A DNA stretch of 64,000 bases. It comes from Terebella lapidaria. Lineage: Eukaryota; Annelida; Polychaeta; Terebellida; Terebellidae. The translations under genes were made by a program, and so were the position numbers. This document shows, piece after piece, positions 1-64,000 of this stretch. Within the stretch, counting starts at the first letter, position 1, and each line of letters begins with the position of its first letter. Below the pieces are notes generated by a model, which saw only the letters and a list, made by a program, of their open reading frames with translations, did not search any database and was not told the DNA's origin. The stretch lies in assembly GCA_949152475.1 (NCBI GenBank), contig OX424567.1:22717402-22781401 (forward strand), given 5' to 3'.

Positions 1-260
1 CAACGAAAATGTTTCAAATGCAACCAAAATAGTTTTAAACGCAACGAAAATATTTTAAACACGTTGAAAATCTTTTTAAACGCAACGAAAATGTTTTAAA
101 CATGTTGAAAAATGTTTTAAACGCAACGAAAATATTTTAAACTCGTTGAAAATCATTTTAAACGCAACGAAAATGTTTTAAACACGTTGAAAATCATTTT
201 AAACGCAACGAAAATGTTTTAAACGCGTTGAAAATAGTTTTAAACGTGACGAAAATATTA
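1..260. repeat. Minisatellite array, CAACGAAAAT...TTTTAAACG units
   Basis: Tandem degenerate units of about 25 bases alternate CAACGAAAATnTTTTAAAC and CGTTGAAAATnnTTTTAAACG. The array runs off the left edge of the window. The same unit recurs in reverse complement at 4928-5705, so the two arrays face each other across about 4.7 kb. No coding content. Confidence 0.9.
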
Positions 261-1676
261 CCGTCATGACCAAAACAATTTTCGTTGCTTATTATTGTTT
301 CCGTAGCCTTTTATGTCACGTGATCGTCTAAACTGGTCACATGACAGGTAAAACATGGTGTCGGTTGGAGAGGTAAGTGTGGGCTCTGAATCATGTTGTT
401 TTAAGGTTATAAGAATCAGATTTATAAGAAATAAAAGGGATAACTCATTAGCTCAAATATTTTGCAATAGGGTAGACTTTTCCGGTGCATGTAGATCCAC
501 TCCCGCATGATCCGTGCCGTGCGTGCAGCTACAGTACAGTGTACAGTACACCGACACGACCGTGGATCTAGATCTAGATTCTAACCCAGTAGCTGGATAC
601 CGGTAACGTACATACAGGCAGACCGGCCGGGGCAATTGGGCCACTCCTATCTTGCCCGGGCCGGTCTGGCTGTATCCAGCCACTGGGACCAAAGTCGGGT
701 GTCCTGTCACATCAAGCCAACCTATTTAGGAGCACCTGTCGAATTTAGTGGGCAATTGTTCATGCCAATGTTGTAGCATAGGGAGACTCAATTTATACAC
801 TCAATATATGTTTCGTATTGTTTAACACGGGGAACCAATATTTACCCACTAATTAAGCCTGGAAGAGTATTAGGGACATGAGAGAAAAAAAAACTCGCCA
901 CGGCGAAATACTAGAAATCTAATTCGCCATGGCGAGATAGTAACTCTCCATGGCGAGATAGTAACTCCCAGCACTTGTGTCGCCATCCCGGCCTTGCCTA
1001 AAGGCTCGGCCTGGATAGGCGACACTCGTGCTGGGAAAAACACATACCGCAATCAAGTGGGGAAAAAATATAGGTAGCATTTATATAATATAGCATTGTA
1101 TTAATTCCTAGGTGTGTGATTTCTTGAGTGCTATTGGAGTGCCACAATCTATAGCAGACTGCTTCAAGGAACACCGAGTGAGTATTATGTCTGTTCAGTA
1201 TATACTGGGTTGACAGCGGTCATCGGCAGTCGGCGGATTTAAATGAGGGCTGGCCCCACCCCATCTCAGGAATTGTTTGCGCCCGATCTGCAAGAAATCC
1301 TAAATCCACCCATGTCAGGGATTTTCTTGAAATAACATAAATAACAAGTTGTTAATATTGGTGACATTTGGTGTGCACACAAATAAAAAAAATCATAAGT
1401 CATATTTCGTGTTAACTATTCACACAATGAATTTATTCTAGCAACTTTGACGTATCTATATGCAGATATGACGGACAGACGACATTAGTACAACTGTATT
1501 TGTTTTTAAAAAACAATTTACATGTACTCGTAGGCACGTAGGCTTGCCTTTTTCAAATGTTGAGCATGTTCATGATGTTGTGACGATATCATTATTAATG
1601 TAATTTTTATGTATGTGATCTCTGTTAAGCCATTGATCGGCAGTGTCTCCGTGTGGTGTGTTTCGTGAGAACAGCG
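261..1676. other. No gene seen; one hairpin
   Basis: Only short shadow ORFs are present. The stretch holds a direct repeat of CGCCATGGCGAGATAGTAAC-like text at about 893-965 and a foldback at 967-1035. I see no exon with paired splice sites. Confidence 0.6.
967..1035. repeat. Short foldback (hairpin)
   Basis: The left arm begins CCCAGCACTTGTGTCGCCAT and the right arm ends GCGACACTCGTGCTGGG. The arms pair over about 30 bases with few mismatches. It looks like a small foldback or MITE remnant. Confidence 0.75.
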
Positions 1677-2455
1677 GAACATATGACACTGTGGTGAGAC
1701 TGGATGCACTAACGATCGTTAGTGCATCCCGCAATGGCGAACCCACTCGCGGTTCGTTTGAATTTTCTTCATTTTCCCGATAATTACGATTGAGATCGAT
1801 ACACATATACAACTGCTGATTCTTATGCGCACGAAACAACCGTTCGTTGCAAATACATGGCGATTTATGTTGGTTTGAGCATGAAAAACTCGTCTGAAAA
1901 ACGACCGGAAAGATTCCCTAACGATTCTTTTTGTAAAATCGAAGATTCCCTAACGAATATGTGAAGATTCCCTAACGATCTTTTCTTTATTAATTCAAAT
2001 CTACGTTATTTAAATGTTAAACGTGAAACAAAGTACCAATTGACATGTATTGATGTGTACAGATGATCTAGTACAGATTTCCTATTTTTAATGTGATATT
2101 CGCTAATTTATGTCGCATAAATCAACGAACTCACAATGGTGTATGATAGGGACATATTACAATATACACGTATTAGGCCTATATCGTTAGGGAATCTCAC
2201 TTTTGTCGTTGGTGAATCTTATCGCTAATTCTTTTCCTCAATATATCTAAACAAAGAAGCGTGATATGCTTGAAATAACTACGTATGTCTTTGACCAAAA
2301 CACTAAGCTACCTTCAGAGTATCCATTTATCACGAATGGACCTGTCATTTGATAAACTACCGTTAAAAACCAAATTGACCGTGTTTACTGTCCGCCTTTG
2401 CCGGATGCACTAACGATCGTTAGTGCATCCAGTATCGCCACAGTGATATGATACA
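1677..2455. mobile_element. MITE with terminal inverted repeats that each contain a perfect 28-bp palindrome
   Basis: The left terminus reads CATATGACACTGTGGTGAGA and then enters a 28-base perfect palindrome (1702-1729, centre AACGATCGTT). The right terminus is the inverted copy: the identical palindrome at 2403-2430, followed by AGTATCGCCACAGTGATATG. The arms match over about 55 bases. The interior has four or more copies of GATTCCCTAACGA in both orientations (1912-1985 and 2184-2205). No transposase ORF is present, so this is a non-autonomous element. I could not define a target-site duplication with certainty. Confidence 0.75.
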
Positions 2456-4927
2456 CGGTTTTTATACTAGTACTTCGGGGTCCGTGGAAGCCGGTGTGAC
2501 CCGGCGAAACACTGTGATAACATGGTACGGTGACCTTTCAGCAGTTTAGGTGCATAAAGAGTATTTAGGCCCCCTATCACCAATTAATTAAGGTAGATCA
2601 TGAGATCGCTACAAAAAAGTGACAATGAAATGCCTCCATCATTTGAAGTTATACTCTCAATGTCTTTTCCCCAATGGAATAAAACACCCAGGCCCGTTTT
2701 TGAAAAATCACAAAAATGACCCGGGGGCAATAATTGAAAATCGGGAGGCCTTATTTTTTTTTTTTTCTTCCGCCGTTTGGTTTCCGGATCATAACTCTTG
2801 AACGCCTTGATCTATCAGCTCATCCGAAATACTTTGCTCCGAACCCCTATTGTTTTTCGTCGAGATCCGAAATCCAAGATGGCCGCCAGCGGCCATTTTG
2901 GAAAAAAATCGGGCGATTGCTGTCAATGTCATAATTTGATTCAGGCAATTTCCAGGGGAAAAAATTTTTTCGGTGTATTTTTTTTTGGGGGGGGGGGGGG
3001 GACTTAGAATTTTCCCCTCGCCTGCACCCAGGCAGATGCTGGCTCCTTATGCAGCCAGATACTTAAAGCTAGGTCAGTCATGCAGTCAATACTGTAACTG
3101 AGCCATGCTATTGTATTCACAGACTGCAGCCTGCATGTCCAGCATGAGGCTAGGCTCGCCCTCTCAGCCAGTGCAGTATATGAGAGCCCTGCTCGGTCAT
3201 GCCTTACAAGATCAGCCAGTCTGTCCAGCGCAGCTATAGGCTCCGTCCCTCTCAGCCAGCCCTGCTCAGTCATGCCTGACAAGTGATACAGCAGTAAAGC
3301 TAACATGTCCAACATGACCCTAGGCTCATATCCATGCATAATCGCCACTCCCCCCTCCAAAGCCTGGTTTACTAGTGTGTGTACATGGTAAAACAATGAA
3401 GTTCCACCTCACAGAAAACAATAGTTGGTTAATAAGCCAACACACATGACACAACATGCTTGTGGAATGATTTGGCCTGTCAATATTTATATTGTACAAA
3501 CATGTATTGTTTGAAGGTTTTGTTATTCAACTCTATTTCACATGCAATGACCAGATCATCATTGTTTAGTTAGCTGGGAAATGTTTGGCTTTGGTTATAG
3601 TATGAATGCGAAAATTCCGCTGTATTGTACAAGTTTTGAAATCACAAAATTGGCCAACATCCTGATTAAATATACTAGTACTCTGAACAATATTGGCTGG
3701 GTAATTGTCCATTCATTTTGGGTTGCAAATATCTGGTGGGCCAAGTTGTCAAGATGATAGAAAGCAGTTCTGGTAAGAAACTGTCAGATGAGCTCTCACT
3801 CTTATCCACATACAATTGCCTATGTATCCTTTTTTCTCAGTCCAGTACGACCATTTGAAATGATAAGAATAAATTGGGGGATGCTACAAAGCCTATAGGC
3901 TTTTATGTCTAGTTTGTAATGGGCGCAAATGACAAATCCCTACACGTATCTCTCATGATTTTCGAAAAATCATAACTCGGAACAGAACTTACGTGCAAGT
4001 GTACCGTGCAATGTATGGACGTTATGATTTCACACCAACAAAAAATGACCAGTATTTGACTTTATAATACATTAAATCAGTTTTCATTTTTACCGCGCTC
4101 TAAATTTGTTAATCATTTCCTACTATTGGTAACAACAAATATTGCAGTTAATGTTACTCCACTAATTCTCTGGTTCTCAGCTAACTTTTCCATTGCTTTA
4201 TACCGGTGATATCTGTCAGAAGAATATTTTGGATAAACACATACGAAGTCATAGCATATCTTCAATTTCATCGCTATTAAATATTTGACATTTTCTTTAT
4301 TATTTGAATAAAAGTCCCGTATCATAACATTTTTGTACACCAGGTGTTTACCCTGCAGTGCACAGACAGTTGTGAAATTGTGAACACCTAAATTAACCAA
4401 TGAATGTATATATTTCTAATACAATTCAAATTATCGGTGCCTGGATTTTGTATGGGAGAGACTTCATCCATTGTCACCAAAATCCAACGGTACGTGCCCT
4501 TTGGGTTTAACCGGGGATATGTGACAGCACCAGACGAACCCTGAGATTTTTCCCGAGCCCAGAAATATATCGTTTAAATACAAAATACGATTTTTCATAC
4601 CGGTATCACAGGCAGTTTCCTGTACCATTTATTTCCATCGTAATAGCATTGATCACCCTTTGTAAGTTGCATTTCGAATGTCTACACAATCCCAGTGACC
4701 TCAGAATTCGAGTTAGATGACGGACACTCAGTGATATTCCGTGATATTTTGCCAAAAAGTTCAATATCTCCAAATATGAGTAGCCACAGTTAAAGTAGTG
4801 ATGAGCTCGGTCCTGTCTATTGTTATGGGTAAATCCATGATTGTGTCTTCCAAAGTGGCTGCCCTACTCAGCACGTGACTCACTACGAGAAAGAGTAATG
4901 CATTTTGTTGCACTGTTGCAGTCACGT
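2456..4927. other. No gene seen; low-complexity and degenerate repeats
   Basis: The stretch contains a T run (2756-2766), a G run near 2988-3001, and a degenerate repeated block rich in CAGCCAGCCCTGCTCAGTCATGCC at 3030-3330. That block makes a 130-codon open frame on the minus strand (3004-3396), but this looks like a by-product of the repeat. No known domain and no paired splice signals. Confidence 0.5.
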
Positions 4928-5705
4928 TTATAACATTTTCGTTGCGTTTAAAACTATTTTCAATGCGTTTAAAATATTTTCGTTGCGTTTAAAATGATTT
5001 TCAACGTGTTTAAAACATTTTCGTTGCATTTAAAACTTTTTTCAACGTGCTTAAAACATTTTCGTTGCGTTTAAAATGATTTTCAATGCGTTTAAAACAT
5101 TTTCGTTGCGTTTAAAATGATTTTCAATGGGTTTAAGACATTTTCGTTGCGTTTAAAACTATTTTCAACGTGTTTAAAATATATTCGTTGCGTTTAAAAC
5201 TATTTTCGTTGCGTTTAAAATGATTTTCAACGTGTTTAAAATATTTTCGTTGCGTTTAAAATGATTTTCAACGCGTTCAAGACATTTTCGTTGCGTTTAA
5301 AACTATTTTCAACGTGTTTAAAATATTTTCGTTGCGTTTAAAACTATTTTTGTTACGTTTAAAACATTTTCGTTGCGTTTAAAATGATTTTCAACGCGTT
5401 TAAAATATTTTCGTTGCGTTTAAAACTATTTTCAAAGTGTTTAAAATATTTTCGTTGCATCTAAAACTATTTTCGTTGTGTTTAAAACATTTTCGTTGCA
5501 TTTAAAATGATTTTCAATGCGTTTAAAATATTTTCGTTGCATTTAAAAGGATTTTCAACGCGTTTAAGACTTTGGTTGTGTTAAACATTTTCGTTGCGTT
5601 TAAAACATTTTCGTCACGTTTAAAATGATTTTCAACGCGTTTAAAACATTTTCGTCACGATGAAATTGATTTTCGTCACGTCTAAAATGATTTTCGTCGC
5701 TAACA
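4928..5705. repeat. Minisatellite array, reverse complement of the array at 1-260
   Basis: About 30 degenerate units of TTTTCGTTGCGTTTAAAA and TTTTCAACGCGTTTAAAA. Sequence and alternation match the left array in inverted orientation, so the 4.7 kb between them is flanked by inverted repeats of unequal length. Confidence 0.9.
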
Positions 5706-5764
5706 TAAATTTTACATAAGTTCTTGAAAATAAAAAAAAAATTATGGCCGAAAGAAGCCACCGT

Positions 5765-6925
5765 ACATTTTTGATCGACAGTTCAGCGTTGTTTATTTTT
5801 ACCTGGAACAGCCGGAACTCGAATGCCCCAGTGTCGAAGTTCGATTGATTTATTACAAGAGAAAATACAAGAGAAAGTTGGCCACATACAACGTTTCAGT
5901 TTATGACCTCGGCTGCCTGGTGGCTTTTATATACGAATGACATTTGTGGCGAAGAGAGGATCAAACGATTTTATGTCAAGTTTGATGCAATTAATCAAAA
6001 CTGAAGCACTTGAAAATCTATACTCTAACAAATGTTCTGGCCAGGAATCGCTCCTTTGTCACTGGACTTAGCTATTCAGTGAGCCCACAAGGACTCGGCT
6101 AATTACATGTTTTTAGATGTGATCACAGCCAGAACAAGAATGATTCCATTCATGCCAGCATCGTATGCAGCAGAAATAATACACAATCCACATGTCATAT
6201 CAATATTTCTCACTCGTACGTAGCGCCATGGAACCAGCCAACAAACCATACGAGGTGCGTGAAATGTCTGGATCAGACATGCTAGATGTCAAACTGTTGC
6301 TTCCAATATTAAAAATGTTCAATATATTGACACTGAAGGGGAAAAGCTACGTGGATGGACTAGAACGAAATAAGTGTCAGGAACGTTTCATGGTCTTTTT
6401 GAAGCATCACCACAACCTAGTAGAAGCTCAAAGTTTGGCATAACGCGTACCGAGTTATACACAAGTACCGAGATCTTCGGTCCACAGACATCCTCAGTGG
6501 AGACTTTCATTCACTGGTAATAAGGCTTTTTTTAGGATTATTGCAACCTGTCTTTTGTTTTCATTATAAAATACATTTTATCAGAGACAAGTCAAATATT
6601 TATTTTGTTCCTGCAAAGTCGGACGATACCACGCTGTTTTTGTTGTAGAGTTTAATCACATGTTTCAACTGCTTGACTACAAAGGACCAGTTACGACCAT
6701 ATTGCACTGGGGCTGATTTTGAACAGTTATGATGTCCATCTTGCACTGAGAAGCCACAACATTATTTGCGCCAAAACATGACTCATGGTACACTTGGGTG
6801 ATTCCCAATATAGTTCTCTAAAATGTTCATAAACATTTGTCTGAGAAAGGACTTATTGTTGGGAATATGTTTGCGATGTTGCATAGCGACTGATCTAGCT
6901 ATCGAACATGGCAATGTTCAGGTAT
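5765..6925 (+). pseudogene. Degenerate copy 1 of a transposase-like gene
   Basis: This segment matches 8830-10140 closely (for example ACCTGGAACAGCCGG, ACTCGAATGCCCCAGTGT, TGCAAAGTCGGA). The conceptual reading keeps pieces such as YYKRK-, RGSN-like text and, at 6192-6443, an open stretch with SLVRSA...KPYEVREMSGSDMLDVKLL. That order resembles the C-terminal half of a large uncharacterised DDE/RNase-H-like family common in invertebrate genomes (YKRKL-YN, RGSNE, SGGQN, then PF-V-M---D---K). The family call is from memory and tentative. The copy is heavily broken in every frame. Confidence 0.45.
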
Positions 6926-6949
6926 TTTAAAGTTTAACTCCAGTCAAAA

Positions 6950-7840
6950 GGAATTTCAAGTTATTACCTTTTGTGCGATAGAAAATGCAAAAGGTAATAT
7001 GCTGGCTTTTACAGAACTTTAATATATTTAACCGTTCTCGAGATATTACCAACTTTATGTCAAATTTTAAAAATATTTATACTTGAATTATGAAGCTCAT
7101 TACCTTTTATAATGAGTATTCCTGACGTTGCACGAGTGACTTCAAAAAAGCCCTTTTATGAATAATCCGTGCATAATATTGCTAAATAATGCTAACATAA
7201 ACATGATGATAGAAAATATAATACATCAATAAAATGCGCCTGGTCACCATGCCAACCATACTTAACAAACGGCCCATAACAACGTGGTTGCTAAGAGGTT
7301 TACCTGGGGACTGGTATGCAAAATGGCGTTTGCATTTATTCAATACATTTCAGAAAAAGATTCTCGTCCACATTTCCAGTTGTTTTATGGTACCCGATTC
7401 ATCATTCAGGGCGTTGGGCCCCTAGCAACCATGGTTGCTATGGGTTATATCTCGAGAATAGTTACCTCGGCAATCAATTCTTGAAATCGAATACTGATTA
7501 TACCGGTATATCTTGTTGAATAAATTACATGCCAAATAAAGCTCATACATGTTCGAAAATAGACGTTTCATCACCTTATTTAACTTGTTTTTACCCTTGT
7601 GACGTTCATTATAAAAGTTAATTAGGTAAGAAAAAGTTGATCCGAATTTTCCACTTAAACTGTCATATCTTCATGAATAATCGAGATATTGACATGCTGT
7701 AGATGTAAAAACTATAATAATTCCTGAGATTCACTCTATCATCTGTCAAAAGAATCTTACTTTAGTTGGATTCTAAGATTGGCCTTCGCCTAGGTATTTT
7801 CATTTTCAGACAAACCATACTGTTGCATGTATTCGTCAAT
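6950..7840 (+). repeat. Dispersed repeat, copy 1 (inverted partner at 57130-58020)
   Basis: Long stretches match the reverse complement of 57130-58020, including GGCGTTGGGCCCCTAG, TATATCTCGAGAATAGTTACC, CATGCCAAATAAAGC, TTTACCCTTGTGACGT and AATAATCGAGATATTGAC. There are three overlapping shadow ORFs and no recognisable protein. Probably an unnamed non-autonomous transposon. Confidence 0.75.
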
Positions 7841-8825
7841 AACTACGAATTCTGATTGTATCATTCGAACATTGTCTGTAATTGCTATGTGTCCGACCAG
7901 AAGATTATATCATGTTTCGCGATGCTTTATCATGATCATTAGCAAATATAGATATCTGAAAGTGTGACAGATTACAAGGTAGAACTGTATCACAATCGTG
8001 CGGTTTGCGATCATACATGTACTTAGCTCGAATTCTTCCAAGTCTGCAAATTTTTTTTAAAACTTTCATACCTTACCATTAACTTCCATCGCCCACTGGT
8101 TTTAGAAATCGCTACAAGTGGCAAAACCTCTGATGAGTTTCATACCTTCCATTGCCAAAGTAAATCTGGCCAAACCATCAGAAGTTGTGCCGACCGAGCA
8201 TTCGCTCGTTTGGAAGCACTGACTCTGAGTAGCAGATTCTCCCATGATGTCCAAGAGAAAGTGCATGTACACAAGAACCCTAATCTGTCATTCTGTAATT
8301 TTTTTGGCGTGACTCGCCATTGTGACACTGGCATATTTGCTTCCAGCAGTGTAGCGGAAATGTATGTACATGCATATGGACTTGTAGTTCCTTTTCAGGA
8401 GAACACCCAAAGCCCGCGACAAGTGGGGTGACCATCTGGTCCCAAGGATATTGACTGGTTTCAATGTTTTCCCTTTGAAAGCCTTTGTGAGTTCTCGTAC
8501 AGCCGTTGAGCTGAGGTGGTAATGTTTGTAGAACGCTTACCGAAAACGTTCCAACCGTCAATATCTGTCCAGAAACCTCAACGTTCTGAAAATCAGAGGC
8601 GCTGTGCTGATGTAGAGCAATCTGTACCAGAGCGCGTTTATAGACGCGTGTTAGCCACCCAGTAAAACATTCACTTTGAGGATAAAATAACAGTGTGAAA
8701 GGTGCACAAGGTCTAGTCAACTACCAGACAATGGGGAAATTAAAGAGCAGCACCTGAATGAACTCCACCTGGCCAACAAAAATAAGTCCTTCTATCAAGG
8801 CACAAGAGAAGAAGAGGCTCATTCC
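7841..8825. other. No gene recognised; one unassigned 146-codon frame
   Basis: A minus-strand open frame at 8280-8720 shows no domain, signal peptide or repeat that I recognise. GC is slightly raised around 8150-8700. I treat it as non-coding or as a remnant of unknown origin. Confidence 0.4.
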
Positions 8826-10145
8826 TGATCATTCCTGATCACATTCGACAGTTCAAAGCTGTATATTTTGACCTGGAACAGCCGGTACTCGAATGCCCCA
8901 GTGTGGAAGTTCGATTGATTTATCACAAGAGAAAGTTGACCACATACAACGTTTCAGTTTCTGACCTAGGAACGCATGGTGGCTTCTATGTACTAATGCA
9001 ATTTGTGGCAAAGAGAGGATCAAATGAAGTAATGTCAAGTTCGATGCAATTAATCAAAACCGAAGAACTTGAAAATCTATATCCTGACAAAAGTTCTGGC
9101 CAAGAAACGCTCCTTTGTCACTGAACTCGGATTATGCAGTGAGCCCGCAATAACTCGATTAATCACATTTTTTGGATGTGGTCACAGCCAGAACAAGAAT
9201 GATTCCGTTCATACTGGAATCGAATGCAGCAAAATTTATTCACAATCTACATGGCAGATTATTATTTCTCACTTGTACGTAGTGCCAAGGAACCAGCCCA
9301 CAAACCATACGAGGTGCGTGAAATATCTTGATCAGACATGTTAGATGTCAAGGCTATTGCTTCCAATATGAAAACATCCAATATATTGACACTGAAGGGG
9401 AAAAGCTAAGTGGATGGACTAAAACGAAATAACTATCAGAAACGACACACCTTTCATGGTTTTCTTCAAGTACCACCACAACCTAGTAGAAGATCGAAGT
9501 TTGGCATAACGCGACGATTGTGTGGGCCATGGTCAGATATTTGAACCTTGCATCTCAAATCACAATACACAAGCTAGTACCGAGATCTTCTCCACATATT
9601 CAGTGGAAACTTTCATTTACTAGTAATAATGCTTTATTTCGTATTATTGTAACCTTTATTTGGTTTCTAATATAATATTACATTTATAAAATACAAATCA
9701 AATATTTATTTTTTTCCTGCAAAGTCGGAAGATACCATGCTAATATTGTGGTAGAGTTTAGTCTCATGTCTGAACTGCATGACTACAAAGGATGTAATGT
9801 AGAAGTACAGGTATATGACATTGTACTGTCACATTCATATACCGTTTGGTAGTTATGACAATTTATTGTTATGACAAGGTAGTATTACTTTATTACTGTC
9901 ATATTGTCCCACAAATTGCCCAACCCTCATGTTTCAAATGAACCATAAAGTTCAATTATATTCAATGTTCAATTACCATCATATTGCATTAGGGCTGATT
10001 TTGAACAGTTATTATGTTCATCTTGCATTGAGAAGCCACGGTCTTATCTGCGCTAAAAAAATGATTCATTGTAAACTTGGATGATTCCCTGTACAGTTTT
10101 ATTTTTCACAAACACTTGTCTGAGAAAGATATTATTGTTTGGAAC
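8826..10145 (+). pseudogene. Degenerate copy 2 of the transposase-like gene
   Basis: Second copy of the 5765-6925 segment in the same orientation, about 3.07 kb downstream. It has the better open frame: 8903-9124 reads VEVRLIYHKRKLTTYNVSVS and later KRGSNEVMSSSMQLIKTEEL. It is followed in shifted frames by a SLVRSAKEPAHKPYEVREIS-like tail near 9270-9340. The order again resembles the invertebrate transposase-like family noted for copy 1. Multiple stops and frame changes make it non-functional. Confidence 0.5.
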
Positions 10146-10702
10146 CTGTGACAAAAAATATGATACAAATTCGAAAACAAAGTATTCACAAGCCCTTTCT
10201 GTAAAGTTAAAATGAACAACTGTGTCTCAAACACTGTTTGACTAAGTTTTTCCATTGACGTCATCAAAATCTGGTATGGTACTCAATATATGTAAATGAT
10301 AACGAATTCCGCAAAGCTAAATGTAATCTTTCTCTGAGGATAGTGTTTTAAGAAAATTGAAGTGCAATTGTACATTTGTCGGTATATATTAATATATTTC
10401 AATGTGTTATAATTTGTGTATCTTATTACTGGGAGCACATGATCATGACGAGTCCAATGAAACCTGTAATTGAACAATGTGTGCGTAATGATTTCAATGT
10501 GCTGTGAACATTGCTTTATGATAATATATGTCACCACTGTCAAGCACATGTCTTTTGTACTAAATTGACACTAAAACCCAAATCCAAAACGATTTTGGAA
10601 GAAAATAATGTAGCATCACGCAAACTGCGATAAATAACATTTATTTCGAGAGATACTACAGTCGTCTTCGTGATTTTTTCCTCCCGAAGGACATATTGTT
10701 GC
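10146..10702. other. Gene A 3' side, no other gene
   Basis: This holds the presumed 3'UTR of gene A. A minus-strand AATAAA lies at 10640-10645, and the text around it (TCTCGAAATAAATGTT on the minus strand) matches the gene B 3'UTR at 35160-35175. The rest is AT-rich with nothing recognised. Confidence 0.6.
10640..10645 (-). promoter_or_regulatory. Poly(A) signal of gene A
   Basis: AATAAA on the minus strand, about 60 bases past the family stop codon (10703-10705). It sits in a block homologous to the gene B 3'UTR, so position and sequence are conserved between paralogues. Confidence 0.6.
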
Positions 10703-12490
10703 TCACACTGTGGAAGATCAAATTAGGTAATTCAATTACAGACAAATTATTTACAACCACTCAATTACAGACAAATGGGTTATTGAATTGCAGAAAATGA
10801 ACCACTACCAATTACTGGCAAAAGTTCTAAGCATTCCAAACCGCGTTTTAGATATTCGCAATATCAGTCAAACTAGTTGTTTCAGTACACGTATCATAGT
10901 GGTGTTATTATTATTGAGGCTGCTGAAGATGTTGTAGCTGGTACCTGTTGGGGGATCGAAGCACCAGATCTTGTTACGTATCCTGCGGTCGAAGCAACAG
11001 CCTAGGCATTCACATTCGTGCCTTGTGATGCCTCGTCAGCCACAATTCACACGATCGGCAGGGGGCATGAACCCAGGACAGGCTGCAATTAACTATTCAT
11101 TTAGAAACAACCAATTTCCAGAACAGCAAAATCAGTTGAGTTAATTCATGGTCACACGACACTCGTTGGTACCATCCAACTTTTGAAATTTATTATTTCT
11201 GTTTTCTGATTGGGAATTTCCCGATAATTTAAGCCCAGAAAGAATTATTGAAGCATGTAATAAATAAATGAAACCCGGATAGAAAAAAAAACATTTAGAA
11301 AATAATATTTAAAAAAATTTGACTATACTAACAAGCTTCTGTAGGGTTTATGGTTTACGTACTTGCTTTCCTTTTCAAGTCCAAAACCGCTGAAAATCGA
11401 AAGGTCAGTTTTATAGACAATCACTGGTTGGTATGATAGCATTCTTTATATTAGGTTACATCAATGTAAAAGCATAATTTCCGCACTAAGTTTTCATACG
11501 TCTTATTCCTTCGTAGCAGTAGGCATAGCCCCTTTTCTTTCCCCAACAACAGAAATCGGGCCAAAGGTCGCACTGTGCCTTAGTCGAGGGTAGGAACTCC
11601 GGTGGAGACCCGTCGAAACACTGCCTCCTACTCCCAGGAAACATCACGCACCTGCAGTCTACAAGAGGATTCACATTGGCAAATTTACATATAATTCAGG
11701 TAGTGTCATATCGACATACGGATGTTTTCGTATGTGTAAATGCGAATCCCTCGGTTTCTATGCAAACAGTAGATTGAGGGGTTGGTGTAACGCATGAAAA
11801 CAAGATCGAGGGCGTTAACGAGTCTCTGGAGCATCTTCTCTATTTTGAATCATACTATGAGCTAAACTATGACTGAAACCAAAATGCAACATTGTGTGAA
11901 GCACTCGCCGTAAAATAAAATGTGATATGGTTCATCGGTGCTACACATCCATCCCTACCTCTGACGCAGTATCTATCACTCTCATCCTCGTTGTTGCTGC
12001 AATCATTGTTGTTCCCGTCACATACCGAGCTCTCGGACACGCACTGCCCGTCATCGCATTCGAATTGGCCTGTGGTACACGGACCACCGCCTTCAGGAAA
12101 ACATCATGGTATTCAGTGAGTTGTCTACAGCTGGAAGATTTGTACACAAATTACAACTTGGAATTTTGACCACGATCGGGACATAGTTTGGTGCAAATAT
12201 TTACCGGTTTGGAGGTGACAAGAAGGCAACCAAATAGCCAGGGTGAGGCAAATTATTCCCAAGCGTTTAGGCACTGCAATCATGTACAACAACGCTATTA
12301 GATGACATGTGAGCTAAGATATAAGAGATATCGGACAACACCACCGAGCAGCACACGGTAAATTTATTTTTAAGGACTGGTCAGTATATCTACACATACC
12401 CTATAGTTATATGTACATCCGTTAGGTGCGCGCAATAACACTATCTGAGTTCATGAAAAAACAACTGAATAGTCACTTACGTTCAGCCAT
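10703..12490 (-). CDS. Gene A: secreted LDLa + trefoil-like + P-domain protein, seven exons, one in-frame TGA
   Basis: Coding exons, in transcription order: 12490-12481, 12273-12205, 12090-11959, 11658-11500, 11389-11363, 11082-10945, 10707-10703. Every internal junction is phase 1 with GT/AG ends. Total is 540 bases (180 codons). Residues 1-26 form a signal peptide (MAELPKRLGIICLTLAIWLP...). Residues 31-68 are an LDL-receptor class A module with six Cys and the acidic NNEDESDRYC end. Residues 71-123 are a divergent trefoil-like module (CRC...RRQC...C...CCW...CY). Residues 133 onward start a P-type trefoil domain (RVNCG, then C-EC-GCCFD...WC). TGA at 11036-11038 falls where paralogue B has the P-domain Trp (codon 148), so the protein would end within that domain. 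If the exon 4 donor (GTATGA) is skipped, the frame stops at 11486 (127 aa). A secreted epithelial or mucosal role is inference only. Confidence 0.8.
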
Positions 12491-12640
12491 GATGAATCCA
12501 AGCAAAGTTTCTGGATCAACAAACAGTCTCCCAGTGGCTACTTGGCGTAGACTTCCCACAGAGAAAGCCACGCGTCCGTATTTGTAGCAAACAAACACGT
12601 CAGCGCGTCATGTAAATATATCAAGAGTCCTCATGAATTT
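12491..12640 (-). promoter_or_regulatory. Putative promoter / 5'UTR of gene A
   Basis: On the minus strand a TATATTTACA stretch lies at about 12605-12615, some 120 bases upstream of the ATG at 12490-12488. This spacing is like that of the TATTTAAA in gene B, but the two upstream regions are not otherwise clearly alike. Weak call. Confidence 0.3.
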
Positions 12641-13600
12641 TATTGAAGTGTTGTGTAATACCTTGTGAAAATATCATTGTCAACGAAACGTGATCGTAGA
12701 TCAAATGTTCACGGAGGCGGCTTGATATGTATATGACTTGCACAATCCGCCGTATTCATTTCCAGGTATATCTCATCAACCTACCTATAAAGGACATGAT
12801 GTGTCGAGTTCAACGACTGACAGTTCGTTCATAGACAGAAACACAGATGCTATTCCACACATTCACCGTGAATCTGTTTTATTAGCGTGTTTTGTAATGC
12901 CTTGTAAAATTATTGGCAACGAAATGAAATCGTGGATAAAATGTTTATATCTCATACAACACAATTATAGGGTGAATCAAAAAGCTGGATTGACCTGAAT
13001 AATATATTGATATCTTTATTTAGTACGCGCTCATAACCAGAATGAATAAGGAATCAATACCCGAATGGCTTAACTGTTCCGAGCAAACAAAACCAGGTCC
13101 GTAATCCAATATCAAAATCCAATGTCAGGAAAAATGGAGAAATATTCAAAGAGGTCCATTAATATATGGTCTTCAGAAGTGAATGAATATGATTCATAAT
13201 ATTCAACGTTCATGTATCACCGAACACGTGTTGAAAAGTCACTCGGAAAATGGAAATAATATAAACATCAGTATGCAAATAATAATTGATATCGTTAATT
13301 TTTTTTTTTTATTCCATGAGTTGAAAATCTATGGAAAATATACTCATTTAGCTACGTGATGGAGATTATTGCCGTGATCCTTATACAGAGATTATTGCTA
13401 TATTGGCGTTTACGCGACACCCTGTATCACAAAAACAAACACAATCTGCTGTATCGAATTCCAAGTATAAGTCGTCAACCTATCTTTGAATGACATGACT
13501 CAAGTTTTACGGAATTTCAACAAATGACAGCTCGTTCACAGAGACGCAGCTGCTATCCCATACATTACGCAACATAATACATTCATTCATTTTCACTTAA
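12600..13600. repeat. Degenerate local duplications
   Basis: TGTAATACCTTGTGAAAATAT...CAACGAAA at 12645-12710 repeats at 12886-12960 (offset about 240). A second block, TCATCAACCTACCT...GACAGTTCGTTCA (12775-12855), repeats at 13480-13565 as GTCGTCAACCTATCT...GACAGCTCGTTCA. A third piece at 13030-13110 (GAATCAATACC...TTCCGAGC) recurs inverted at 22950-23000. No ORF with recognisable content. Confidence 0.65.
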
Positions 13601-14530
13601 ACATACTGAATGTTTCCGAGTGGCCCCCATAGGCTGAATATTTACCAAAAACTCCGAACTCTATACCTGAATGGGCTTTTCCCTATTATGGTCACCATTG
13701 GAATGTTCCGAACCTGGTAAAATATAATTTTATTCTGAATTAAGGCCGATGGGCATATTTTAAACAAGAATAGTACTTTAAAAGAGTACACGCGGAGTGC
13801 CTTCAGTGTATTTATTCTGTAAAAATTACGAGGACAATATAGCACAAGTATAAAATATATATTGTCCAAAGCCCTGTTGCCAGAAGATGTACAGAGATGA
13901 TGCCAAATACATCGCTCTCTGTGTGATAATAATACAAAACTAAGTTTGTCATCAATGATTTTGTTTATATTCGAGATTTGTCTCTCAATGAAATAGCTTT
14001 GAGACTGATCACACAATGTGATCTCAGGTGAAGATCGAGTTATCAAACAGTTTGAACACCCTGGGTCACCTCAGCTCTACCATCAAGTATTGAGTGTTCC
14101 GAGGCGCCAATATACAATTATCAGGGGCGACATTTGCCTCCAGTTTGAGTAACATTTGAGGTCAAGTTCATGGTCACCAAAATAATTACCATAAATGACT
14201 GATCTTCATGTAAATAGAAAGGCGATCAAAAATGACCATATAAGGAAATGAGAAAACCCATCATGAGAAAATTAAGTTTAATCTTGGAAGTGTTCAGTGT
14301 CCGTATGTCAGCTTTCGATTTTAGAGGGAGAAGACCTTGAGTTTTTGTACTGAGGAGCATTTAAGACAGCACTGGTGCAGATGGTTGGAAGCCATCTCAT
14401 TATTTGCCCCCATAATCGACCTATCTCCTTGAGAAATGAGAATGAATTGGCGATCAGAACAAACAAACAAAAAATCGTGGAATATGAACAAAGACCTGTA
14501 ACAAGATTACTAGTAAACTTAGATACAATC
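13601..14530. other. No gene recognised
   Basis: A 134-codon minus-strand frame (13642-14046) has no recognisable domain and AT-driven composition. Nothing else seen. Confidence 0.4.
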
Positions 14531-14534
14531 CAGA

Positions 14535-15060
14535 CACTACATGTATTTTTTTTCTGCCTTACCTGTCATTCATTGAACCACCTGTTCTATACAGATGACA
14601 TTTGCCTGTTCGCACCTCTGCGTTAGGCATCTAGATAATGTTAGATACATGTCAGACATATGGCATATCCCATGATATTACTTTCAATCCTTCCAAATCT
14701 AGTTGTATGGTTATTTCTACGCGTAGATCGAGGTATATCAAGCCTCCATTGGTGACGTTTATCCCCCGTTTGGAAAATGTCAAATATCTTGGCGTGACAC
14801 TACATTGTAAGTGATACATGCAATGGCAAAGTTGCCCATTGTTCTTTGTCAATAAAATTATTTCTGATTGAAACTTTTTGCATGAATTTTTATTGCTCAT
14901 ACATGTATCTGTGGCGTAAGTATAACGAACAAGATGCTACCGTATCGATAGTATATCGTTTGAAAGGGTTTCAGTCCACGATCCCAGATATACCTTATTG
15001 TTTACCAAAATTTCAAGATGCCATAAATGTTCGGATGTGTGACAGTCATGATTGACCAGC
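14535..15060 (+). mobile_element. Decayed LINE fragment (reverse transcriptase C-terminal part)
   Basis: Conceptual reading gives a YxDD box region, HLFYTDDICLFAPL (14575-14620). Then, across at least one frame change, it gives TYGISHDITFNPSKSSCMV and ENVKYLGVTLHCK (14650-14810), the normal spacing after the RT catalytic box in CR1/L2-type LINEs. A weaker FCMNFYCSYMYLWRKYN follows at 14875-14935, like the thumb/C-terminal region of those elements. The first aspartate box reads YTDD instead of YADD. Stops and frame changes show an old insertion. Confidence 0.6.
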
Positions 15061-15489
15061 GTGGTCCAAATATTTCCCGACCGGAAGAAGAAAGTGAAAA
15101 CAGATAGAGAAACCCTAAAAACATCTGCAAGCACATAAATTGAATGTGCTCTACTTGTAAATTGATGAACCCAGTGCGGCGAGGGTCTGTAATATCTGAA
15201 TGTCTTGTTATCACTGAATTGAATAGCAACATGTAGGTGCAACACAATTATATGGGGGGACATTGGGTTAAATCCTTGAATTATCTTTGATTTCTGCATA
15301 CATATGTACAACTGTATGTGTTTTATGTTTTGTATTTGTATTGTCCGTTTATCTATGGGTTAGATACCTGAAACAGAACTCTATTCTTATTCAGGCATAT
15401 GATAATTATATTGTACGTTGGCAGCAGGCTCTGCAAAGCACCCAGACTGAAGTTGATCGTAAAGTAACAGAATCATTTTCATGAAGACT

Positions 15490-15730
15490 GAAAATGCGTG
15501 ATACGCCTTGAAGACAAGAGACGTGTTTCGATTTCCAGATGAAGTCATTCCAGAAAATTAGCAAGAGTGCACTAGTTCGGATGATCTCTGCTGCTGGGAA
15601 CAGCGGAAGAATACAGTCTACTGCTATGAGCAGCATGAACGTTCATTTACCACATGCGTACAATGTTTAGGAATTGGAGCACATTGGGGAGACACGTCAG
15701 CAGATGTCAGTAATGGTACCTCCAAACGTT
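15490..15730 (+). pseudogene. Broken trefoil-like exon of the gene A/B family (member C)
   Basis: Bases 15497-15645 align with exon 4 of gene B (33914-34072): shared CTTGAAGACA-GAGAC, a TTTC-A block, TGCTGCTGGGAAC (CCW-E) and TACTGCTATGAGCAG. Reading it in family frames gives CVIRLEDKR, CFDFPDEVIP, then ECTSSDDLCCWEQRKNTVYC, with a frame change and a stop in between. No LDLa or signal exon was found nearby upstream. It is therefore a remnant of a third family member, or a lone copied exon. The downstream 90 bases (to 15730) are duplicated at 17221-17336. Confidence 0.7.
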
Positions 15731-17220
15731 TCTATTGCACCTCCGAACGTCCCAATGTGTGGAATTCCCTATATACACCCTACAACATATCTTAAGGCGG
15801 TGACTGACCTAGTTCTTTTGTCTAGGGGTCAGGTCATGTTATTGTCACCGACTTGTGCTCAGATTTTTTTTGGAAGGAAGATAAACACAAGGTAAGAAAA
15901 ATGCAATTTCTGCAACAAAACGCATATATATATATAATAACTGAGGTAGATGATACGATTTCCGAGATACCACTGCAACTTTATTTACTTCACAAATATT
16001 TGTAGGGGCTGAAATTCCCCAGAAATAAGGTTTCTTCCATCAATGTTTACCCCAATTTTGACACGGTGATCACGTTCATGGTCATTTTCAATAAAATCTG
16101 CACTTTGTATTTAGATAATCTGTACACGGGAGTTAAGATAATCATCTCATGTTTCATACATCCTGCGCATATGCACTTATATCTTGTAATTTTTCAGTTA
16201 TTCCTAAATTATTCCACATGCTTGTCGTGTCGCCGATTTGAGTCAAGCGTTACCGACTTAGGTTTACATTTTGGGTAAAACATCTTGGTCATTTAACGAT
16301 TGTTTTCAGGTGGTTGTTCTTCAAAAGTCTCTTCGACTTCAATGTCGGATAATTATTGAGCAATAAAACGATATTTCCTTTCTAATATATTGTGCAGGGT
16401 TTTCCTCCATTGTTCATGCGTCGATAGAACATGTTTCCACTTGAGATGTACACAAGAATTTATGGGTTGTGCGTTGTATATTGGCTTGTGTTGAAATTTG
16501 TGTGTATTTTAATATTCCGTGCTGTCCGATACCTTTTCGAAATTAGGAGGACGATAAACAAAAGTCTGAACACAACACAGCCTTATTTTAGTTAACTTTT
16601 AGACCCAAATCAGACGTATTTCAAAAGCACTGCAGTTTATCTCATAATGCCGGAAGAGACACAGAAGAGATGTCCAGTGTGTATATTTTCATTTTAATAC
16701 TCCACTGGAATTGTAGTTCATTTGTGTGCTCGAAGACCTATGCATTTAAGTGTCTACGTTTTCTTGCAACAGGTGCCAGCGAGTTATCTCAGTGTATCAA
16801 GTTGCCAACGGAACATTGGTACCTGGTTAGGTTTTTAGGTTACTGAACATATTGTTCGATAACCTATTAGTTCCTCTAGCTGAATGACCGTCCATCTGGT
16901 GCAAACTTTTCTTTTAATCTTTGAAGCTTACGATCTAAGTTTACACACATATACTACCAAAAAATATTTCAGGAAAGAAGGATTTTTTATATTTTCACAT
17001 TTTATAAATGGCGGCCGATTTTGACTTTCTTTCCGATTCATGCATATGCACCCTCATGAAGTGTTCAAGTTTTGTTGCTGATGGATCGCCGGTCTGCACG
17101 TGGTACTCATTTGATTTCCTGACTGGTCGGCAAAAAAAAAATGTCCAAAAGTCGCTATCTGTTTCAAGCCATTTTCAGACAACAACGAAATTCGCCATTG
17201 AAAAAAAAAAAGAAGACGGT
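15731..17220. other. No gene seen; part of a dispersed repeat
   Basis: At 16818-16866 the text TTTTTAGGTTACTG...GATAACCTATTAG is the inverted form of the module at 45155-45195. Otherwise AT-rich with shadow ORFs only. Confidence 0.5.
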
Positions 17221-17336
17221 CAACTGCTCTGAGCAGCGTGAACGTTCACTTACCACCCGCTTACAATGTTTAGGAATTGGAGCACATTGGGAAGACACAT
17301 CAGCAGATGCCAGCAATGGTTCCTCCAAACGCTAAA
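17221..17336 (+). pseudogene. Duplicate of the 3' end of member C
   Basis: CTGCTCTGAGCAGCGTGAAC through CCTCCAAACG matches 15625-15727 with about 85-90% identity by eye. It begins inside the CY-E codons of the trefoil-like exon and carries the flank downstream, so it is a DNA-level duplication of member C's tail. It is not an independent exon. Confidence 0.7.
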
Positions 17337-17644
17337 ATTGGCGGCCGATGACTGATCCGGTCAAATATGGCCCATTTGGCCAACCATTTTCCCCTAAAAT
17401 TGGCTGTTGATGAGCGACCCGGTTGAATTTGCCCTGCTTGGCCAGCCATACACCAAGTTTTGCAATGTCAAAGACACCCGGGACCATTTTACTTGATCAT
17501 TATCTCCCAAACGGGTGTCAATTCACTAAAAAAAGAAGAAATTCACCTCTCAAAAAGTGATGCGCGCAATTTTTTTTTTTCTTTATTTAAAAAAAAAAAG
17601 CGAGTGATGCGCAGGGTTAAAACTGACGCGCGCGATTAAAACTG

Positions 17645-17855
17645 AGACTGTCCGGCCATTTTGAGCCTGATGATGTGATTGTCCTGCTCACTGCCTTCAC
17701 TGGAACGGCTGCTTTCAACATTGATGGAATAACGCTACACTTAGCATTCCTCTCTGATGGAAGCTCGAAACAAAAGACTGACCAAACTCTCAACTCGGAG
17801 AAACTGAACACACTTCGTGCACGTTTGGGGAAACTGAGACTTGGGTGGATACATT
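17645..17855 (+). pseudogene. PIF1-type helicase fragment (Helitron or free-standing PIF1 relative)
   Basis: The open reading gives FEPDDVIVLLTAFTGTAAFN and IDGITLH, followed by LNSEKLNTLRARLGKLRL. This is the stretch between Walker A and Walker B in PIF1/Helitron helicases (TAFTGTAA-NI-G-TLH). Walker A is not seen upstream and the expected LLIIDE-SM Walker B after RLGKLRL is missing, so about 70 residues survive. The frame stays open to 18145, but the later part (to VIIDT) is unrecognised. Helitron origin is the likeliest; no Rep domain or termini were found. Confidence 0.65.
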
Positions 17856-20650
17856 ACAGCGCCAAAAGGGAGGGAGTACGTTCAAGCACGAGGTGGATGC
17901 ACTGTACATTAAGCGTTCTGCGATCAGAAGCCAATATAGGTGATTTCCTTCTTGGACGGGATATCCAGTCAAGGCGACGCGATCTCTTCAGTCCCGTCCA
18001 TACAAAACGAATTCATCTGGAGGAAATGGTAGTGAGCATGAAGTCTTGTGGAAATTTCATTGTCGTGACCGTACGTACCTCCCACTCATGTCATGGAATC
18101 TCTGTTCTGCTGAAAAATGAAGCACCCGTAATAATCGACACGTAGATGTCTCCGATTGCGACAAAAAGCTGGCCCCAAGGATATTGGAACGTCATACAGA
18201 AACTTTCCATCAACAATATACATGTACTAGGGCTGCAGCAAAAACTCAAGGAAAAAAGTGTGCATCGGTAGGAGCGACTTTGTACCAAATAATAATTCAT
18301 CCTCGTGGAAAAAGGTAGACACTGGAAGACCACAGCACAACCGAACGTGTGCAGTCAGTTAAAAATGGTTTGATATTGCTCAACTCAACGCCATTTAACA
18401 AAAGAATTGACTGGACGGCAACACCTTGAGTGGCCGGCAATACAATACTAATCCCATGCTCAAAACATGATTATGACGTCATCTGCAAACCATCTATTGT
18501 TCAGGCTTTCTGCCCCTCTTGACACAGTCAGATGTCTGCTAAAACTGTCACAATACCACATGCTATTCAGAATGACAACAAAACGACACTCCATGACATG
18601 AAAACCCTGGCCTTGAGATGAAAACACATGTAATAACCTCTCCAGTTCCATGTGATGCCTCGTCGGAACTACTCTACTAAGGAATATCACAGCCATACCC
18701 TGCAAGTTCGTTCTGGCCATGCAGAAAGGAGAACGGGAAATTGCTTGGTGTGCTCTCTGAGCAAATAAAATATGACGAGGATACCATTCGGCTTGCCCTT
18801 ACTAAAGACCGTCCCCTAGACGCCAACCTCGTTCAGGGCCTACCCAAAGGGATATTGCGCGACTGCAGCGCCATCTCGCGCGTGGATGCTCCGATTTGTT
18901 TGACATGGATGACATCGACCAAGTCAGGTGGCACGTTTGGTGTGGCGTATGGTTGCAGCAAAAATTAGAGATATTTCCCAGATATATTTTTTCTCGATTT
19001 GCAGTAGATTAAGCTTAGAATGGTCAGTCGTTTTTCCACCATCGTGTCCATAATATTGTGGTGTTAATTTGATGATTTTGATTTTAATATTCTTTCACAA
19101 TCAATACCTGCTCGATACATATCATTATCGGACATGCACACCAATTCAGGTGCATACAGTAATATTCGAGAATAATTGGTTTTATTCCTACTTCGTTTGC
19201 AGCCTATCTGAATGGGAACTGCCTTCCCGACCCAGTTCAAGGCTTGTGCTTATTATGACGATTAATCAGATGTCGTCGCTGGCTGATCACTTACAGACGC
19301 TAGGATTTGGAACAGAGAGATGCAGTCTATCTGAATGGGAACTGCCTTCCAGACCCAGTTCAAGGTTTGTGCTGTAATGTTGGCCGAGATGAGCATCAAG
19401 GAGTGACGTATGACCGCCGATCGTGATGATGACGAAAGATACGAGGGATGAACCTTGGGAAGACCAGATATGTCGCAATCCACGCAATCGTTCAGTGACA
19501 TAATGAACGCATACACCATGGGCACTCTGTCAAACACAAGGCCTACTAGGTCTTAAAAATGATATATATACGAAGCATTTTCAGTTATTCTGGCTCTATC
19601 TATCGCATGAAAATTAAAATATATTACTATATTTGGAAAGACATATACTTCATGTGTATATTGAGAGGGATCCTGGTTAGGAAATCCAGAAACCAACCCC
19701 CTCCTTGGCAATTTGCTATTCGTATTTTTTTTGACACTGCTGCACAACAGCTGGTTATCGTGAGTGCGTTTATCTGGACGAGGCCTTTCATTTTAACCAA
19801 ATACTGCCCTACACGTGTTTTTATTTTGCCTGCGATATTTTTCAAAGAACCGAGCTTGCGAATGGTAAAAAAACGACCAAGGGCAAAATAAAAGCACATG
19901 TAGGCAGTTTTTACTTTATTAAATATCCATAATTTAAGGTTTCCCTATCTGTTTTGACTTTCTTCTACCGGTTGGGAAGCTCTTTGATCACGCTCCTCGA
20001 TCATAACGCACCCGAACATGATTGAACATTTCATATGATTAGAAATATCCACCTTATTACACCCGCCGAATCAAATAACGAAGCAGTACCACGATGAGAT
20101 ATATAATAACGTTGATTACATTCTCCTTATGGGAGAAAATCCAGATGTGTTTCCAGAATTACGGGTTGGGGGTGACAGTGGGTCGACTCGTTCAGTCAGT
20201 TGACTTGCACTCGGCATCTGTTCAACTTCTTGTTTGTATGCTTTCTCGACGTGAGTTCTTCTGCTGAATTTGTTTGTCATATTTTTGGTGCACGTCTATT
20301 CTTTCCGCCGAAACGCCTGTAGTTTAATTATATTGCGGCTAGAAATGACACCGACATACTGATGAAAACAACTGTCAACGGGCCCATCCGTCGAAGCATC
20401 CGTTCATGAGATTGCGTTGTAGTCGAAATTATAGCAAAAACATAGCATTTGCATCATAACGAACTAGGCATCTTGGGAACTGTTTTATTTTTTACGTTAT
20501 GGACAATGTGTGTACATATTTGTAATTACCAAGAACCCCTGAATGCTGGAAATATATTTCCACCTCCAAGAATATTGTCACAAACAAGGATAGTATGGAC
20601 CAATAAAAGTAAGATGCATAAAGGAACAGTCCGATGGATGGAGCTGAATG
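17856..20650. other. No gene recognised; small tandem duplication
   Basis: CTATCTGAATGGGAACTGCC with its flank occurs at 19202-19255 and again at 19323-19376 (period about 121). ORFs of up to 110 codons (19559-19891 plus, 19627-19899 minus) overlap each other and show no domains. Confidence 0.45.
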
Positions 20651-20669
20651 AGGTGGGTTATGTGAGCGG

Positions 20670-21660
20670 CTTAGTTCTTGATTATCTGGATGGACACTAA
20701 ACTGAACACAAATTGGCTTCTTTGCGAAAGATCAATCACACGAACAGACCAAAAACTGCTGCAGGGGCATCATAGAGTCTCTGATCTGTTTATCGATACT
20801 CATGTCATAGCATTTTACATGCTGTCAACTCCAGATCTGGAGAGACTCATTGAAAAATTTGACGAAGGCACTAAGCCAACAGAGAAAAACTGTTCATTAC
20901 AAAGAAGCGAAGAGCGTGCAATTCAAGTTCTTGAAGGATGTGACAGCATTGATTGATGTAATATCTGGGCTAGGCAACCCTCATAGTTATAGATGCGCCA
21001 GTCGTGATGGAACCGGAATTAATAACGTCCATCCCACACATCCATGAGTTCGGACAAGCAATTCATGCAGAGTATGTGCATGTTTTCAAAACTAGACAAA
21101 AGTTGTTCTATTTTGGACTTTCTGTTAAGAGAAACAAATATCCTAAAATTGCCGGATGCCCTGATCATCAAAAGAAAGAAAGTAAAGTTGAGATGATCAA
21201 ACAAGACATAGTCCTCATAACACAGCTGTTTCTTTCTCTCCAATCACACCCAGAGGCAGGTATGGCCGAATTCTTCGAATGTGAGAATCAGCGATTCATG
21301 ATGGCAACAGTCCAATCTTTGACACGGCTGCTGTCATCCACACGTTGCACTCATCAACGTCGTTCATGAAGTATGTATCTCTGCACAATCATTCCTTTCC
21401 TAAGAGCCACAGCCACAGCAACAGCATCTAAGCGGTACAGAAATTCTAAAATCCATGACACAGCAGAGTCGCGGAATAGGTGCTCTGCTTGACTTGAAGG
21501 AGATGGCAAGACGCCCCTTCTGAAAAGAATATGACAGACTTATTTGCAAAACGCAGGAAACTACAAAGATCTGTGCGAATTTGTCGGCAAGCAACTTGCA
21601 AAACGAGAGCATATGGAATACTTTTGACCACCACAAACCGTCCAATGTCGCAGTAACTGA
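20670..21660 (+). pseudogene. Remnant of a multi-copy uncharacterised invertebrate gene family
   Basis: In several frames the text reads LIEKFDEGTKPTEKNC, then VQFKFLKDVTALIDVISGLG (20910-20975), ITSIPHIHEFGQAIHAEYVH (21015-21080), KKESKVEMIKQDIVLITQLF (21170-21230) and PEAGMAEFFECENQRF (21250-21297). I recognise this order from a large family of repeated, unnamed proteins in molluscs and other marine invertebrates. Its biochemical function is unknown to me. There are at least two frame changes and a missing segment after GNP. It is probably a dead copy spread with a mobile element. Confidence 0.6.
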
Positions 21661-22326
21661 ACTTTGTTTCTATTCAGAGTCTTTGATGTTTGTTTTTTAG
21701 TGGCATCATCAAAATTTGGTAATCAGCGGTTTTAGGTTGATACATACACTTCAATGTTGCATCTCCCTCATGCATCGGCCCAGGGACATCGCAAGCCATA
21801 TGTACGTACTGTCAACAGTGATATAATATTATGATTCTTGCAGTAGCCTTCTTTGAACATTGAACCTGCTATATTTAACCTGAGGATTGGCTTTGATGAA
21901 AAGTAGTTGGGTAGGCTAAATAACGCGAACTACAGAAAACTGCTCTAGTGATTTATATAGTAAGATATTGTCAACATTCTATTCTGGAGCAACTTCAAAT
22001 CATCAATCTGATCATGATTCAATATATATTTCCCTGCATCAATTTTCACATACCGGTGAACCTTCCATTTCAGGTATCACCGATCAAGTATGTTCATGAT
22101 GGCTCCGCACCTGTCAGAGTGCCGATGGTCAAGGACGAGACACATCCTACTGTGAAATTGACACTGTTCGAAGAAGCGGCCACTGGGCCACAGCAAGAAC
22201 TTTTCAATTAGGTGGCGGAGTCGAGATAAAGGGCATGAACAACCGCAAAAGAAAATATTTTCCGGTACAACTGAGCTCTAGTAAACGATGCAAAGTCCGA
22301 TTAACAGTACGTATACAAGAAGAGGA

Positions 22327-22470
22327 TTAACCAAATACTGCATTGTACTGGAATTTATTTCTCACTTGTACTTCCGTGGAGCACTCGTTTGTACTGGTTT
22401 TCATTGAACTCGTGCTCCGCCGAAGGACCAAGTGAGAAATGAATTCCAGCACAATGTAGTACTTGGTTTA
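22327..22470. repeat. Foldback element
   Basis: The arms are AACCAAATACTGCATTGTAC...TTTCTCACTTGTACTTC and its inverted partner AAGTGAGAAATGAATTCCAGC...GTACTTGGTTT. They pair over about 55 bases around a 40-base loop. A small palindromic MITE by structure. Confidence 0.8.
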
Positions 22471-22559
22471 TTATATGTCTACAATAACGTTTTCCAGCAC
22501 AAAAGAGACAATGAGTGACGTCATAGCAACGATTTCTGGTCAGTGCAGTAAAAACAACA

Positions 22560-22775
22560 ATGCCATATCAACACTTATTTCACCGATGCTCAGCTACACA
22601 TGATGCTATCTGGTCTCGAAACACCGATGCCCAGCTAGTCTCGAAACTGCTGCGACAGGGATATGTTTTACCAAGACTTATAGCTGCCTTCAAGAAATTA
22701 TATGGACGTCATCAAGATCTGGTTGATAAATACACCAAATCCATGACTGCCATGCAACTACATCGATTTTCATGT
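22560..22775 (+). other. Short unassigned frame, possible remnant
   Basis: 72 codons with LVSKLLRQGYVLPRLIAAFK and KLYGRHQDLVDKYTKSM. The -LL-QGY---RL---FKK-Y-RH-DL--KY pattern is one I associate with C-terminal tails of repeated retroelement-type proteins, but I cannot name it. Fragment only. Confidence 0.3.
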
Positions 22776-25700
22776 TAATTTGATGGAATTCATGACGGGT
22801 GCCACTAGTGGGGCAGGAAATGCTCACTCTTTCCGGAACACCTGGTTTCACCTCCTAATGGTCATTTTTGGGGGTCAGAGTTTCCCTGTCATTCTTGTTT
22901 TCTCTCATTTCGTATGCCTGATATGACTTTCTGTCCCCGGACTATGAGATTGGATAACGGACCCTGTTTTGTTCGCTCGGAATACTTAATACTGGGTATT
23001 GATTCTATGTCTATTCAACAGTGTTGACATATAATATTGCGGATAATAACACAAGCAACTTCATTTGTACGTACATTTTCAATGATTGTTCTGTGACTTG
23101 AAATAACTCAACAACAATTTGTGGTTTGACACAAATAGCATTCAAGTTCACTGTATCATTTCAGCAAATTTGGCATATATTTACACTGTATCATTTTCGC
23201 ACGTTTGGCTTATATTTACTCATTAATACTTTTAAATATGTTCCCCGTGATGCTATCAACACGACAGTCAATCAACTGGACACTCTGGCTTTGAAGATAA
23301 ACAGGACGCGAAACCCCAACAATGCGCAAATGGCAGATCGTAGCTGTTGAATTTGTCGTCGTTTACAAATAGTTGTCATGGCCACGGTAGGTGAAAAATT
23401 AGAGTTTTATAATAATAATATTTACAAATATCACCACTTTTCTCAACTTTCTATGTACTGCTCCTGATATCAGTTTACTGCCTTCAAGGAAAAGACTCCA
23501 AGAAAAACCAACAAGTTGCCAAGTACCATATTTACGATGCAACATGTTCGAGGTCTTCTAACCGCTGCTACACTGGTAAAATGAAACGGAATTATAGTAT
23601 AAAGATAAGTCATGTCATCTTCAGACGCATTTCCCTAGGCAACCATTGGCGGTCTTTTGGGGTGTATTTTTTGTTTGCTGAGTTGGGATATTTTACTTTC
23701 GGAAATATCCGTATCTTTCAGTCGAAATGCCCCCAACGCATCCCATGCATTGATATCTGGTTTTTGTAGAGCGACAACAGTTGAATTCCAAAAACAAACG
23801 AGACAATCAGAGTTTGCAGACCCTCGCCCTTTCAGATTCAGTTACCGAAGTTGAAGATGATGACCATTTCATATTCGACCTGGGCAATAATCGGGATTTT
23901 GGTCGTACGACCATTGGTCATGTTTCAAATGGTCTGGAATCGGCAATAGAAAAGTACAAAAATTATGGAAGAAATATTCATTATCATTATTATTAAAGCT
24001 ATAATCACTTTTAGAATTGACAACATTTATTCATTGTGCGAGAGTTTTATTTTGTCTATAGAATGAGAAAACTTCGGGTCTGAAATGTGTATTACGTGCC
24101 TAAATTGAGTTTCTGAAACAAGAATCAAATTCGAGCCCGTCAATCTGGCATCATTGTTTTCCTCAAAGCGGCCAGCCTTGAGGGCGAGTTCTATACACAG
24201 TCTGATGACGTCATTGATATTTGTCTAGATACTGTGGCAACCGGCAACGTAAGCAGGCCGATCATTCTCTATCCAATGTTTTCATGCACGATTACGGCTT
24301 ATTTTTGAGTATCTGTTGTCGAACTGTGAATATTTCCTATATATTCTCGACTATCTCGAGATGTACTTTCAAGTTTGCGTGACAAACAAGAATGCTAAAT
24401 TTGGCTGATTTTGAAATTGATTCCAACTTTAAGTGTAGATTTCTTGGGATATTTCTATTTTGACCATATTCTCGACGCTCAAACTTACTTCCACCTAACA
24501 ATGATTTAAGTTGGCTCGTGGACACTGAATGCCCTAAAATATAGCTCGGGTTTTTATTCCGAGCTTATGTGAAATCGCATGTGGTGAATCTAATGACCTT
24601 CAACATGTCCTCACAGGGCCCTAGCTGGCTTTTGAGTTTTATTAGTAAATGCTTTAGCTAAATTGAAAAATCATTAGCCAAATTGAAGTATCATTAGCCA
24701 AGTGTTTCGTGAAATTTTTCGCAACCGAATCTATTGATTCCTATCATGTATTGTGCTGCTCGAACTGATATGGGGAAAAAAAGTTTGCAACATACTCCAG
24801 TTCAATGTTTTTGAACTGAATTTAATTACTCATATCACTCATCAACATACATCATGCAGATAGCATGTTTGTTTTATATGTGGCAGGTACATGTTAACTT
24901 AAGTATGAACATGTTGTCAACAATTTCTATCACTAAGCCAACACAAATTCAATACTGTGACTAACATTGGAACAATGACTTCGTTTCTGTACGAGCCGAA
25001 ACAGCGAACTTGTGGTCCTTCTACTTGAGATTTCTCGTGTGAAGTCATCGGCTTTAGCAGGTTACTTTAGGTGTTTTACTTGACTTGCCCATTGTCATCA
25101 CATTGTGTCTTTCATTGTCCAGGCAATATTGGCAGTACAAATCACCCTCCCGTAATTTCAGCCACGGGAATTTCAAAAACCATTCAAATTGATGTTTCTT
25201 TTGATGTTTTTTGCCTTCGAAGGAACGTTATTTGGCACATGATCGTCAGTCTTTCGTTTCGCAGTCGACGCCATTTTGATAAACAAACTGAACCTGAACG
25301 ATGCCTAAAATGCGGGAATTTCTGTGACCCGGTATCTCAATCATAACGCACCCGATAAAAGGCTGAGTTCACCACACGATGTTAGTGCGAAATCGCGATC
25401 GTCAATGGCATTCGCCAAACGATTTAGTTCAATCGCCAAATTATAGAATTATTCGCGAATGGGTAGTGAGGGCCCTGCCTCATATGATTTTCAGTGCTCA
25501 ACAGCTCAAGGCCATGAGCAGTGTATATGAAAAACCGTCGGACCGTCTGACATGTCCTGTGTAAATGACTGCATGTCCGATGTCACTCGGCAACACTTCT
25601 GTCCCGATGTCAGATGTGTATAATCCAACCTGAGTCCAGGTACGGTTTGATTTCGTTCCGAATTTTAGCCGCTCCCGCGAACTTGGATCTTTGATCAATC

Positions 25701-26371
25701 TTGGAACCTTTGGTAAATTGTTTAAGCACACACAATCTCATAAGACCAGCTGTTTGACTAACAGTAAATTCGCGCCGTTTGAGAATACCGAAGTTGGGGC
25801 ACACAATCTCAAAACTTTATATTTCCTGAAACGCCCAACACAATACACGTGATTTTGGATGCATACACACTGAGCCAGTCTATCCCATCAAGGTTTGTCC
25901 TGTTTATGCAGGGTTTAACTTACATATAGAGTGAGTAAACTATAGTCTACCATAATGAAATTTGGTCATGTCACTTGATGTGGAAGATTTTGATGGACAA
26001 AGTAAGTTAAGTACAGCTAAAGTACTGCTGGTGCCTGGGCCCCTGCTCTGGCCTGGCTCTCTCGTCACTTGCACACTTCCACAGTGGAACCGCACACTCA
26101 CAGGTCAGGGGCTCTGGGCCTTGGGTAGGGTGGGTCTGGGTAATTTGTCAAGTCATACAATGTAGTGACCAAAATTCAGCATAGATAATGGGTAGAGCTG
26201 CCATATCTTTGTGAGGCACTTGCCCTAGGTTAGAGCTGCCATACTACAGAATTGAAAAGACAAAAAAATATGTTGTTCATAGATCTAGAACCTAGATCTA
26301 GTTATAAAGTTAAAACTTGATTAGATTTGACTGAAGTAGAGTCAGTATTGTACAAGTTCTACCTACCTACG
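22776..26371. other. No gene recognised
   Basis: Holds one inverted copy (22950-23000) of the repeat at 13030-13110 and several short shadow ORFs. The phrase ATCATAACGCACCCGA at 25342-25357 also occurs at 20001-20016. Splice-like motifs are common but form no open chain. Confidence 0.4.
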
Positions 26372-26493
26372 ATTATGATGTATGCTCAATTATAGACCAG
26401 TAGATCCAGTATAGTCTTTGTAGTCTGCATATTATTATGATGTATGCTCAATTATAGACCAGTAGATCCAGTATAGTCTTTGTAGTCTGCATA
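26372..26493. repeat. Perfect 62-bp tandem duplication upstream of the hAT gene
   Basis: ATTATGATGTATGCTCAATT...TTTGTAGTCTGCATA occurs at 26372-26433 and again at 26434-26493 with no visible mismatch. A recent duplication lying about 50 bases before the first hAT exon. Confidence 0.9.
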
Positions 26494-26540
26494 ATGTACA
26501 CCCGTACACCCGTCTTCTGGATCTTATTTCAATTCCACAG

Positions 26541-29500
26541 GTTGGAATGGCGATGCTACGGTATGTCAGTGTGACCAAAACTAAAACCAAGAAAAGTGGA
26601 CTTGATGATTTTGAAAAATACGAAGGCAATTCCAGTTCTGATACAAGATGGTCACCCGCACCCTCGTCCTCGAGTAAGATTGGAACCAGAGGTGAAATCA
26701 AAAGTGCAAAGGCAAAGGGTACCGCTAATGACAATGATGACATCATTTCATCGTCGAAAAGCACCACGAACAACACCACTGAGACAGATGGAAACACATT
26801 ACCAGCATCTTCAGCCAATGTCCAGAAACGTAACCGCAATGATTCACTTTGTGCACCAGAGGACGAGAAACAAGAGATAGAGGGTAGCAAACTGAATAGA
26901 GCTCGCAAATTCATGGAAGACTGGAAGACCATGACTCCATTATGATTCTGTGGAACAAATTATGACCTGCACCTATTGTGTTTTGTTCAAGGACAAAGTC
27001 AATGATCCAAAATTGGCAGGTCTGACGAAAGGAGGGAATTTCATGGACGGAACATCGAATCTGCGAAAAAGTGCTGTGCAGACCATGAATGTAGCAAGGC
27101 ACATAAGAAAGCAGTCGAATTACAAGCAGCAAGAGAACAAAAATCCCAGTCACAGATTGGACAGTCGGTCGCAGGAAGAACCTTGATGAAAATCAAACAG
27201 AATGAGAGGAGTCGCTTGCACCTAATGTACAGGAACGCACACGCAGTATGTAAAAAAGAAACGACCAATAAGCGACTACCAATGGATGTGCGACTTGTAC
27301 CAGGCCAAAGGCCTTTACTTGGGAACCACATACCGCAATAATATTGCTGGTGCCTCTTTCGTCAGGGCAATTGCAGAGGTAGAGGAACAGAGTCTTGTGT
27401 CTTTGATAAAGTCTTCTTCCTTCTTCAGCTTGTCCATGGACGGTACCACGGATGTGGCCAGCATCGAGCAGGAAACCTTCTACGCTAGGATATTGTGCAA
27501 AGGCTCCATATCAACCCATTTCCTAGGCATTTACGAGCCAGAATCTACAAGATCGGAGGATCTGTTCCAGACCATCACTTCAGCTGTGGAAACAATGGAC
27601 ATCACAGATGAAATGTGCCCAGTAAGCTCGTGGTGTTCGCATGCGATGGAGCTGCAAACATGTTCGGGGTACGCAGCGGTGTGGTCACCCTCTTGCGAGA
27701 AAAGTACCCAAATGTGATTGCCATGCATTGTCTCGCGCACAGATTGGAACTGGCGTATAAGGACTCCCTCAAACAATCAGCAAGCAAGCAGTATGACAAG
27801 CTATCAACACTGATGGTAGGAGTCTACTACTTTTATAAAAAAAAAAGTTCCGAACAACGCCGAGCATTACGGATGACCCTGAAGGCACTCAATTTACGGT
27901 CCATGGTTCCTCCCCGCGTTGGCGGTACCCGCTGGATTGGACATATGCGGCGTGCTATCGCATCCTTCTAAAGATGTTCCCAGCAGTCGTTGATCATTCC
28001 TCTACAGCATCTCATTCAATTGCAAAGGCTGAGGGACTAGTAAAGCTGCTGACAGACTATGATACCTTGGCATTTATGCTGTATCTCGGGGTGAGTACTG
28101 CACAGTGCAATTCTTGATTCACAGTCAGTGTAAGTAATTAGCGTAAGTAGATTCATATGTATGCTCAGCCGCTGTAATACTTTGTCCACATGCAATTATC
28201 ATTTTTCACCACCAGTAAATATACATCGGTTGGATTGGATAAAATATGGTATATTGTTGGTTGGCCTCCACAGGATGTCATGGAACCCTTGGCAAACCTA
28301 TCAGCTTGTCTCCAGAAGCCAGATGTGACGCTTTCAGAAGTGCACAGCATGAGCCGAGCCACGGAAGATCTGGTTGAAGATCTGAAATACAGGTAACTAA
28401 TAGATTACGATTAGATTGCATAAGTGCATAACAATCATAAAATATATTTAATTCCGAAGTGAGACACATCTACAGTGTCACCATGTAATGTTGACGTGGT
28501 ACTAGGTACAGCAGTTACTGGTTATGACTTCCTGATTTTGTGCAGGAATGGTCCTCACATGCAGCAATTGTTGGGTGGGGGGAGTGATGAAGGGTCTTTC
28601 ATGGGTCGGGAACTGAGAGGGGTTAAACCAATGATGACCTACAGGGGCAAGTTCATTGACTCTGTCAAAACCTGCCTGACCAAGCGTTATGCAGATCTGG
28701 AATCTCCAGTAATAAAGAGTACCCGCATAGCAAGTTTGCGACACTGGCCAGCTTCAGTATATGGAGGTCAATAAATAAAATGAACCTGGGGCCTATTTCA
28801 CAAAGAATCTAAATCTACTTAGCCGATTAAGTTCGGCATTTAGCATGGTAGATAGTAGGCTAAATCCTATTTTAGTCGGCTAAAGTTGATTTAGGTTCTT
28901 TGTGAAATAGACTCCTGCTGATTAATTGGTTTCATCAGTTTGTTTTGATTCAAGTTTTTTTTTCTCTAGTGGATAAGCTGTTGATTGCCTTTATTTCTAT
29001 TGATTTGTCTTGTTCAAAGTTGTTTGTGTGTATGGACTATGGAGGGTATTGATGGATGAAAATTATGTACCTTAACCTATTGCTATTATTTTTTATAAAA
29101 AGATACATTATTATAGCTCAGTATTTTTTGCATATGAATGAAATATACACTGCTTTGCCAATTCTATTTTGATCCTAATCTACTGGGGTTATATGATAAA
29201 TACTAGTACATGTACCTATATTTTGAATCAGCATTATAGTTTCAAAATAGAACTTCGGTCTTCACTGATCACAGTCGCAGAATAAAATTAATATTTCTCG
29301 AGTGAACCTGTGGCAATGATGTTTCTGCAGCAACAGACTTTGGGACGGAGGAGGTCAACGATCTTCAATCACTTCGCAGACAAGTTTGGGGAGTGCAACC
29401 TAACACAAATTCTACAAGAATGGTATTCTTTCCGGACACTAATGTACAAAAGGTAAAACCATAAAAAAATTTGAATTTGGTCAAGAAATAGTGAGCCATA

Positions 29501-30261
29501 ATATCCAGACAATCACCTGCTGTTTAGTATTAAAATATTGCATATCAGACCAGTTGAATATACAGTGTACTTACCAATTATTCAGCCTTAATATTTTTTT
29601 TTTACATTCCAGCTATGGGAAAACTCTACGTACGATGGCATGGGAGGACATCCATTCTGCTATGAGTGGCATGAACATGGACAACATACTACTACTTTTC
29701 GATGCCATCTCAGCATTGTGCCCTACATCAGTACTCAATGAAACAGCGTTCAGCCAGCTAAAACTAGTGAAAACCGATCGACGACATCGACTAAGCAATG
29801 AGCGTCTTGGTCAAGTAATGATGATCAAACTCAATGGTGCAGACATCCTTGATTTCAACCCGGACCCTGCGATAGACAACTGGATGGTGAGCTATAATTT
29901 CACTATTCAGCACAAGATATTGTAATGTATGTATTCAAAAGTAAAGCATTCTTTCAGTATGTAAGTTATAACATTCTCTATCTCATGTTAAATGCAGCTC
30001 ACACCATCTGGGAGAAAGCGTCGACTCCATTATCATCGGACTCGGAAGGCAACAAAGACCCCTAGAGAGCTTGAACCTGTACAAAATGATGCATCGCAGG
30101 CTGAGGCTGTTCCTCATTCCGAGACGGATCCTGAGAGCGATAGCGGTGAAAGTGACGGGGAGGCAGATTTATCTGGATCTGAAAGTTTGATGAGTAAGAT
30201 GCTCAAACTAATGATCGAAAACTCATCGAGTACTGTTCTCTGTAAATTCAAACTGTTCTAG
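26541..30261 (+). mobile_element. hAT transposase-derived, ZNF862-like gene with introns, decayed
   Basis: Exon blocks: 26541-28090, 28274-28392, 28546-28766, 29331-29452, 29613-29886, 29998-30261, each with GT/AG ends. Order of parts: a Ser/Thr-rich N-terminus; a zinc-finger-like stretch CTYC...NFMDGTSNL...H-CSKAHKKA (26970-27110); RPISDYQ and LYQAKGLYLGTTYRNN; a first catalytic-Asp region FFSLSMDGTTD (27420-27450); a second FACDGAANMFG, then AMHCLAHRLELAYK; VGGTRWIGHM; and a C-terminal hAT dimerisation block SVLNETAFSQLKLVKTDRRH (29735-29795). The last exon is acidic and ends at 30261. The big first exon changes frame near 26941, 27080, 27250-27280, 27610 and 27970, so the copy is non-functional unless these are sequence errors. 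I found no convincing terminal inverted repeats, so it may be a dead transposon or a decayed domesticated copy. Confidence 0.8.
28788..28916. repeat. Foldback MITE inside a hAT intron
   Basis: GGCCTATTTCACAAAGAATC pairs with the inverted GGTTCTTTGTGAAATAGACT. The inner arms carry TTAGCCGATTAAG and TTTTAGTCGGCTAA. About 125 bases, no coding content. It sits in the intron 28767-29330. Confidence 0.8.
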
Positions 30262-32314
30262 AGCTGTGTAGGTCACAAACAGAAATGCAAAATGTAACCA
30301 AAATGCAAAAATTGTTAAATTGAAATGGTAAAGTGTTCTTAAAGTTTCAATGGTGTCTGTATTGAAAAAATGTTTCAATGGACAGAGTGTTTCATCATTT
30401 TTTTTATATACATGTACCTGAATGACAGAAGTGATTGTGGTAAAATCTGTAAGTCAATAAATTTATGTATGCACGGTTGATGACTTGTATTGTTGTTTCT
30501 TTACATTACAACAATGAACTAGCCTATCATAATCTTATTCTTGTGCAATGTGGAGAGTTTCAGCTCAGAATTTTGTCTTGATATGGAGTCATGATAGATT
30601 ACTAGTATGATATGATTGAGCAAGTATCTCGTGGCATTTGTCATTCCAATATCGAGTGTATTTCTGATTCTGGGAGGCTTCAAACTCTTGTCCTATGTTG
30701 AGATACAATATCCTATGTGATAAATTTTCACATCTGTCCCGATGTCAGATGTATCAAAAAGTTTTTCATCTGCACTGCCATGAGCATTGAAGATCATACA
30801 AGAATCATACCTGGTGCAAAGCACCAGATCTCCCCGGATGACAGAAGTCAAAAGCGCGATCATTTCTAGCACTGTTTTCAATTTAATTCCGTGCGCATAT
30901 TATATAGGCGTACGATGTCCATGCCGGACGAATATATGTACCGATGTGAAAGCAATTGGTACTGTATAGTTCGTATGAACACTGATCGAGTGCGCCCATA
31001 AAAAAATCGAGTCCCTGATCGAGTACGCCCATCAAAAAATAGCAAGGTGTTCATAAAATTCAGCACCGTTTTCTATTTGGCCCAGAATTCAAATATATTC
31101 GTTGAGTTGTTTTTGGTCAATAGTGTACAAATATGCGACAATATATGTGAGAAGTGTCCAGTAAATTTGAGTACCGTCGGAATATTCATAAGCACTGAAA
31201 TGTCAATGTTGAAGGCGGTGGTGTTGAACTGGGAACATATTCCGACTTTTACACATTGCCAACAATAAATACCACGGTAATCAATCTTCCGCACTTTGCG
31301 AGCGAAAAATTAGCCCGCTGTGGGACAGCGAAAAATAAATGCGTATGATTGTTCGAAGTGAAGATGCAGTCAGAAAATGGAACGTAACAAATGTGCTAGT
31401 TTTACTGCTCCAAAACAAGGAATATTTAGCACTGACATAAAGAATAAGCGTGAGAAGTGAGCGATGATTCGACAGTAGAGACAAAAGTGATACCCGGTTG
31501 ACTGAATGCACACCGTGGTTCTGCATTCATTCTCAAAACCAGCCGAGACGTTAATGTTCACGTAAATTGGCGATTGTGACGAAAAAATTGCACCATTCGA
31601 CGAAAACATTCGTTAGATTATATTAATTAACTGAATTATTTACGTTGAGCTCTGTAGAACACACGTTCAAAGTATTTTCTCTTCGAAACCAAGTTTTTCC
31701 CCCAGTCGAAGAGTATTTCCCCCATGGGAATCCCAGAGAGCGTTCAAGAAGTCTCCCCATGAGGTCATGTTGAACGTCTTTAGCGACAGAGCATTCTATG
31801 GCTTGAGGCGACGATCTAGGTGCACATCCCATGTAAATTCATTTTTGGCAATGCAGAACCATATATATGTGTAGAAGGACACGTGTCTTGACATTTATGT
31901 CGAGACGTGTGTATATTTCAAAGTGACAATTCGCGCGTCATAATTTTGATCCCAAGGATGATACCCGACAGAGTTTACCATGCCCCCTCTGGCGATGAAT
32001 GCATATTTCGGTTATCGTCAATGAGGGAAATTAAATTAATGGTCTGTTTGATGAATAGCATCTGTCAATAACCTGAAATGATGACGTTTAGTAAAGCTTT
32101 AATGTCCATTACACCTATCATGATGTGACAGGAACTACAATGGAAAGACCATATGGTGCCGTGTGCATGCGAGTGCAGCCGCGCAAACAACGTGCATGCA
32201 CGATATATTTGTTTCCGTGAAATATTGTTTCTCATACCACACACTCATGATACTTGATGGATGAGAACATCGTGTTAGGAGTCACTGGCAGATCTCCTAG
32301 CACACTCCAAAGAG
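30262..32314. other. No gene seen
   Basis: AT-rich spacer with overlapping frames of 60-80 codons on both strands and no domain. TCTGTCCCGATGTCAGATGT at 30733-30752 also occurs at 25600-25619. Nothing else stands out. Confidence 0.5.
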
Positions 32315-32322
32315 TATTTAAA
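32315..32322 (+). promoter_or_regulatory. TATA-like box of gene B
   Basis: TATTTAAA lies about 155 bases before the gene B start codon (32477). The transcript start would fall near 32345. Supported only by position and by the complete gene that follows. Confidence 0.4.
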
Positions 32323-32476
32323 CGCCCCCTGATAGTGTTTATTTGTTGGGTATTCCTTTAGAAGGCGACCATTTCGTTGTTCATCTCATGTTTTGTTTCT
32401 GGTGATATCTAATTTAATTCCTCTTCGATTCCAACGCCGATTATTAGGACAGAGGAGACCCCTAATCGACAGCGAA

Positions 32477-35147
32477 ATGGTTAAAGGTATGTCAGTTTTC
32501 TAATGAGAGTTTCGCGGCAAACAACTGTTAGGCCTTGGCATGTAAATACATCCACAATATTCACTACAACGATATGTTGCCCACCGTCCCTCGCGACATC
32601 AGTGATGAATTTGATATAGATGTTATTTTAGACGTCTGTCTTATTTCGAATCATTCATACACCAAACGGTGGTCACTTTTGAAAATAATCTTCATTCCAC
32701 GAATTATTGGTGTCTGAAACAGAAAAGTCCGTTTGCTTATTAAACGAATTGGATATATGTATTCGCCAATGTGTTTGTTAGTTTGTCTATAACACTTCAA
32801 GTGCACTCCCGAAATGCACAAGTTGAGGTAATCAGCGTTGCGATAACTGATATGCATGATATGAGATTCAATACTAAGCGATTCGATTAGAATGCATGTC
32901 GAAGGCTAAATTCAGTTGTGAGAAATGGATGATCCTGATAGGAATTTCAGCAAAAATGGTCAGTTCTTTGAATTTTTTATCGTGAATAGTAGGTGTGACC
33001 TGTATATTTTGAAAGATATTAAACTATGCATTGACCGTGGTATATTTGTCAGTTATTCTATTCATGTTGTCGTCAAAACACACACAAACTCTGATGAACT
33101 AATTGCTGAACGATTATCTATATATTTATCTTGCACCTATTTCTTTGTATTGGTTTTGGTTTTTTGTTGTTGGGCAGTTGTTTACAACTATTGTACAGTC
33201 GTGACGACCATCATTCAACTACTGTCTATGCTAGTATGGTCAAAATGTTTGGTCGGATTTCGTTTCTGCGCCAGAAGTGTGTCATAATAGGTTTCCTATT
33301 GCCATAATCAAGATCTTGTAATAGCGGCAATACGTCGATCGTTAGTTATACATTCTTGCTCTACGTTACATTCTTTGCAGTGATCAAACGCGTGGTACTA
33401 ATCTGCTTTGCACTAGCGTTTTGGACGTCGTCGAGTTTCTGTCAGATAGGTGAGTACCAACTCATTCGTCAATTGTGTGTCAATTTCTGCTGTCGTTCGA
33501 GTCTATTTCATAAGGTTGTCTTTCCGAAGGTGAGTCCCCGTGTAGCGCGGATCAATTGAGATGTGATGACGGACAGTGCGTGCCCAAAAACTGGATGTGT
33601 GACGGTATGGGCGGCTGCAGCAACAACGAGGATGAGAGTGATAGATACTGCGCCAAAGGTATGGATGAACTGCAGCACCTGTGTATGGGATGGGCCAGAT
33701 CCCCCTCGTTCGGCTGCTCTGCATCCGAACGTATTATTATGCAAACATACGAAACCATGTTTCTTCTTTATATTACCAATCATAATAGGTATACCTATGC
33801 ATCTAATATAAATGTTTACAGTCCAGCAGTATAGCATCGATATTGAGTGTGGTTCCCAGCAGACAACCTTGGCCTTATAATTATAGCCAGTGGGTATAAC
33901 AATTCCCTTACAGACTGTAGATGCGCGATAAGCCTTGAAGACAGGAGACAGTGTTTTGAAGGATTTCCACCAGAATTTATACCAACTGACCAACAAACGT
34001 GTAGTGACTTTTCGAGCGTTTGCTGTTGGGAGTCGAGAAGGCATGTGCCCAGGTGTTACCAACGTGCCGGAGGTAGGGACCATAGATGTGAATCACTTAA
34101 AGTGAAAAAATCGTTCTGTTTCTTTCCTAATTGGCTGGATAATTATCGGTATCTACTATGATACAAATAGTCAGTACAACATTTTCAATGCCACCACAAA
34201 TTTTGACAAAGTTTGAAACTGAAAATCATATTCACATATATATAAATAGCAGAAATAAATGCATATAAAATTTTTCTTACTCGAATGGTGTATTATATTG
34301 ATGCAAACCGTAATATGCAATTCATGTTGCACACCCAATGTTGCAGATATCGACAATATCTGTCAATTCATATACATGTATTTGCTTGAATTATCGCAAA
34401 TTTAAAAGAACCGTTCTCGTCATGCATTTCTCCATATATTCAAACTTAAATGTAGAGTCATCAGGGCGTATTTTGTGGGATATATTAAACAATGAAAATT
34501 GCCAGCCAATTTAAATTCCACAAATAAATCATACCATCCCAAACCCTGCAAGCAAACACCTCGCAAATGTTGTTACGCATAGTAGTGAATATGTATGTAT
34601 TCAACCTATATTTTCATTTTCAGAAAGTTCGGAGATGAAGCTGAAAGCAAGTACGTAAAATGTATAAATGTCTTGGCAGATGATTTCACATAACATGCTA
34701 TGGCTGCGATTTGAGTAATCATACACATTACCAGGCTCGTGTGAAAAATATACACTCAGGTGTTACGCTGTTATTGGTCTTCTGACATCCTTGATCATTT
34801 GGTTGATTCACCTTTACCTGTTTTAATATATTTTTGATGGATGGATCACAGCCTGTCCAGCTAACATGCCTCCTGCAGAGCGTTCCAACTGTGGCTGGAA
34901 AGGCATCACAAGACAGGAGTGCGAATGTCTGGGCTGCTGCTTCGACAACAGCATCCGTAAAACGATCTGGTGCTTCAATCCACCAACAGGTAACAGCTAT
35001 AGCGTTGTTTCAACGATATTTATGGTACAGGCAATATGATACATGTATATGTAAATACTTTGTTTATTTCACTGATATGTGAATATTTTGTTTTTTTCCA
35101 GATTGATCAAGCGATGTGCCCTCGGGGTGGATTTCAGATTTGGATGA
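32477..35147 (+). CDS. Gene B: secreted LDLa + trefoil-like + P-type trefoil protein, seven exons, intact
   Basis: Coding exons: 32477-32486, 33381-33449, 33530-33658, 33914-34072, 34624-34650, 34852-34990, 35102-35147. GT/AG ends join in one frame for 579 bases, 192 residues plus stop. Residues 1-25 (MVKVIKRVVLICFALAFW...) are a signal peptide. Residues 31-67 are an LDLa module with Cys at 31, 38, 43, 50, 56, 67 and a calcium-type NNEDESD. Residues 70-122 are a divergent trefoil-like module (CRC...RRQC...C...CCW...CY). A 9-residue linker exon is followed by a P-type trefoil domain at 133-173 (RSNCGWKGIT, EC-GCCFD, IWCF). Junctions are phase 1 except the last, which is phase 2 because exon 6 is one base longer than in gene A. 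This adds a C-terminal RLIKRCALGVDFRFG tail. Known LDLa and trefoil modules bind ligands or mucins; a secreted epithelial or immune role is inference. Confidence 0.85.
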
Positions 35148-35965
35148 CGTTTGATGTATCTCTTGAAATAAATGTTTCTTGGAGCAGTATAAGTAGTGTT
35201 ACCCCTTTTGTCTCCATTTCTACCTTTTTTTTTTTACTATTTTTGACATAGCAAGAGTTGAGTGCTCGTTCAGTATAGGAGTGATGAAATTTGTTATGAT
35301 AATGTCAATAGATATCTAATAGAGAACTTATCACATGTCCTGTTTTTATAGTACTGCTATATAAATAAACACACAAGTGTATTATGTAATTTCACTTGTA
35401 TTATGTAATGTCAGATGTATAAACAATGCCGCAATCCTGCTTTCTGGATTTCAGTTTCCTCTGATCCCACAGCCGAATATGCTGTAGATAATACAATAAT
35501 TTGTAAATTCCAGTATATGCCTACATGCCCATGACTCTATATGACTTGAAGAGGGACGCAGCTTGCGGCGGGAATTGCCTTCATAGCAAACAAATGTGAC
35601 AGAAAGTTTTATAGAATAGGCACCAGAAGCTGAAGGGGTTTAGATGTTCTTTGGTTGATTCTGAGCGTTTTCAAGCGTAGATCATAGTCTGTAGCTCCAA
35701 TATTCATTGGGATAAAAATGACAATTTTTAATCTTTACACATGATGCTGCATTCCATCGACGATCGAGCATTTCGATTGACAGACCTATCCCATCCTATA
35801 CAACCCCAGAGTGAAACAAAGTGTTGCATTGGGGGCAGCCCATCAACCAAAGGACGAAGGGATTAGGTGGCGTGGAGGGGGTGGGATAGGGAAGATCCTG
35901 GCATTAGCACTTTAATTTCAAAGATATAAATACATTTACCACACTGTCTGCCCCTGATGACGCCA
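35148..35965 (+). other. Gene B 3' region, no other gene
   Basis: AATAAA at 35167-35172 is the likely poly(A) signal, 20 bases after the stop. The rest shows no gene. A G-rich patch (35825-35900) and CCACAC...GACGCCAG lead into the LINE remnant. Confidence 0.6.
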
Positions 35966-36028
35966 GTGTGTCTTTTGATAAAGTATTTGGTCGGGCTTTG
36001 TTTCTATTGCAAAATGTTGTATTTTACG

Positions 36029-36031
<3 letters not shown>
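35966..36031 (+). mobile_element. Left piece of a CR1/L2-like LINE split by a second LINE
   Basis: A plus-strand frame reads DDASVSFDKVFGRALFLLQN, which fits the first RT aspartate motif (D-SKAFD-V----LF-LL). It ends at the target duplication GTATTTTACGTTT (36019-36031). The same element resumes at 42093. About 60 residues normally found between this motif and the YADD region are absent, so the host copy was already deleted internally. Confidence 0.55.
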
Positions 36032-36060
<29 letters not shown>

Positions 36061-36491
36061 GGCCTAATGTTTATTTGAGACTCGTAGACACTTGATCACA
36101 ACTACGTCACAAATACACACAATAGTGATACATATCACAAAATACAGTACAGTTATTTTATATATAAATTTTTCATATAATATATCCACGTACTCGAATA
36201 AATACATATACACATGTACGTACACGACACTTGCATACAAGACCAAAATTAGAGATATTAGATATAATTGGAAATAAACAAACATATGCTCATTTTATGT
36301 ATAAACGATTTGGGAGAATCGGATCCTGAGTCGTCAGCAGCGGGTGGGCCGCCTACAACCGGATTCGCTTCACCCAAATTTGGAAATTTGTCATTTAAAC
36401 ATATATTTATTTCTACTCAAGATATACTCGATCTACACAAATACATGATTGTGCGGAGTACATAATACATAAACATATATAAACCTTTTAT

Positions 36492-39400
36492 TCATTTTTC
36501 TACCATACGGATACATATATCCCTTATTTGTTTTTCATAGTTGTACAATGTTGTCGAATTTGCATTTTCAATAGATTTAAATAAACAAATACACCTCTTA
36601 GCAACCAATATCAGTAAATTAATTGTATCCAATTCTTCTTTTGTTAACAGGTTACAATTTAGTATACCTACAATTTTCATTTCATATGATAGTTCGAGAT
36701 TGATGCCCGATATAAACTGAATATCATTTTCTACTAAATCCCACACAAGTTTTATCTTATTACATTCACAAAAGAAATGTTCTATGGTGTCTGTAGCATT
36801 ACAATGTACACATTTGTTAGTTTCAGATATTTTTACTTTGAACAAATAACTCTTCGTCGGGTATATACATTGCAATATTTTCCATTGCATCACAAATAAT
36901 TTTACTTCTCGAGTTACCGTTAACGCTAAACTCCACATATTAGATATCGATACATTAATTTCAAATTTACTAAACCAATGATTATGCACAGGTGTCTTCA
37001 CCCTAGCCTTAACATAGAATTCTCTAACATCTTTCGTTTTCAATTTACTGATTGGGGAGCCATTGAAATATATATCCTTGTTTCTATTACTGTATGATAA
37101 ACATGTTAACAAATTTGGCGACAAAGAATTTCTCACAATATTATATTCAAAAAGAGTGAGTGCGTTATTGCCTAGAATGTTTGCAACGTCATCATAACTA
37201 ATACATGCTCCTCTATCAACCACATCAGATATATATATAAAACCTCTATCAAGCCATCGCTTTAAGAAAATCGGATTATTTTTGTATGTTACGAGATCAA
37301 TATTCCATATCACTTCTGAAAATTTCCCAGTACCGTACTGTGGGTTTATATCCTTTGTGTCCAGCCAGTCCTTAAGTAACTGGCGATAAAACGACGGAAA
37401 AAATCCCTCAATTCCCCTAAATTTTGTGAAATTTGTATTCATATTGAATACAATCAAACCCGTCCCGAATTTGTTCAAATATCGATTTGGTAGAATACGC
37501 CAGGAGCCATTACCGGGGTTTAGTAATAGTTTTATCCATTTGAATGATAGGGACTTCTGCATATCGAACATATTGATCATATTTAAACCACCCGAAGCTA
37601 TATTCTGTACAAGGACATCCCGACTAATTTTTTTCCGTTGTGTTTTTGATATCATTTTCTTTGTAAACATGTTTTCTGTTCCAAATAAATTTAAAAAATA
37701 ATGTGTTCAATCTTTCCAGAATTTTATCAGGCAGTCGCAAACCCTGCATGATATATAAAAATTGTGACATCAGAAGACTTTTTGTTAGCACAATTTTCCC
37801 GTATATAGATATATTTCGACCCATCCATGACTTCATTATCCCTTCGCACTTTGTTATTCTATTTTCCCAGTTTTCAGAAATATCTGCAGCAGGACGGTCG
37901 TTTTGAAATATTACACCTAATAGATTTATACGATTATCAGGGAAAATTTTCCATTTAATGTCCGCATAATGTTTCCGTCTGTATTTCCAACATCCGACCC
38001 ATAGTGCTTCAGTTTTGTTACGATTGAGGTTAAGAAAAGATATCTCTGAAAATAAATCAATGATGCGTAAACTTTCGTCTATGGAGCTTTCGTCCCCCAT
38101 GAGCAATGTTGTATCGTCGGCATATTGTAAAATTTTTATTTCTTTCCCATTGCGGTCTCTCGAAAGTGGAATTCCCCTGATGTTATTATTCTGTCTAATT
38201 TTACAGGCTAATATTTCGCAGGCAATTATAAAGCAAACAGGCGATAATGGACAGCCTTGTCTTATCCCACATTCAATAGGAAACCAGCTGGATAGCCAGC
38301 CGTTGTAACTTATAGATGTAATGACATCAGAATTAAGGACCCTGACCCAATTAATCATTTCCGGACCAAAACCAAATATATCAAACGAATTGAGAAGAAA
38401 TTCCTTAGACAATGAATCGAATGCTTTGCTGTAATCAATTTAATCAAGGTATATTCAATTTATCTGTGAATTCTATGACGTCATCAACGGCCCGGATTAC
38501 AATTCCAGAATGTCGCCCTTTGATAAATCCATTTTGGTCTTCAGCTATTATGTCGGTCAATGCCGGTTTTAACCTATTTGATAAAACCTTAGCGAGAATT
38601 TTGTAATCGGTATTTGTTAGACTTAGCGGTCTCCAGTTAGTAAGTTCCTCTCTAGGTTTATTCTTCCCTTTATATAATAAGATCATTATTCCACGTCTTT
38701 GTGATAAGGACATTCTCCCGCAATCATAACAATATTTGTAACATTTTAGTAGAATGTTTTCAATTTTACCCCAAAACGTTCTATACCAGGCTGTTGTTAA
38801 TCCATCAATGCCTGGACTAGAATTTGTTTTCATGCTTTTTAATGCACGAAGACATTCTTCAGATGTTACCATCCCCTCGCATGATTGATACTTTTCAACC
38901 GGTCCCGTGGGAATAACTAAATCATCAATGAAATCATTTACCTTATCTGTATAAAACTGTGACTTTTTCTCATATAATTGTCGGTAAAACTGATATTGAG
39001 CCATCATTATTGTGGTTGGATCATTGGATAAGGATCCATCCTGTAATCTAATAGCCGACATCAATTTCTGTTTGGCTCTACTTTTTTCGAGATTTAGGAA
39101 ATATTTAGTGCTTTTTTCACCGTATTCTGCAAACATGGCCTTAGATCTTAATTCGGCACCTTTATCGCGTTCAAGTTCTAGCATATCCACTTCCGATTTA
39201 AGTGTATTGACTTTGTCCCGTAAAATTAAATTATTGACAGCATTTGCGAAAAGTGTAGTAGCTTCTTGCAGCAGTTCTGTAACATATTTTAATCTCGTTT
39301 TACGCTGGTATGATCGAATTTTTCCGTATCGTGTTGAGTATTCTTTAACCTTAATTTTACAAAAGTCCCATAATACATCGGGTGGCAAGAAAGAATAATC

Positions 39401-40222
39401 TTCTATACTGATATCAATAATAGCATTAATACCAGCTATATATACTTCATCTTTTAGGTAGTTGTCATTTAATTTCCAGTAACCTGGGCCCCTATTACTA
39501 GATTTCATATCATTTTCATTATGAGCAATGACTGCTCTGTGGTCTGTAAGAGGAGCATCTATTATCTCACAAGACACAACGGTATCGAATGCGTTGTGGT
39601 TGACAAATAAATAATCAATTCTGCGAATGGCTGTTTTAGATTTGTTTGACCACGTATAATCCGATTTGTTTATATTGTGATACTTCCACGTGTCTATTAC
39701 ATTCAAAGCTTCTGTCATCGTACTAAATTTCGACCTTTCAGAGTCTCTGTGCAGAGCTCCTGCTAAGTTATCACAAGAATTTAGGACACAATTGAAATCA
39801 CCGCCTATGAACACAAAGTCATTGGTATCAACTACGTTTGTCACAACATCTATTAATTTATCGAAAAACACTCCTTTCAGGTCGATTTTGTTTGGTGCAT
39901 AAACATTGAAACAACAATAGCGTACATTTTCAAACTCCAAGCAAATACCCAGTATACGTTGTTCTGTACTAATGCTTTTTATATTTGAACAATTGAATTC
40001 CGATTTTAATAAAATCATTTCACCGCAGCTATTTTTTGTACCGAACGTAGCATATAATTCTCCACCCCATTCGGCTTTCCACTGTTGTAATACACCAGGT
40101 GTGATATACGTTCCCTGTAACATTATGATATCGGCTTTTGTCTTTTTAAAAAATCTGAACATTGTAGACCGATGTCGTTTCCGACGTAACCCACGAACGT
40201 TGAGTGTCAATACTACTACCAT
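36492..40222 (-). pseudogene. LINE ORF2: APE-type endonuclease + reverse transcriptase
   Basis: ATG at 40222-40220 gives MVVVLTLNVRGLRRKR. Endonuclease motifs: LNVRGL, LQGTY (normally LQETH), GGDFNC, SDYTWSN, RRIDYLFVN, LTDHRAV. The family's catalytic Glu is Gly and the following His is Tyr in this copy. RT motifs: SSPGIDGLTTAWYRTFW, LLYKGKNKPREELTNWRPLS, LSNRLKP, DQNGFIKGR (38500-38850); DYSKAFDSLSKEF (about 38430-38390); GIRQGCPLSP; LQYADDTTLLMG (about 38100). The tail has CVHCNATDTIEHFFCEC (about 36770-36820). Frames break near 38440 (a small deletion before DYSKAFD) and near 37630 (one base short in an A run). Otherwise open to the stop at 36492. L1/Tx1 clade by motif style. Confidence 0.9.
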
Positions 40223-40476
40223 GTTCAAATATATTCATAATTAATAAAGTTATAACGCACTAATATTTTGACATTCATGATTATATAACAGGAATCGGCA
40301 TTTGCTTGCCAGGTATGTGTACATTTGATATACAAACAATTATATATAATAATGGCACTCTGGAAAACCAACAGACACCATTTTATCGTCAGAGCCAGAA
40401 GACGAAGGACAAAAAGCATAGGTCCAGAGACTGTCCAGTTCGTTTGAGTGTTGTATCGCCGTATTATAATCTCCTG

Positions 40477-42092
40477 TCAGATAGGGATGTCAAGGCGCAC
40501 CTCGGATACATTGGGTGAACCGTGGTCAGGTTTAGATATTTTGGTGGGGTTGTAGCGAGTTTCAGAAGTATTATTGAGAGGACTATGAGCTTTGCGTTTA
40601 GAAGTAACGGAAGACTCAGTGTCCTGATCGACAGCTCGGAGAGAAGATTTGTCCGACTCCGAAGAATGGAAACTAGTTTCGCCGTGAGACTCCAGAAGTG
40701 CATCAGCCTTATGAATAAGTTCTGGAGAAGAACAGGAAGGATCATCCGATGAATCAAGAACCTTTTTGATCAGGGCGTCAGCAATGGCTACTGCTTCCGA
40801 GTGACACACACCGTGGGTGGGAGACTGAGATGTCTGGGCCGGAGACTCAGGGACCCTTTTCACTGCACGAAGCTCCATCAGGAGCTGACCAAGGCGGTTG
40901 GTGCCGGGCCATTCCTCCCATAGCTAAGAAGCTGTTGCAGATGGAGGTAGTCCCGAGGCCCAGAACGTATCGGACGTAGCCTCAACCAGCAGTTTCTCAC
41001 CACTTTCGGCCAGGGCATCCCGGAATGGTTGAGATGCTTGGTACTTTGCTTCGACCACCGACCTCATTACCGATACCCGTTTGGTTTTCCAATCGCTGTT
41101 GGAGGTGTCAATGTAGTCACCGAGATCCTTCGCCTCCTTAGGAGTGTTGGTTTGCATGATATGTTTTGCTGCCACAGAGTTACCAAGATACATTGCTTTT
41201 CTATACTGATATAATTGCTCTGAAGAGCTGAAGGAGACGTTGTCGACTGTTAGATCCACGGGAAAGAAGTTGGATAGGGGATTCTTGACCCCGCGGAAGA
41301 CGACGAAATTAGGGTTTTGCCTTTGTTTGTTAGAGGGACAGTTTTTTGTGTCATGCTCTTCAGACAGGCATTTGCGACAGTTGACAATCTGTCCAGGATA
41401 GTACACAGTTATGTGAATGTCAATCAGTTTTGTTGGATCAGTAGGATCTGGAATAGGGTATGCACTGTAGCGTGGAAGCTGTTTTGTTATCAGTGTGGCA
41501 TAACAAAAGCGGTTACCATTTAACAGCTGATCCACTTTTCCGCCTCCCCGCGAAGCTTTGGCCTTAGCTTTCAGCACCCTGGACGATCTGATGGCCCAAG
41601 TATCAACCCATTGTTCAATCTCGCTATCACTCACACTGAAGGGGATCCCGTGGATGGAGATGCGGAGGCTGTTATTGGGATCATTTCTGGTAGGGTTGTA
41701 TGAACTGAAGCTTTGTAGCTCATACTGGCGACCCTCAACCTGGACTGAGTGAATTGACAATATTTTAGCTTTGGCAGCAGAGTTGCGACAGTACACTATC
41801 CACATGGGGTTGGTCATCGTGGAAACCTTTTGAACAGAGAGGATGTCATTGTCTTTCAGCTTATCAATTTCCCGTAGTATATCATTCGTGGATGAAAGTA
41901 TAATGGCAGATAGTTCAGCTTCCAAGATGTACGGCATTCTGCGAGCTGGGATACCAACCCACAGCTCCCTGTTTCTCAAGAGTTCATCCATGATGAAGTC
42001 ATTGGTTGGAGCCTCACTCCGAATGTCACCACGAGGTCTCCGTACCGCTAAAGCGATGGAAAGGTTCGTATGGGGGTATTGCTCACTCAAGC
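40477..42092 (-). pseudogene. LINE ORF1: RRM-like region, CCHC zinc knuckle and NADAR domain
   Basis: The frame is open from the truncated 5' edge (residues counted from 42090). An RRM-like stretch SLRISIHGIPFSVSDSEIEQ is at 141-160. A CCHC knuckle CRKCLSEEHDTKNC is at 238-251 (C-x2-C-x4-H-x4-C). Directly after it, residues 262-388 and beyond read as a NADAR (YbiA/DUF1768) domain: FRGVKNPLSNFFPVDL, SSSEQLYQYRKAMYLGN, AKDLGDYIDT--SDWK, VMRSVVEAKY, LLVEATSDTFWASGLP. After a TAG (40924-40926) the same frame continues LWEEWPGTNRLGQLLMELR, the usual NADAR end, so the stop is a nonsense change inside the domain. The frame then runs to 40477 with a Ser-rich tail. NADAR proteins act on ADP-ribose or riboflavin-type N-glycosidic bonds. 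The RRM call is tentative. Confidence 0.85.
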
Positions 42093-43126
42093 GTATTTTA
42101 CGTTTGTTATCAAAACTTGGTTGCCATGTGGGTCATACTTTCTGTGGTGCTCTCGCATATGCTGATGATTTGAGTCTCCTTGCCCCTAGCAGAAACGCAA
42201 TGCAACAGATGTTATATTTGTGTGAACAGTTTGGTCGAGATTATAGTGTCAAATTTAATGCTCAAAAGAGTCAATTACTGATTACGTCAAATTGTGAGTT
42301 ATCTGTTGGTGACATTAATTTGAACGGTGACAGTATTCCAGTATCCAAAAGTGGGCCCAAGTACCGTACACTGCTCCTTAATACTACTCGTCCACTGAAA
42401 CTATACCATTTAATCCGTCTCGCACCTTTTTAATCTTTATTGAATATAGAGGAAGGCGCAGGATATGATACTTGGGCCCAAAAGTGTAATACATCTTGGT
42501 AATGCAGTTGGTGAGAACAATACACCTATTTGTGTGAACAAGAACATTCAGGATCTGATATACAGAACCAATTATGTCCTATGTCGCTTTGTAACTATGA
42601 AGTAAAGAATTTTTTGTTCCGAGCATATTGTACCAGTTATTACGGTAGCCCACTATGGAAACTGAGTGATCCGCACATTTCTAAATTTTACGCAACATGG
42701 AGAAAATGTGTTCGGAGAATATGGAATTTACCCCCGACCACCCATGGGAGATATTTACAGCATTTAGTTGAGGATATGTCTATTGAAGCCCAAATGTTAT
42801 ACAGATTTGCAGTGTTTTATATTTCTCTTATTAACAGTGAAAATGGTCTGGTCACAATGTGCAGAAAGATATGCACCATCTCAAATAGTCACGTTGGTAG
42901 AAACTATAGAAAACTGATGTCAACATTACGACTAGACGATAATATTGTAACTTGGACAAAACATTTCATGAAAAGGGTCATATCTAATTGTTTTCAATGT
43001 GATGATGAATGTCAGGCTGTTGCATCGGCCATTAAAGAGTTATGCAATATGAGAGAAGGGTACATTGTACAACAATTCCCGAAACAATTTATTGACACAT
43101 TACTGGTGGACATGTGTGTGAATTAA
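42093..43126 (+). mobile_element. Right piece of the CR1/L2-like LINE (RT end and C-terminal domain)
   Basis: The frame resumes at the second copy of the target duplication: LRLLSKLGCHVGHTFCGALA then YADDLSLLAPSRNAMQQMLY (42105-42210), FNAQKSQLL, a frame change near 42380-42530, then FLFRAYCTSYYGSPLWKLSD and WRKCVRRIWNLPPTTHGRYL (42600-42770). It ends at 43126. This is the RT palm end, thumb and C-terminal region of a CR1/L2-type LINE. The piece is interrupted from its 5' part by the Tx1/L1-like insertion. Confidence 0.8.
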
Positions 43127-43809
43127 CTTCTACTATGTTACATATTATATTGTACATGATTTGTACGAAATAAATCATATATATATTGGAATCATCAAAA
43201 TTTGGCTGTATTGGTGGTAATAGATTGATACTTACATATATACATGTCAGGCCTAATAAAATAAATTCTCTGTTTCTCGTCCCCGCCTGCCTGTGTTCAA
43301 AGGCAGCCTCCCGGGTTTTTTTATTTGCGATTCTGATATAAAAATTAGCCCAAGGGCTAAGAGAGGTTACCGGAGAAATGTTCAGTTTTAAACCATAACA
43401 TATTTTATTCAAATTGTCATATTGACCTTCCATGGTCATTAAAGGTGAAATTTAAGATTACCATTGACACTGCAACACGATTTCCCATTTGATACTGCCA
43501 ATGTTTAAGGTCTATCTTGAAGTGTTTTAGGAGTTTATTCCATACAGCTCCCATACGTGAGTTCGGAAATGTTTTCAAGTTAGGTACATGTAAGTGGAAT
43601 TGGGTCAGGGTCAAATGGTATAAACGTAGCCAATCCATGCTGTCCCGCTACCATTGTCGAGTCACTGTCACCAACACATTACTCGATTTCGCTTGTACAA
43701 TACTGAATACTTTGTTTACTTCGCGTTCACCGCGTCACTCACACTTGAACATGGCGCGTACGAACGTTTTGTTTATACCACTTGACCTGACCTAGAAACA
43801 TTTCCGAAC
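43127..43809. other. LINE 3' flank, no gene
   Basis: AT-rich, with AATAAATC at 43169 near the end of the LINE frame. Short frames on both strands have no recognisable content. Confidence 0.5.
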
Positions 43810-44760
43810 TGGCCGATCATGAAGGAAAAATGAGGTCAAAGGTCAAATTCAAGGTCATAACAATATTGACCATATATTAATTCATTCATGTTCACAATTG
43901 ATTCCCAAGCCGTTAAGTTGATAAGAAACAAAATATTAGCCATTTTGTGCTCCGACCTTGAAAATGAAGTCAAAGGTCAAGTTCATGGTCATGAGAATAC
44001 TCAGCATATATAATTTTCTACTTGTACACAACATATTCCCAAACTGTAAAGTCGATAAAAAACAAGATAGTAGTCATTTTGTGCTCTGACCTTGAAAATA
44101 AGGTCAAAGGTCAAATTCGAGGTCACAACAATGTGCAGCATATATTATTTCCTATAGGTTCACAATCGATTCCTGAGCTGTAAAATCGATAATAAGCAAG
44201 ATATTAGCCATATCGTGCTCTGACCTTGAAAATAAGGTCAAAGGTCAAATATAATTCAAGATCACGAGAATATTCAGCACATGTCACTTCCTATATGTCC
44301 ACAATTGATTCCTAAGCTGTAAAGTTTATATTAAGTGAGATATTAGCCATTTTGTACTTTGACCTTGAAAATGAGGTCAAAGGTCAAATTCAAGGTCCAT
44401 CAAAATATTCGGACTACATCATTTCCCATATGCGCAGAATTGATTCCAAAGCTGTAAAGTCGATAATAAGCGAGATATTAGCCATTTTATGCTTCGACCT
44501 TGAAAATGAGGTCAAAGGTCAAATTCAAGGTCATCAAAATATTCGGACAATATCATTTCCTGTATGTGCACAATTGATTCCTAAGCTGTAAAGTCGATAA
44601 TAAGTGAGATATTAGCCACTTTGTGCTCTGACCTTGAAAATGAGGTCAAAGGTCAAATGCAAGGTCATGACAATTATCAGCATATATCATTTCCTATGTG
44701 TCCACAATTGATTCCTAGTCTCTAATATCAATATTAAGTGAGATATTAGGCATAATTATA
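43810..44760. repeat. 134-bp satellite with nuclear-receptor DR1 motifs
   Basis: Seven head-to-tail units, with the shared box starting at 43833, 43967, 44101, 44235, 44374, 44509 and 44643 (period 134-139). Each contains GACCTTGAAAATGAGGTCAA and AGGTCAAATTCAAGGTCAT. Six of seven boxes are the exact direct repeat AGGTCA-A-AGGTCA; the one at 43967 has AAGTCA first. The rest of the unit includes CACAATTGATTCC and GAGATATTAGCCATTTTGTG. No ORF of interest. Confidence 0.9.
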
Positions 44761-45200
44761 AAGTGTCCCATTATAAAGCATAGGAGAATTTAACATGAGA
44801 AAGTCCTATTTGGGACCCGTCAAGAAAATGAAAATGGCCGCTACACGCAGACCGGCGATTCAGGGGCAACGAAATTTATACACATCACAGAGGTATGTGG
44901 GAGCAATCTTTTGAAATAAAAATCTCAAAACTGTCTGAACAGTTTTTGAGATGGCCGCCAAAGTCAGAAATTGGCCGTTTTTCGGCGAAAATGGCCGCCA
45001 TTTTGAGAAAAATGCGAAAATCAAAAAACAAAAAAATAACCCCGTCTTGAAATATTTTTAGGTATTTTTGTGCAAAATTTCAGAAAGATCCGATCGTAAA
45101 TTTCAAAGATAAAGATGTGGACGGACGACGCCGACGATGGACGCAAAGCCATGCCAATAGGTTATCGGACCTTAGGTCCAGTAACCTAAAAACCAGAAGT
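44761..45200. repeat. Dispersed module ending AGGTTATCGGACC...GTAACCTAAAAACC
   Basis: Contains AAAATGGCCGCCATTTTGAG, GACGGACGACGCCGACGATG and the terminal CCAATAGGTTATCGGACC. An inverted relative of its end lies at 16818-16866. The GACGGACGACG phrase has a counterpart in the CGTCCGTCGTCC of the 53800-54050 repeat. Non-coding. Confidence 0.55.
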
Positions 45201-46496
45201 GTTCCCGCCCCTATGTTGAGGATAGTGAATGATCGAAACACTAAATCACAACATGCAAATCAGGCATATCTTTGAATAAGACAGATACGCTACCAGTTTC
45301 CAAAAACAGGTATTCCACGTGGTTGTATATGCAATAATATGTATAAAATAGTGATCACGAATTGATTTAAATTACTATATTTTCTCATGATCACGAATTG
45401 ATTTAAATCACTATATTTTCTCATGTATACTTCAATAGAGGTATTAACTCTATTATGTTAACAACGTTCATTTTCGTATTTTTTTTCAAAATCGCGGCCA
45501 TTTTGCACTTTGATGGCCATTTTTTTTTTCTAATTTATGCATAAGACTCCCCTCTTATACCCCTATGATGTGTAGAAGTTTTGTTACCCTTGAAGTTTGA
45601 AAGTTTGAATCATGTTCTCCTCTAATAGCTTTTGAAAAGTTTCCATGGGTTTTGAGAGTTGTCGTGCCAGAATTTTCCAAACCCGGGAAAGTATTCCATG
45701 GACATTTCCCGGACTAATTCGGAACCAAACCAACGGCAGTTCGTTACTGCTACACAGAATCAGGGTCAGGGGACCACGGATGATGTTGATGCTGTGGTAG
45801 CGCCGGCGCAATCTCGAGAGAATTATCCAGACTTCAACATCTCTTGATATATGTGTCAAGAAATCTACGATCTACCCGACCAGTGCATCCAAAGTATCTG
45901 ACTGTCCTGTCGCACTACGGTCCATATATTCACAGCCGTAGTTACCACATTCGTTGTCCAGCAAGGCTGGGAGACAAGGGCTCGGCATCGTCAATGCCAA
46001 CCTGATTTAAACGTCGTGCAGACAAGCATCAAAACACGATTTCTTTTGTGCAGATTGTTTATGTCTGTTTCCTGTGCCGTATGGCTGTAGTTAATACTGT
46101 ATCATGAATATATAATAGTGATTACATCACGAGCATTCAATGGACTTTTACCAAGTACAGAATAAACATTACATTTGATAGAAAAAAACTCAATCCAGCA
46201 TCGCCTTCCAATATCTGACAGGCAAATGTCTTGCAAAAACTAATCGTAAACAGTATGAAGCGGAATCAGGTTTTTTTTGAATGAGTGAACAGTTTTCGGC
46301 CCACTTGTGCCTCCCCCCCCCCCTCGTACATGAAGAAAATGCGAGCAATAATATATTTGATATTTTCGTCACAATATGATGGTGGTCCCAGATAATTCCT
46401 TGAAATTTTTGTCGCAACAATCATATCGTGCCATGACGCGAATACTACACACATTCCCAGTAAATGTTGTAGTACTATATAAATACTCCCCGTGTG
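45201..46496. other. No gene seen
   Basis: A 39-base direct duplication, GATCACGAATTGATTTAAAT and flank, lies at 45352-45425. Otherwise simple sequence, T runs and a C run at 46313-46322. Confidence 0.5.
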
Positions 46497-46602
46497 TGTA
46501 TATTGGTACAGTGGATTATTCCTTGAGGGAGAGATTACCGCCCGAGGCGTTAGCCAAGGTTGGTAATGTCTCACGAGGGGAATAATCTGCAGTACCAATA
46601 TA
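46497..46602. repeat. Foldback element
   Basis: The arms GTATATTGGTACAGTGGATT and its inverted partner ending AATCTGCAGTACCAATATAC pair over about 40 bases. Related CAGTACCAATATAC and TTTTGATAAAACGTCATTGAC phrases recur at 46640-46710, 46735-46760 and 47170-47195, so several related copies are clustered here. Confidence 0.75.
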
Positions 46603-46833
46603 CAAACAGGGTGGTTTTTATTATATTTTACCGAATGTTTGTTTTGATAAAACGTCATTGACAAATGGTACCGTGGAATAGTTCGCGGTACCAATATACA
46701 TACAGAGTTGTATTTCTTATATTATACCGAATGTATGTTTTGATAAAACATCATTGACGAATGATGCTGCCGTAAGACATTAGGTAATATCTCCCTCGGG
46801 GAATAATCCGCTGTATCAATATACATACTATAA

Positions 46834-46970
46834 GTTACCATGGGCTTCAGACCCCAATACGGCGTGATATCTGCCTGAAGTCACCATATACCACGAGGCC
46901 GCAGGCCGAGTGGGATATGCTGACTGAAGGCAGATATCCTGCCGTATTGGGGTCTGAAGTCCATGGTAAC
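46834..46970. repeat. 137-bp near-perfect palindrome
   Basis: GTTACCATGGGCTTCAGACC at the left end pairs with GGTCTGAAGTCCATGGTAAC at the right end. The arms run about 55 bases through GATATCTGCC. Foldback MITE by structure. Confidence 0.85.
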
Positions 46971-47328
46971 GATTTTATCATTGGATTATATGGAACTCTC
47001 CAAAACGTCATTCCGTATTACCCGCCTGAAGCCCACGATACAGAAAATATCGTGGGGTTGCGTCACAGCTCTCCAAATACGGCGTGGTATTGTCGGAGAA
47101 TTGACCAATCAGAATCGCGCATTTGCAGCAATCCGATGATAAAGGGTAGTATTTATATAATACCAAATGTTTGTTTTGATAAAACGTCATTGACAAATGA
47201 CGCTGCCGGTTAGTATATCAAATTACCAACCGGTTAGTATATCGTTCATTGCGGTCGGCTCCAGCAGAGCGTATTACATCACGTGTATATTGGCCAATCA
47301 CAGGGCGTGATTCTTACATGAGGTATAA

Positions 47329-47420
47329 TATGTAAAGGATAGGGCCCCAGGTTGAGGCTTTCGGTCAGATAGAGCCCGAGCGCGAAGCGCGAGGGGTCTA
47401 TCTGACCGATATCCTACATA
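47329..47420. repeat. 92-bp palindrome
   Basis: TATGTAAAGGAT...GGTCAGATAGAGCCCGAGCG pairs with CGCGAGGGGTCTATCTGACC...ATCCTACATA. Foldback by structure, about 460 bases before the SAM-HECT start codon. Confidence 0.8.
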
Positions 47421-47547
47421 GAGCATGCATCCACCCCCTCGATCGGGCTTCCAATCTCGATCATATACAGTGGCTGATAAGTGACATTGCGAAAAATATT
47501 TATTTATTTCTCGAAGTAATCCTGGCTGACACATGAGTAACATGATA

Positions 47548-47785
47548 TTAACGGAAATAACATTTCTTACGCGTAAATAACGTTATTTACGCGTAAATAA
47601 CATTTGTTACGCGTAAATAACCTTACGTACGCGTAAATAACAATTCTTACGCGGAAAAAACATTATTTACGCGGAAAAAACATTATTTACGCGGAAAAAA
47701 ACATTACTTACGCGGAAATAACATTACTTATGCGGAAATAACATTATTTACGCGGAAATAACATTATTTACGCGTAAGTAACAAT
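47548..47785. repeat. ACGCGT-rich minisatellite before the SAM-HECT gene
   Basis: About 13 units of roughly 18 bases, TTACGCGTAAATAACATT with a variant TTACGCGGAAAAAACATT. It ends about 95 bases before the ATG at 47881, so it lies in the presumed promoter or 5'UTR. Each standard unit has an ACGCGT core. Confidence 0.85.
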
Positions 47786-47880
47786 ATTGATCCTCTGTCG
47801 TGTGTGATAAACTATATTGCTTGTGTTGGGTTGCGAAGTGTCATTTGCATTTACCCTTCCGATACAGTCACATCGACAGC

Positions 47881-50800
47881 ATGGACAAGTCAGTGGATGA
47901 CGTAAGTATAATAATTTATACCCTATGAATTAGGCACCGCACCAAAGCTCAAGTTGGTCACATACCTCTTTGTGACGGTGTAAACACTCATCACCAATGT
48001 ATTGTAAATTATGTTTTCAGAAATATATCAAACCGAGATGTGTTATTTACGGAAGCGTATTAGGCCCACATGAGTTTTTTTAAAATTCAATTTGTCGACT
48101 TATTATCTCGATAAATCGAGTTAGTTATCTCGATAAATCGACTTAATATCTCGATAAATCGAGATATTATCTCGATAAATCGACTTATTATCTCGATAAA
48201 TCGAGATATTATCTCGATAAATCGAGATATTATCTCGATAAATCGAGTTAATTATCTCGATAAATCGAGTTAATTATCTCGATAAATCGAGATAGTATCT
48301 CGATAAATCGACTTATAAGACTCAGACATTTAAAGTACAAGTAAAATGAATATGCATCGACCATAATATAGGCGAGTCATACCATTTCATTGGTTACCTT
48401 GGCAACAATAGGACAAAGAAAATATACTGATCACTCATACTGAAAACTATATGGAGTATATATATATGATTAACATTCATTACATTAATCTCTGAAATAA
48501 TACCAAACTATCCAATTGAAGAAGCCGTACAGATTTATAACTTTACGAATATACCTCATTCCATGTTAGAGAGCTAAATAATAAGTCGATTTATCAAGAT
48601 AATTAACTCGATAAATCGAGATAAATAAGTCGATTTATCGAGATAATAACTTGATTTATCGAGATAATAACTCGATTTATCGAGATAATAAGTCGGTTTT
48701 TCCGGTAGAAATTTCTGGGTGGAACTAAATAAGTTAACATTATTTTTACTATCTTAGTCTATTATTGACCACAATAAAAATAGTTAAGACAACAATTATA
48801 CCCTTTTCGTTCATGAACATTTTGCATCTTTCTAAGAGATAGTGATATAGTAACTTCACTATGGTTTTTAATTCGGTAGTTTAGTCTGTATTATTCAATA
48901 TTTAACGTCATAATGGTCCGTCATATAAGCCTATTCAACATAGTGTTTAATATGAATAATGTGACTCGAAACATATTTCCATTTTACTTGAACTTTAAAT
49001 GCCCAAGACATAAGTCGATTTATCGAGATAATATCTCGATTTATCGAGATAATAAGTAGATTTATCGAGATAATATCTTGATAAATCGAGATAATTAAGT
49101 CGATTCATCGAGATAATATCTCGATTTATCGAGATAATATCTCGATTTATCGAGATAATAAGTCGATTTATCAAGATAATTAACTCGATAAATCGAGATA
49201 AATAAGTCGATTTATCAAGATAATTAACTCGATAAATCGAGATAAATAAGTCGATTTATCGAGATAATAACTCGATTTATCGAGATAATAACTCGATTTA
49301 TCGAGATAATAAGTCGATTTATCGAGATATTAAGTCGATTTATCGAGATAAATAAGTCGATTCATCGAGATAATTAACTCGATAAATCGAGATAAATAAG
49401 TCGATTTATCGAGATAATATCTCGATTTATCGAGATAATAAGTCGATTTATCTAGATAATATCTCGATTTATCGAGATAATAAGTCGACAAATTGAATTG
49501 AAAAAAAAACTCATGTGGCCCTAATACGCTTCCGTAGTTATTGATTTCAATCAACACCTAAATATTACCGATGGTCCAAGAAAATATTGACTAGCTAAAT
49601 GATTATTTATGTATAATTGTATTTCCCGAACGAAGTCCGGCGGGTACTGTATGGATTTGTGATCGTCGCGCCACCGCAGACACTCTCTTTTGAACGCTCC
49701 ACAAGTTGCAAATCTGAACAGAATACGATATTTTTTTAGAGGGACATGTCTTGGTTGCCATGGCAATCAAATTGGCCGACTAACATTGTCACGAGTTTAT
49801 TAATCAACAACGGAGCACGCAAACAATCCACATTCACACATGAACTGAAGCCGGAGATGGTAATTTTAAATAAATATATTTGGAGAAAACAAGTGTTGAC
49901 ATAGCCTGTAAAACAAGTGTTGACATAGCCTGTATTATGGAAGGTAATGACACTGGTTTCTTGTTCAGAATGGAGAACTGATGTTTTCAGTGAAAACAGG
50001 ACAATATTACTGAATAAGTTAACATTAGTTTTATTAGTTAAGTCTATTATTGTCCACAATAAAAATAGTTAAGACGGGAAACGTTTATTATTAAGCTCAA
50101 CAAGGTAAAGGTATTGTCCACTACAGATTTCATGGGTGTAACTGAATAAATTAAGATTATTTTCACTAGTTAAGTCTATTATTGACCACAATAAAAATAG
50201 TTACGTCTATTATTGACCACAATAAAATAGTTAAGATGAGAAATATTTATTATTAAGCTCAACAAGATGAAAGTATGTCCAGTACAGATTTCATGGGTGT
50301 ACTGAATAAGTTAACATTATTTTTACTAGTTTAGTCTATTATTGACCACAATAAAAATAGTTAAGACAAGAAAAATTTATTATTGGGCTCAACAAGGTAA
50401 GGATTCTGTCCAGTAGACATTTTATGTCTGTGACCGAATAAGTTAATTTTTTTTTGCTAGTTAAGTCCATTATTGACCCCAATAAAAATAGTTAAGATGA
50501 GAAACAATTATTATTGAGCTCAACAAGGTTAAGGTTTTTCCGGTAGAAATTTCTGGGTGGAACTAAATAAGTTAACATTATTTTTACTATCTTAGTCTAT
50601 TATTGACCACAATAAAAATAGTTAAGACAAGAAATATTTATTATTGGGCTCAACAAGGTGAAGGCTTCGTCCGGTAGAGATTTTATGGCTGTGACCAAAT
50701 AAGTTAACATTATTTCTTTCTAGTTAAGTATATTATTGATCCCAATAGCTTTTTATGAAAACATTGATCAACTTTTACTTTGAATTTCAACTTGGAACCA

Positions 50801-53800
50801 AGTTTGTAAAATATTCTGAGTTGAAATATAAATAGGTGAAAAGATTGATCTATCTGTATTTTCATTATTTTATCAAACATGTCGAAATGGAAATTCATAT
50901 AAAGAGACTTCAGTGGTGATTTTGAATTCGACCTTCAATAACCTCGGAAGATCAGTGCAGCAATTTTGGTGGGGAAAAGAAAACAGTTGTGACTTGAGAT
51001 TACGGGGGATACGGGGGATACACCCAAGCGGTCGTAAGCGACCGGAAGCGTCTAGTTTGCTATGAATGTTACTGCACGGAATGAAAATAGTTAAGGTCAG
51101 AAACTTTTATTACTGATATCAACGAAACATACTGGCCAGACTTTATTGATATTTTGTCTGAATTAACATTTTTTGGCAACATGGATGACAGGGCCCAGGC
51201 CCCAGGGGGATACACCCAGGCGGTCGTCGGCACCGAATCGTCTAGTCATATGTCTGACGTGTTAATTATGTTGTAATATGAACTCTAAAATATTAATATG
51301 AATGACTGCATTACGAATAATTGATTATTTTATATTTTCTCAGATTAGCGATTTTTTACTGAAAGAACTCGACATCGAAAAAGAAGTAGTTGCTACGTTT
51401 GAGAAACACAAGGTACATTGAAATGTCGTAGTTATTGTTGTATATAGCACTCGAATTTTAAATGTGAAAACTACATAGAATTGATGATATCATAATATCT
51501 TGCATACATAAATTTCACATTTCGTTAATACAAAGATGTTTCAAATGCGTGATTAGTGAAAATTAGGTGATCTTAATTTATACAGATCAATGGATTAGCG
51601 GTTAAACTGATGTCTGCATCTGAAATACAGAACTTGGGACTGGAAGCGCTCGGTGACGTGTACTGTTTGAAAATTTTTTGTGACAACAACAAGGAAACGT
51701 TCCAAAAACCACCAAACTTTCATCAAAAGGAAAAACGACGTAAACTTCTGGAAGTTCTTAAGAACATTTCAGAAGAAAAATCGGAACGAACTAGGACGCC
51801 GGGCAACAAAACTAAACAAGACGTAGGACGACCCATGAAACCAACACGTCAAGCCTGTGGGGATTCGGAGAGCATGTAAGCTGTCGAAAAAGGGGTACAA
51901 GCAAATGTCTACTGCCCTTGGGAACAAAGAAGTTGCACGCATGGATTTACCTCAGGATAGCTCATACTGTGAACTGAAGAATTACATCATTGATAAATTA
52001 TTCCCGGATGGAAGCAACCCCATTGTTGGCGAGGCCACGGACTATACAATCGAAATCGTCAACGTCGCCAATAAAGCCCTAAATAGCATGTTACAAAACC
52101 CTTTCACCCTCAGGAAGTATGTTGCAAGCCAGATGATCGGGAGAAGTGGCCTTCTACGATTTCACCTACTGCTTATTCCCAAATCGAGCGATGAAAATGA
52201 CGACGTAGACGAAACCACACAAGCATACAGCGATCCTGTCGTTGCGGAGTTTTGCGAGGTGAAAACCAGCTCATTGGTGAAAACGTCCACACCAAGAAGT
52301 TGCCTTGAAGATCGAACGTTTGAAAGCATTATTGATGTTGACGGAAGTCGCGAGCTCCAAACGTCTCTTGAATAGCTGGATGATACCCTTCCAGATATTA
52401 ACCAACCTTGTGAAGCAGAGCTGCACAGTTCCTGTGGGACAACAACTTCCATGACTTGCGCTAGTCAACTGCCGTATTTTCAACTAAATACGAAGGCATT
52501 GTGCTCAAGTTCGATTCCAGTAGCTGGACCATCCTTCACCAACGTCAACCTTCAACCAAGTGTGATGTACCAAAGGGTACAACCCTTCATGCATGCTTCA
52601 AGCAAGCACCATGAAAATGTCTTGGAAGGTTGGACTGATCCGAGCCAGGAACTAATGTCGTCAGGTACAATTACATGTAATTCAGAACACGACCGCCACT
52701 CGAATCTACAGTCTCCTGGCACAAATGACTCGGACCAAGCGCACGACTTGAATTCACAATCTCCACACACAACCAACGTTCACCACCCACACAGCGTTAA
52801 CGCGCAGTCTCCAGGTACAAGTAACGCCGACCATGTAAGCGACTTGAACCCACAAGATCCACCCACAACTCATTTGGGCCATACCACCAACCCGAACCCA
52901 CAGTACCCAGATTCATCAGTGACTTGGACCCACAGTCTTCGACTTGGACCCACAGTCTTCGAGTACCAGTGACGACCTTCCGCCTTTCAATGATCTGAAA
53001 GACATTCTTCAATACCTGTCTAATCAGCGGCAACAAGATGATAAGAAAAACATAATCAACGTATACAGGTCATATATTATGATAATACTATCTGTTGCAG
53101 CTAATTAAATACTCATAATTATACTTTACTCAGAAACTAGACTCCAAGTGTCAGTATCACTTTTTTTCAACAGGCAAGATGTACTTTCTGGAACATTCCG
53201 GGGCTTTCTGAGAGAAACATGGAATCCTGCGAGATCTCTCAGTGTGAAGTTCGCGGGGGAGCCCGGGGCTGATGGTGGAGGGCTCACAAGAGAGTATCTT
53301 AGGCTCGCAGTCAGGTCGTTGGCAGAAAGCAGCTCCCTCTTTATCGGCAGCAACTCCAATGCTAAGTTTTTAGCATATAACAAGCAAGGTGAAGCTGGAA
53401 ACTCAAGGAAACATCATAGAGCAGAGAATGTTTTTTCTTCTTTTTTTGCTATTTTATAGAAAAAGACGTTAAATGTTTCCTGTTACAATTCTTGTACAAT
53501 GAGATCGAATATCTAGCGTGAAGCTTCAACTTATTGGTGTTTCTATATTTCAGCACTAGATAATAAACACTTTCTCGTTGCCGGCAGAGTGATGGCATAT
53601 TCTCTGGTACATGGGGGTCAACTCCCCAACTTTTTGGCGCCTGCTTTGTATCAGTACTTCATAGACGACAACACCGACGCGATCGCAGAATGGCCAAACG
53701 AGGCGTTGCCAACATGCCTGCGTGAAGCTTTCATAGATGTAAGTGAAAAGACACATCAATTACACACAAATACTAATGTTATGCATATGGAATTTTAGCT

Positions 53801-55719
53801 TACCGGTCAACTTGGACCGATAAGCTATTGTTGTGGTTTTCGTCCGTCGTCCGTCCGGGTCTGTAATAATTTTTTGACATGATGAATTTCCTTACAAAAC
53901 AGTCAGAACATGCCTTGAGCCAATCTGACGACTTTTTCCAAATTTCCAATTGAATCATTTTTGGCCGTTTGGCGGCCATTTTCGTGCCAAAACTGGCCTT
54001 ATTTGACACAGTTTCAAATTTTGAAATATATGTTATCACGATAGTCGTGATAACTCTTTGAAAATTATGTACAAGCGTGTTATTTTAGGTCATTTGTAAA
54101 GTGTATAAAGATGGTAGACCTTGAATCGTTCTGGGTCGAAATGCACAATTTAGCCTTTAAGGACAAAACGCTTGTAAATAGAGAGTATGTTTGCAATATT
54201 AGCATACAGTAAGTCATACAAGACAGATCTTTTGGTGACCTCAAAATTGACCTGGGATGATCTTCAGTGGAAAACCTCTATGTCACCTCTAGCCTGACAT
54301 GTTTTGATTGGCCTGTGCAGACACCAATCTTGCAGATAGAACTTAGCAATATATCAACTATCAGGAGCATATAGCAATTCACGTTGGATCTTCCGGGGAC
54401 ATTGAATTTGACCTCAAGCCTAAGGTCACATCTAATCTAACATATGCAAATTGATCTCTGCAGACAAAACGCATATAGATAGTGCTTCGATTTGTATTAT
54501 GAGCATATAGGAAGACTTTACCTCGGATAACCTTGAATTGTGAGTCTCAAAGTTACATTCGAACTGAACTTGCCCCCGCAGATATAATGAGTACAGATAA
54601 ATCTTACTTGCATGTATGTTTAACGCGGGCATATAGGGAATCACACATGATGGATCTGTTGAGGACCTTGAACTTGACCCTCAGTATTAAAGCTAAACAG
54701 CACTTGTTTGGTATGGGTCTTCCAGTAAGGTACAGTACCCTTATGTTTCATATTTTCATTTACATGTACACATTTAAAAAGAAAATATCCGATGCTTTCA
54801 TCAGCTCAAAAATGCAGCGGGTCCCGCAGAATTAAACGTTGCAACAAACGCAATTCTAGACATCGTGGAAGTAGCCGGCTGTGGAAAATATATCAACAAC
54901 AAGACTGCTTTGATGGCCAACATCAAGCAGTTCATACTGCTCGATAGAATGAAGGATGTGTATTATCAGTAGGTTTTAGAGTCCTATGTTGATTCGACGA
55001 AGTTCGAGATTTTTCTTTAATTTGTATCTTTTCGAAACGAATGTCATTTCCGTGGCCAAACATTTCCTTACATTTCAAAACTAAATCAAATGACTCGCAT
55101 CACTTGACTTCCAGGTTTCTTGAAGGCTTGGAAACTCTCGAGGTGCTGCAGACTGCACGGAAATACCTAGCTTTGTTGAGAGAGGCTTTCGTCTACAAAG
55201 AGACACCTCTTTCAGCAGACTTACTCCTGGATCTTTTGGAAGTACAGCAATGGTCAACAGAGGGATCCAATGCCCGAATGACGGAAGCTAGGACATATTC
55301 CTATTTCCTTGACTTTATACAAGACATGGAAGGTGAAATATTTCATGTATTTAAAAGTGTCTGTCATCATGTCGTTCTCATTATTACTGCTTTTATATTT
55401 AATCAAAAATAGTGACTGATTGAGTGATTGTAAGCAATAATAATCTGCTTTATCATTTACAGACGAGGGACAACGGGCTATGGAATCGCTCCTAAAGTTC
55501 TGCACAGGGTCAACAACCTTACCTGTCCTTGGATTTGACCCAAGGCCAAGTATTCTCTTCAAAAACACCTCAGATGATTCCACCTTGGACGCAACAGCAG
55601 AGTTCCCTGTGGCCAGCACGTGCGCGCTGACACTTACACTCCCTCACCTGAACGACTACACAACGTTCAAAGAGCGCATGTTGGCCGCGATAGGTGTTGA
55701 GATGTTCACTTGTGCATAG
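47881..55719 (+). CDS. SAM + HECT E3 ubiquitin ligase gene (G2E3-like), eight exons; N-terminal half damaged
   Basis: Exons: 47881-47901, 51344-51412, 51586-53068, 53174-53388, 53554-53738, 54805-54968, 55115-55332, 55463-55719. All have GT/AG ends and matching phases. Exon 1 encodes MDKSVDD. Exons 2-3 give a SAM-like domain: ISDFLLKELDIEKEVVATFE, then INGLAVKLMSASEIQNLGLE. Exon 3 then carries a ubiquitin-like region (LPQDSSYCELKNYIIDKLFP) and a low-complexity linker with repeated SP-T/PQ text. Exons 4-8 encode a HECT domain: LSVKFAGEPGADGGGLTREY, HFLVAGRVMAYSLVHGGQLP, YYQFLEGLETLEVLQ, and the C-lobe with catalytic Cys in STCALTLTLPHLND, ending GVEMFTCA. HECT ligases pass ubiquitin from E2 to substrate through that Cys. 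Exon 3 changes frame near 51857 and near 52950 and has an in-frame TAG at 52373-52375, so this allele or assembly would not give the full protein. A decaying gene or sequence errors are both possible. Confidence 0.85.
48049..49535. mobile_element. Long foldback element made of a TCGATTTATCGAGATAAT minisatellite, in intron 1
   Basis: The outer ends are ACGGAAGCGTATTAGGCCCA on the left and the inverted GGCCCTAATACGCTTCCGT on the right. Next come AATTCAATTTGTCGAC and its inverse, then many units of TCGATTTATCGAGATAATAAG in the right arm and their reverse complement in the left. The arms can fold over several hundred bases. The centre (48330-48590, 48690-49010) is unique except for a stretch at 48690-48795 that is almost identical to 50527-50630. 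No transposase. It lies wholly inside the first intron of the SAM-HECT gene. Confidence 0.85.
49560..51250 (+). repeat. Dispersed repeat, copy 1 (second copy at 60060-61140), with internal tandem units
   Basis: Shares GATTTGTGATCGTCGCGCC, GTTGCCATGGCAA, AAGTCTATTATTG-CCACAATAAAAATAGT and a final GGTCGT-GGC-CCG---CGTCTAG with 60060-61140. Inside this copy the CACAATAAAAATAGTTAAGA block is repeated about six times between 50040 and 50740 at roughly 130-base spacing. No ORF of note. Confidence 0.75.
51857..52960 (+). other. Lesion zone in SAM-HECT exon 3
   Basis: Up to about 51850 the exon reads in one frame (...DVGRPMKPTRQA). From 51857 it continues sensibly in the next frame (RRACKLSKKGYKQMSTALGN). 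In that frame a TAG at 52373 interrupts SRELQTSLE / LDDTLPDINQPCEAE, which is coherent on both sides. At 52921-52960 a 20-base unit GACTTGGACCCACAGTCTTC is present twice in tandem. The frame past it (DLDPQSSSTSDDLPPFNDLK) differs from the one before. I found no splice pair that removes any of these three. Confidence 0.75.
53790..54790. repeat. Dispersed repeats in SAM-HECT intron 5
   Basis: Begins with TTAGCTTACCGGTCAACTTG and TTCGTCCGTCGTCCGTCCGG, then GGCCGTTTGGCGGCCATTTT. A degenerate 120-130-base unit (GCAGA-A-AA---ATATAG, GACCTTGAA-TTGACC) follows at 54200-54700. Non-coding, and similar in style to the modules at 43810-45200. Confidence 0.6.
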
Positions 55720-55734
55720 ACATGAATTCTGTCA

Positions 55735-56340
55735 ATCCGTGGATGAAACTTTGTCAAAGAAACGTTGCGTTTGAATGAACAGACTTGTAATTGTTTGTTA
55801 CTTAACAGTTTTAGAGTATCAGAGGACTTCACAATTCATTCAATGATATTTGACCATTTTCTTTGCCGTGTCATTGTGTTCATGTTGACATTCCAATGTT
55901 AATGTCTACTGCTAGAAGTATTGTGGCGTTATACCGATTTTTATCAGATTTAGACTATTTTAATTGTGGCTTGGATGAAACTTTGTCAAAGAAACGTTGC
56001 GTTTGAATGAACAGACTTGTAATTGTTTGCTACTTTACAGTTTTAGAGTATCAGAGGACTTCACAATTCATTCAATGATATTTGACCATTTTCTTTGCCT
56101 TGTCATTGTGTTCATGTTGACATTCCAATGTTAATGTCTACTGCTAGAAGTATTGTGGCGTTATACTGATTTTTATCAGATTTAGACTATTTCAAATGTA
56201 GCTTGGATGAAACTTTGTCAAAGAAACGTTGCGTTTGAATGAACAGACTTGTAATTGTTTGCTACTTTACAGTTTTAGAATATCCGAGGACTTCACAATT
56301 CATTCGATAATATTTGACCATTTTCTTTGCCTTGTCATTG
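55735..56340 (+). repeat. 3'-side triplication, 232-bp period
   Basis: GGATGAAACTTTGTCAAAGA starts copies at 55741, about 55973 and about 56205. Each runs through AGAGGACTTCACAATTCATT and ATGTCTACTGCTAGAAGTAT, with about 95% identity by eye. The first copy starts 21 bases after the SAM-HECT stop, so the array is the presumed 3'UTR. Confidence 0.9.
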
Positions 56341-57129
56341 TGTTCATGTTGTCATTCCAATGTTAATGTCTACTGCTTTTATTCATCTTCGAACATCACA
56401 TATTTTATGTTCTTTATCCCTAACTTCAATAGAGGTAATTTATGTTTCGAATACAATGTTTTTATGAAAAACATCATATGTGTTATTTCTCTCGTATATC
56501 AGAGCAATGGTAATTATGATATTACATATAGGTTATGATAGCACTACAGCTTTCATAGGATTACGTAATTATTTATCATAATTTCATAGTACTCACCATT
56601 CATTTGGAAAATGTGATATGAATGAAAAACAAAATATATTTGAGCAAGGTTGCACACCATGTGGCTGACTCGATATGATTTATATATACACCCAAACGTA
56701 AATGCTCGATTTAAAAAAAGAAAAACAACAATTACGGGCATTTTGACGAAGCTCTGATCTCGAAATTTAATGAAAACAATTTATCATATGTCAGTGATGA
56801 TCGTAGGCGTCTGAAGTCTTATATCAATCACTAGTTCCGCGATTATTATATTACTATTCATCATTACTAACACGATACACCTATCTACCGTAAGTAGTTT
56901 GCCTATAATACCATACATTTCCTAAATACTAAAACAAAAATGCCCACCAGGCCGCAAATGTCATATTAGCCGTTGCCCTTCATGGTGCCGGAACTGTTTT
57001 TTTGAAATGAACTAACTGTTCAAATATTCGCGAATTTACTATTAAAATTACCAGACTGGCATATGATAAACGGGTTATATGCCACAGTATGGGTTTTTGT
57101 GCCATTGGCGTCGGGCCTTTGAAGAAATT
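56341..57129. other. No gene seen
   Basis: AT-rich spacer with short shadow frames and nothing recognised. Confidence 0.5.
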
Positions 57130-58020
57130 GAACCGCGGTTACAAAAACCCATATTGTGGAATAACCGTAAAATATTGGTGCCATCCAAAGTCAGAATACT
57201 TGTTTTTGACAGATGATAGAGTAAAGCTCGTGGATTATAATAGTTTTTACATCAAGTCAATATCTCGATTATTTATGAAAACATGGCGGTTTTGGTGGAA
57301 ATTTTGGGATAATTTTTGTTACCTAATTACCTATTATGATGAATATTCATACGTCACAAGGGTAAAGCAAGGTAATTAACCCCACGAAACTCCTAATTTA
57401 AACTATATGTGAACATAATAGGTGCTTTATTTGGCATGTACTGCCTGAGATATAATCAGTGTGCAATTACCGAAATTAGTTACCAAGGTAACTATTCTTG
57501 AGATATATCCCAAAGCAACCGTAGTTCCTAGGGGCCCAACGCCATGAATTTTGAGTAAGGTGCCACAAAACCATAGAACTATAGGGAGGACAATTCTATG
57601 ACAAAATCTTCATACGGTAGAAACTTTCAAAATTCAGTCTATATGCTTAATGGATTGTGCATGTCAAATAAATGAAATAAAATGTTCGGGTCGCCGCGGC
57701 AGAATTTCCGCAATCTGCATTTGAAAGTTACATGTCGGACTAGAAATAGGGAGTCCGTTAGCCACCAAAACGTCTGAGGTTGACCTATCGTGACGTCACA
57801 ACACTCAGTGGAAGATATCCAAAGGGAGTCTCTACTACAGAGCGCCCACAGGACACCACGATGCATAGAAAATATCGTTGCTATGATGTATAACTCGTAT
57901 GACTTAAATATATAATTTAAAAAAATCCCTGAATATTAATTTTTCTTCCTTCCGTCGTCTTTAAGGTTCTATAAAAGCCAATATATTAGTTCTTGCATTT
58001 TCTATCACATAAAACACTAT
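57130..58020 (-). repeat. Dispersed repeat, copy 2 (inverted partner of 6950-7840)
   Basis: The reverse complement aligns with 6950-7840 over nearly the whole length, including GGCGTTGGGCCCCTAGGAAC and TAATCGAGATATTGAC. The two copies are about 50 kb apart, so this is a dispersed element and not a local duplication. Confidence 0.75.
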
Positions 58021-58427
58021 AAATTGATAATCATTTTGACTTAAGTTAGACTTTAATCGTTCGTAATTTCCATAATACAACAACGAACGATTTGACGAAA
58101 TAAAACATCCTTGGATATGTGGTGCTTATTATTTGCCAAACGATAACAAATACGTATTTGCATCTTAATGTACATGTAGGTTGTTTACGGTTAAATACAG
58201 TAATACATGAATGTTTAAAAACATATACCAGTATAAATATATCATTTTTTACATATATCTGATCACATGCTCATTGTAAAAGATAATTGTGTTCATTATG
58301 ACGGAGCATTTTCGGCAAACATTGGGCTGACATCGTACCATGGGCATAGTGTGAACGAGTACTTTTATTACCCAATATGAACTTAGTTGAATGACAACAA
58401 CAACGTTATATGTGACTTATTAATGAA
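58021..58427. other. No gene seen
   Basis: AT-rich 3' flank of the integrase-like ORF. No poly(A) signal could be assigned with confidence. Confidence 0.4.
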
Positions 58428-59609
58428 TCAATGCATATATTCTTCCATCTCGTCATGCACAATGTCAAGAATATGCACCAATAGATCAGCTGCCATACTG
58501 AGGCTACTAGGTTTAACAAGACTGTCTTCCTCTACAACACTTTGAAAAATGTTTTTGTATATCTCTGAACACGATTCTGGTTCTTTGGTCAATACTTCGC
58601 AAAGGACGTCCAGCGTGGCTTCATGCAATGGCTTCATATACGATTTGCTGTTGAACAGTTCAGGTAGGTTGAACATGACATCTGGTTTTCCCGAGGGTGC
58701 GTCATCCATTCGACTTGGCCGAATGGCGTGAGAGTTCCATTGCAGTTGTATATTGTCCAGTTCGTTCTGTAATAACTCCATATAGCAGAATCTTATGCAC
58801 TCTATGTCGAGTCGGGATGTAATATCGAAAATTCTGTAATTCTCGAGCCTTCGGAAGTGGTCAATCCAGGCACCCATTCCAAGAATTGGAAATTTGCTCC
58901 ACCAACTCTCAATTCTTTGATTGGACGTCGAACGCCCATACAGAAACGCAGTATTCATAACACCCCTGAAATCGCCATTTTGAAGCCTCAAGCACGTCTG
59001 CATCAACTCAATGTTACAATTCTCTGTCCCACGATCTGCGCGTATAACACATGGAAGAATACCTGCAGCTCTAATGGACTCGGCAAAATAATTACACACA
59101 ACATAGGGGTCATTATTTGTGGAGGACGCCTTCAGCCATAAAACTTTCCTTGAATACCCATCGATGCATCCATGAACACACAAGCCATATCGCTTCAGCT
59201 TATTCCATCCGTCAGTGTGATGAAGATAGTTCGGTCCCTTGGCGAAATACAGTCGTCCTCTCAGTCTACGTCGTTTTCTTAGCGAAACACCTTCTGGTTC
59301 CAGAGATTTGAGAATTAACCTTATGCTTTCTCTGTCAACGTGCATTCCGTATTTCACCCGGAGCCTGCTCTGCATGGATCTGTAACCGCAATCTCGTCCG
59401 CTATCGGAAAGTTCGTACTGTACTGTATTGACCACAACATCCCAATTTCTATCGCGATTAGCTCTGCGCATCAGTCCGTTCGCTCGTAAAATTCGGTGAA
59501 TCTGACGAATACTGAGGTTTTCTGCATGGATACGAGTTAGAAATGCCTGAATCTCCAAGTAGCTGAAGCCCATTGTGTAATAATGCATTATCCAACAGAT
59601 ACGATCCAT
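58428..59609 (-). CDS. Integrase-like (DDE, RNase-H fold) protein of a repeated invertebrate family
   Basis: The open frame reaches 59819, but its first 70 codons lie in an inverted-repeat arm and an AT/T-rich junction. I therefore favour Met at 59609 (MDRICWIMHYYTMGFSYLEI). Residues below are counted from 59819. A helix-turn-helix-like N-terminus (FSYLEIQAFLTRIHAENLSI, IHRILRANGLMRR) is followed by GYRSMQSRLR and a basic RKRRRLRGRL. The catalytic core has D203 in HHTDGWNKLK, D262 in IRADRGTEN and E304 in NQRIESWW (D-58-D-41-E). GCIDGYSRKVLWLKA and NSHAIRPSR are family hallmarks as I remember them from multi-copy invertebrate and fish proteins. The C-terminal 100 residues are not recognised. 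Transposase or integrase activity is inferred from the triad. The frame is unbroken. Confidence 0.7.
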   Translation of the reverse strand: MDRICWIMHYYTMGFSYLEIQAFLTRIHAENLSIRQIHRILRANGLMRRANRDRNWDVVVNTVQYELSDSGRDCGYRSMQSRLRVKYGMHVDRESIRLILKSLEPEGVSLRKRRRLRGRLYFAKGPNYLHHTDGWNKLKRYGLCVHGCIDGYSRKVLWLKASSTNNDPYVVCNYFAESIRAAGILPCVIRADRGTENCNIELMQTCLRLQNGDFRGVMNTAFLYGRSTSNQRIESWWSKFPILGMGAWIDHFRRLENYRIFDITSRLDIECIRFCYMELLQNELDNIQLQWNSHAIRPSRMDDAPSGKPDVMFNLPELFNSKSYMKPLHEATLDVLCEVLTKEPESCSEIYKNIFQSVVEEDSLVKPSSLSMAADLLVHILDIVHDEMEEYMH

Positions 59610-59689
59610 GTCATTTGTGAATGTAATTATATTATTCAGTTGAATGTAAATCCACATGATATAGTCTGTGGGCCATTCTGAAAAAAAAA

Positions 59690-60110
59690 AATTTCGTCGC
59701 CAAATCGGGCATATTAGGTTTCTTGGTGTCATTGTGTAGGTTTTAATATCAGGAAAAATATTAGACCGGGTAACCTTCTCTAAGAGTGTCCAAACAATGG
59801 AAAAAATGACTTTTTCCAAGATGGCCGCCGAGTCCGATCAAAAAGTTTGTTTTTGTTTTTTCTCTGCTTCTAGACGTGCTAGAAGTGTAATCTTAGTGTC
59901 CTTTCTTAGGTTTTGAGGGTTGAGGAATCCAATAAAATACATTCCAATAATAATTATGCATTATTTCAATTGCAAAAATGCACTTCGACTGGTATTTGAA
60001 CGTCAGAAATAGCTATTTGCGAAGGAAATCTGTTTTCAAATGTAGTTGCGAAATTCAGTTTCACGTATTACCATTTTGGACAAAACAATCCCATGAATAC
60101 ATCATTAAGA
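59690..60110 (+). repeat. Inverted repeat, left arm
   Basis: Pairs with 63515-63948: GGCATATTAGGTTTCTTGGT, AAATATTAGACCGGGTAACC, AAGATGGCCGCC, AAAAAGTTTGTTTTTGTTTT, CTGGTATTTGAACGTCAGAA. Identity is about 80-85% by eye. Homology stops abruptly at GGCGACGAAA on the integrase side (59690), where the integrase copy continues with a T run and CAG. Confidence 0.8.
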
Positions 60111-61140
60111 GTTTATTGTATCCCCTGAACAAAGTCAAGCAGATACTATGGATTTGCGATCGTCGCGCCGCTACAAGTGCCGTACAGACTTCCTTGTGAA
60201 CGCTCTACAAGGTGCAAATCTGAACTGTTTCTGACAATATTCCATATGGATATGCCTTTTAGCAGAAACCCATAAGAGATCCTCTTATGGGTTTCTGCTC
60301 ATAGTAACATCCCAAAACCTATCGAATTTGGTTGCCATGGCGACCAAGATGGCCGATTGGTGACATATTTCGTGACAAAATTAGCTGTTTCGACAAACAT
60401 GGCTTGTGAAGGCTCAAGGGGTAGTACTTGGATATTATCACTATGATATTGAAGAGGCATATTGAGCAGTGACCAGACACAGAAATATTAAATAGTTACA
60501 ATTATAGTTAATGAAAAGACTTATTAAAACAAAGTTAATATCCAGCTCGAGGTCAGCGATCATTCCTTTTGGTTGCGATTAGGAAACATCACACTGAATG
60601 TGTGTACAAGTATAGAGCTGATGGATTTGTTCGAAATAACTATTATCGAATACATTAACTTGACTTTCATCAGTTAAGTCTATTATTGCCCACAATAAAA
60701 ATAGTGAAGATGAGAACATTTTATTGTATGACTAAACGTAGTAAGTCTTTTGTCCGGTATATATTTTATATCTGCAATAATAATATTGATTAGTTAATAT
60801 CACTAACTTATTACAACAGTTGAATCATATTCATTATCAGTGAATGTAGATAAAGGAATCACATGTATTGTCGGGAATGGGATAAGCTAAATTATCTGTT
60901 AAGAACTAATTTGGTGAATATTTCAGTAGTTAAAATATTACTGCATGGCATAAAATTAGTTAAGGCTCGGAACTTTTATTGCTGACATTGATGAAAGACT
61001 CTGGGGCAGCAGTGCTATTTTGATATAAGATATTTTGTCTGAACTAACATAATATATTTTGGGCAACAGAAATGACAGGGCATAAACACCCATGTGGTCG
61101 TAGGCGACCGGAAAGCGTCTAGTTTTATGAATATCAAACA
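60060..61140 (+). repeat. Dispersed repeat, copy 2 (partner of 49560-51250)
   Basis: Direct-orientation copy with GGATTTGCGATCGTCGCGCC, GGTTGCCATGGCGACC, AAGTCTATTATTGCCCACAA and GGTCGTAGGCGACCGG--AGCGTCTAG near the end. It lacks most of the internal tandem units of copy 1 and has a hairpin (60261-60299) at a place where copy 1 has none. Confidence 0.75.
60261..60299. repeat. Perfect 18-bp stem hairpin
   Basis: AGCAGAAACCCATAAGAG, a 3-base loop ATC, then CTCTTATGGGTTTCTGCT. No mismatch in the stem. Confidence 0.9.
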
Positions 61141-61254
61141 CATATACTGTAACGGTTCTAGGGTTGATATAGTAGTAGCATATGTTCGTTGGGTTGAGGT
61201 TCGCCCCCCAGCCTTGCTTAGCTGACCGGATGCCTATGAGTTTGGCTCTTTGCC

Positions 61255-62860
61255 TCGTCTCAGACTGCAGAGGTCGCTCGGTTGACTCTGGTTCTCCGGG
61301 TGCAAGGGTCATTCGGCCGCTCGACTGACTCTGGTTCTTCATCTGGAATGGTCACTCAGCTGACTCTTGTTCTCTGGCTGCAGGGGTCGTTCAGTTTACT
61401 TTGGTTCTCTGGCTGGAATGGCCGGTCGGCTGACTCCGGAATTGTTACTCAGCTGACGCTTGTTCTCTGGCTGCAAGTAAGTAAGTAAGTAAGTAAAAGT
61501 TTATTTAAAACGTCGATGTGGAGGTTGAACAAAAAACATTAGCAGTTGGCTGCTAGTAATCGACATGATATGAGATACAGTGGGTATATACAAGATGAAG
61601 TAAAGATGGAAAAAACATATCATGCTGTCATATAATATTTACATACAAGTGACAGATTCACACTCAAACGTTATTCAAAGTACATATTAAACAGTTTTGA
61701 CATACACATAGAACTTCCCATTTGGATATTTTGTTTTTAAACTCACGTAATGAAGAGCTATTTTTGATGTCCGATGGTAGTTTATTCCAGTAAAGAGCAC
61801 CCTGATAAATTACAGAGTTCTTTCCATATCTTATTGTCTTGAAGTCAGGAAGTGCTACTGGGAGTACATTTCTGGTGTCATGAACCATATCTTTCAACGT
61901 TACGAAACCATGTAAGTAAGTCGGACTTTTTCCATGAATAATTTTGTAAAATTGAATTAGTATGCCCCTTATGCGTTTGGTATGCATGAGAGAAAGATTG
62001 GATAATTCCCTTAGATTGTTATAACTTCAGTTATAATCCTTATAAACATGTTGTAATGCTCGTTTTTGGATTTTCTCGATTTTGCGTGCATCACTAGCCT
62101 GCGCAGGGGTCGTTCAGCTTACTCTGGCTCTCCGGCTGGAATGGTCGGTCCGCTGACTCTGGTTCTTTGGCTGGAATTGTTACTCAGCTGACTCTGGTTC
62201 TCTGGCTTCAGTGGTCGTTCAGCTGACTCTGGTTCTCTGGCTGCAGTGGTCGTTCAGCTTACTCTGGTTCTCCGGCTGGAATGGCCGTTCGGCTGACTCT
62301 GGTTCTCCGGCTGGAATTGTTACTCAGCTGACTCTGGTTCTCTGGCTACAGGGGTCGTTCTGCTTGACTAGCTGGACGGCTGACTCTGGTTCTCCGGCTG
62401 GAATGGTTGCTCGGCTGACTATAGTTCTCCAGATGCAGGGGTTGCTTGGCTGACTCTGGTTCTCTATCTGGAATGGTCACTTGGCCGACTCTGGTTCTCT
62501 GGCTGTGGGGGTCGTTTGGCTACTCTGGTTCTCCAGCTGGAATGCTCACTCGTCTGACTCTGATTCTCCAGCTGGAATGCTCACTCGGCTGACTCTGGTT
62601 CTCCAGCTGGAATGCTCACTCGTCTGACTCTGGTTCTCCAGCTGGAATGCTCACTCGTCTGACTCTGGTTCTCCAGCTGGAATGCTCACTCGTCTGACTC
62701 TGATTCTCCAGCTGGAATGCTCACTCGGCTGACTCTGGTTCTCCAGCTGGAATGCTCACTTGGCTGACTCTGGTTCTCCAGCTGGAATGCTCACTCGTCT
62801 GACTCTGATTCTCCAGCTGGAATGCTCACTCGGCAGACTCTTGTTCTCCGGCTGTAGTCT
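61255..62860. repeat. 35-bp minisatellite, split by a LINE tail
   Basis: Units such as GCTGGAATGCTCACTCGTCT + GACTCTGATTCTCCA (35 bases). They are most regular at 62530-62830 and more diverged toward 61255. The array is interrupted at about 61480-62095 by a LINE 3' fragment. Frames through the repeat on both strands are by-products. Confidence 0.9.
61477..62095 (-). mobile_element. CR1/L2-like LINE 3' fragment
   Basis: A minus-strand frame reads RKIEKIQKRALQHVYKDYN, then HTKRIRGILIQFYKIIHGKS, FKTIRYGKNSVIYQGALYWN and KLPSDIKNSSSLREFKNKIS (61664-62080), the conserved C-terminal end of CR1/L2/RTE-type ORF2 (R----, G--S-----A--WN-LP--IK---S---FK). One stop lies upstream of HTKR. The 3' end is a (TTAC)n tail on the minus strand, seen as AAGT repeats at 61477-61496. 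Strongly 5'-truncated and inserted into the 35-bp minisatellite. Confidence 0.8.
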
Positions 62861-63514
62861 GGCTGCAGTTTGTCTCGAATAACTTCGGCACTCTGGCTTT
62901 GGCTTGTTTTGGGTGACGTCGGTTCCCTGGCTGCAGGCCAACTCGGGTGGTAGCGGGTTTGCTCTGCAGTTACTCCTCGCCTGCGCAAAGTAAGGATCGC
63001 CAATCATTCGGGTTTTAGTCCGCTTTCCTCATAGACCTCTTCCTCTTCGTCTGGTTGTTCAGTTGATAGCTTGGGTTCTGAGCTATCTCAGACGTTATCA
63101 GCTTTATTTTACCCAACTGGTTTTCCAATCAATTCTACGTTCAACTTTGGTTGACTTTACTTCTTGAAGTTCTCTAAGTTTGGTTTCATTCCATCTGTAT
63201 ACCCGAACACGGAGTCGGCTGGGCCGACTCAAACATCAACTCTCGGCTTGATTTCAAGGTTTCTTGACGAATCACACATTCGGATGAAATTATTGCAGAT
63301 ATACATCCAGAGAGGAAGTTGACTATGATTGAACTCACCCACATGTGTTAGATATGTTGTACAACAATTGCCATATTTATTTGTTTCAAATATACAGTAT
63401 TAAATATGAGGTAAAAAAAAACAAGACAACCTTAGAAACGAATGTTCAGCAAGTAGTATGACCTATATGGCCATTGCTCCACTTTTCCTCTCATATAATT
63501 TGGATATGCATAAA
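62861..63514. other. No gene seen
   Basis: Degenerate edge of the minisatellite (to about 62950) and then unique AT-rich sequence with no ORF of note. Confidence 0.5.
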
Positions 63515-63948
63515 CTGATATGTTGATGATTTATTCATGGAATTGTTTTGTTCAAAATGGTAATACCTGGTAATGAATAGCGCAGCCACATTCAAAACAG
63601 ACTCCCTCCGCGAATCGCTATTTCTGACGTTCAAATACCAGTCAAAGTGTGGTTTTTCAATTGAAATAACGCATAAATGTTCTTGAAATGTATTTCATTG
63701 GATACCTCATCCTTCAAAACCTAAGAAAAGACACCAAGATTACACTTCTAGCTTGTCTAGAAGCAGAGAAAAAACAAAAACAAACTTTTTGATCCGACGC
63801 GGCGGCCATCTTGGAAAAAGTCATTTTTTTCATTGTTTGGACACTTTTTGAGAAGGTTACCCGGTCTAATATTTTTTCTGACATGAAAACCTACAGAATG
63901 ACACCAAGAAACCTAATATGCCTGATTTGGCGACGAAAACCTATTTTA
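63515..63948 (-). repeat. Inverted repeat, right arm
   Basis: Reverse complement of 59690-60110 over about 430 bases. Beyond GGCGACGAAA (63948) the text CCTATTTTAGAGGTCTAAGG differs from the integrase side of the left arm. The last 50 bases of the window show no integrase reading. Confidence 0.8.
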
Positions 63949-64000
63949 GAGGTCTAAGGACTAATACCCGAGATATACGTCTCTTATGAGCCGTTCATAT

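Follow-up and report, generated by a model that had tools for sequence, protein, structure and literature searches.

The systems closest to the one described here are reported in PMC12477816 (Genome Biology 2025), the available text of which describes several Tx1 families in Crassostrea gigas with a NADAR domain in ORF1. The same paper describes a NADAR in the Pol of a Gypsy element of Ectocarpus, which was possibly acquired horizontally and gave hits that were almost only bacterial. The ORF1s of LINEs have been divided into types I to V, among them ORF1s with a PHD or an esterase (PMC4120745). NADARs are found in many invertebrates, in which their physiological role is called unclear in the available part of PMC11125620, and hydrolysis of guanine-linked ADP-ribose (guanine-ADPr) in DNA is on record for one eukaryotic and several bacterial and phage NADARs (PMC11543638, PMC11125620). 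In addition, the NADARs of metazoan RNA viruses were proposed to counter host ADP-ribosyltransferases (ARTs; PMC9503650).

The window, by which we mean the whole 64-kb stretch of DNA analysed here, holds a decayed copy of a LINE in whose ORF1 a YbiA-type NADAR comes after an RNA-binding part. Likened by description only, with the available text of PMC12477816 as the basis, the element looks like a member of the oyster Tx1-NADAR kind. The Tx1/L1-like insertion is truncated at its 5' end and occupies positions 36,030 to 42,092 on the minus strand, as delimited by blastn of the family copies, with its ends given by a TSD and a poly(A) tail. The 11-bp TSD, ACGTAAAATAC, was identified by sequence match at 36,019 to 36,029 (3' copy) and at 42,093 to 42,103 (5' copy), both read on the minus strand; it has exactly two matches in the 64 kb, against a mean of 0.02 expected, and was found twice in none of 100 shuffles. 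The poly(A) tail of ~28 residues (36,030 to 36,057, minus strand) appears as a run of T on the plus strand. The run counts 29 T from position 36,029, the first base of which possibly belongs to the TSD. Over the stretches aligned by blastn, the ~6-kb element is 98.7–99.2% identical to four copies elsewhere in the genome (762 Mb in 438 contigs), namely L022, L023, L024 and L025 (L055, the downstream part of the L022 copy, is counted with L022), and its 5' end lies ~220 bp short of the start common to L022, L023 and L024. The TSD, the poly(A) tail and the 5' truncation are hallmarks of TPRT, and the window LINE is an ordinary, young target-primed insertion. The ATG of ORF1 lies inside the insertion despite the truncation.

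ORF2 of the window copy is interrupted and remains as three open frames on the minus strand: (i) an EEP endonuclease with the start of the reverse transcriptase (RT) at 38,444 to 40,228 (Exo_endo_phos, E = 4.5e-12; RVT_1, E = 6e-07), (ii) a further piece of the RT at 37,624 to 38,412 (RVT_1, E = 9.3e-15), and (iii) a zf-RVT-like end at 36,492 to 37,670 (E = 5.9e-06). The zf-RVT match falls just below its cut-off (27.3 against 27.5 bits). Both the endonuclease and the RT were thus found by Pfam in the same ORF2, as in LINEs of the APE type, and the ORF2 of the L022 copy is likewise interrupted. Among solved structures, the RT of L055 is nearest to L1 ORF2p (E = 2e-39, versus 4.7e-16 for R2); this nearest structure is the basis for placing the element in the L1 superfamily, and the name Tx1 follows the first-pass annotation of this DNA and PMC12477816.

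That annotation had placed a Tx1/L1-like ORF1, with a CCHC knuckle followed by a NADAR, at 40,477 to 42,092, and both the place and the kind of the protein were borne out. ORF1 is read on the minus strand from an ATG at 41,991 to the stop at 40,477 to 40,479 (40,477 to 41,991 in all), with one in-frame TAG. Its CCHC zinc knuckle, of the form C..C....H....C, spans C205 to C218 (41,338 to 41,379, minus strand); Pfam zf-CCHC_3 matches it at E = 0.2 only. The NADAR, split by the TAG, lies at 40,867 to 41,301 on the minus strand, as read from PF08719 and an AlphaFold2 model. The part before the TAG matches positions 11–133 of the PF08719 profile at E = 1.3e-22 and 81.3 bits, against a cut-off of 35.1 bits, and a chance match is therefore excluded; the piece behind the TAG gives a weak match in the same frame (positions 143–160, E = 0.064). 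The order of knuckle and NADAR stands as first described, and the NADAR starts 12 residues behind the last cysteine of the knuckle by the profile built here, or 18 by the Pfam match. One of the motifs from which the domain was first read, WPGTNRLGQLLMELR, sits behind the in-frame stop in the window copy.

The TAG itself (40,924 to 40,926, minus strand) is absent from the complete NADARs of L022, L023, L024 and L025, and the cut-off of PF08719 was also passed by L001, L009, L019, L030 and L042. Therefore, the possibility of a single freak copy is rejected, and the fusion extends, as whole domains, to the family copies of the window element and to diverged families. In the AlphaFold2 model of the window NADAR, read through the TAG and built with 13 bacterial relatives, the mean pLDDT is 80.3, with values of 54–66 near residues 110–140 and low values at the very end. 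The model matched the NADAR of Phytophthora nicotianae best (8bau; E = 3.5e-05, TMq 0.70) and E. coli YbiA second (2b3w; E = 2.4e-04, TMq 0.65), and these were the only PDB matches at E ≤ 0.001 among 39 at E ≤ 10. The window NADAR is thus predicted to have the YbiA fold. In NCBIfam, TIGR02464 (cut-off 73.7 bits) was passed by both ORF1 types described below, by L022 with 100.1 bits and by L015 with 153.4 bits, in a set from which the window copy was left out. The anti-phage NADAR model NF053876 gave matches as well, which stayed far under its cut-off (65.3 and 50.4 versus 240 bits). TIGR02464, the best NCBIfam match, stands for a riboflavin-intermediate N-glycosidase, the substrate of which is other than guanine-ADPr. 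By PADLOC, both types of ORF1 match an unexplained model, PDC-M42C, which adds no function.

According to the available text of PMC11543638, the distal ribose is bound by E43 and E125 of the P. nicotianae NADAR, and the pyrophosphate by K50. For an E. coli NADAR, catalysis is assigned there to E88, K95 and D171, with a loss of activity for D171, the equivalent of E125. The paper also reports an E. coli NADAR with a conserved glutamate, E173, that is not important for catalysis. By our own reading of the spacing, E88 and K95 would correspond to E43 and K50. Alignment to 8bau (E = 1.4e-24 for L015 and 2.9e-10 for L022) gave the equivalents in the window ORF1 on the minus strand: E258 for E43 (41,218 to 41,220), K265 for K50 (41,197 to 41,199) and E337 for E125, the glutamate of the YbiA subfamily (40,981 to 40,983). 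We then compared 78 rows of LINE NADARs, near-copies included, of which 31 belong to type A and 47 to type B (see below); they represent 77 places, as L009 and L051 overlap, and the domains of L104 and L108 are absent. The equivalents of E43 and W89 are E and W, respectively, in all 78 rows, and that of E125 is E in all 76 rows that have the column, which is missing in two of the 78. The lysine linked to the hydrolysis of guanine-ADPr in PMC11543638, K50, has K as its equivalent in 71 of 78 rows, and the active-site comparison came out in favour of the domain as first annotated. By the glutamate of the last strand, in the place of Asp or His, the LINE NADARs belong to the YbiA subfamily. At the position of K50, L060, L061, L062, L065, L073 and L075 have Q, L or R; these six come from one sub-clade of type B in which L059, L063 and L069 keep K. 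L031 has N there. Besides, F or C replaces the W133 equivalent in 5 of 76 rows, and among the 30 type A rows that extend over D130, 14 have D and 16 have H or N. The variation at K50, W133 and D130 therefore makes an altered chemistry possible in some lineages.

A profile search of the genome with PF08719 revealed at least 150 NADAR matches. The best 150 of 973 candidates were scored, all of which lie above the cut-off; at least 144 are free of internal stops, and at least 84 of these are in frames of 400 amino acids or longer. Two architectures account for nearly everything that we inspected. Type A, that of the window, comprises an N-terminal part, the CCHC knuckle, the NADAR and a variable tail. 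Type B comprises an L1-ORF1p-like coiled coil, RRM and CTD, with the NADAR as its C-terminal end, and was found at 39 of the 40 inspected among the 150 scored places. The exception, L074, has its NADAR joined to a Gypsy-like Pol. Of the 30 type A loci (L021–L050), 27 have the strict form of the knuckle, C..C....H....C, and L046, L047 and L050 do not. The knuckle of L050 is one residue shorter in the alignment.

Compared with the PDB, the profile of type A (A3) had one hit within E ≤ 1, to a protein with an RRM (E = 0.83). The profile of type B (A4) matched LINE-1 ORF1p (2ykp, E = 1.7e-09; 2yko, 5.1e-09; 2ldy, 1.2e-04), and, judged from its profile, architecture B is a type II ORF1, that is, of the L1 ORF1p kind. 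The type A profile matched all 33 loci that carry the label A and 0 of the 48 that carry the label B, and A4 matched 47 of the 48 labelled B, some of them over part of the model, and none of the 33 labelled A; some of these loci had built the profiles (11 of the B loci in the case of A4), and the label B was given to every locus outside L021–L050 and L108–L110. Homology between the N-terminal parts of A and B was considered and rejected, since the two profiles aligned over nine columns only, at E = 0.092, and each of them fails to match the loci of the other type.

The association of these ORF1s with the NADAR is close to invariable. Of 56 near-complete matches to the type A N-terminal part (from residue ≤20 to ≥219, paired by eye with the NADAR matches), 55 are followed by a NADAR match, a few of them partial or in another frame; in the sole exception, L110, the sequence breaks off ~15 residues into the NADAR. 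In search of NADAR-less ORF1s, we fetched 11 regions that had an ORF1 match and no NADAR entry or a short one. Nine of them gave a NADAR, in some cases partial or split over frames, and the remaining two, L101 and L110, have no NADAR match and both break off ~15 residues into the domain. Eight type B ORF1s that lacked a NADAR entry were among those fetched, out of a larger number of such rows; in seven of them a NADAR is present, whole or in part, and the eighth is the broken L101. Thus, none of the 11 regions fetched, which come from the best-scored candidates, provided a clean example of a type A or type B ORF1 that lacks the domain, and the NADAR appears to be nearly fixed in both ORF1 types.

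Comparison of diverged families reveals a strong constraint on the amino acids of the domain. L001 was compared with L003, L004 and L005, which are near-copies and therefore count as a single comparison. The NADAR has an omega of 0.08, with a confidence interval from 0.04 to at most 0.17 (upper limits 0.15–0.17), and omega of the part before the NADAR is 0.11–0.16; this is the one independent pair that is not saturated. Among 43 hand-picked pairs, 17 are saturated, with pS ≥ 0.75 and pN of the NADAR of 0.13–0.37, and in these 17 pairs pN of the NADAR is about as low as that of the RNA-binding part and lower than that of the type A tail. From the low pN at pS ≥ 0.75, together with the omega of 0.08, we conclude that selection has maintained the NADAR along active lineages, beyond what would be expected of a passenger. 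Pairs that are nearly identical differ at few sites and vary in their ratios, among them L027/L031 with an omega of 2.5 (12 replacement and two silent changes). The latter pattern is as expected of a decaying copy.

As to the origin of the domain, a tree of 40 LINE NADARs and 14 NADARs of bacteria and phages put all LINE domains on one side of a branch (support 96/83). Type A forms one clade (100/100) on a long branch (1.08), and a type B clade excluding A was rejected (p-AU 0.027). An earlier tree gave only 68/41 at the branch between LINE and bacterial domains. It was built from 34 non-redundant domains of the 42 in L001–L075, with eight truncated ones or near-copies left out, and from 14 of 24 bacterial loci; the later tree adds six LINE domains from L100–L109 and combines seven of those 14 bacterial loci with four plasmid and three phage ones. 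A single capture followed by transfer between the ORF1 types would fit this tree, the scope of which is LINE and bacterial-type NADARs, with other animal and viral-eukaryote NADARs outside it. Within this set of LINE and bacterial-type NADARs, independent captures for A and B were given up on the position of the LINE domains on one side of the branch (96/83). The NADAR of L015 (type B) is up to 46–48% identical to bacterial, plasmid and phage NADARs, and one scan of viral contigs gave no relative of this domain.

The ORF1s and ORF2s appear to have been combined in more than one way. Behind the 30 type A ORF1s, the endonuclease is of the window's kind at 17 loci and of a second kind at 11, and at two loci none was matched within reach. 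We provisionally take the second kind of ORF2 to be CR1/L2-like. In three type A examples with the second kind of endonuclease (L042, L043 and L050), we found a 2A-like D-I-E-x-N-P-G-P motif, which is presumably a 2A; the occurrence of 2A in such elements is the subject of a paper cited in the literature. The RT behind the type A ORF1 of L042 (L111) is 47% identical over 704 residues to L053, which lies behind a type B ORF1, and 26% identical over 232 residues to the RT of the window's family. L052 and L053, the RTs behind the type B ORF1s of L001 and L004, are closer to L111 (44–47%) than to L051 and L054, which are also behind type B ORF1s (35–37%), and the types of ORF1 and ORF2 have therefore been mixed. 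As type A stands before both Tx1/L1-like and CR1/L2-like ORF2s, the module has therefore crossed LINE groups, and the sequences suggest that the type A ORF1 moved at least once between Tx1-like and CR1/L2-like ORF2s. Several exchanges of the ORF2 type were also considered and given up, as the type A tree displays two changes and a single one is not rejected (p-AU 0.38). For type B, an endonuclease was found within the 1.2–2.6 kb behind the NADAR in three of 40 cases, L009, L067 and, weakly, L066, the stretch behind the NADAR of L074 being 0.6 kb only. In longer stretches behind L001, L004, L009 and L015, a same-strand frame with endonuclease and RT follows in four of four cases, ~0.2–2.1 kb on. 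The link between ORF1 and ORF2 is thinner for type B than for type A.

As our main reading, to which we give a probability of roughly 0.4, we infer that the LINE NADAR is an active glycosidase, held on the RNP, which removes guanine-linked ADP-ribose and acts in cis as a counter-defence, a role that the first-pass annotation had also put forward. ORF1p would coat the RNA of the element, and the NADAR would thereby be kept near that RNA and near the target DNA at its nick and the cDNA as it grows. At this place the enzyme would cut the N-glycosidic bond between ADP-ribose and guanine, or a similar base adduct, so that the reverse transcriptase could still read its template and primer. A host ADP-ribosyltransferase used against parasites would be the likeliest source of the adducts, and the NADAR would therefore be a cis-acting counter-defence. 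In favour of this reading are the family, the fold, the conserved active site, the constraint, the near-fixation and the precedents cited above. The variation at K50, W133 and D130, the other substrate of TIGR02464, the low scores with NF053876, the E. coli E173 and the limit of one unsaturated independent pair speak against it. By analogy with the NADARs of metazoan RNA viruses (PMC9503650), counter-defence may be the likeliest reason for the fusion. A genome search with PF22596 (Scabin-like, guanine-ADP-ribosylating) gave no match, and its control was equally silent, so the result proves nothing. Matches of the PARP type number 32 when counted by exon, and are uninformative on targets. A search for haemocyanin, as a marker of the host phylum, likewise had no match and a silent control, and COX1 pointed to a likely mitochondrial contig. 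The wider scenario, in which animal LINEs acquired a NADAR in a single event from a source of the bacterial type, after which it became fixed in two unrelated ORF1 architectures and passed between Tx1-like and CR1/L2-like elements, and in which it strips ADP-ribose placed by the host from the element's own RNA, cDNA or target DNA, is offered tentatively, as one that may well turn out otherwise in this combined form.

An active glycosidase could also take part in the routine maturation of element RNA or in the processing of ends derived from NAD, with no counter-defence involved, and we regard this as possible though doubtful. The same conserved active site would suit such a role; to our knowledge, most LINE groups do without a NADAR and no RNA substrate of a NADAR is on record, and both points count against it. 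Support comes from SNA-3, a nematode protein with three NADARs that is needed for SL1 trans-splicing according to the available text of PMC9303266, and from the authors of PMC12477816, who suggest the processing of RNA intermediates for the elements of Ectocarpus and the oyster. It seems rather unlikely that the domain mainly binds, be it to ADP-ribose, to poly-ADP-ribosylated chromatin or to RNA, and thereby assists the RNP in its assembly or in reaching nicked DNA, with catalysis secondary or lost. Such a role would agree with the variable equivalents of K50, W133 and D130 in some lineages and with the place of the NADAR beside an RNA-binding-type part in both ORF1 types; the catalytic glutamates, of which binding is not clearly in need, are nevertheless kept in every row with the columns. 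Less probable still is an action in the cytoplasm and off the RNP, whereby the NADAR would clear small soluble derivatives of ADP-ribose, or reactive nucleotides, that act as signals in host immunity. This role was proposed for NADARs of phages and DNA viruses (PMC9503650), and NCBIfam assigns the domain to the riboflavin-intermediate N-glycosidases, yet the joining of the domain to an RNA-binding ORF1, seen in both architectures, favours an action in cis. Finally, an annotation accident or a functionless one-off insertion, which the broken state of the window copy (TAG in the NADAR, ORF2 interrupted) might suggest, is refuted by the complete domains in L022–L025, which are 98.8–99.2% identical to it, and in diverged families and by the constraint on the protein.

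If the NADAR de-ADP-ribosylates nucleic acid of the element, this would be a sign of a host defence, so far undescribed, that works through ADP-ribosylation of nucleic acid. A portable counter-defence of this kind would imply that ADP-ribosylation is used against retrotransposons in these animals, in parallel to the defence against phages by DarT. The window ORF1 has the NADAR domain in common with DarT1-NADAR (DarTG1), and an ART toxin gene was not among the Pfam matches of seven frames in the window, five of which are in the element. According to the available text of PMC11543638, the NADARs linked to DarT1 have an aspartate, in contrast to the YbiA-type glutamate of the LINE NADARs.

The CCHC-NADAR fusion of the window as such is already in print. 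The available text of PMC12477816 likewise describes Tx1-type LINEs with a YbiA-family NADAR in ORF1, in Crassostrea gigas, and the doubt about novelty that the first-pass annotation had expressed was justified. What that text says on the oyster includes no mention of a fusion to a type II ORF1, of exchange between ORF2 groups or of an analysis of constraint. Among the literature matches listed, no other report of a NADAR in a retrotransposon was found, with subscription literature mostly outside the scope. Thus, as far as searched, four findings are new: the type II ORF1 fusion, the near-fixation, the constraint, and the presence of the domain with more than one group of ORF2.

The Ectocarpus Gypsy element likewise carries a YbiA-family NADAR in a retrotransposon; however, it is an LTR element, and the domain is in Pol, not in ORF1 (PMC12477816, available text). 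The NADAR of P. nicotianae (8bau) and E. coli YbiA (2b3w) have the same fold and catalytic glutamates as the LINE NADAR, and differ in that they are stand-alone proteins, as far as described in PMC11125620, whereas the LINE NADAR is part of a retrotransposon. All NADARs that we inspected in the genome are in retrotransposon ORFs, nearly all of them LINE ORF1s. If this is true elsewhere, much of the puzzle of invertebrate NADARs may be retrotransposon biology. The ORF1s classified in PMC4120745 likewise combine RNA binding with added domains, and the NADAR is not among the domains named in the available part of that paper; with it, the LINEs described here show how a single enzyme domain can be joined to ORF1s of two architectures that are unrelated to each other. 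Movement of a whole ORF1 was proposed there between CR1 and L2, and the type A elements would extend it to Tx1/L1-like and CR1/L2-like ORF2s, as a case of a whole ORF1 moving between elements of the L1 type and the CR1/L2 type.

The host site of the Tx1/L1-like LINE in the window (36030-42092, minus strand) seems to be the interior of another LINE, the reverse transcriptase (RT) of which lies on the plus strand. The sequence that would belong to this outer element is 42104-43126 and the stretch before 36019, and a Pfam RVT_1 match (E = 5.5e-07) was located at 42041-42433 on the plus strand. A tandem minisatellite with a unit of roughly 135 bp resides nearby (window 43827-45077), and the minisatellite flanking the near-identical copy L024 (L024:1-1228) was 78-87% identical to it when the element copies were compared with the window. 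Further along, a 463-aa open frame (58428-59819, minus strand) resembles an integrase core on visual inspection; a similar end was found upstream of ORF1 in another genomic locus, L013.

Elsewhere in the genome, PARP-domain matches lie in open frames of 2125 aa (C4:43474849) and 2194 aa (C2:45352336), which are unusual for an intron-bearing animal gene. At a single locus, L074 (L074:37-2472, minus strand; C8:827000-830000), a LINE-type NADAR was fused in frame to a Gypsy-like protease and RT of Pol, forming an 812-aa open frame, albeit this join at one locus may be a chance nested insertion.

In the ORF1 of L109, of type A (CCHC-NADAR), two CCHC-like motifs precede NADAR, which continues in a different frame. 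Within one sub-clade of type B (coiled coil-RRM-CTD-NADAR), the NADAR alignment placed Q, L or R (L060, L061, L062, L065, L073 and L075) at the equivalent of K50, the Phytophthora nicotianae NADAR (8bau) lysine linked with guanine-ADPr hydrolysis (PMC11543638); judging from these residues, the chemistry may be altered in such members.
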